From an uncultured Acetobacteraceae bacterium (GTDB lineage Bacteria > Pseudomonadota > Alphaproteobacteria > Acetobacterales > Acetobacteraceae), in NCBI GenBank assembly GCA_903900905.1, contig CAIUPC010000309.1, positions 1-37,311 of the forward strand: a DNA stretch of 37,311 bases. The letters are read 5' to 3'. The position numbers and the translations under genes were made by a program. Positions 1-37,311 of the stretch are shown in pieces; position 1 is the first letter of the stretch; the number at the start of each line of letters is the position of its first letter. Below the pieces are notes generated by a model. The model ran no database searches, was not told the origin of the DNA, and saw only the letters and a list, made by a program, of their open reading frames with translations.

Positions 1-291
1 GTGCTGATGCGGACGGGGGCGGAGATGCGCGCCATCGTCAACGCCAACCCCTTCCCCAAGGGCGACCCCGACCTGATCGGCGTGGTCTTCCTGCCCCGCG
101 CGGTGCCGGAGCGCCTTCTCATCGCCCTCGAACTCGGCGGCCCCGAAGACGTCCGTATGATCGGCCGCGAGATCTACGTTCATTTCCCCAATGGCATGGG
201 GCGCTCGAAGATGAAGATCCCGTTTGCGTCGGATGGGACGATCCGCACGTTGGATGTTATCGACGAACTGGCCTCCATGGCGGGGGCCTGA
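1..291 (+). CDS. DUF1697 family protein, 3' part only
   Basis: This is the C-terminal 96 residues of a gene that begins before the window; the frame is open from base 1, so the first GTG need not be the true start. The segment around 'ANPFPKG' and the later 'HFPNGMGRSKM' matches the end of the DUF1697 family as I remember it, whose full members are about 180 residues. The biochemical role of the family is unknown. The gene converges on the dehydrogenase gene that follows on the other strand. The family call is by pattern recall, not by a search. Confidence 0.7.
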   Translation: MLMRTGAEMRAIVNANPFPKGDPDLIGVVFLPRAVPERLLIALELGGPEDVRMIGREIYVHFPNGMGRSKMKIPFASDGTIRTLDVIDELASMAGA

Positions 292-302
292 TACCGGCCT
301 GC

Positions 303-323
303 CCGCCGGTTCAGCGCCGGCGG
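303..323. terminator. GC-rich hairpin between convergent genes
   Basis: A 7-bp GC stem (CCGCCGG / CCGGCGG) with a 7-nt loop lies just after the DUF1697 stop and before the convergent dehydrogenase stop. There is only a poor T-rich tail (TTGGTT), so function as a bidirectional terminator is plausible but not certain. Confidence 0.35.
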
Positions 324-347
324 CTTGGTTGCAAGGACACCCCGCCT

Positions 348-1328
348 TCACATCATCCGTTCGTCCACACCAATGAGATAGTGTGGTGCCTCCCCCGCGA
401 AGGCCCGTTTGATGTTGGCGATCGCCCGCCGCAGCCCGGTTTCCCCCGTTCCCGGCACGGAGGCCGAGTTATGCGGCGAACCGATGACATTCGGCAGCGA
501 CAGGAACGGATGCTCCATGCCGAAGCGCCCGTGGCGCACCGGCTCGATCCACCAGGCATCGAGGCAGGCGGTGAATTTCGGGTTGGCCTGCAGATGCGCG
601 AACAGCGCGGCCTCCACGATGATCTCCCCGCGCGCCAGGTTCACCAGGATGGCGTCGCGCTTCATAAGCCCGAGTTCCCGTGCCCCGATCCAGTTCAGGG
701 TCTGGGGCGACAGCGGGGTGCAGATCACCAGCACATCCGACACCGCCAGCATCTGATCCAAATCGGCCGGGGTGCCGATCCAGTCGGTGGGTTCGGCGGA
801 GGCGCCGCGACGGTTGATGGCGTGGATTTTCATCCCCATCGCCCGCATCAGCCGCGCCGTCGCCTCCCCGATGCCGCCCATGCCGAGGATGCCGCAGGTC
901 ATCCCCGACAGCATGCGGTTGCGGTTGCGCTGGTTGAAGTCGCCGGCGATCAGGGCGTTATGCTCGACCAGCAGCCGCTTGGCGGCGGCGAAGGTCATGG
1001 CCAAGGCATGTTCGGCCATGGGTTCGGCATAGGCGCCGCCATTGCTGGCGATGGGAATGCCCTCCGGGAACACCTTCAGCGGCACGAAGTCGACGCCGGC
1101 ATTGATGAACTGGATCAATTTGGCGTTTTCCAGCAGCGCCGGTTCATGCGGCCGCAGTTCCTTGGCGGTGTTGCGGCCGAGCAGAGCGGTCGCCTCCCGC
1201 AGCGCCTTCGCGCGCGCCTGATCGTCGAGATCGGTGAGGTAGATGACCTCCGCCGCATCGCCGAGCGCTTCGGCGATGATCGGGCGGCCCTTGGCTTCCT
1301 GGTCGAAGCTGACGACGACAGTGTTCAT
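348..1328 (-). CDS. D-2-hydroxyacid dehydrogenase, NAD(P)-dependent (second of a tandem pair)
   Basis: This is a member of the D-isomer-specific 2-hydroxyacid dehydrogenase family, which interconverts 2-oxo acids and D-2-hydroxy acids in the cytoplasm. About 326 residues, the usual length. The Rossmann dinucleotide motif reads GMGGIG, the catalytic Arg is in 'NLARGE', the Glu in 'WWIEP' and the His in 'SPHNSAS'. I chose the ATG at 1328 rather than the track start at 1340. It sits 2 nt after the stop of the upstream paralog, and the extra four codons overlap that gene. The pair is clearly one transcription unit. Substrate cannot be told from sequence; glyoxylate, hydroxypyruvate or another 2-oxo acid are all possible. 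Confidence 0.85.
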   Translation of the reverse strand: MNTVVVSFDQEAKGRPIIAEALGDAAEVIYLTDLDDQARAKALREATALLGRNTAKELRPHEPALLENAKLIQFINAGVDFVPLKVFPEGIPIASNGGAYAEPMAEHALAMTFAAAKRLLVEHNALIAGDFNQRNRNRMLSGMTCGILGMGGIGEATARLMRAMGMKIHAINRRGASAEPTDWIGTPADLDQMLAVSDVLVICTPLSPQTLNWIGARELGLMKRDAILVNLARGEIIVEAALFAHLQANPKFTACLDAWWIEPVRHGRFGMEHPFLSLPNVIGSPHNSASVPGTGETGLRRAIANIKRAFAGEAPHYLIGVDERMM

Positions 1329-1330
1329 GA

Positions 1331-2311
1331 TCAGAACCACGTGGCTTTGTTGACAAGATTGCGCAGGTCGCGTCCGGCGGCGAAGGCCTTGCAGTTATCG
1401 GCCATGATCTGGAAGCGGCGATCATTCAGATAGGGGCCATAGCCCGCCATATGCGGCGTCATCAGCACATTGGGCATGGTCCAGAGCGGGTGGTCCGCCG
1501 GCAGCGGCTCGATCTCATACACATCCAGCGCCGCGCCGGCGATCTGGCCCGCGTTCAGGGCCGCGACGAGGTCGTCGAGCTTCGTCGTCATGCCGCGGCC
1601 GATATTGATGAAGAAGGCCGATTTCTTCATGCGCGCGAAACGGCTGGCGTTGAAGAAGCCCTCGGTCGCCGGGGTGTGCGGCACGGTCAGGATGACGAAG
1701 TCGGCGCGCGGCAGCAGGTCGTCCAGCGCCTCGGGCTTGTGCAGTTCGGCCACGCCTTCCGGCGCGGTGTCGCGGCGGGCGTCGGTGGCGAGCACCGTGA
1801 CTCCGAAGGCCGCCAGCAGGCGGGCGGTTTCAGCGCCGATACCGCCGACACCAACGATCAGGGCGGTGGCTTCGGGCAGGTGCACGACGCCGTGGTCTTC
1901 GGTGGGCTTCTTCCACTCCCGCCGCAGCTGCTGCGGAATATAGACATGCAGGCCGCGGGCGAAGGCCAGCACGAAGGACAGGATATGGGCGCTGATATGG
2001 TCGTTGAAGATCTCCCGGAAGTTGGTCACCGAGAGGTCGCTGTCGATCAGTTCCGGGAAATAATACCCCGCCGCCGGGGCGGCCTGCGGCGCCTGGAGCC
2101 AGCGCAGCTTCTTGCCCGCTGCCAGCAATGCGGGGTTGAGCCAGCCGAACGCGGCCTCGGCATCGACGATCTCACGCTGCGCGGTTTCGGCGTCTTCGGC
2201 CACCACGACGCGGGCTTCCGGCACGGACTCCGCCAGGCGCCGGCCCCAATCGCGGGTGGTGTCGGTCTGCGGCGGGAGCATCACAAATTTGAACGAATTG
2301 GCGCCTGACAT
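1331..2311 (-). CDS. D-2-hydroxyacid dehydrogenase, NAD(P)-dependent (first of a tandem pair)
   Basis: Same family as its downstream neighbour but clearly diverged, so this is an old duplication or two separate recruitments rather than a recent copy. The Rossmann motif is GVGGIG followed by an Asp-ending strand (VTVLATD), which suggests NAD preference. The catalytic set is visible as Arg in 'NIGRGM', Glu in 'DVYEIEP' and His in 'TPHMAG'. The track ORF starts at 2491, but the first 60 residues are low-quality sequence overlapping the response regulator. The ATG at 2311 has AGGAACG just upstream and gives a normal 326-residue protein. A 7-bp inverted repeat (2324-2330 / 2344-2350) lies just before the ribosome binding site. 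Confidence 0.87.
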   Translation of the reverse strand: MSGANSFKFVMLPPQTDTTRDWGRRLAESVPEARVVVAEDAETAQREIVDAEAAFGWLNPALLAAGKKLRWLQAPQAAPAAGYYFPELIDSDLSVTNFREIFNDHISAHILSFVLAFARGLHVYIPQQLRREWKKPTEDHGVVHLPEATALIVGVGGIGAETARLLAAFGVTVLATDARRDTAPEGVAELHKPEALDDLLPRADFVILTVPHTPATEGFFNASRFARMKKSAFFINIGRGMTTKLDDLVAALNAGQIAGAALDVYEIEPLPADHPLWTMPNVLMTPHMAGYGPYLNDRRFQIMADNCKAFAAGRDLRNLVNKATWF

Positions 2312-2372
2312 GGGGACGTTCCTCTGGCCGGTTGGGTCTGCTTCGGCCAGCATACCATGCGAACCGGGGAGG

Positions 2373-3083
2373 TCAGGAAGTGGGCGGCACGAACACGTAG
2401 CCCACGCCACGCACGGTCTTGATCGCCTCGGGATGGGCGGGGTCGATTTCGATCTTCTTGCGCAGGCGGGTGATGCGCAGATCAACCGCACGGTCGAACG
2501 ATTCCGCCTCCCGGTGGGACGTCGCTTCGAGCAGCCAATCGCGGTTCAGGGGCTTGTTCGGGTTTTCGGCGAAGAGTTTCAGCAGTTCGAACTCGCTGGC
2601 GGTCAGGCGTTCCGCGCTGCCATCGGTATCGACCAGTGTCCGTTGCTCCAGATCGAGCACGCGGCGGCCCATCCGCACCCGCCCACCCACAGCCGCGGCC
2701 GTGGGGGCGGGCACCGATCGGCGGAGCACACTCTTGATCCGGGCCAGCAGTTCCCGCGGTTCGAAGGGTTTGGGGAGGTAATCATCGGCCCCCGTCTCCA
2801 GCCCGATGATGCGATCGACCGTGTCACCCGCGGCGGTGACCATGATGATCGCGACTTTGGGGTGGGTCTGGCGCAAATACCGCGCCAGGCTGTTTCCGTC
2901 TTCCCCGGGAAGGCCGATGTCGAGCAGCACCAGTGCCGGTTCTTCGCGCTGCAAAGCCCGGCGCAAGGCAACCCCATCGGCGAGGCCGGTCACCTGGAAT
3001 TCTTGTCGAATCAGATAGTTGACCAGGAGGGTACGCTGAGTTGCCTCATCCTCGACGACGAAAATACGTGCGCTGTCGGTCAT
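2373..3083 (-). CDS. OmpR/PhoB-family response regulator
   Basis: Two-domain transcription factor of 236 residues. The receiver domain (about 5-118) has the acidic pocket 'VVEDE', the phosphoacceptor Asp55 in 'LLDIGLP', Thr83 and Lys105 in 'LPKPF'. The C-terminal winged helix (about 135-233) ends with 'RLRKKIE...IKTVRGVGYVF', typical of OmpR-type DNA binding. The nearby giant hybrid kinase ends in an HPt domain, so a TorS/TorR-like phosphorelay ending on this regulator is likely. That link is inferred from proximity. OmpR-type dimers bind direct repeats of about 10-11 bp, and tandem TGTATCG/TGTCG half-sites occur upstream of the kinase. Confidence 0.93.
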   Translation of the reverse strand: MTDSARIFVVEDEATQRTLLVNYLIRQEFQVTGLADGVALRRALQREEPALVLLDIGLPGEDGNSLARYLRQTHPKVAIIMVTAAGDTVDRIIGLETGADDYLPKPFEPRELLARIKSVLRRSVPAPTAAAVGGRVRMGRRVLDLEQRTLVDTDGSAERLTASEFELLKLFAENPNKPLNRDWLLEATSHREAESFDRAVDLRITRLRKKIEIDPAHPEAIKTVRGVGYVFVPPTS

Positions 3084-3194
3084 GCCCGGCGTCGATCCCC
3101 ATGAATGAGAGGCGATCGAAGCATGATTCGTTCTGGCGCGCCATCGGGTTGCCGGCCTTCCCGCGCCGGGCCTTCCAACGGCGCCGCCGTCGTT

Positions 3195-3419
3195 TCAGTT
3201 CACGGTCGCCGACGGGCCGGACGCCGGGATGACGGTTTGCGCCGTGAGCACGTGCCCCGCGGTCTGTTGCGCTGCCTGGGCCTGGGTCATTTCGCAGCGG
3301 TCGAGGAAGCAGTGGATCGCGATCCCATTGATCGCAACGCCAGCCTGGGCCGGGCGGCCAGCGGCCAGAAGGCCGCAGGCGATGAGGGTCAGGGAGGCAA
3401 AGGTCATGGTGCGGGTCAT
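3195..3419 (-). CDS. small exported protein with a cysteine pair, unknown function
   Basis: 74 residues. The ATG at 3419 is preceded by AGGAGA at good spacing; the track ORF start at 3560 runs through the regulatory region and is not credible. A clean signal peptide (charged start, hydrophobic core, cleavage about after 'RPAQA') is followed by a mature part of about 50 residues. That part contains 'HCFLDRCEM', a C-x5-C pair that could form a periplasmic disulfide. I do not recognise the family. It lies 111 bp upstream of the response regulator on the same strand and is divergent from the hybrid kinase, so it may be a target of that system or a small periplasmic accessory. Both are inference. 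Confidence 0.65.
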   Translation of the reverse strand: MTRTMTFASLTLIACGLLAAGRPAQAGVAINGIAIHCFLDRCEMTQAQAAQQTAGHVLTAQTVIPASGPSATVN

Positions 3420-3514
3420 CGGTCTATCTCCTGTTGGGGTGAGGAGCGGTGCCCCTCTCGATGACCAGACCATACCGATCGAAGGTATCGCGATGATGTC
3501 GCGCGGCGCGATCT

Positions 3515-3560
3515 TTGTGTCGTCTGTATCGTTCCGGGCACCGCGATACAGACGATACAA
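3515..3560. promoter_or_regulatory. 17-bp inverted repeat, putative response-regulator operator
   Basis: Arms 3515-3531 and 3544-3560 match at 16 of 17 positions with a 12-nt spacer. Each arm itself holds two half-sites in tandem (TGTATCG-TC-TGTATCG in the right arm, read on the minus strand). The element sits between the divergent small exported gene and the hybrid kinase. A TACAAT that could be a -10 box (3556-3561) overlaps its right end, 42 nt before the kinase start. Tandem half-sites about 9 bp apart fit OmpR-family binding. No binding data are available. Confidence 0.5.
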
Positions 3561-3602
3561 TTATGCCCTGGCGCGCCCCAAAGGCTGTGACATCCTGCCG
3601 GC

Positions 3603-6600
3603 ATGGATCAGCATCGCCCCTCTATGCCCGCCGTTCGCAGCTTCGCCAGCGCCGATGTCGCCGCCGGCCATGCTCTGCCGCCATCCCCCGAACAGGAAGC
3701 CGCGATCCTGCGGGAGATGGTGCTGCGCCTGCCAAACGCGGTCGCCTATGTCGACGCGGATGATAAGCTCCGCCTCGCCAACGACGCCTACACGACGCTC
3801 ATGGGTACGAGCCGTGATGATGTCGCCGATTTGCGCAGCGCCGGGGAACGCCTGCGCTGGCAGTTCGAGACCGGACGCCAGCCTTTGACCCACGCCACGG
3901 TCGAAGCAAGCGTCGCCGCGGCGCTGGCCCGTCAGGCCGCTGGCGATGGCACGCCAGCGCTGCGGTACTTCCTGGGCCGGACCTACGAGCACCGCTTCAT
4001 CGCCCTGCCGGAAGGGCGCACGATGACGGTCTATCAGGACATCACCACCCTCAAGCAGCAAGAGGATGAGCTTCGGGCCACACTCGACTATGTCAGCGCC
4101 ATTAACGACGTCCTGAAGATCATCAGCCGTTCAGCCTTCGACCTGACGGCGGTGCTGCAGACGGTGGTCAGCAAAGCCGCCGAATTATGCGGCGCCGAAC
4201 GGGCGATCCTGTACCGCTACACCGATGGCGCCTGCCGGTTCGAAGTCGGCCACAATATCCCGCCGGGATATGAACAGGTGGAGCGCGGCCATCCGCTGGT
4301 CGCCGGCACCGGAACCGTGGTCGGGCGGGCGTTGCTGGACCGTCGGACGGTGCAAATCTCTGACACGCTGGCGGACCCGGACTATGCCGCCAAGGAGCAG
4401 GCACGGGCGGGTTCTGTCCGATCCCTGCTCGGCGTGCCGCTGCTGCGCGAGGGCGAACCGGTTGGGGTCATGGCGCTTGCCCGCTCGAACACGACGCCGT
4501 TCACTGCCGCGCAGATCGATATGGTCACGACTTTCGCCGATCAGGCGGCGATCGCGATCGAAAATGCACGGCTGTTGACGGAGTTGCGCGATGCCCGCCG
4601 CGACGCGGAGCGGGAGCGTGCGATGATGCGCGCCATCCTCGACAACGTCACTGATGGCATGGGCCTGTTCGACGCCAATGGCGACATCGCGCTTTGGAAT
4701 GATGCGATGTACGCGATCAACGGCTTCCCCCGCGATGTCTTCACGCATTTTCACAATGTCCGCGAGGTGTTGCGCTGGCAGGTGGATAACGGGCACCTGC
4801 CCCTCAGTGATGCCTCACCGGAGGCGGCAGCGGCGGCCCTCGTGGCCGCTTTCTTCGATGGTAATCCCCATCAAACCACCGTTCAGCGCCCGAACGGCCG
4901 CTGGGTCGAAGTGCGCTGGGATCGGCTGCCCGACGGCCGCCGCCTGTTCACCCATCGCGATGTGACAGCCTTGAAGCACGAGGAACTGCGTGCGCAGGAC
5001 GCGCTGATCGCCGCCGAACAGGCGCGGGCCACGATGCAGGTCCTGTTGGAAAACATGACCGACGGCGTGACGCTGTGCGAGCCCGACGGAACCGTGATCC
5101 AGTGCAACGATGCCGTCTATGAAATCAACGGTATCCCACGCGTCGAATGGGAACTGCGGCATATTTCCGACGGCATGCGGTTCCTTTTGCGCGACGAGCA
5201 GCTGAAAAATCCCGATTTCGATGTCGAGGCCGCCGTCGCCCGGCAGATGAGCTCCTTTCTTACCGGTGATGTCCATCGCCCCGCCGCCTTGCGCCCAAAC
5301 GGCCGCTGGGTCGAGCGGCAGTGGCGCAACCTCGACGACGGCCGCAGGCTGGTCATCCATCGCGACGTGACTGAACTCAAGGAACGCGAACTGGAGTTAC
5401 AGCAGGCCCGCGACGCGACAGAACAAACGCGGGTGCTGATGGAGACTGTCCTCGACAACATGACCGACGGGGTGATCCTGTGGGATGAGGCCGGCGAGTG
5501 GCGTTATGCGAACAAGGCGCTCTGTGACATCCAGCAGGTCAGTCGCGACCGCCTGGCGGAACTGCGGCGTTACGAGGCCATGGCGCGTGCCCGGCGTGAG
5601 CAAAACGCGCTCGACGATGCCGCCTTTGAATGGGCAATAGAACGATACCGCCTTGCCAATGGCGCAACCGACCTGCGGGAAACCAGCGACGGACGATGGG
5701 TTGAAGGCGCGTTACACCGGTTGACGAATGGCAGCACGCTCGGGGTTTATCGCGACGTCACGGCTCTGAAAAAGCAGGAAATAGCGTTGATAGAGCGGTC
5801 AAACGACCTGCAGGAAGCGGTCGAGTTCCAGTCCGCCGTCGGCGACGTCCTCAGGGTCATCAGCCGATCGGCGTTCGATCTTGAGGCGTTGTTGACGACG
5901 GTGCTGAACCGGGCCGTGGCGCTGTGCGAGGCGGATGCGGCGATCATCTACCGGTATCAGGATGGTGCCTGCAGATTTGGCATCGGCCTGGGCATGAGTC
6001 CCGCCTATCATGAGCGCGAGCGGTCGTTGGTGATCCTGCCGGGGACTGGCACCGTTGTCGGTCGCGCCATCCTTGAGGGACGAACGGTTCATATCGCCGA
6101 TGCCTGGAACGAGCCCGGCTACGAGCCCATCGATGACGCGAAGCTTGGCAATGTCCGATCCATGCTGGGCGTGCCCCTGATCCGTGCCGGCGTCCCAATC
6201 GGCGTGATCGCTTTGGCGCGCACGCGGGTCGCACCTTACTCGGACCGGCATATCGAGCGTGTTTCCACATTCGGCGACCAGGCTGCGATTGCCATGGAAA
6301 GCGCGCGTCTGTTTGAGGAACAGCAGGCGGCACAAAGCGAGATTGAACGCGAGCGCGCGCTGATGCGCGCCATTCTGGACAATGTCACCGATGGCATGGG
6401 CCTGTTCGAGGCCAACGGCGATATCGCGCTGTGGAATGACGCGATGTATGAAATAAATGGCTTCCCGAAGGAGATTTTCAGGGGGTTCCGCAACGTCGAA
6501 CAGGCCTTCCGGTGGCAGGCCGAAAACGACCAGTTCTACGGTGGTCAAACCAATCCGGATCCAATCGTGCGTGACGTCATGGGACGCTTCCTGCGTGGCG

Positions 6601-9056
6601 ACCCGTATCGCCGGACCGCGCAACGCCCCAACGGACGCTGGGTGGACGTACGATGGACGGTGCTGCCGGACGGGCGGCGCCTGTTCGCTCATCGTGACGT
6701 AACTGATTTGAAAGACCGCGAGCTGCAATTGCAGGCCGCAACGGAAGCGCTGGAGCAAGAGGGCGAGAAACTCGCCGCCATCCTGGACAACCTTCCCGAT
6801 GGCGTCGCCTTGTTCGCGGCGAACGGCGACCTTCTGCACCTCAACCCCGCTGGCTACGAAATCAACCAGTTCCCGACCGAACCGCACGCCCGGTTGAAGA
6901 CCATGCGGGACGGCCTGCGCTGGCAGTTGCAGAACGGGGTACATCCGTTGACGCAGCCATCGCTGGAAGCGGAACTCGATGCGCATATGGCGGTGTTTCT
7001 GAGCGGCAAGCCACATAGCGGCCAGTTCAACCGATTCGGCCGCTGGGTCGATGTCCAGTGGCTGCCTCTTCCCGACGGAAGGCGTTTGGTGGTTAACCGC
7101 GATGTCACCAGCCTGAAAGAGCGCGAGCTTGAATTGCGCGAAGCACGCGACGTCACCGAAAGGACCCGCACCCTGATGGAGACGGTTCTGGAGAACATGA
7201 CCGACGGGCTGATCCTGTGGGATCCCGACGGGGAGTGGCGTTATGCCAACAAAGCGTTCTGCGATATTCAGCAAAGCTCCCCCGAACGGCTCGCAATGTT
7301 GCGCCGATTCGATACCATGATGGACGCGCTGCTGGAACGCGGGCTGATCGATGAGGCCTTTCGAACCGCCGCCGTCGCGCGGTTCGATCGGGCGGATGGG
7401 GAGCCCAAGCTCCGCGCCACGCATGATGGCCGGTGGGCGGAAGGCGCCTTCCACCGGCTCGGCGACGGCAGCACACTCGGCGTCTTCCGCGACATCACCG
7501 CACTTAAAGTTCAGGAACTGCGGCTGGCAGAAGAGCGCGACGCGGCGGAAATCGCGCGCAAGGAAGCCGAGGCCGCCAATCAATCGAAATCTACCTTCCT
7601 CGCGACGATGAGCCATGAAATCCGCACCCCGATGAACGGCGTCCTGGGCATGATGGAGGTTCTTGATCATCAGGATCTGACCGACGCCCAGCGTGGCACG
7701 GTATCGGTCATGCGCGAATCCGCAGTCTCGTTGCTGCGCATTATTGACGATGTTCTGGACTTCTCGAAGATCGAGGCGGGACGGATGGAATTGGAGGAAA
7801 CAGCGTTCTCCCTGTCCGATATCGTAACCGGGACAATCCGGGCCATGCGTGCCCCGGCCGTCGCCAAGTCCATCCGTCTCGCCGCTGAACTTGATCCAGG
7901 CTCAGCCGACGCGCTGGTCGGTGACCCGACCCGGGTGCGCCAGATCCTGGTCAATCTGCTGGGCAATGCGGTGAAATTTACGGATCGCGGCGCCATCCAC
8001 GTCAGGGCCGGCACGGCCCCGATTGGCAACGGCGCCCAGCGCGTGAGCCTCTCCGTCACCGACACCGGGATTGGCATGGATCGCACCCAGATGGCACGGC
8101 TGTTCCAGCCCTTCGCCCAGGGTGACAGCTCCACGACCCGCCAGTTCGGGGGCACCGGGCTGGGCCTGTCCATCGTCCGCCGGCTGGCGCAGTTGATGGG
8201 CGGTGATGTCACGGTCACGAGCGAGCCCGGCGAAGGTTCGGTCTTCACCGTCACGCTGGTACTGCGCGCCGCGGCGGATGTACCATCCATCCTGGAAGCG
8301 GGCCCCAGCCTGACCCGGCTGTCCGCCGGTGCCGGCTTGTTGCTGGTCGTTGATGATCATCCGGTCAATCGGGAAGTGTTGGTCCGCCAGCTCGCGCTGC
8401 TCGGGCTGAGCGCCGATACCGCGGAAGATGGGGAAGTCGCGCTGCAGCTCTGGGAGCCCGGCCGTTACGCCGCGGTCCTGGCCGACATGCACATGCCGCG
8501 CCTGGACGGCTATGGACTGACCGCGGCCATCCGGCGGCAGGAACGTGCCCTGGGCGCGGCGAGAACGCCGATCGTGGCGGTGACCGCGAATGCGATGCGG
8601 GGTGAGGAGGAGCGGTGCCTGGCTTCCGGGATGGACGCCTATATCGCCAAGCCGGTGGGGCTGAACCGTCTGCGGGACACTTTATTACGATGGATGACGG
8701 TCGCGACCCGCGAAAAACCGGCCGTGACCCCGCTCGGAATTGGCATCGACCGCGAGAAACTGCGCGATTGGATGGGAGACGATCCCGAGGTGATTGACGC
8801 CCTGCTGCGCCGGTTCGTGGAAAGCGCGCATGAATCCGTGGCGGACATCGAACAGGGAATCGCGGCCGGCGGCACCGTTCAAATCGCCGCCGCGGCGCAC
8901 CGCCTGAAAGGCGCGTCATTGGCGGTCGGGGCGGAGGGGCTCGGCGATGTCGCTTCACGCCTGGAGTCGCTGGCGAAAGCGGGGCAGTTGGCCTTGTGCG
9001 CCGATACCCTGGCGCATCTGCGCCGGGAGATGCAGGCGGTGGCGCGATCACTATGA
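3603..9056 (+). CDS. giant hybrid sensor histidine kinase (7 PAS, 2 GAF, HisKA, HATPase, REC, HPt)
   Basis: 1,817 residues, no membrane segment seen, so a cytoplasmic sensor. Order with rough residues: PAS 40-155, GAF 163-330, PAS 341-460, PAS 478-595, PAS 612-725, GAF 741-905, PAS 920-1040, PAS 1057-1175, PAS 1191-1305, HisKA with His1338 in 'SHEIRTP', HATPase (N box about 1440-1463, 'DTGIGM', 'GGTGLGLS'), receiver with Asp1628 in 'ADMHMP', HPt with His1766 in 'AHRLKGAS'. The PAS units look like the PAS_7 type; most end in an 'RDVTxLK' linker. Residues about 163-725 and 741-1305 are an internal duplication. All phosphotransfer residues are present, so it should be an active phosphorelay kinase. 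The signal is unknown; GAF and PAS domains could bind a ligand, heme or flavin. The start has only a weak ribosome site; Met8 is an alternative. Confidence 0.95.
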   Translation: MDQHRPSMPAVRSFASADVAAGHALPPSPEQEAAILREMVLRLPNAVAYVDADDKLRLANDAYTTLMGTSRDDVADLRSAGERLRWQFETGRQPLTHATVEASVAAALARQAAGDGTPALRYFLGRTYEHRFIALPEGRTMTVYQDITTLKQQEDELRATLDYVSAINDVLKIISRSAFDLTAVLQTVVSKAAELCGAERAILYRYTDGACRFEVGHNIPPGYEQVERGHPLVAGTGTVVGRALLDRRTVQISDTLADPDYAAKEQARAGSVRSLLGVPLLREGEPVGVMALARSNTTPFTAAQIDMVTTFADQAAIAIENARLLTELRDARRDAERERAMMRAILDNVTDGMGLFDANGDIALWNDAMYAINGFPRDVFTHFHNVREVLRWQVDNGHLPLSDASPEAAAAALVAAFFDGNPHQTTVQRPNGRWVEVRWDRLPDGRRLFTHRDVTALKHEELRAQDALIAAEQARATMQVLLENMTDGVTLCEPDGTVIQCNDAVYEINGIPRVEWELRHISDGMRFLLRDEQLKNPDFDVEAAVARQMSSFLTGDVHRPAALRPNGRWVERQWRNLDDGRRLVIHRDVTELKERELELQQARDATEQTRVLMETVLDNMTDGVILWDEAGEWRYANKALCDIQQVSRDRLAELRRYEAMARARREQNALDDAAFEWAIERYRLANGATDLRETSDGRWVEGALHRLTNGSTLGVYRDVTALKKQEIALIERSNDLQEAVEFQSAVGDVLRVISRSAFDLEALLTTVLNRAVALCEADAAIIYRYQDGACRFGIGLGMSPAYHERERSLVILPGTGTVVGRAILEGRTVHIADAWNEPGYEPIDDAKLGNVRSMLGVPLIRAGVPIGVIALARTRVAPYSDRHIERVSTFGDQAAIAMESARLFEEQQAAQSEIERERALMRAILDNVTDGMGLFEANGDIALWNDAMYEINGFPKEIFRGFRNVEQAFRWQAENDQFYGGQTNPDPIVRDVMGRFLRGDPYRRTAQRPNGRWVDVRWTVLPDGRRLFAHRDVTDLKDRELQLQAATEALEQEGEKLAAILDNLPDGVALFAANGDLLHLNPAGYEINQFPTEPHARLKTMRDGLRWQLQNGVHPLTQPSLEAELDAHMAVFLSGKPHSGQFNRFGRWVDVQWLPLPDGRRLVVNRDVTSLKERELELREARDVTERTRTLMETVLENMTDGLILWDPDGEWRYANKAFCDIQQSSPERLAMLRRFDTMMDALLERGLIDEAFRTAAVARFDRADGEPKLRATHDGRWAEGAFHRLGDGSTLGVFRDITALKVQELRLAEERDAAEIARKEAEAANQSKSTFLATMSHEIRTPMNGVLGMMEVLDHQDLTDAQRGTVSVMRESAVSLLRIIDDVLDFSKIEAGRMELEETAFSLSDIVTGTIRAMRAPAVAKSIRLAAELDPGSADALVGDPTRVRQILVNLLGNAVKFTDRGAIHVRAGTAPIGNGAQRVSLSVTDTGIGMDRTQMARLFQPFAQGDSSTTRQFGGTGLGLSIVRRLAQLMGGDVTVTSEPGEGSVFTVTLVLRAAADVPSILEAGPSLTRLSAGAGLLLVVDDHPVNREVLVRQLALLGLSADTAEDGEVALQLWEPGRYAAVLADMHMPRLDGYGLTAAIRRQERALGAARTPIVAVTANAMRGEEERCLASGMDAYIAKPVGLNRLRDTLLRWMTVATREKPAVTPLGIGIDREKLRDWMGDDPEVIDALLRRFVESAHESVADIEQGIAAGGTVQIAAAAHRLKGASLAVGAEGLGDVASRLESLAKAGQLALCADTLAHLRREMQAVARSL

Positions 9057-9147
9057 CCGCATTGGCCGAACCTGCGGCTGTCTCACTCCGCGACGCCGTG
9101 GTGAGGCCAGCGCCTCCGGGTGAACAGGCCGTTAAAACGATCCGCCC

Positions 9148-9176
9148 TTGGACTGGTATGGATTGTATTTCATAGT
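9148..9176 (+). promoter_or_regulatory. possible sigma70-type promoter before the RND operon
   Basis: TTGGAC and CATAGT are separated by 17 bp in the 249-bp gap between the kinase stop and the efflux operon. The -10 box is a poor match, so this is a candidate only. No convincing operator was seen in the rest of the gap. Confidence 0.25.
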
Positions 9177-9305
9177 TCGGCGATGCCCCCCGATATGGTA
9201 TCCGGTGGTCATGACAGTTCAAGCAAATGACGGTCGCCACGGGTCGCGGCGGTTGGTGTTAAGTGTCTTCCAATTCACCCCGTGCCTGGGATGGAGTGCC
9301 TTTCG

Positions 9306-10430
9306 ATGATCCGGCTTCGTTCAATCACCATCCTGGCCGGGCTGCTGGCCCTCGCCGGCTGTAAGAAGACCAATCAATACGCCGCGCCGCCGCCGCCCAA
9401 GGTGACCGTCACCCTCCCCGTCTCCCGCCCGGTCATCCGCTACCTGGAGGCGACCGGCACCGTCACCGCCATCGCCTCGGTCGATCTGGTCGCGCGGGTG
9501 CAGGGGTTCCTGCAGGACATCAGCTACACCGACGGGGCCGTGGTCAAAGCCGGCGACGTGCTGTTTACCGTTGAGCCCTTGCCCTATCAGGCCCGTTTGC
9601 AACAGGCCCAGGCAGCGGAGGCCGGGGCCAAGGCGCAGCTCACCAACGCCGAATCCACCTTCGCCCGGCAGCAGGAGCTGCAGAACCGGCAGGTCTCGTC
9701 GGTCCAGGCCCTCGATGAAGCACGGGCGCAGCGCGACAATGCCCGCGCCGCGGTGCTGCAGGCGGAGGCCAATACCCAGCTTGCCGCCATCAATTACACT
9801 TACACGCGGGTGCAGGCGCCCTTTGACGGCCGGGTCACCGCGCATCAGGCCTCGGTCGGGCAGCTTGTCGGCACCACGCCGACACCACTCGCGACGCTCG
9901 TGCAGGTGCGGCCGATCCAGGTGACGTTCAGCGTGAGTGAGCAGGACGTGCAGCGGCTGCGCGCCGATGGGGCGAAGCGCGGGGAGCGTGGGCCGAATGT
10001 GCCCACGATCAAGCTGGAGTTGGGTCTGCAATCGGAAACCGGCACCCCGCATCGCGGCCAGCTGGACTATATCTCCCCTGTCGTTGATCCCACGACCGGC
10101 ACCATGACCGCGCGCGGGGTGCTGGAAAACGAGGAACTGACGCTGGTACCTGGCTACTTCGCCCGCGTCCGAGTACCGGTTGGCGAACCCACCACCGCGC
10201 TGCTGATCCCCGACGCGGCGCTGAATGCCGGGCAGAGCGGGCGCTACGTCCTCGTTGTCGGCGACGACAACGTGGTGGCGCTGCGCCCGGTCACGGCCGG
10301 CGGGCTACAGGATGGGTTACGGGTGATCGAGAGCGGGCTGAAGCCGGATGACAAGGTCATCGTCTCCGGCCTGCAACGGGCGTCCCCCGGGCAGAAGGTG
10401 GAAGCCGCCCTGACGGACGCCAAGCGGTGA
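9306..10430 (+). CDS. RND efflux periplasmic adaptor (membrane fusion) lipoprotein
   Basis: About 374 residues, HlyD/AcrA-type adaptor that links an inner-membrane RND pump to an outer-membrane channel. Of three possible starts I prefer the ATG at 9306. It gives a classic lipoprotein signal with lipobox 'LAGC' (Cys19), and GGAG lies 9 nt upstream. Upstream starts at 9282 (GTG) and 9291 would place extra residues before the signal. The lipoyl half-motifs ('[23 protein letters not shown]' region and '[12 protein letters not shown]') flank an alanine- and glutamine-rich coiled coil, followed by the beta-barrel and membrane-proximal domains. Its stop overlaps the pump gene start (GTGA), so the two are translationally coupled. 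Confidence 0.92.
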
Positions 10431-13400
10431 TCGCCCGCTTCTTCGTCGATCGCCCGGTACTGGCCAATGTGCTGGCGATCCTGTTCGTGCTGATTGGCGG
10501 CGTCGCGCTGTTCGGGCTGCCGGTGGCGCAGTTGCCCGACGTGGTGCCGCCCACCGTCCAGGTCACCACCCGCTATCCGGGTGCGAGCGCCCAGGACGTC
10601 ATGAACACCGTCGCTTTGCCCATCGAGCAGCAGGTGAACGGCGTGCGCGACATGCTGTATATGCAGTCCAACAGCACCGCCGATGGCGGCTACTCCCTGA
10701 TCGTCACCTTCAAGATCGGCACCGACCTCAATTTCGCGCAGGTGCTGGTGCAGAACCGGGTCGCCAGCGCCATGGCGTCGTTGCCAGCCTCGGTGCAGGC
10801 GCAGGGCGTGGTGGTGCAGCAGAAATCCACCGCGATCCTGGAGATCGTGGCCCTCAGCGCGGCGGACAGCCAATATGACAGCCTGTTCCTGAGCAACTAC
10901 GCCGCCATCAACCTGCAGCAGGAACTGTCCCGCATCCCCGGTGTCGGTAATGTCGCGGTGTTCGGTGCCGGGCAATACGCGATGCGGATCTGGCTCGACC
11001 CCAGCCTGATGAAGGCGCGCGGCCTGACGGTGCAGGAAGTCACCTCCGCGTTGCAGCAGCAATCCGCCCAGGTCACCGCCGGCCAGATCGGCGCCCCACC
11101 GGCGCCGGGGGATCAGGCCTTCCAATATACGCTCAACGTCGCCGGGCGGCTGAACGATCCGGGGGAATTCGCCGATGTCATCGTCAAATCCGGCAGCGGC
11201 GGCGCGGTCACCCGCATCCGCGATATCGGCCGGGTGGAGCTGGGCGCGCAATCCTATGGCCAGTCCTTCGCGCTGAACGACAAGCCCGCCGCCGGCATGG
11301 CCATCTTCCAGGCGCCCGGCGCCAATGCGCTGGACGTGGCCAAGGCCGTGAACGCCAAGATGGCGGAACTCGCAAAAGCCTTCCCGCCGGGCATCACCCA
11401 TTCCGTGCCCTTCGACACCACCAAATTCGTCACCGCCTCCGTCCATGAGGTCTACCAGACCCTGCTGGAGGCCGGCGGCCTGGTGCTGATCGTGATCCTG
11501 GTGTTCCTGCAGGACATCCGCGCCACGCTGGTGCCGGCGACGACGGTGCCGGTGACCATTATCGGCGCCTTCGCGGCGATGGCGGCGTTCGGCTTTTCGG
11601 TGAACCTGTCGACGCTGTTCGCCTTGATCCTCGCCATCGGCATCGTCGTGGATGATGCCATCGTGGTGGTGGAAAGCGCGGTGCATCACATCGAATCCGG
11701 GCTGAGCGGGCGCGACGCCGCCGTGAAGGCGATGGATGAGCTGTTCGGGCCGATCATTGGGATTACGCTGGTGCTGATGGCGGTGTTTATCCCGGCCTCG
11801 TTCCTGCCAGGTCTGACGGGCAAGCTCTATGCCCAGTTCGCTTTGGTGATCGCGGCCACCGCGATCATCAGCGCCATCAATGCCGCGACCCTGAAACCCA
11901 CCCAATGCGCGCTCTGGCTGCGGCCCTTCGTGCCGATGGCGGAGCGCAACTGGTTCTACCGCGGCTTCAACGCGATCTATGACCGGGCCGAACGCGGCTA
12001 TGTCCGCTTGGTCGGGCGCATGTCGCGCCGGGCGGGAATCATGGCGGTGCTGGCGCTGCTGGTCATGGGCGGCGGGATGTATGGGCTGAGCCAATTGCCA
12101 ACGGGATTCCTGCCGCTAGAGGATCAGGGCTACATGCTGGTCGCCGTGCAGTTGCCCGACGGCGCGGCGGTGGGGCGGACGCAGGCGGTGCTCGACCGGG
12201 TGCAGCGCGCGGCTCGGTCGGTGCCGGGCGTGGCCGACGTGGTCTCGATCTCCGGCATTTCGCCGCTGGATAACAACGCGTCACTGGCCAATGCCGGCGT
12301 GGCCTATGTGATCCTCAAGGACTGGGGGGAACGGAAAGATCCGTCTCAGGGCCTGCGCGGGATTTTTGAAGCGCTGACCGCCGCTTTGGCCCCAATTGAG
12401 GAGGCCAATTGCCTCGTAGTCCCGCCGCCGCCCATCCAGGGCATCGGCAATGCCGGTGGGTTTTCGATGCAGTTGGAGCTGCGAGACGGCAGCGCCGATT
12501 TCGCCAAGCTGCAGGCCCTGGCGCGCACCGTCGTGGGCAATGCGCGGACCCAATCCGGGCTGGCGCGCGTGAACGCGCCGTTCCGGGCGGAGGTACCGCA
12601 GCTGTCGGTCGCGGTGGATCGGGTGAAGGCGGAGACGCTGAAAGTCTCCACCGGGCAGGTGTTCCAGACCCTGTCGACCTATCTGGGATCGAGCTTTGTC
12701 GGCCAGATCAACAAGTTCGGCCTGACCTTCCAGGTCTATGCCCAGGCGGACCCGAAATTCCGCCTGCTGCCGGCGGATATCGAGGCACTGCCGGTGCGCA
12801 CCGCCTCCGGCGCCATGGTGCCGCTTGGGACGATCGTGACGATTACGCCCTCGGTCGGGCCGTCATTGATCCAGCTGTATAACCTGTATCCCTCCGCCAC
12901 GATTATCGGTGGCGCGGCGCCGGGGTTCAGCTCGGGCGAGGCGATGGGGCTGATGGAAGATGTGGCGGCACAGGACCTGCCACCCGGCACCGCCACCGAA
13001 TGGACGGCGATGTCGTATCAGGAGAAAGCCGTCGGCAACCAGATGTACTACGCCTTCGGACTGGCGATCCTGCTGGTCTATCTGGTGCTGGCCGGGCAGT
13101 ACGAGAGCTGGCTGGCCCCGATTTCGGTGGTGCTGGCGGTGCCGCTGGCGCTGCTGGGCCCGGTCGCGGCGCTGACGGCTTTGGGGGTGGACAACAACCT
13201 CTATACCCAGATTGGGCTCATGCTGCTGATCGCGCTGGGGGCGAAGAACGCCATCCTGATCGTGGAAGTCGCGCGCGAACTGCGGGAGAAGCATGGCAAG
13301 CCGATCATGGAGGCGGCGATTGAGGCGGCCCGGTCGCGGTTCCGGGCGATTTTGATGACCTCGTTCTCGTTTATTCTGGGGGTGCTGCCGCTGGTCTTCG

Positions 13401-13564
13401 CGACGGGCGCGGGGGCGAATGCGCGCAAGTCGATCGGGCTGACGTCCGCGACGGGGATGCTGGCCTCGACGTGCCTGGCGGTGCTGTTCGTGCCGTGCTT
13501 CTTCGTGGTGCTTCAGACGCTGGAGGAGCGGGGGAAGAAGAAGAGGCCTGCGTCAGCGGGGTAG
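10427..13564 (+). CDS. RND multidrug efflux pump, HAE1 family inner-membrane subunit
   Basis: 1,045 residues, AcrB/MexF-like proton-driven pump. The start '[18 protein letters not shown]' is the typical first transmembrane helix. The proton-relay residues are visible as Asp409-Asp410 in '[12 protein letters not shown]' and Lys940 in '[12 protein letters not shown]', almost at AcrB numbering. Two large periplasmic loops and about twelve transmembrane helices are expected. The start GTG overlaps the adaptor stop by 4 nt. No outer-membrane factor gene follows; the next gene is convergent, so the pump probably shares a TolC-like channel encoded elsewhere. Substrates cannot be predicted; the MexF/OqxB-like look of the N-terminus is an impression, not a measured relationship. 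Confidence 0.95.
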
Positions 13565-13581
13565 TTGGGACCTGTCCAGCA

Positions 13582-13609
13582 CGTCATGCCGATCTCCGTC
13601 GGCATGACG
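13582..13609. repeat. palindromic intergenic repeat, short copy
   Basis: A perfect 11-bp inverted repeat (CGTCATGCCGA / TCGGCATGACG) with a 6-nt spacer lies 17 bp after the pump stop. It is between convergent genes and may also end transcription. It shares its ends with the longer repeats at 21830 and 31015. Confidence 0.8.
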
Positions 13610-13645
13610 CATGTACGGGGGCAGGCGGTCAGCCGCAAAGTCCCC

Positions 13646-14452
13646 TCAAACCACCTCATCCGTCCAGACCGTGAACCCCGCCAGCGTGTTCTGCCCGAAG
13701 GCAGTGCACAGCGGCACATCCACCGCATCGCGCCCGCGCGCGACCAGGATGCGGCCGATACGGGGGACGTTGTTGCGGGGGTCGAAGGTGTGCCACTTGC
13801 CGCCCAGATAGGCCTCAAACCAGCCGGCGAAATCGGGCGGTGTGACCGGGCCGGGCACATCGATATCGGCAAGGTAGCCGGTGCAGTACCGCGCCGGGAT
13901 GTTCATGCAGCGGCAGAGCGCCACCGCCAGATGCGCGTAATCGCGGCAGACCCCGACCTTCTCATGGAACACGTCCCAGGCCGTGCGCGTGGCGCGCGCC
14001 GCCATGTAGTCGAATTCGATGTGCTTGTTCACGAAATCGCAGATCGCCTGCACCCGCGCCCAGCCGGTCGGCGTCTGACCGAACAGGTTCCAGGCGGTTT
14101 CGGACATGTGATCCGTCTCGCAGTAGCGGCTGCCCAGCAGGAAGACCAGCGTATCGTCGGGCAGATCCTCGACCGCGTGCTGCTGCGCTTCCGGGTGGAC
14201 CTCGTCGTGCAGACCGCTGTCCTGGATGATGGATTTGGAGTGGATCTTGATCCGCCCCTGTGGTGCCACGATCCGGTTGCACCAATTGCCGAACCCATCG
14301 CGATAACCGCGCACCGGCACCGGCGGGTCGGTCAGAATATGGTCCGGCACCAGCAGGTCGCTGACCCGCGTATGATGCACGTTCAGCGTCAACAACATCG
14401 GTGTCGGCTGGACGCAGTCGAGGGTGATTTCATAGCCGATTTTGATATGCAT
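13646..14452 (-). CDS. transglutaminase-like cysteine protease-fold protein
   Basis: 268 residues, cytoplasmic by appearance (no signal peptide). The transglutaminase core is recognisable from about 130: the nucleophile region 'GVCRDYAHLA' (Cys169) and the 'WFEAYLGGKWHTFDPRN' strand pair with Asp224. The N-terminal 100 residues form the beta-rich domain common in this group. The position that usually carries the catalytic His ('HAWxE') reads 'AGWFE' here, with a His only eight residues after the Glu. Activity is therefore uncertain, although I recall close relatives with a similar substitution. Role unknown; such proteins are often peptidases or amide-handling enzymes. It stands alone, convergent with the efflux operon. 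Confidence 0.85.
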   Translation of the reverse strand: MHIKIGYEITLDCVQPTPMLLTLNVHHTRVSDLLVPDHILTDPPVPVRGYRDGFGNWCNRIVAPQGRIKIHSKSIIQDSGLHDEVHPEAQQHAVEDLPDDTLVFLLGSRYCETDHMSETAWNLFGQTPTGWARVQAICDFVNKHIEFDYMAARATRTAWDVFHEKVGVCRDYAHLAVALCRCMNIPARYCTGYLADIDVPGPVTPPDFAGWFEAYLGGKWHTFDPRNNVPRIGRILVARGRDAVDVPLCTAFGQNTLAGFTVWTDEVV

Positions 14453-14559
14453 GGCGGGCCTTAATGATCGAGACGGGTTGGGAGGTCGAATGCGGCCATG
14501 GGTCTGGCCCGCTGATTATTCGGTGGCTCCCTGTGCGCGCCCACCATCCAATAAGTGTA

Positions 14560-15504
14560 TCAGGTCCGCCCGCGCCGGGTTACTGGAATTGTGTCCGGCG
14601 CGCGCAAAGACAGCACCGGTGAGGCCGCGAATTCGTCCGCCAGGAAATCAATCATCGCCCGCACCTTCGCCGCCAACTGCCGCCGCGACGAATAGACCGC
14701 GTGGATCGGCAATTGCCGCGGTTCGAAATCATCGAGCAGGATATGCACCTTCTGGCGCTCGATCTCATCGGTGAACAACCAGACCGGCACCACCGCGATG
14801 CCGGCACCGCCAATCACTGCCTCCCGCATCGCCTCGGAATTGTCGGCGGAAAAGCGGCCGCGCACATCGACCGCGATCGGGCCAGAGGGGCCTTCGAAGA
14901 ACCAGCGATGGCCGGTCGCCAGCCGCGTATAGACGATGCACTCATGCTGCAGCAGATCGGCTGGCACCAAGGGCGTGCCGTGCCGGGCGAGGTAATCCCC
15001 CGACGCCACCGTCACCCGCCGCGTCGTCCCAATCCGCCGCGCGATCAACGCGGGATCGGCCAGATTGCCGACTCGAATGGCCAGATCCAACCCCTCCCCC
15101 ACCAGATCGACGAAGGCGTCGTTCATGCGCAGTTCGACCTCCACATCGGGAAACCGGGCGAGGAATTCCGGCATCCGCGGCGCGACATGCAGGCGGCCGA
15201 AGGCGACGGGCGTGCCCAGGCGCAACAGCCCGGTTGGCAGCCCGCGGCGGCGGCCGACGCCGTTTTCTGCCTCGGACACCGCTTCAAGCGCGCGTTGCGC
15301 GAGACCATAGAACAGCCGCCCGTCATCGGTCAGAGTGACCGCCCGGCTGGAACGGTTCAGCAACCGCACACCCAGATGGCTTTCCAGCGCGGCGACGGTG
15401 CGGCTGACCGTCGGCTGGGTATTGCCGGTTTCATGGGCGACGGCGCTGAAACTCCCGGTATCCACGACGCGGGTGAACAACCGCATGCCGGTGAGCAGGT
15501 CCAA
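14560..15504 (-). CDS. LysR-family transcriptional regulator
   Basis: 314 residues. The winged helix-turn-helix is at residues 1-60 ('FSAVAHETGNTQPTVSRTVAALE') and the periplasmic-binding-protein-like effector domain follows. The start is a TTG at 15504, chosen because AGAGGAG lies 8 nt upstream and the family normally begins with 'MDxLxxM'; the next in-frame ATG at 15486 would cut the first helix. The gene diverges from the chlorite dismutase/selenoprotein operon with 136 bp between starts. Two dyads lie in that gap, one carrying the T-N11-A core of LysR sites, so it probably controls the operon and itself. The effector is unknown. Confidence 0.93.
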   Translation of the reverse strand: MDLLTGMRLFTRVVDTGSFSAVAHETGNTQPTVSRTVAALESHLGVRLLNRSSRAVTLTDDGRLFYGLAQRALEAVSEAENGVGRRRGLPTGLLRLGTPVAFGRLHVAPRMPEFLARFPDVEVELRMNDAFVDLVGEGLDLAIRVGNLADPALIARRIGTTRRVTVASGDYLARHGTPLVPADLLQHECIVYTRLATGHRWFFEGPSGPIAVDVRGRFSADNSEAMREAVIGGAGIAVVPVWLFTDEIERQKVHILLDDFEPRQLPIHAVYSSRRQLAAKVRAMIDFLADEFAASPVLSLRAPDTIPVTRRGRT

Positions 15505-15519
15505 GGCCGGGACTCCTCT

Positions 15520-15538
15520 CTATACATCAGGTGTATAG
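15520..15538. promoter_or_regulatory. LysR-type dyad (T-N11-A) upstream of the regulator
   Basis: CTATACA-TCAGG-TGTATAG is a perfect 7-bp inverted repeat with a 5-nt spacer that contains the T-N11-A core. It lies 16 bp upstream of the regulator start and overlaps that gene's ribosome-binding region, as expected for autoregulation. A second, weaker dyad (TAGTG-GA-CACTA, 15577-15588) lies closer to the divergent operon. It overlaps a TATAGT box (15575-15580) that may be its -10. Confidence 0.6.
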
Positions 15539-15640
15539 GTGTGATCGGAATTTAGGCCTGTCAGTCGTGCCACGTATAGTGGACACTACGCGCTGCCTTG
15601 GTGTGAGAGCGGGCCTTACAACCAAATACGGAAGCGACGC

Positions 15641-16195
15641 ATGAGCAACAGATTCCGGTTTCTGGGCGGGCAGCGCGGGGTGTGGCGGGTGACCGGGATG
15701 ACCGCGGTCTCCGGCGCCGGGCTCGATCCCGTCGCTGCCGTCGATGTCGTCAACAACGCCAGCCCGGATGTCCCAGATGGCACCAGCTGGGTGTTGCAAG
15801 GCTTCACCAGCAACATCCGCTATGCGACCACCACCGAGTTGCGGACGCTACAAGCGATCCAGCAACCGCCGGGTCGGCCGGATTCCACCCGCGCGGCGCT
15901 GATCCCACTTAAGAAGACCAGCCAATGGTGGGACCTGCCGCAGGACGCCCGCCGCCGCATCTTCGAGGAAACCTCCCACCATACCGAGATCGGCCTGCGC
16001 TACCTCCCGCCCATCGCGCGGCGGCTGCATCACTGCCGCGATCTCGGCGAACCCTTCGACTTCGTCACCTGGTTCGAATGCGCGCCCGAATACAGCGCGG
16101 CCTTCGACGACCTGCTGGCGAAACTGCGCGCGACGGAGGAATGGTCCTTCATCGAGCGCGAAGTGGATATCCGCCTGGAGCGGGCCCACGGCTGA
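15641..16195 (+). CDS. cld: chlorite dismutase-like heme protein, short dimeric type
   Basis: 184 residues, which matches the short dimeric (clade II) chlorite dismutases such as that of Nitrobacter winogradskyi. The C-terminal ferredoxin-like half shows 'HHTEIGLRYLPPIARRLHH' and 'FDFVTWFE'. His114 fits the proximal heme ligand and Arg127 fits the distal arginine; as I recall, these are the same numbers as in the Nitrobacter enzyme. Such enzymes turn chlorite into chloride and O2 using heme b. Presence of the distal Arg favours true chlorite activity over the HemQ-like branch, but this needs testing. No signal peptide. GGAAG lies 6 nt before the ATG. It is the first gene of an operon with the selenoprotein, 20 bp downstream. 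Confidence 0.8.
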   Translation: MSNRFRFLGGQRGVWRVTGMTAVSGAGLDPVAAVDVVNNASPDVPDGTSWVLQGFTSNIRYATTTELRTLQAIQQPPGRPDSTRAALIPLKKTSQWWDLPQDARRRIFEETSHHTEIGLRYLPPIARRLHHCRDLGEPFDFVTWFECAPEYSAAFDDLLAKLRATEEWSFIEREVDIRLERAHG

Positions 16196-16215
16196 ACAAT
16201 CAAGGAGGATGCTGC

Positions 16216-17421
16216 ATGGCACGCCTGGACGACATACCCGAACCAACGCGAACCGCGGTGCGGGATATCCCCTGCCCCGCCTTCGACACCACGCCCTTCG
16301 TCTCCGGCCCGGCTTTGTCCGAGCGCCGGGTCGCCATCGTCAGCAGCGCGGCGCTGATCCAACGCGGCGACAAGCCCTTCGACTTTGGTTCGGGCGAATA
16401 CCGCGCCGTGCCCGGCGGCTGGGATAACGCCGATATCCTCATGAGCCATGTCTCGACCAACTTCGATCGGGCCGGCTTCCAGCGGGATATCAATGTCGCC
16501 TACCCGATCGACCGGCTGCGTGAACTCGCCGCGGAAGGGGTTATCGGCTCGGTCGCCGAGACGCATTTCACGGTGATGGGATCGACCGATCCGGCTGCCA
16601 TGCTGGCCTCCGCCGACGGCATCGCCGCCGCGCTGAAGGCCGACAACGTCAACGCCGCCGTCCTCTGCCCCGTTTGACCGCTGTGCACCCGCGCCGTGAG
16701 CGCGATGGCACATATGCTGGAAGAACGAGGGATTGCGACGACGGTATTGGCGCTGGCGCTGCCTCAGGTTGAGAAAACCAGACCGCCGCGCGCGGTGATG
16801 ACACCGTTCATGCTCGGGCGGCCGCTGGGTGAACCGAACGATGCCGCGTTCCAGCGGCGGGTGCTGCTGCAGGCCTTGAACCTGCTGGAACGGACCGATG
16901 GGCCGATCATCCTTGCGCATTTCGAGGACGACAATCCCAGCTGGTTCGATCGTCTGGACTGGGTGCCGGCGGTATCCCTGCCCACGCCGGGCTCCTACGA
17001 GTCGGCTGCCGCGTGGGAGGCAGCGCTACGGGCCGAGATGGCGTTGGTCCTGCCGGTGTGGGAGCGGTTCAAGACCCGCTTCAACCGCACGACGGTCGGT
17101 CTGGCGGGGCAGCCGCCCCAGGATTGGCCGGCTTTCGCGACATCGTTCCTGGACGGCGCGTTGCCGACGGTGCCGTTGCACGACACGCCGGCCTTGGCGC
17201 TGCGGTTCCTGGCAGACGATCTGAAGGCTTTGTACGGCGAGGCCGTGCAGGCCGATGGCGCGCCGCCCTCGGCACGGCAGATCGACTGGTGGTTCTGGCG
17301 CCAGACGGTGGCCGGGCAATTGCTGATCGCGCTGCGCTCCGCGGCCATGGTCAGTGAGAACAACGCCCTGAAGACGGTGGGCGGGCGCTTCTTCGTGCCC
17401 GTGCCTTTTCTGCCAGTGTGA
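16216..17421 (+). CDS. GrdB-family selenoprotein, in-frame TGA read as selenocysteine (Sec154)
   Basis: 401 residues if the TGA at 16675-16677 is read through. The first part (1-153) carries the pattern of the glycine/sarcosine/betaine reductase selenoprotein B family ('CPAFDTTPFVSGP', 'HVSTNFDRAGF', 'THFTVMGSTDP'). The part after TGA continues in the same frame without a stop as 'PLCTRAVSAMAHMLEERGI', so TGA gives a Sec-Pro-Leu-Cys redox motif where the family has Sec or Cys. AAGGAGG lies 7 nt before the ATG at 16216. The ORF track splits it into 15925-16677 and 16696-17421, which are both partial. A SECIS-like hairpin follows the TGA. The true substrate is unknown; the genuine clostridial enzymes act in amino-acid reductases, but the partner subunits are absent here. 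It sits in an operon with chlorite dismutase, which points to a redox role (inference). A nonsense mutation is the alternative. Confidence 0.82.
16682..16712 (+). promoter_or_regulatory. SECIS-like hairpin directing selenocysteine insertion
   Basis: Four nt after the TGA, TGTGC (16682-16686) pairs with GCACA (16708-16712). After a 3+3 nt internal loop, CGCGC (16690-16694) pairs with GCGCG (16700-16704). The apical loop is CGTGA and carries the GU typical of bacterial SECIS elements. The loop begins 17 nt after the TGA, inside the 16-37 nt range described for bacteria. The hairpin lies in coding sequence, as bacterial SECIS elements do. Confidence 0.7.
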
Positions 17422-17427
17422 TGAAGG

Positions 17428-17456
17428 CCGGCGGAATGCAGCGCGCATTCCGCCGG
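17428..17456. terminator. bidirectional terminator between the selenoprotein and chrA
   Basis: A perfect 12-bp stem (CCGGCGGAATGC / GCATTCCGCCGG) with a 5-nt loop fills the 40-bp gap between two convergent genes. There is no long T tract, but the position and stability fit a shared terminator. Confidence 0.65.
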
Positions 17457-17461
17457 TTCGA

Positions 17462-18811
17462 TCACCCCATCACGACCAGCCGCACCAACACGCCCAGCGC
17501 AGCGGTAATGCCGAGCGTCTTCAAAACCCCCAGCTTCAACCGGAACAGGCACAGTGCCGCGACCGCCGCCAGAACCAGCGCGGCCAGGTCCACGCTCGCC
17601 AGCACCGGCAGATCCACCGACATCGGCCCGGCGCGCAGCGGAACATGGTCGTGAAACACCACATGCAGCGCGAACCACACCGCGAGGTTGCCGACAACGC
17701 CCACCACCGCAGCCGTGACCGCGGCCAAAGCCCCGGACAAGGCCCGATTGGAGGCCAGCCGCTCGATCAGCGGCGCCCCCAGGAACACGAACACGAAGCA
17801 GGGCGCAAAGGTCACCCATAGGGTCAGGATCGAACCCACGATTCCGCCCGGTACTCCCGTCAAGCCGCCCGGCGCGCGAAACCCGGCCAGAAATCCAACA
17901 AATTGCAGCACCAGGATCAGCGGGCCCGGCGTGGTCTCCGCCAAACCAAGCCCGGCCAGCATCTCGGCCGGGGCGAGCCAGTGGTACGCCTCCACCGCGT
18001 CTTGCGCGACATAGGCCAGCACCGCATAGGCGCCGCCGATGGTGACCACCGCCATCTTGGAGAAGAAGAACGCGATATCGGCGAAGGTGCCGCCGACGGT
18101 CAGCATCAGATACGCCACCGGGGCCAGCCACAGCACCGCGGCAATCCCCCCTGCCCGCCGCGCGCTCGCCGCCAGCCGCGCCGGGCGTCCGGGATCGGCG
18201 TCCAGCACCGCGTCAATCAAGGCGGGGCCGTCGTGTTTGGCCTTGCCATGCCCGGCATGGCTGAAATGATCGGGTATGAACCAGCCAATAGCCCCGGCGA
18301 CCAGCACCATCGCCGGGAAGGGCACGTGGAAGAAGAACAGTGCCACGAAACCCGCCGCCGCCAACGCCCAGGCGACCCGGCCCTTCAACGCCCGGCGGCC
18401 GATACGCAACAGCGCCTCGATCACAAAGACCAGCACCGCGCTTTTCAGCCCGAAGAACAGCGCGTCGATGACCGGGACATGCCCGGCCAGCGCGTAAATC
18501 AGGGACAGTGCCAGCATCACGATGGCGCCGGGGATCACGAAGATTATCCCCGCCGCCAGCCCGCCTTTCACCCCATGCATCAGCCAGCCGAGATAGGTGG
18601 CGAGCTGCTGCGCCTCCGGCCCCGGCAGCAGGTTGCAGAAGCTCAATGCATGCAGGAACCGGCGTTCGCCGATCCAATGGCGTTGATCGACGACTTCTTT
18701 GTGCAAGAGGGCGATTTGGCCGGCGGGTCCGCCGAAGGACAGCAGGCCGATTTTCAGCCAGACCCGGAAGGCGGCCGCGAAAGTTGGCATCCGGCTTTCG
18801 GCGTCGTTCAT
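17462..18811 (-). CDS. chrA: chromate efflux transporter ChrA (long-chain CHR family)
   Basis: 449 residues, inner-membrane protein of about 10-12 hydrophobic segments built from two homologous halves, the long form of the CHR family. Signature stretches are 'SFGGPAGQIALLHKEVV' and 'NLLPGPEAQQLATYLGW' in the N-terminal half and 'GGAYAVLAYVAQDAV' with 'ETTPGPLILVLQFVGF' in the C-terminal half. It exports chromate in characterised members. Its ATG overlaps the stop of chrB by four bases (ATGA), so the two are translationally coupled. It converges on the selenoprotein gene across a strong hairpin. Confidence 0.93.
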   Translation of the reverse strand: MNDAESRMPTFAAAFRVWLKIGLLSFGGPAGQIALLHKEVVDQRHWIGERRFLHALSFCNLLPGPEAQQLATYLGWLMHGVKGGLAAGIIFVIPGAIVMLALSLIYALAGHVPVIDALFFGLKSAVLVFVIEALLRIGRRALKGRVAWALAAAGFVALFFFHVPFPAMVLVAGAIGWFIPDHFSHAGHGKAKHDGPALIDAVLDADPGRPARLAASARRAGGIAAVLWLAPVAYLMLTVGGTFADIAFFFSKMAVVTIGGAYAVLAYVAQDAVEAYHWLAPAEMLAGLGLAETTPGPLILVLQFVGFLAGFRAPGGLTGVPGGIVGSILTLWVTFAPCFVFVFLGAPLIERLASNRALSGALAAVTAAVVGVVGNLAVWFALHVVFHDHVPLRAGPMSVDLPVLASVDLAALVLAAVAALCLFRLKLGVLKTLGITAALGVLVRLVVMG

Positions 18812-19626
18812 CCCTTTGCCCCCGTTGATGGCCAGTTATGGGTTTCCCCGACCGCATCGCGGCTCCAGCGATAGAATGCATCGTACAGGCCCATCGATGC
18901 ATCCAATTGCGCGAGATCATCGCGATACATCCGCGACAGGCCCAGCGAGGCCGCCAGCAGCCCGGCCGACTGCGGTGCCAGATCGAGGCAATCCGTATCA
19001 GCACCGCGGATGATGGTGGCGAGGCGCGACAGGGCCGGGGATTGCAGGCCGAACTCTTCCAACATCACGTCGAACGTGCAGAGCGGCCCGCGGTGGCTCC
19101 AGAACACGCCTTCGATATCGAACGGGGTGGCGCCGAAACGGTCTGCCACGTCACGCACCTCGGATGGGGCGACGAACAGGAACACCGCGCCCGGATCGAT
19201 AAAGCGGCGGATCAGCCAGGGGCAGGCCACGCGGTCGATCTTGGGGCGGGACCGGGGGACCCACAGGGTGCGGCCGCGGTCGTCGCGCGGCGGGACGTGA
19301 TCGGGGCGGACCAGCATAGCCTTCGCCTCGGCCCAGCCCAGAAACCCGGCTTCCAGGGATTCCGCCCGCGCGCCGGCATAGCGCAGCCAGGCCGCGACTC
19401 CGTGGCTGAGTTTCAGCCCCTTCTGACAAACCACCGCGACGGCGCGTCCTTGATAGGCCGCACCCCAGGTGGCGACGGTGCGATAATCATGGCGGATCGC
19501 GCCAGGCAGCATGCGGCTATCCGCGGCGAAATCCTGATCGATACGGACGTCGATGATAACGGGCGAGTCCGGTGTTCCGGCCAGGCGCGCAAGTTGAGCA
19601 ACAGAGATCACATCGGGCGTGGGCAT
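18808..19626 (-). CDS. chrB: rhodanese-ChrB fusion, chromate resistance protein
   Basis: 272 residues. Residues 1-95 form a rhodanese domain ('VIIDVRIDQDF') with Cys67 in the active loop 'CQKGLKLS'. Residues about 110-270 are the ChrB C-terminal domain ('WVPRSRPKIDRVACPWLIRRFID', 'FDIEGVFWSHRGPLCTFDVML'). ChrB is linked to chromate-dependent control or handling next to ChrA; the usual N-terminal ChrB domain is replaced here by rhodanese, so regulation by this protein is doubtful. The ATG at 19626 has AGGAGGGG upstream and is preferred to the track start at 19671. The stop overlaps the chrA start. Confidence 0.88.
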   Translation of the reverse strand: MPTPDVISVAQLARLAGTPDSPVIIDVRIDQDFAADSRMLPGAIRHDYRTVATWGAAYQGRAVAVVCQKGLKLSHGVAAWLRYAGARAESLEAGFLGWAEAKAMLVRPDHVPPRDDRGRTLWVPRSRPKIDRVACPWLIRRFIDPGAVFLFVAPSEVRDVADRFGATPFDIEGVFWSHRGPLCTFDVMLEEFGLQSPALSRLATIIRGADTDCLDLAPQSAGLLAASLGLSRMYRDDLAQLDASMGLYDAFYRWSRDAVGETHNWPSTGAKG

Positions 19627-19676
19627 AGCGTCCCCTCCTGCATGGGAGTTCGGACGCGATTCTTTAGCCAAAGCCT

Positions 19677-19703
19677 CAAGGGGTGATCGCGGTCAACCCC
19701 TTG
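19677..19703. promoter_or_regulatory. 8-bp inverted repeat upstream of chrB
   Basis: CAAGGGGT and ACCCCTTG are separated by 11 nt, about 50 bp before the chrB start and downstream of the terminator of the gene before. It could be an operator for the chrBA operon. It has no T tract on the minus strand, so it is less likely a terminator. Confidence 0.35.
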
Positions 19704-19741
19704 GAGAGAAGGCTACCGCGGGCCTGGACGAAGTCAATGGC

Positions 19742-19762
19742 AAAAAACGGCCTTGCGACCGT
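19742..19762 (-). terminator. rho-independent terminator after the Pro/Tyr-rich exported protein
   Basis: Read on the minus strand: ACGGTC, a GCAA tetraloop, GGCCGT (six pairs with one G-U), then a run of T. It lies about 12 nt after the stop of the gene at 19774 and separates it from chrB. Confidence 0.7.
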
Positions 19763-19773
19763 GCAGCCGAAGG

Positions 19774-20154
19774 CTACTGGGCGTAGCCACCGACACGCCG
19801 CCCATCATTGCCGGGGCAATAGCATGGCGCACCCGCGGCAACCGGGCGGTCCATCGGGCAGACATAGGGGCCGGCGTTGCAGGACTGGCCATAGGCGGCG
19901 CGGGGCGCCGGATATTGGGGCTGCACCGGCGGCGTGTACATGACCGGTGGCGGCGGGGTCAGGTAAACGGGCGGCGGCGGGTAATAGACCGGCGGCGGAT
20001 AGTAATAGGCCGGCGGCCCGAAGAGCGGCAGCGGAACGCCAACACCGAAATAGACCCGCGCCTGGGCGGGCGCGGCGGACAAGCCGGCAACCGTGACGCA
20101 TAGCGCGATCACGCCTGCCAAACGGCGGAACAGGGATGAGCGAATCTGGATCAT
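19774..20154 (-). CDS. exported Pro/Tyr-rich small protein, unknown function
   Basis: 126 residues. A signal peptide ends near 'APAQA'. The mature part starts with 'RVYFGVGVPLPLFGPP', continues as a Pro/Tyr-rich stretch with many 'YPPP' and 'PPPPV' units, and ends in a short four-Cys tail ('SCNAGPYVCPMDRP', 'APCYCPGNDGRR'). The tail looks like a compact disulfide-bonded module. I recall similar short exported proteins in Acetobacteraceae, without known function. AGGA lies 8 nt before the ATG. It follows another exported protein gene by 40 bp on the same strand and is closed by a clear terminator, so the two probably form an operon. Confidence 0.7.
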   Translation of the reverse strand: MIQIRSSLFRRLAGVIALCVTVAGLSAAPAQARVYFGVGVPLPLFGPPAYYYPPPVYYPPPPVYLTPPPPVMYTPPVQPQYPAPRAAYGQSCNAGPYVCPMDRPVAAGAPCYCPGNDGRRVGGYAQ

Positions 20155-20194
20155 GGGCGCATCCTAACCGGCCTGTGTAACGGAATTATGTCGA

Positions 20195-20593
20195 TCATCG
20201 CCCGGCGGCGGCGATCGCGGCCTGGATCATGCGCAGGCAGGTGAGCCGATCACCGTCGTCGAGGGCTTGAAGTGCCTGGGAGATGAGCTTGACGGGAGTC
20301 TGGTCGCTCGGGATATGGGTCTGACCGAGCGGCACCGACCGATCCAGCAGGCGGGTTTGTGCCATCTCCATCCCCGAACGGGCCTCCTCGGTCCGCCCCG
20401 CTGCCAGAGCACGTTCGGCGGCACGCAGGAAAGTTTCAGGCGGCGCGTCCTCGTCGATCGCGGGAACGGGGAGCGGCGGCACGATGGTCGATTGTGGCTG
20501 CGCGACGAACGAACCCCGCGGCGCCGGCTGCGCCAGGGCGGCGTGAAGGCTGACGGCGCATAGTGCCGAAGCCAGGCAGATCAAACGGCGCAT
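20195..20593 (-). CDS. exported alpha-helical small protein, unknown function
   Basis: 132 residues. The ATG at 20593 is 9 nt after AGGAGG; the track start at 20611 is a TTG that includes that ribosome site. A signal peptide ends near 'AALAQ', then a Pro-rich linker, then a helical region with 'ETFLRAAERALAAGRTEEARSGMEMAQTRLLDR' that resembles a small helical repeat. No catalytic motif is seen and I do not recognise a named family. It is the likely first gene of a two-gene unit with the Pro/Tyr-rich protein. Confidence 0.7.
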   Translation of the reverse strand: MRRLICLASALCAVSLHAALAQPAPRGSFVAQPQSTIVPPLPVPAIDEDAPPETFLRAAERALAAGRTEEARSGMEMAQTRLLDRSVPLGQTHIPSDQTPVKLISQALQALDDGDRLTCLRMIQAAIAAAGR

Positions 20594-20739
20594 GATGGAG
20601 GGCCTCCTCAATCCAGCTAATCTTTTACGGATCTGGCAATTCTTACGCCACCGGACAAGGACGTAGCGGGTTTGGCTGCCCAGCCCCTTGCGCGGGGCGA
20701 GCCAGTGGCGTTCATCTGTCGCCCTGCCCGCTGGAGACG

Positions 20740-21762
20740 ATGATGATCCGCCTGTCCGTTCTCGACCAATCGACCGTGGTAACCGGACGCTCCCCCGATA
20801 CCTCCATCCGCGAAAGCATCCGCCTGGCGCAGCATTGCGAGGCTCTGGGCTACGACCGCTATTGGTGCGCGGAGCATCATAACTCCGACAGCCAGGCCGG
20901 CACCGCGCCGGAGATCCTGATCGCCGCCATCGCCGCTTCGACCAAGCGCATCCGCGTGGGTTCGGCCGGCGTGATGCTGCCGCATTACGCGGCGCTGAAA
21001 GTGGCGGAACAGTTCCGCGTGCTGGACGCGATCGCGCCGGGGCGGATCGATCTGGGACTCGGACGGGCGCCGGGCTCGGACGGGCGCACCGCCTATGCGC
21101 TGAACCCGCAGGCGCAGACCGCGGCGGATCATTTCCCGGCGCAGGTGCGCGATCTGCGCGACTGGATTGGCGGCGTGCCGTTGGTGGAGGGACACCCGTT
21201 CCGCGACATCCGCGCCCAGCCGGCGGGGCCGACGATGCCGGATCTCTGGATTCTCGGCAGTTCCGATTATGGCGCCCAGGTCGCGGCCTATTTTGGCATG
21301 CCGTTCTGCTTCGCGCATTTTATCGGCGACGGTCAGGGCGCGGCGCAGGCGTTTGCGATGTTCCGGGAGAACTACCGGCCCAGCGAACGCTACCCCGCGC
21401 CTTATGCCGCCGTCTGCGTCTGGGGCATGGCGGCGGAGACCGAGGCCGAGGCGGCGCGTCTGTTCACCTCCCGCGAAATGTGGCGGCTGCGGCGCGATCG
21501 CGGTGAGTTCTCCGCCTTGCCGTCGCCGGAGGAAGTCGCGGCCTATACCTATTCAGCCGGGGAACTGGCGCGGGTCGAGCGGCTGCGGGCGCGGGCGTTT
21601 TATGGGACCCCCGATGTGGTGCGCACGAAGCTGGAGGCTCTGGCCGCGGAATGCGGCGTGGAAGAGGTCGCGATCCTCACCACCCTGCACGATCCGGAGG
21701 CGCGGCGGCGGTCCTATAGCCTACTGGCGGCGGAATTCGGCTTAGAGCGGAATGACCGCTGA
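20740..21762 (+). CDS. LLM-class flavin-dependent oxidoreductase (MsnO8-like)
   Basis: 340 residues, bacterial luciferase-like TIM barrel that uses reduced FMN or F420. The stretch 'YWCAEHHN' followed by 'GTAPEILIAAIAASTKRIRVGSAGVMLPHY' and 'DLGLGRAPGSD' is typical of the MsnO8 group, as is 'YFGMPFCFAHF' further on. The substrate is unknown. Two ATGs are adjacent (20740 and 20743); GGAG at 20733-20736 is better spaced for the second, so the real protein may be one residue shorter. It is a single gene, divergent from the exported proteins and followed by a palindromic repeat. Confidence 0.9.
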   Translation: MMIRLSVLDQSTVVTGRSPDTSIRESIRLAQHCEALGYDRYWCAEHHNSDSQAGTAPEILIAAIAASTKRIRVGSAGVMLPHYAALKVAEQFRVLDAIAPGRIDLGLGRAPGSDGRTAYALNPQAQTAADHFPAQVRDLRDWIGGVPLVEGHPFRDIRAQPAGPTMPDLWILGSSDYGAQVAAYFGMPFCFAHFIGDGQGAAQAFAMFRENYRPSERYPAPYAAVCVWGMAAETEAEAARLFTSREMWRLRRDRGEFSALPSPEEVAAYTYSAGELARVERLRARAFYGTPDVVRTKLEALAAECGVEEVAILTTLHDPEARRRSYSLLAAEFGLERNDR

Positions 21763-21829
21763 CAGGCGCGGTCGCTCTGCTCTCATACCGGCCCGTGTTG
21801 ACATTGACTCACCGGCAGCGCCCCAACGC

Positions 21830-21942
21830 CGTCATGCCGACCCACGGATCAAGTCCGTGGACAGGCTCCGGTCGGCATCCACGGCTTTTTTACAGCGCTA
21901 GACAGGAGAAAGGCGTGGGTGCCGACCTGCGTCGGCATGACG
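21830..21942. repeat. palindromic intergenic repeat, full copy with an inserted palindrome
   Basis: The outer ends (CGTCATGCCGAC ... GTCGGCATGACG) and the inner GGTCGGCATCCACG / CGTGGGTGCCGACC arms match the copy at 31015. The left arm is interrupted by about 28 nt that hold their own small palindrome (CCACGGA-TCAAG-TCCGTGG). It occupies most of the 282-bp gap after the monooxygenase gene; nothing else was seen there. Confidence 0.8.
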
Positions 21943-22044
21943 ATTAACGGCGGCCGGTACGTCATTCATTTTGCGGGTTAGTATAAGCTATTGTCTCGTC
22001 ACGGGATTCAGACCTTCGGTGATTCCACCTACCGTCATCCCGTT

Positions 22045-22332
22045 CTAACGCCGGGGCGGCCATTGGAAGGTGAAGCTCTGAACTGAGCCGCCGCTGCGCC
22101 AGAGTTGAAAGCGGAACGCGGCGTAGGCGATCAGCGCCGCGATCACGACCAGCGGGATCAGGAAGGCGAGCAGCCAAAGCGCGAAGACCGCGACGGCGCA
22201 GGAGATGGCCAAGCCCGCTATGGCGGCGGCCCAGAGCATGATCCTGGCACTGAAGGGCGGCTTCTCATCCGGCGGGGGCGCGACGAAATCGCCCTCGATG
22301 GTCATGTCGATGATGGTCGGGCGCTGGTTCAT
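22045..22332 (-). CDS. small membrane protein, unknown function
   Basis: 95 residues from the ATG at 22332 (the track start at 22368 is a TTG). A short acidic N-terminus ('IIDMTIEGDFVAPPPDEKPPF') is followed by two hydrophobic segments separated by only a few residues, then a basic tail. This looks like a two-helix inner-membrane protein. I know of similar unnamed proteins next to other genes in alphaproteobacteria, but no function. The ribosome site is weak. Repeat copies lie on both sides (21830 and 22430). Confidence 0.55.
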   Translation of the reverse strand: MNQRPTIIDMTIEGDFVAPPPDEKPPFSARIMLWAAAIAGLAISCAVAVFALWLLAFLIPLVVIAALIAYAAFRFQLWRSGGSVQSFTFQWPPRR

Positions 22333-22429
22333 GGCGGGAGATTTGGGCGATCCCGGGGCAGCATTCAAGGGGGGGGTACGGCGTGTTATACGGTCGTCAA
22401 AACCATCGGCTCACCGGCGTCTGCCCCCT

Positions 22430-22456
22430 CGTCATGCCGACCCTCGTCGGCAGGAC
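22430..22456. repeat. palindromic intergenic repeat, decayed short copy
   Basis: CGTCATGCCGAC, three bases, then CGTCGGCA-GGAC gives an imperfect hairpin related to the copy at 13582. It lies 44 bp past the uvrC stop and may help end its transcript. Confidence 0.6.
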
Positions 22457-22499
22457 AGGGTAACCGGCGCCGGCTCGTCGAAGCCTGGGCCACCTGCTC

Positions 22500-24383
22500 T
22501 TACCCCTGCTCCATCCGCACGCCGGGATGGAAATGGCCATAGACCGTCCGCGCCGTCGCCCGGTTGATTCCCGGCACCGCTTCAAGGTCGCCAAGACCCG
22601 CCATCTTCACCCCGCGCGCGGAGCCAAAATGGTTCAGCAACGCCCGCTTCCGCGCGGCCCCAACCCCCGCGATCTCATCAAGTTCGCTTTGCCGGATAGC
22701 CTTGGAGCGGCCCGCCCGATGCGTGGTGATGGCGAAGCGGTGCGCCTCATCGCGCAGGCGTTGCAGGAAATAGAGGACGGGGTCACCCGGCGGCAGCTGA
22801 AACGCCTCCATCCCATCGGTATGGAACCACTCCCGGCCGGCATCGCGGTCCGGGCCCTTGGCGATGGCGATCAGCTTCACATCGGTGACGCCGAGGTCAT
22901 CCAGCACGCCGCGCGTCGCGGAGAGCTGCCCGGCCCCGCCATCGATCAGCACGATGTCGGGCCAGTCGCCGGATGGCGCGCCCTCCGCCTGATCCTTCAA
23001 GGCGCGCGTAAAGCGGCGCTGCAGCACCTCCCGCATCATCGCGAAATCGTCGCCGGGCGTGATCGGCCCGCGGATGCCGAACTTGCGGTAGCCGGCTTTG
23101 ATGAATCCCTCCGGCCCCGCGACGATCATCACGCCATAGGCATTCGTGCCCATGATGTGGGAGTTGTCGTAGACCTCGATCCGCTGCGGCTGCGCTTGCA
23201 GGCTGAAAAGCTGAGCGACCGCCTCGAGCAGTTTCGCCTGGCCGGCGGTTTCCGCCAGTTTGCGCTCCAGCGCCTCACGCGCGTTGGTATGGGCATGTTC
23301 AACGACGGCGTGTTTCTCGCCGCGCTGGGGCACCAGGATTTCGACCTTGCGGCTGGCTTTAAGGGATAGCGCCTCGGCCACCAGGTCCTGTTCGGCGATG
23401 GTGTGGCTCAGCAGCAGCACCGGCGGCGGCGGCTTGTCGTCGTAGAACTGGGCGATGAAGGCGCCGAGCACCTCGGGCGTTTCATCGGCACGGGCATGGG
23501 TCGGGTAGAAGGCGCGGTTGCCGTTGTTACGCCCGCCGCGGACGAAGAACACCTGCACGCAGGTCTGGCCGGCGCTCTGCCAGGCGGCGATGACATCGGC
23601 GTCCTCCAGGCTGGCGGGGTTGATGACGTCGTTCCCCTGCACATGCGTCAGGCCGCGGATACGGTCGCGCACGGCGGCGGCGCGTTCGAACTCCAGTGCC
23701 TCCGCGGCGCGTTCCATCTCGGCGGCGAGTTCCTGCTGCACCACGCCCGACTTGCCGGCCAGGAAGGATTTGGCCTGCGCGACCAGTGTCCCGTACTCGG
23801 CTTCGCTGATCCGCCCGACACAGGGTGCCGAACAGCGCTTGATCTGGTGCAGCAAACACGGCCGCGAGCGGTTGGAGAACACCGTATCGGCGCAGGAGCG
23901 CAGCAGGAACACGCGCTGCATCGCCGTCACCGTCTGGTTGACGGCCCAGGCGGAGGCGAAAGGCCCCCAGTAACTCCCCTTCCGCGTCCGCGCGCCCCGG
24001 TGCTTGGCGATCTGCGGGTAAGGATGGTCCTCGGTCAGCATCAGCCAGGGGTAGGACTTGTCATCCCGCAGCACGATGTTGAAGCGCGGCTTGAGCCGCT
24101 TGATGAGGTTGGCCTCCAGCAGCAGCGCCTCGGCCTCGGTATGGGTGGTGATGATCTCCATCGACACCGTCTCCGACACCATGCGGCGCAGACGCTCCGG
24201 CAGGCGGGCGATCTGGGTGTAGCTGACCACGCGCTTCTTCAGACTGCGCGCCTTGCCCACATACAGGGCATCGCCCTTGGCATCGAGCATGCGGTACACG
24301 CCGGGATTGGCCGGCATGGTCTCCAGCGCGGTCTCGATGACGGTGACGCCCTTGAGGGGCGGCGTTGGGGCTGATTCGCTCAT
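22500..24383 (-). CDS. uvrC: excinuclease ABC subunit C
   Basis: 627 residues. It makes the two incisions around a lesion after UvrB is loaded. The GIY-YIG nuclease is at the N-terminus ('NPGVYRML...[14 protein letters not shown]'), followed by the Cys-containing '[15 protein letters not shown]', a UVR motif near '[14 protein letters not shown]', the RNase H-like C-terminal nuclease ('[18 protein letters not shown]', '[11 protein letters not shown]') and two helix-hairpin-helix motifs ('[13 protein letters not shown]', '[14 protein letters not shown]'). The ATG at 24383 is chosen over the TTG at 24395. The uvrB gene is about 3 kb away on the same strand, not in one operon. Confidence 0.97.
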
Positions 24384-24447
24384 TTCAGCGGTCAATTAGC
24401 GGCCTGTCCGGTTGTTGGTCACGGGCGGGAAAGTTCTCCACCAAGCC

Positions 24448-24456
24448 TGTGGATAA
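24448..24456 (-). other. perfect DnaA-box match in the uvrC leader
   Basis: TGTGGATAA is the complement of the consensus DnaA box TTATCCACA. It is followed by an unusually AT-rich stretch (about 24515-24600) for this GC-rich window. Only one perfect box is present, so an origin is not supported; a DnaA-controlled promoter or chance is as likely. Confidence 0.4.
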
Positions 24457-24552
24457 GTATGTGGGCAAGGTGCAGGGCAAACGCCGGAGTACCGCTGTTT
24501 TCCTGGCCCTGGAAAGGATTGCAGAAATTTTAGGCAGAAAGTCAACTGATTG

Positions 24553-24584
24553 ATTATAAAAGATTTCGCCGAAGTCTCTGTCAT
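24553..24584 (-). promoter_or_regulatory. candidate promoter for uvrC
   Basis: On the minus strand a perfect TATAAT (24553-24558) lies in the AT-rich gap upstream of uvrC. The best -35 match is ATGACA (24579-24584), but 20 bp away, so the spacing is poor. It would give a leader of about 160 nt. The rest of the 249-bp gap shows only the DnaA-box match. Confidence 0.35.
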
Positions 24585-24632
24585 ATAACGATAACATTGG
24601 CGCGTCACGCCTTAACCATTGCGCGCGGCGAC

Positions 24633-25040
24633 TCAGGGGGTGGATAAATCACCGCGGTGCCGCTCGATTTCGACTCCGGCAGACGCAGCATCAGCGAAAA
24701 TGTCAAGCTTTTCTACCCGCACCCGCGCCGACTTCACCCGCTTATCGGCGAGGCATGACGTGGCCACGCGTTCGGCCAAAGTCTCGGCCAGGCGCACATG
24801 ACCCGAGCGTACAATGGCACGCACCGTGTCGGCTACTTTCTCATAATCAACGACCCTTGGCAACTCATCCGCGCCGACGGGTTCGGGGCTGTCCTCGACC
24901 CCGAGGTCGACGTTGATCCGCACCCGCTGCGGCGTGATGTGCTCATGCGGGTAGACGCCGATGCTGGCAGACATCACGAGATCGCGGAGGAAGACGTGGC
25001 GGACGCGGCTGGCGCGGTCCGCGATGGGGACGGACGGCAT
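24633..25040 (-). CDS. folB: dihydroneopterin aldolase
   Basis: 135 residues, the normal length. It cleaves 7,8-dihydroneopterin to 6-hydroxymethyldihydropterin in folate synthesis. Typical stretches are 'MSASIGVYPHEHITPQRVRINVDL', the central 'DELPRVVDYEKVADTVRAIV', 'HVRLAETLAERVA' and the end 'VRVEKLDIFADAASAGVEIER' with the conserved Lys. The ATG is 3 nt after the stop of the SDR gene, with GGAGGAA inside the end of that gene serving as ribosome site. The two are thus one operon and both appear to act in pterin metabolism. Confidence 0.92.
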   Translation of the reverse strand: MPSVPIADRASRVRHVFLRDLVMSASIGVYPHEHITPQRVRINVDLGVEDSPEPVGADELPRVVDYEKVADTVRAIVRSGHVRLAETLAERVATSCLADKRVKSARVRVEKLDIFADAASAGVEIERHRGDLSTP

Positions 25041-25043
25041 CCT

Positions 25044-25823
25044 TTATTCCTCCGGCGGCGGCACGTTCTGCACCGACGCCCATTGCATATGCTGCCCGCC
25101 ATCGAGCGCGATCATCTGGCCGGTCATCGACGGCAACCCAAGGATCGCCAGCACCGCGCGCGCCACTTCCATGGGACTGGTGCCATGCCCCAGCGGGACG
25201 GAGGCCGCCTGACGATCAAACTGTTCCTGACTCTGCCGCGGACTGGGCAGCGCCGGGCCGGGGCCAATGCCATTGACCCGGATGCGCGGCGCCAAGGCCA
25301 GCGCCATGCTTTGGGTCAACGCCCATAGCCCGGCCTTTGAGATGGTGTAGGACACGAAGTGCGGCGTCAGCGACCAGACCCGCTGGTCGATCATGTTGAT
25401 CACCACGCCCTCCGCCGCCTGCGGCAGCGCGCGGGCGAAGTGCTGCATCAACACGAATGGGGCCCGCAGATTGGGCTCCAGATGCGCGTCCCAGCTGTCG
25501 CGGGTGGTATCGTGCCACTCATCGCGGTCGAAGCTGCTGGCATTGTTGATCAGGACGCCGATGGGTCCGAGTTCGGCCTGGGCGCGCGCGATGAGGGGAA
25601 TGACCTCGGCTTCGGCGCTTAAATCCGCCCGCAGCACCAGCGCCCGCCGACCGAGCGCGCGAATTTCGGCGGCCGTCGCCTCCGCGGCATCCGTGCTGGC
25701 GTTGCAGTGGATGGCAATGTCGAAGCCGGCTTCAGCCAAAGCCAGCGCGATCGCGCGCCCCAGCCGCTGCGCGCCGCCGGTGACCAGGGCGGCTTTTGGG
25801 ATCAGGTTGGATATCGCTGGCAT
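25044..25823 (-). CDS. SDR-family reductase, FolM/pteridine-reductase-like
   Basis: 259 residues, short-chain dehydrogenase fold. The nucleotide motif reads TGGAQRLG (residues 15-22), that is TG-x3-R-x-G, which marks pteridine reductases and FolM instead of the usual TGxxxGxG. Tyr159 and Lys163 in 'YTISKAG' form the YxxxK pair, and 'INNASSF' is in the expected place. FolM reduces dihydromonapterin or dihydrofolate. Its place directly upstream of folB supports a pterin substrate. The name folM is not assigned because substrate choice among SDRs is not proven by motif alone. Confidence 0.85.
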   Translation of the reverse strand: MPAISNLIPKAALVTGGAQRLGRAIALALAEAGFDIAIHCNASTDAAEATAAEIRALGRRALVLRADLSAEAEVIPLIARAQAELGPIGVLINNASSFDRDEWHDTTRDSWDAHLEPNLRAPFVLMQHFARALPQAAEGVVINMIDQRVWSLTPHFVSYTISKAGLWALTQSMALALAPRIRVNGIGPGPALPSPRQSQEQFDRQAASVPLGHGTSPMEVARAVLAILGLPSMTGQMIALDGGQHMQWASVQNVPPPEE

Positions 25824-25891
25824 GCGGCGGTGGTAGTCCCGAGGGCAGCGGGTGTAAAGCGGCGGCGACTGCCACTGACAGGGCCGAAACC

Positions 25892-26524
25892 ATGCGATTG
25901 ATCAGCGCCACACCCAGCCCCTTCGCGCGTAAGGTGCGCATCGCCCTCGCCGAAAAGGGCATTCCATTCGTACTGCAGACCGAAGTGCCCTGGAACGACA
26001 ACACCACCGTGCCGCAGCACAACCCGCTGGAGAAACTGCCGGTGTTGCTGCTCGATGATGGCACCGCGATTTACGAATCCAGCTACATCCTGGAATGGCT
26101 GGAACGCCGCTATCCCAACCCGCCGCTGCTGCCGGTGGACGATGATGGCATCCTGGCGGCGAAGCGGTTCGATGTGCTGGCCAATGGCATCTGCGACGCG
26201 GTGGTCCTGCTGTACTTCGAGCGTCTGCGCCCCGAGGCCCATCGCAGCCAGCCCTGGATGGACCGTCAGCTGCGCAAGATTCATGGCGGTGTGGCCGAAC
26301 TCGCGCGGTCGATCGGCGACCGATCGTTTGCAGTCGGCTGCCAATTTGGTTTGGGCGACATCGCGGCTGGCTCGACGCTTGGGTATCTGGAAGTGCGGCT
26401 GACGGAATTCGACTGGCGCGGGCAATATCCGGCGCTGGGCCGCTACCTGGATGGGCTGATGCTGCGGCCGTCGTTGCGCGATACCGTGCCCTATCCGCAG
26501 GCAATCGCCTCGGCTGTCGTTTAG
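25892..26524 (+). CDS. glutathione S-transferase family protein
   Basis: 210 residues. The N-terminal thioredoxin-fold domain shows 'SATPSPFARKVRIALAEKGIPF', the cis-Pro region 'EKLPVLLLDDGTAIYESSYILEWLERRYP' with the Glu-Ser pair that holds the glutamyl part of glutathione, and then the all-helical C-terminal domain. The likely catalytic Ser is in 'TPSPFA'. The ATG at 25892 is preferred to the track start at 25796, which overlaps the promoter region of the SDR gene. Substrate unknown. Its stop overlaps that of the convergent nitronate monooxygenase by 4 bp. Confidence 0.9.
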   Translation: MRLISATPSPFARKVRIALAEKGIPFVLQTEVPWNDNTTVPQHNPLEKLPVLLLDDGTAIYESSYILEWLERRYPNPPLLPVDDDGILAAKRFDVLANGICDAVVLLYFERLRPEAHRSQPWMDRQLRKIHGGVAELARSIGDRSFAVGCQFGLGDIAAGSTLGYLEVRLTEFDWRGQYPALGRYLDGLMLRPSLRDTVPYPQAIASAVV

Positions 26525-27591
26525 GCCAGGATTGCCCACGCCCGCTCCCACATCTGCGTGATCAGCGCCCCCGCCGGTTCCGCCCGCGCCAGGCCCGCCG
26601 CCTGCCCGGCCCAGGCCTGCATCCGGCCCAGATCGCCCGCCTTGGCCGCTTCATCGCGCATCGCCTGCGTCAAAGCGCGCTGCACCGGATAGGGCGCCGG
26701 CACCGGCGCATCCGGTTCAACCGCCCGGCGCGCGTAGTCCGTGGCGATGCTCCGCCCCGCCCGGCCGCTGAAGGCGCGGGTCAGGATGGTCCCCTCCGGC
26801 AGCGTGTCGGCGATGCCCGCGGCCCAGGCCGGGCTCAACCCAGCCTCGGGGCAGCGCAGAAAGCCGGTGCCGATCTGAACGGCGGAGGCACCGAGGGCCA
26901 GGGCGGCGGCGATGCCGCGGGCATCAGCGATGCCGCCGGTCGCGACCACGGGGATGCGCACCGCATCCGCGATGGCGGGGAGCAGCGCGAACAGGCCCAC
27001 CGCATCCCGCTCCGCGCGGCTGGCATCGAAGCGGCCGCGGTGGCCGCCGGCCTCCATGCCCTGGGCGACGATGACATCAGCCCCCGCTGCCTCGGCGGCG
27101 CGGGCCTCCGCGACGGTGGTGACCGTGGCGAACCAGGCGATGCCGCGGGCTTTCATCGCCGCCACGAAACCCGGCGGGTAAAGCCCCATGATCGAGGAAA
27201 TGATCGGCGGCCCGGCGGCCAGCAGCGCGTCACACTGGGTGCCAAAATCGGGCGGGGTGGTATCGGCCGCCTCCGCCGGAACCTCGGGACCGAATTGGCC
27301 GAGAAAGGCGCGGATCGCCGCTTCATGCGCCGGATCGCGCATTGGCGGCGGATCGGGGATCCAAAGGTTGAGTTGGAACGCCCCGTTGGACTGGCCACGG
27401 ACGGACGCGGCCCAGGCCTGGATGGCGGCGGGCTGCATCAGCAGCGCGCCGCAGGCACCAAGCCCACCGGCGTTCGCGACCGCGGCGGACAAGGCCGGCG
27501 CCGGCACCCCGGCCATCGGGGCCAGCAGGATCGGGAGGCGCAGGCCAAAGCGGTCGCAAAAGGACTGGGCGCGGATGAGGGGTTGGGTCAT
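26521..27591 (-). CDS. nitronate monooxygenase (2-nitropropane dioxygenase family)
   Basis: 356 residues, FMN-binding TIM barrel that oxidises alkyl nitronates. Motifs: 'LPILLAPMAGVPAPALSAAVANAGGLG' at the start, 'IIVAQGMEAGGHRGRF'-type region (here 'DVIVAQGMEAGGHRG', which carries the catalytic His), 'PVVATGGIADARGIAAALALGASAVQIGTGFL' for the phosphate of FMN. It lies 66 bp downstream of uvrB on the same strand and could be read from it. The physiological role is usually detoxification of propionate-3-nitronate-like compounds (family knowledge). Confidence 0.92.
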   Translation of the reverse strand: MTQPLIRAQSFCDRFGLRLPILLAPMAGVPAPALSAAVANAGGLGACGALLMQPAAIQAWAASVRGQSNGAFQLNLWIPDPPPMRDPAHEAAIRAFLGQFGPEVPAEAADTTPPDFGTQCDALLAAGPPIISSIMGLYPPGFVAAMKARGIAWFATVTTVAEARAAEAAGADVIVAQGMEAGGHRGRFDASRAERDAVGLFALLPAIADAVRIPVVATGGIADARGIAAALALGASAVQIGTGFLRCPEAGLSPAWAAGIADTLPEGTILTRAFSGRAGRSIATDYARRAVEPDAPVPAPYPVQRALTQAMRDEAAKAGDLGRMQAWAGQAAGLARAEPAGALITQMWERAWAILA

Positions 27592-27657
27592 GGCTAGGGA
27601 GAATACATGGAATGACGGAGCCTCAACACGTCCTACAAATCCATATAACCGCGCCGC

Positions 27658-29862
<2,205 letters not shown>

Positions 29863-29964
29863 GGCGAACTCCTGGACGATGAGGATCGCGGTTTCCGCGC
29901 GGCGCGCCAAGGGGTTTATGCCGCCGCGTGCTTTGCTATAGCAGGGGTCGAGGAGACCCACACC

Positions 29965-30972
29965 ATGCGCCGTTTTTTGCTCGCTTCCCTTGCCGCCATC
30001 TGCCTTGCGCCCTTTGGCGCGGCCGTCCGGGCCGAAGTGCCGGAAGTCCGCATCGCCCGTCAGTTTTCGATGGGCTACCTGCAGCTCAATATGATCGACC
30101 ATGAGAAGCTCATCCAGAAGCACGCCGCGCTGATGGGCATTCCGGAGGTGAAGGTCACCACGTTCAAATTCAACGGCCCCGCCGCCATGAACGACGCGCT
30201 GCTGTCCGATAGCGTCGATATCGTCGCCGGCAGCCCGCAAGGCGTGCTGACGATCTGGAGCCGCACGCGCGGTTCGGCGCAGGAGGTCCGCGCGATCAGC
30301 GCCCTGGCGACCCTGCCCTATGTGCTGAACAGCAATGACCCGAGCATCAAGAGCATCGACGACCTCCGCCGTTGCAAGAAGATCGCGGTGCCGGCGGTGA
30401 AGGTCTCGGCCCAGGCGGTCAGCCTGCAGGCCGCGGCAGCCGCGGCATACGGGATCAAGGAGGCGACCCGCTTCGACGATATGACCGTGTCGATGTCGCC
30501 CCCGGATGCGACGATCGCGCTGCTGTCGGGCACCAATGAGGTCAACTGCGTCTGGGCGGTGCCGCCGTATATGCAGCAGCAGTTGCAGAACCCGGCCATC
30601 CATACGGTGTTCAACTCTTTCGACATCTGGGGCGGTTCGAACACGTTCACGACGGCCTATGCCTCCTCCCGCTTCCGCGATCGCAATCCGGTGCTGTTCA
30701 AAGCGCTGTTCGCGGCTTTGAAAGAGGCGACGGATCGGGTGAACGCCGATCTGGGGACGGCGGCGAAGTATTGGATTGAGGATGGGGAGTCGAAGCTGAC
30801 GGTTGATTTCGTGCAATCCGTGGCCTCCGCGCCGGGGACCAAGTGGACGATGGTGCCGGAGAACACGATGAAGGCGGCGAAGTTCATGCACGAGATGGGC
30901 AGCATCAAGGTGATGCCGGGCTCGTGGAAGGACTTCTTCTTCCCCGAGGCTTATGAGCTGCCGGGTAGCTGA
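29965..30972 (+). CDS. ABC transporter substrate-binding protein, NitT/TauT-like
   Basis: 335 residues. Signal peptide '[18 protein letters not shown]' with cleavage about after 'AVRA'; periplasmic. The fold of the NMT1/SsuA-like group is recognisable: '[26 protein letters not shown]' and '[33 protein letters not shown]'. Such proteins bring sulfonates, nitrate, bicarbonate or pyrimidine precursors to an ABC importer. No permease or ATPase gene is next to it, so it is an orphan or works with a distant transporter. ATG at 29965 has GAGGAG upstream; an extended -10 like TGCTATAGC lies at 29934-29942. Divergent from uvrB. Confidence 0.88.
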
Positions 30973-31014
30973 GGCAACGCCCGTAACATGAATGACATAC
31001 CGGCCATCGCTACC

Positions 31015-31099
31015 CGTCATACCGACGCAGGTCGGTATCCACGCCTTCCTTGGGACCGATACTGCAAAGGCGTGGATGCCGACCTCCGTCGGCATGACG
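31015..31099. repeat. palindromic intergenic repeat, complete 85-bp copy
   Basis: Left arm about 33 nt (CGTCATACCGACGCAGGTCG...) and right arm about 34 nt are inverted copies with three mismatches and an 18-nt centre. Each arm has its own small inverted repeat. It fills much of the 198-bp gap after the substrate-binding protein. In the antisense ORF it reads as the familiar spurious peptide 'PTCVGMT'. Confidence 0.85.
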
Positions 31100-31170
31100 G
31101 GGTTGGGCCCCTTCGATAAGTCAAGGTCAACGCGGGCGAGTACAAGACCCATGAACAGGAGTGCATAACA

Positions 31171-31839
31171 ATGCTCGCAGGCGAAGCCGTAGTCGCGATC
31201 TGGAACGATATCGCGCCCGAAACCCGTGACCAGTTCTACGACTGGCACGTCAACGAACACATGCCCGAACGCGTCGGCATTCCCGGCTTCCGCCGCGGCC
31301 GCCGCTTCATCGCCATGGATACGGTCACGCAGCCGGAGTTCTTCACCCTCTACGAGCTCGACACCATGGAGGTGGCGAAGGGCATGGACTATGCCAATCG
31401 CCTGAACGACCCGACCCCGGCGACCGCGCATGTGACGGCGCAGTTCCGCAATACCTTCCGGGCGCTGTCGCGGGTCCTGGTCAGCCACGGGCCGGGCGCG
31501 GGCGGCGTTATGCTGACCATCCGCTTTGGCTGCGATGCGCAGCATATTCCGGGGCTGCGGGCTTTGGTGCGCGCGGCGGCGCAGGCGACGCGGGTGACGG
31601 GGGCGCATTTCTGCCAGGGGGATGCGGCGGCGTCCTCCGTCCGCACGACCGAGACCCGCGGGCGGACCGATATTCAGACCCCGCCCGACTGTTTCATCAT
31701 GATCGAAGCCACCGACGCAGCAGCGTTGGAGGATCTGATGCTGGATCGCGCCATGACCGGCGCAGGGGCGACGGGACCTTTTGAGCGCGGGGTGTACCGG
31801 CTGGAATATACGCGCACCAAGACGGGTTTTGCGGCCTGA
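31171..31839 (+). CDS. dimeric alpha/beta-barrel protein (DUF4286-like), unknown function
   Basis: 222 residues, no signal peptide. The first half, '[40 protein letters not shown]', is a ferredoxin-like alpha/beta unit of the type found in dimeric barrel proteins; the His-rich '[11 protein letters not shown]' is in the usual place. The second half seems to repeat the fold ('[18 protein letters not shown]...'). The function of this family is unknown to me; related barrels include monooxygenases. AGGAG lies 9 nt before the ATG. Probably a single-gene unit. Confidence 0.7.
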
Positions 31840-31971
31840 ACGGTGCGGGCGGTGACGGCCCGATGACCACGAGTAGAAGTGATCGGTGGCCAAGGGCGTG
31901 ATCCCGCTTCGCGCGGTCCGTCCATTCGTGCTATCGTGCCGTTGGATCAGCCCGAATGGAGCAAGCACAGT

Positions 31972-32265
31972 ATGAGCGCCTCGCTCAGAGCCGGTCACAG
32001 CATGAAGGTCGTTGGGGCCAATGGTCAGATCTCGCTCGGCAAACGTTATGCCGGACGGCAGGTGCTGGTCGAGGAGCAGGAACCCGGCGTTTGGTTGATC
32101 CGCACGGCCACCGTGGTGCCGGACAATGAAGGCTGGCTCCATACGCCGCAGGGGAAGGCCGATCTGGAACGGGCGCTGGAATGGGCGCGCACCCATCCGG
32201 CGTCGGAGGCGGGGGCTGATCAGGTGCTGACGACCTTGAATGACCCGGGAAATGACGCGAGCTGA
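31972..32265 (+). CDS. putative AbrB/MazE-like antitoxin
   Basis: 97 residues. The core '[47 protein letters not shown]' looks like a swapped-hairpin AbrB-type beta domain, followed by a helical tail rich in Ala and Glu that could bind a partner. ATG at 31972 has GGAG 10 nt upstream; a Met eleven residues in is an alternative start. The next gene overlaps its end by 26 bp, typical of toxin-antitoxin operons. I recall such small proteins in proteobacteria without a settled name. Calling it an antitoxin rests on fold impression and layout. Confidence 0.6.
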
Positions 32266-32578
32266 GCCGGACGCGCTGGTCCGGCTTGATCTCAACAATC
32301 CGGTCTTCCAGGACAATCTGTTCACCCTGCAAAAACCCGACCGCCATTCGGCGCTTGAGACGCTGAACAAGCTGCGGCGGATGACCTGGGGTCAGGTCTA
32401 TCGGGACAATGGGCTGAAGTGGGAGAAGATCGCGAGTTTGACACCGCCCCCCGGGGTTGGCGCTGTGTATTCAATGCGTATCACGCAATCCCGGCGGGCC
32501 ACTGCTTACCGGGATGGGGATTTCTTGCGGTTCCTGACCATCGCGCCGGATCATGACGCGACGTACGGGCGGAAATAG
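32240..32578 (+). CDS. putative RelE/ParE-fold toxin
   Basis: 112 residues, overlapping the previous gene by 26 bp. The last part, '[36 protein letters not shown]', has the strand order and final His-x-x-x-Tyr type ending seen in RelE/ParE toxins, and '[13 protein letters not shown]' fits the preceding helix. The N-terminal '[27 protein letters not shown]' is unusual for RelE. The start could be 32240 or 32252; neither has a good ribosome site, which fits translational coupling to the upstream gene. Toxicity is inference. Confidence 0.6.
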
Positions 32579-32674
32579 GACAGCACAAGCGGCGTGGCAT
32601 CGTGACAGCGTGCTTCGCCCCCCACTGGAATCTCCCTTCCTCCCGCGCCACAATAGACGCCTGAGGACACAGAC

Positions 32675-33934
32675 ATGCATATCGAGACCGAAGCCACCCA
32701 GCATCTCCACCGCGCCGCGATTGAGGCGCGCGCCGCCTCCCGCGTGCTGGCCCGCAGCAGCGAGGCCACGCGCAATGCCGCGCTGACCACGATGGCTGCC
32801 GCCTTGCGCGGCGCGATGCCGGAGATCCTGGCCGCCAACGAAGCCGACGTCACGGCCTTCCACGGCACCGCCGCCTTCCGCGACCGGCTCACCCTCACCC
32901 CGGCCCGGGTCGAAGCCATGGCCAAGGGGTTGGAGGAGGTTGCCGCCCTCCCCGATCCGCTCGCGCGGACTTTGGCTGACTGGACCCGGCCCAACGGGCT
33001 GCGCATCCAGCGCATCGCCACGCCCATCGGCGTTATCGGCATGATCTATGAGAGCCGTCCGAATGTGGGCGCGGACGCCTCGGCGCTGTGCCTCAAATCC
33101 GGCAACGCGGTCATTCTCCGGGGCGGCTCCGACAGCGCCCGCAGCGCGCGGGCGATCAACGCGGCGCTGCAGGCCGGGCTGCTGTCCTCCGGCCTGCCGA
33201 CCGCCTGCATCCAGGTCGCGCCGAACGCGGACCGGGCCTATGTCGCGGCGATGCTGGCGGGTGCCGGGCTGCTGGATCTCATCATTCCCCGCGGCGGCAA
33301 ATCCCTGGTTGAACGGGTGCAGCGCGAGGCTCGCGTGCCCGTCCTCGCCCATGCCGAGGGCCTCTGCCACACCTATATCCATGAAAAAGCGGACGAAAAG
33401 ATGGCCCGCGCCATCATCGCCAATGCCAAGATGCGCCGCACCGGCATCTGCGGCGCGACGGAAACGCTGCTGATCGACCGCGCGATCGCCGCCCATATGC
33501 TGCCGGGTATCGTGGACGACCTGCGGAAACTCGGCTGCGACTTCCGGGCGGATGCGCAGGCCTGCATGGTCGTCCCTGACCTGATCCGGGCGACCGAGGC
33601 CGATTTCGACACCGAATGGCTGGACTCCATCCTGTCCATCGCCGTGGTCGATGGGGTCGACGAGGCGCTGGCCCACATCACAAAGCACGGCAGCGAGCAC
33701 ACCGAAGCCATTGTCACGGAAGATGCCGACGCGGCGGAGACATTCCTGCGCGGGGTCGATAGCGCGGTGGCGCTGTGGAACGCCTCCACCCAATTCTGCG
33801 ACGGCGGCGAATTCGGCTTCGGCGCCGAGATCGGCATTGCCACCGGCCGCATCCACGCCCGCGGCCCGGTGGGATTGGAGCAGCTGACGACCTACCGCTA
33901 CATCATCACCGGCACCGGGCAGACACGCCCCTGA
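32675..33934 (+). CDS. proA: glutamate-5-semialdehyde dehydrogenase (gamma-glutamyl phosphate reductase)
   Basis: 419 residues, the usual length. It reduces glutamyl-5-phosphate with NADPH in proline synthesis. Typical stretches are 'RIATPIGVIGMIYESRPNVGADASALCLKSGNAVILRGGSDS', the catalytic Cys in 'MRRTGICGATETLL', 'EIGIATGRIHARGPVGLEQLTTYRYIITG' at the C-terminus. GAGG lies 9 nt before the ATG. It is followed by nadD and rsfS on the same strand with small gaps, an order frequent in alphaproteobacteria. The proB gene is not in the window, though in some relatives it sits next to proA. Confidence 0.97.
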   Translation: MHIETEATQHLHRAAIEARAASRVLARSSEATRNAALTTMAAALRGAMPEILAANEADVTAFHGTAAFRDRLTLTPARVEAMAKGLEEVAALPDPLARTLADWTRPNGLRIQRIATPIGVIGMIYESRPNVGADASALCLKSGNAVILRGGSDSARSARAINAALQAGLLSSGLPTACIQVAPNADRAYVAAMLAGAGLLDLIIPRGGKSLVERVQREARVPVLAHAEGLCHTYIHEKADEKMARAIIANAKMRRTGICGATETLLIDRAIAAHMLPGIVDDLRKLGCDFRADAQACMVVPDLIRATEADFDTEWLDSILSIAVVDGVDEALAHITKHGSEHTEAIVTEDADAAETFLRGVDSAVALWNASTQFCDGGEFGFGAEIGIATGRIHARGPVGLEQLTTYRYIITGTGQTRP

Positions 33935-33972
33935 TCCCGGACCCGCTCCCCCGCTTCGGCGACCGGAGGCGC

Positions 33973-34545
33973 ATGCGCATTGGCTTGCTGGGCGGGTCAT
34001 TCAACCCCGCTCATGCCGGGCATCGCCATATCGCGGCGCTGGCTCTGAAGCGGCTGCGGCTCGACCAGGTGTGGCTGCTGGTGTCACCCGGCAATCCGCT
34101 GAAGCCCCGCCGCGGCATGGCGCCCTTCGCCGAACGCATGGCCGGGGCACGCAAGATCGCGGACGGGCGGCGCATCATCGCCACCGGGATCGAGCAGGCG
34201 CTGCATACCCGCTTCACCGTCGATACCATCCGCCAGCTGCTGCGGCGCTTCCCTCGCGCCAGCTTCGTCTGGATCATGGGGGCTGATATTCTGGAGCAAT
34301 TGCCGAAATGGCGGCGATGGATGGACATTGCCCGGCGGTTGTCCTTTGCTGTCCTGCCCCGACCCTCGTATAACCATCGCGCACTCGCTGGCCAGGCCGC
34401 CCGGCGCATGCATTCTGCCCGGCGACCGTCACGGGAAGCACCACTCCTGCCAGGCAAGGCGCCGGGCTGGGTGTTTCTGACGGCGCGGCAGAACCCGCTC
34501 TCCGCGACCGCCCTCCGCGCCGCCCTTCAAGGATCAGTCCCATAG
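33973..34545 (+). CDS. nadD: nicotinate-nucleotide adenylyltransferase
   Basis: 190 residues. It makes deamido-NAD from nicotinate mononucleotide and ATP. The nucleotidyltransferase motif is 'GLLGGSFNPAHAGHRHIA' with the HxGH signature, and the end has 'NPLSATALRAAL' in place of the ISSTxLR motif. Also visible are 'WLLVSPGNPLKP' and 'FVWIMGADILEQLPKW'. The ATG at 33973 (GGAGG just upstream, somewhat close) is preferred to the track start at 33775, which runs through the end of proA. It ends in TAG overlapping a possible non-standard start of rsfS. Confidence 0.93.
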   Translation: MRIGLLGGSFNPAHAGHRHIAALALKRLRLDQVWLLVSPGNPLKPRRGMAPFAERMAGARKIADGRRIIATGIEQALHTRFTVDTIRQLLRRFPRASFVWIMGADILEQLPKWRRWMDIARRLSFAVLPRPSYNHRALAGQAARRMHSARRPSREAPLLPGKAPGWVFLTARQNPLSATALRAALQGSVP

Positions 34546-34613
34546 CCACCACCCCGAAAGCGCCTGTCGCCGCCTCCCCCGCCCGGCATAAGCCGGCGCC
34601 GCGCAAGCGGGCG

Positions 34614-35111
34614 GTGAAGCCCGCTTTGGCCGAGGCCAGCCCGGCCCCCGGCACGCCCCGCAAGAAGACCATCGCCGCCGGTCCGGTCGCTGACATTGAC
34701 ACGGCCGTCGCGCCTGAAGCCCCGGTCAAGCCCAAGCGCGCGCCCCGCAAGGCCAAAGTCAAAGCCACCCCGTCCGAGCTCGATCGGCTGCAGAAGATCA
34801 TTGTCGACAGCCTGGATGATGATAAGGCCGAGGACATCGTCGCCCTGGACCTGTCCGGCAAAGCCATGTTCTGCGACCGGATGGTCATCGCCACCGGCCT
34901 GGCGGATCGCCAGATCAGCGCCATGGCGCAGCATCTGGCGGAGAAGCTGCACAAGGAAGGCATGAAGCGGGTGCCCATTGAGGGTGCGACCGGATCCGAC
35001 TGGGTCCTGATCGATGCCGGCGATATCGTGGTGCATCTGTTCAAGCCGGAATCCCGGACCATGTACGGCCTGGAACGCATGTGGGGCAAAGAGCTCGACG
35101 AAGCCGTGTGA
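34614..35111 (+). CDS. rsfS: ribosomal silencing factor RsfS with a basic N-terminal extension
   Basis: 165 residues from the GTG at 34614. The RsfS/Iojap core (about 55-160) has 'LQKIIVDSLDDDKAEDIVALDLSGKAMFCDRMVIATGLADRQISAMAQ' and 'EGATGSDWVLIDAGDIVVHLFKPESRTMYGLERMW'. It binds ribosomal protein uL14 and blocks subunit joining in poor growth. The extension before the core is Ala/Pro/Lys-rich. The same composition continues upstream of the GTG, in frame, for 24 codons to an ATA at 34542, which has AAGGA 8 nt before it. The protein may really start there, so the start is uncertain. Confidence 0.9.
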   Translation: MKPALAEASPAPGTPRKKTIAAGPVADIDTAVAPEAPVKPKRAPRKAKVKATPSELDRLQKIIVDSLDDDKAEDIVALDLSGKAMFCDRMVIATGLADRQISAMAQHLAEKLHKEGMKRVPIEGATGSDWVLIDAGDIVVHLFKPESRTMYGLERMWGKELDEAV

Positions 35112-35178
35112 GTTAGCGCGGCCGGAGATATTGGTCCTCGGCTCTCCGGAATTCGTGCCGTAGCCCCCCTCCCCCCGG

Positions 35179-35207
35179 CCCCCTCCCTCAAGGGGAGGGG
35201 GAGTTTT
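35179..35207 (+). terminator. rho-independent terminator after rsfS
   Basis: A 9-bp stem (CCCCCTCCC / GGGAGGGGG) with a 5-nt loop is followed by AGTTTT. It lies 67 bp after the rsfS stop and ends the proA-nadD-rsfS unit. The C/G-rich hairpin type is often a dispersed repeat in alphaproteobacteria. Confidence 0.6.
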
Positions 35208-35321
35208 CAGGGGGTGAAATTCCGCCCGATACCGAGTCATCCACAGGATATTGTGGGTCTTGACCCGTTTACCCCCAAAATAAGCTTTCCGAGTCGCATG
35301 GCCCAGCCGTAGCATAGGGCC

Positions 35322-36824
35322 ATGAAAATCCATCGCTCCTGGCACGGCGTGCGCATGCGCCGCATCTCTATCGGCCCCGACCCGGATGAGGCACCGCGTT
35401 TGGTGACCCTGCCGGCGTCGTGGGAGGATAGTGCTGCCGCCGGTCTGGCCGCCCTTGCCCCCGGTTCGGGGGCTGTGTCGCTGGCACCTGCCGCCGAGAC
35501 CTGGATCCGGCCTTTGGCCGAACGGGCCGCGGCAACGGATCCGGCTCTGGCGGAGCGGTTGCACTGGATGCTGCAACTCCGCCGTGGTGCGCCAACGGAG
35601 TCCGTCTGGCGCGGCACGGGCGAGCACACACCTGGGTTCGTCCTTAATCTCCCCGCTTTCATCGATGCGGCCGGGTTGTTCGACAGCGCCGCCTTCGCGG
35701 GGGCGGTGGAGACCGCGGTCCTGACCCTGACCTTCGCCAGCCCGGGGAGCGCGCGTCTCGCCGTCGGGATGGCCGATTTGTCGGGGTTGTTGTCCGCTTT
35801 GGGGGTGGATTACGCATCTGACGCCGCCCGCGATATCGGGCGCGCTTTGGCGGCCATTCTGCGCGGGCGGGCGGATGCGACCTCCGGCCGGCTGGCCCGG
35901 TTGACCGACGCGATCCGCCCCTCCCCCATGGATTGGCCGATCGCGCCCGCCCAGACCGTCGTGCCTGGCCTGGCCGAGGCGGCCCGGGCGGCGCGGCAGC
36001 AGGCGCTCGCGGTCGAGGGGCTGCGCCACATCGCCACCACCGCCATCAGCGCCCCGGGCGCGGCCGATGCGCTGCTGGGGGTTGAGACCGGGGGCATCGC
36101 GCCCGCTTTCTCGCCCTTGCTCGCCACCGGTGGGCTCAGCCGGGCCGCCCGGGCCTGGCTCGCGGTCAGCGGCGCCACGGCCGAGGAAGCCCTTGCCACC
36201 ATGATTGGGGGCGGGCAGCCGATCCCGGTGCATGGCGGCAGCGCGCATGCGCTGATGCATGACGCGATCGCCCCGTTCATGGAGGCGATGCCGGCCCGCC
36301 CGGCCGAACTCGGGGCGCCGCAGCCGACAGCCGCGCGGCGGGATTTGCCGGCGCGGCGCAGCGGCTACACGCAGAAGGCGTCCGTTGGCGGGCATAAGCT
36401 TTATGTCCGCACCGGCGAATATGACACCGGCGCGCTTGGCGAGATCTTCATCGCCCTGCACAAGGAAGGCGCGGCCTTCCGCGGCCTGATGGACAATTTC
36501 GCCGCCGCCGTGAGCCTGGGGCTTCAGCATGGCGTGCCGTTGGAGGCGTTTGTGGAGGCCTTCACCTTCACCCGCTTCGGCCCGGCCGGCGCGGTTGAGG
36601 GCGATCCGGCGGTGCGCCAGGCCACATCCTTGCTGGATTATACTTTCCGCCACCTGGCTGCGAATTACCTGGCCGGCCGCGACATTCCCGAAGCGGAGAT
36701 CGAAGAGGCGGATACCGTCGGCGATGGCGCGCGGGATGGCGCGCCGCTGCTGCCGATGGAATTGCCGGCCGAGGCCTCTCCCCGGGCGCGGCGGCGGGCG
36801 TTGCGGGTGGTCGCGCGGGGGTAG
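35322..36824 (+). CDS. cysteine-free class II ribonucleotide reductase-related protein (NrdJ C-terminal-like)
   Basis: 500 residues. Residues about 340-465 ('[49 protein letters not shown]...') closely match the C-terminal TSCPD-like region of adenosylcobalamin-dependent NrdJ. Residues about 105-260 resemble a worn version of the reductase barrel ('[36 protein letters not shown]', '[28 protein letters not shown]'). The protein has no cysteine, so it cannot carry the redox or radical cysteines of a reductase and is not an active enzyme of that kind. The full NrdJ is about 1,200 residues. It may have a regulatory or structural role, or be a relic; the open frame argues against simple decay. The ATG at 35322 is the first start after the rsfS terminator. 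Confidence 0.78.
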
Positions 36825-36884
36825 TTTGCTGGTTGCGGTGCGGGTGGTTTGCCTCCGCGGCGGACGGGGCCGGTTTGGTGTGCG

Positions 36885-37188
36885 GCTCACGGCGTAAGGG
36901 GTTTTGCGGCACGGTTTGTGTTGGCGTTGCGCGGGGGGTTCGCGCGGTGGGGCCGGAGGGCGGCGGCGGGGTCGGTTTGCGCTCACGGCGTATGGGGTAT
37001 TCCGGCGTGAATTGAGCGGACGTTGCGCGGGAGGCTCGCGCGGTGGGGCCGGCGGCCGGGGTCGGCTCGCGCTCACGGCGTAAGGGGTTTTGCGGCGCGG
37101 TTTGTGTGGGCGTTGCGCGGGGGGCTCGCGCGGTGAAGCCCGAGGCCGGCGGCGGGGTCGGCCCGCTCTCACGGCGTAAGGGGTTTTC
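36885..37188. repeat. tandem repeat, about 3.2 units of 90-96 bp
   Basis: Units start with GCTCACGGCGTAAGGGG at 36885, 36981, 37071 and (as TCTCACGGCG) 37167, giving periods of 96, 90 and 96 bp. Units 1 and 3 are nearly the same; unit 2 is diverged. The unit has few A and many G. All periods are multiples of three, so antisense frames stay open, but I see no ribosome site or recognisable protein. The surrounding 487-bp gap (36825-37311) holds no gene apart from this repeat and the half-palindrome that follows. Confidence 0.75.
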
Positions 37189-37230
37189 CACCAGAGGTAT
37201 CAATTTTGACCCGCAGGCGGTGCCAGAGAT

Positions 37231-37262
37231 CGTCATACCGACGCAGGTCGGTGTCCACGCCT
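37231..37262. repeat. palindromic intergenic repeat, left half only
   Basis: CGTCATACCGACGCAGGTCG followed by GTGTCCACGCC matches the left arm of the 85-bp copy at 31015 with one change. The right arm is not found in the remaining 49 bases of the window, so the copy is a half or continues beyond an insertion. Confidence 0.65.
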
Positions 37263-37311
37263 CGCGTGCTCTCAACGAGACAAGCCAAGGATTCCCATCG
37301 GCCCCGGCACA

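What the first reader, a model, noticed from the sequence alone, without database searches (positions are those of the whole stretch)
16216..17421. In-frame TGA in a GrdB-family gene is very likely a selenocysteine codon
Seen directly: the frame from 16216 is open to TGA at 16675-16677 and then open again, in the same frame, to 17421. The TGA is followed by CCG CTG TGC, giving Sec-Pro-Leu-Cys. A two-tier hairpin (16682-16712) with apical loop CGTGA begins 4 nt after it. From family knowledge, this family has Sec or Cys at this place in a U/C-x-x-C motif. Automatic annotation will split the gene and lose the C-terminal 60 percent.
Basis: partly seen in the sequence, partly recalled or inferred. 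Interest (0 to 1): 0.9.

Follow-up and report, generated by a model that had tools for sequence, protein, structure and literature searches.

The report
Selenocysteine-containing PrdB/GrdB-like reductase gene
An apparent stop codon in the middle of this gene from an acetic-acid-bacteria relative is almost certainly read as the rare amino acid selenocysteine, giving a 401-residue redox enzyme of unknown substrate whose relatives in other alphaproteobacteria carry the same signal and whose few selenium-free relatives carry ordinary cysteine there.

Summary
The selenocysteine reading is strongly supported. Of 73 homologues in Alphaproteobacteria, 69 have TGA at this codon and four have Cys. CCGT at the hairpin apex is present in 69/69 TGA genes and 0/4 Cys genes. 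Codons 159-161 have the lowest synonymous variation in the gene. The part after the TGA is under the same purifying selection as the part before (dN/dS about 0.1-0.3). selA is found in 62/66 TGA genomes and 0/4 Cys genomes; in one relative the gene lies beside selD-selA-selB-tRNA-Sec. The window's own MAG has selD and two selB genes, but selA and selC were not found, probably an assembly gap. Sec of clostridial PrdB aligns in the same column. The protein is not PrdB or GrdB proper: it misses those cut-offs and has an extra helical C-terminal domain with no Pfam or PDB match. It is a PrdB/GrdB-related two-domain selenoprotein subfamily; the substrate is unknown.

The parts
16216..17421 (+). Selenoprotein gene, 401 aa with Sec154, stop TGA 17419-17421
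16675..16677 (+). In-frame TGA = Sec154 codon of UPLC (U-x-x-C) motif
   Evidence: TGA in 69 homologues, TGC/TGT in 4; Sec of clostridial PrdB in same column
16682..16712 (+). bSECIS-like hairpin; loop CGTGA 16695-16699; upper stem 16690-16694/16700-16704; lower stem 16682-16686/16708-16712
   Evidence: upper helix 93.5% of cells paired, lower stem only in part of the homologues
16202..16208 (+). Shine-Dalgarno-like AAGGAGG, 7 nt before ATG
   Evidence: read directly
16312..16899 (+). PrdB-like domain (residues about 33-228)
   Evidence: TIGR04483 E 7e-31, below its cut-off; AF2 model
17005..17394 (+). C-terminal all-helical domain (residues about 264-393), no Pfam match

Best explanation
The gene encodes one 401-residue selenoprotein. 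At UGA 16675-16677, SelB carrying Sec-tRNA(Sec) binds the hairpin just downstream (apical loop CGUGA) and inserts selenocysteine instead of terminating (supported by comparative evidence; insertion itself not measured). The protein is a PrdB/GrdB-related oxidoreductase in which Sec154 sits between a beta strand and the start of a helix (AF2 model) and forms a U-x-x-C redox pair with Cys157 (inferred). By analogy with PrdB, the selenol most likely attacks and reduces a small substrate and is recycled through a selenyl-sulfide with Cys157, with the C-terminal helical domain, absent from PrdB, shaping or covering the active site (inferred; substrate unknown).
For: TGA in 69 and Cys in 4 of 73 homologues at one column. 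C-terminal part under purifying selection like the N-terminal part (dN/dS about 0.1-0.3 in both). Synonymous minimum at codons 159-161. Apical CCGT 69/69 vs 0/4 in Cys forms. Three short paralogues with TGA have the same CCGTG apex on different, rebuilt stems (CAGAC/GTCTG, CAATC/GATTG). selA in 62/66 TGA genomes, 0/4 Cys genomes. Linkage to selA within 0.14-16 kb in 13 genomes and selD-selA-selB-tRNA-Sec(TCA) beside it in G236. Sec of clostridial PrdB aligns in the same column. AF2 model continuous across the TGA, pLDDT 93.5, pTM 0.91.
Against: selA and tRNA-Sec not found in the window's own MAG nor in G004; a gap at this locus is suggested but not proven. The four Cys forms group together with modest support (0.78), so the Sec/Cys-selA association may reflect few events. 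Hairpin folding energy alone is unremarkable; the lower stem is not general (67% paired). Enzyme activity is inferred only.
Confidence: 0.95

Rival explanations
1. The TGA is a true stop: the gene is a pseudogene or two separate ORFs (GTG start at 16696 for the second).
For: Mechanical ORF calling gives two ORFs; selA/selC not found in this MAG.
Against: Stop conserved in 69 homologues at one codon with Cys as the only alternative; purifying selection after the stop; invariant U/C-P-x-C; one continuous high-confidence fold; the GTG 16696 lies inside the hairpin loop and corresponds to Val161.
Confidence: 0.02
2. The TGA is read as another amino acid (Trp, as in code 4) or by ordinary readthrough, not Sec.
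For: TGA is evidently decoded in frame.
Against: The same gene ends with TGA in this and most homologues; the alternative residue is Cys, never Trp; Sec machinery co-occurs and is linked.
Confidence: 0.02
3. Selenoprotein as stated, but the function is a general selenol/thiol oxidoreductase or a selenium-linked role rather than PrdB-like reductive cleavage of a metabolite.
For: No recurrent metabolic partner gene in 13 fetched neighbourhoods; frequent linkage to sel genes; extra C-terminal domain; distance from PrdB/GrdB models.
Against: The whole N-terminal domain is PrdB-homologous (TIGR04483 E 7e-31) with the active-site motif conserved.
Confidence: 0.45

Closest known systems
PrdB, D-proline reductase small subunit (TIGR04483)
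   Same: Homologous over residues 33-227; Sec in the same alignment column in clostridial and lactobacillar PrdB (UGTC vs UPLC)
   Different: Scores 107.5 vs cut-off 300; extra C-terminal helical region of about 170 aa; CTR instead of CHR in the motif; no recurrent partner gene such as prdA beside it in the neighbourhoods examined
GrdB/GrdF/GrdH, glycine/sarcosine/betaine reductase selenoprotein B (PF07355, TIGR01917/01918, NF040794/5)
   Same: PF07355 above gathering (32 vs 22 bits); matches the part of the NCBIfam models around the U-x-x-C site
   Different: Only the C-terminal part of the GrdB profiles matches, and in this protein it is N-terminal; all NCBIfam cut-offs missed
Short alphaproteobacterial 'glycine/sarcosine/betaine reductase selenoprotein B family protein' (about 300-335 aa)
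   Same: About 30-38% identical paralogues in the same genomes, UPVC/CPVC motif, the same CCGTG SECIS apex when Sec-containing
   Different: PVCHQ rather than PxCTR motif; lacks the long C-terminal domain
Sec-containing PrdB sequences of the marine GOS/Sargasso surveys (PMC2398784, PMC1088965)
   Same: pfam07355-type, UxxC, abundant in marine bacteria
   Different: Could not be compared; some may belong to this very subfamily

Membership tests
Bacterial selenoprotein gene | In-frame TGA conserved, with Cys in the remaining homologues | tested here: met
   69 TGA, 4 TGC/TGT
Bacterial selenoprotein gene | Hairpin with G in the first two loop positions, apical loop about 16-37 nt after UGA (bSECIS rule, from own knowledge) | tested here: met
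   Loop CGTGA starts after 17 intervening nt; conserved
Bacterial selenoprotein gene | selB and selD in the genome | tested here: met
   selB 410 bits (C492) and a partial second copy, 319 bits (C714); selD 307 bits
Bacterial selenoprotein gene | selA and selC in the same genome | tested here: inconclusive
   Not found in this 922-contig MAG; selA present in 62 of 66 TGA genomes
Bacterial selenoprotein gene | Sec demonstrated in the protein | not testable with these tools
   needs 75Se labelling or mass spectrometry
PrdB (TIGR04483) | Score above curated cut-off of 300 bits | tested here: not met
   107.5 bits for the window protein; best E among 42 homologues 2.6e-36
PrdB (TIGR04483) | Encoded with PrdA | tested here: inconclusive
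   No recurrent partner in 13 fetched neighbourhoods; prdA itself was not searched in whole genomes
GrdB (PF07355) | Pfam gathering score 22 | tested here: met
   32 bits, residues 81-151 only
GrdB (TIGR01917/01918) | Curated NCBIfam cut-offs and GrdB domain order | tested here: not met
   38.5 vs 602.2 and 43.6 vs 65.45 bits; the matched part is C-terminal in the model and N-terminal here

The most novel reading that the evidence does not exclude
A distinct, undescribed two-domain selenoenzyme subfamily (PrdB-like domain plus a C-terminal helical domain with no Pfam or PDB relative), found in roughly 8% of sampled alphaproteobacterial genomes, that works without PrdA/GrdA partners and catalyses a Sec-dependent reduction not yet known.
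Probability: 0.45. Interest if true: 0.65.

Novelty: new variant of a known kind. Interest (0 to 1): 0.45.

Why it matters
Annotation that stops at TGA would cut this protein at residue 153 across many Alphaproteobacteria, and no NCBIfam cut-off is reached that would rescue it, so a fairly common selenoprotein, possibly one reason these bacteria keep the Sec machinery, is likely missing or mangled in public genomes. No solved structure relates to it by sequence or fold search and no substrate is known. The conserved CCGU apex, shared with a paralogous selenoprotein, is a usable signature for finding other alphaproteobacterial selenoproteins.

Tried and rejected
Neighbouring genes as functional partners: the chlorite-dismutase-like gene 15641-16195, 20 nt upstream, is matched next to only three homologues (G011 a 31-aa remnant, G007 80 aa, G076 downstream on the other strand), and the LysR and chromate-transport neighbours are not conserved, so no operon inference was made. 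PDB and viral fold searches gave no match with E <= 0.001. tRNA-Sec candidates in the MAG were ordinary tRNAs (Leu, Tyr, Ser, Gly, Cys). An attempt to prove the selA/selC gap through contig C521 gave only suggestive synteny; the first 120 bases of C521 show no selA start. One SelB lineage being tied to the gene: not seen, several SelB clades occur among gene-bearing genomes. Hairpin energy as evidence: rejected, z only -1.47. A first extraction that ignored strand was redone.

Full report
Observation. The hairpin belongs to the minimum-energy structure, but its energy is not exceptional against dinucleotide shuffles, so the case has to rest on comparison.

Context. The window is one whole contig (C309) of a 5.59-Mb, 922-contig genome. 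Public contigs carrying the closest homologues are mostly titled Acetobacteraceae and one is titled Rhodopila.

Homologues. A protein search of 59 relatives found 18 full-length copies in the genus, counting the window's own, each with exactly one in-frame TGA. An alignment search of 398 family and 385 class genomes added further full-length copies, almost all with one TGA and a few with no stop. In the combined set, 69 sequences have TGA at codon 154 and four have TGC or TGT (L118, L209, L213, L214). The motif is P-V/I-U/C-P-x-C-T throughout. In bona fide PrdB from Peptoclostridium, Acetoanaerobium and Ligilactobacillus salivarius the in-frame TGA falls in the same alignment column (UGTC).

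Selection. dN/dS is about 0.1-0.3 on both sides of the TGA in pairwise comparisons with close relatives, so the downstream part is translated and constrained. Among columns whose amino acid is conserved, synonymous variation is lowest at codons 159-161 (GCC in 69 of 69, CGC in 63 of 65), exactly under the upper stem and loop; permutation p about 2e-5 for codons 155-168. The upper helix is paired in 93.5% of cells, with two pairs changing on both sides; the lower stem pairs in 67%. CCGT at the apex is present in all 69 TGA genes and in none of the four Cys genes. Three short PrdB-like paralogues with TGA carry the same CCGTG apex on quite different but complementary stems, which is good evidence that the loop is the recognised element.

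Machinery. The window's genome holds a complete selB on C492, a second, partial selB at the end of C714, and selD. selA and tRNA-Sec were not found. In relatives they are adjacent, so a single gap would remove both; C521 preserves the gene order found beside selA in G011 and ends about where selA should begin, which is suggestive only. Over the TGA genomes, selA is above cut-off in 62 of 66; the exceptions are G000, G004, G282 (partial hit) and G678 (a Rhodopila-like contig in a bin of another family, possibly misplaced). None of the four Cys genomes has a real selA (Fisher p 7.6e-5). Caveat: the Cys forms group together with support 0.78, so the genomes are not independent observations. In 13 genomes the gene lies 0.14-16 kb from selA; in G236 one 9-kb contig holds the gene, a selD-containing frame of 806 aa, selA, a selB-sized frame directly after it, and tRNA-Sec with anticodon TCA. 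The selB identity of that 648-aa frame is inferred from position and length; it was not scanned.

Protein. AlphaFold2 with 42 homologues gives one continuous, confident model (pLDDT 93.5, pTM 0.91); residue 154 lies between strand 147-151 and helix 155-170. Residues 33-227 match PrdB; residues 264-393 are all-helical and match nothing in Pfam. No PDB chain matches by sequence or by fold at E <= 0.001. NCBIfam cut-offs are missed for the window protein, and all 42 homologues match the same five PrdB/GrdB models.

Mechanism. Supported by comparison: Sec at 154 and a SECIS-like hairpin. Inferred: a U-x-x-C redox pair, substrate reduction in the manner of PrdB, and a role of the C-terminal domain at the active site. 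No partner gene recurs in the neighbourhoods, so the substrate cannot be named.

Known work. Sec in PrdB and GrdB with U-x-x-C is established (PMC13188914), and Sec-containing PrdB is among the commoner selenoprotein families in marine metagenomes (PMC2398784, PMC1088965). What may be new is the two-domain subfamily and its spread in Alphaproteobacteria; I could not check whether the marine sequences include it.

Verdict. Since the family is known to use Sec, the surprise is moderate; the open question is the reaction.

Noticed in passing
G000:C492 (L137) and G000:C714 (L138); also G004, G007, G009, G011, G016, G022, G032: Eight genomes of this genus carry two diverged selB genes (51% identity between the two in the window's genome, 42% in G011); all eight also carry this selenoprotein gene, but no single SelB clade is tied to it.
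   Followed up: partly
L136, L225, L226: Short PrdB-like paralogues with in-frame TGA (UPVC) share the CCGTG SECIS apex with different stems; the copy in the window's own genome (L135, G000:C122) has Cys instead.
   Followed up: partly
15641-16195: Chlorite-dismutase-like protein (PF06778, 36.3 bits) ending 20 nt upstream of the selenoprotein gene, probably co-transcribed here but rarely found near other homologues.
   Followed up: partly
17462-18811 and 18808-19671, - strand: Adjacent chromate efflux transporter and ChrB-C/rhodanese-domain protein, a likely chromate-resistance pair.
   Followed up: no
L132 1672-4089; G000:C869: SelD occurs in frames of about 700-850 aa in several genomes, longer than SelD alone, suggesting fusion to another domain.
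   Followed up: no
L182 / L048 (G678:C98): A close homologue (80% identical) sits on a 6-kb contig of a bin from another family, titled Kuenenia, without selA: probably a misplaced contig.
   Followed up: partly
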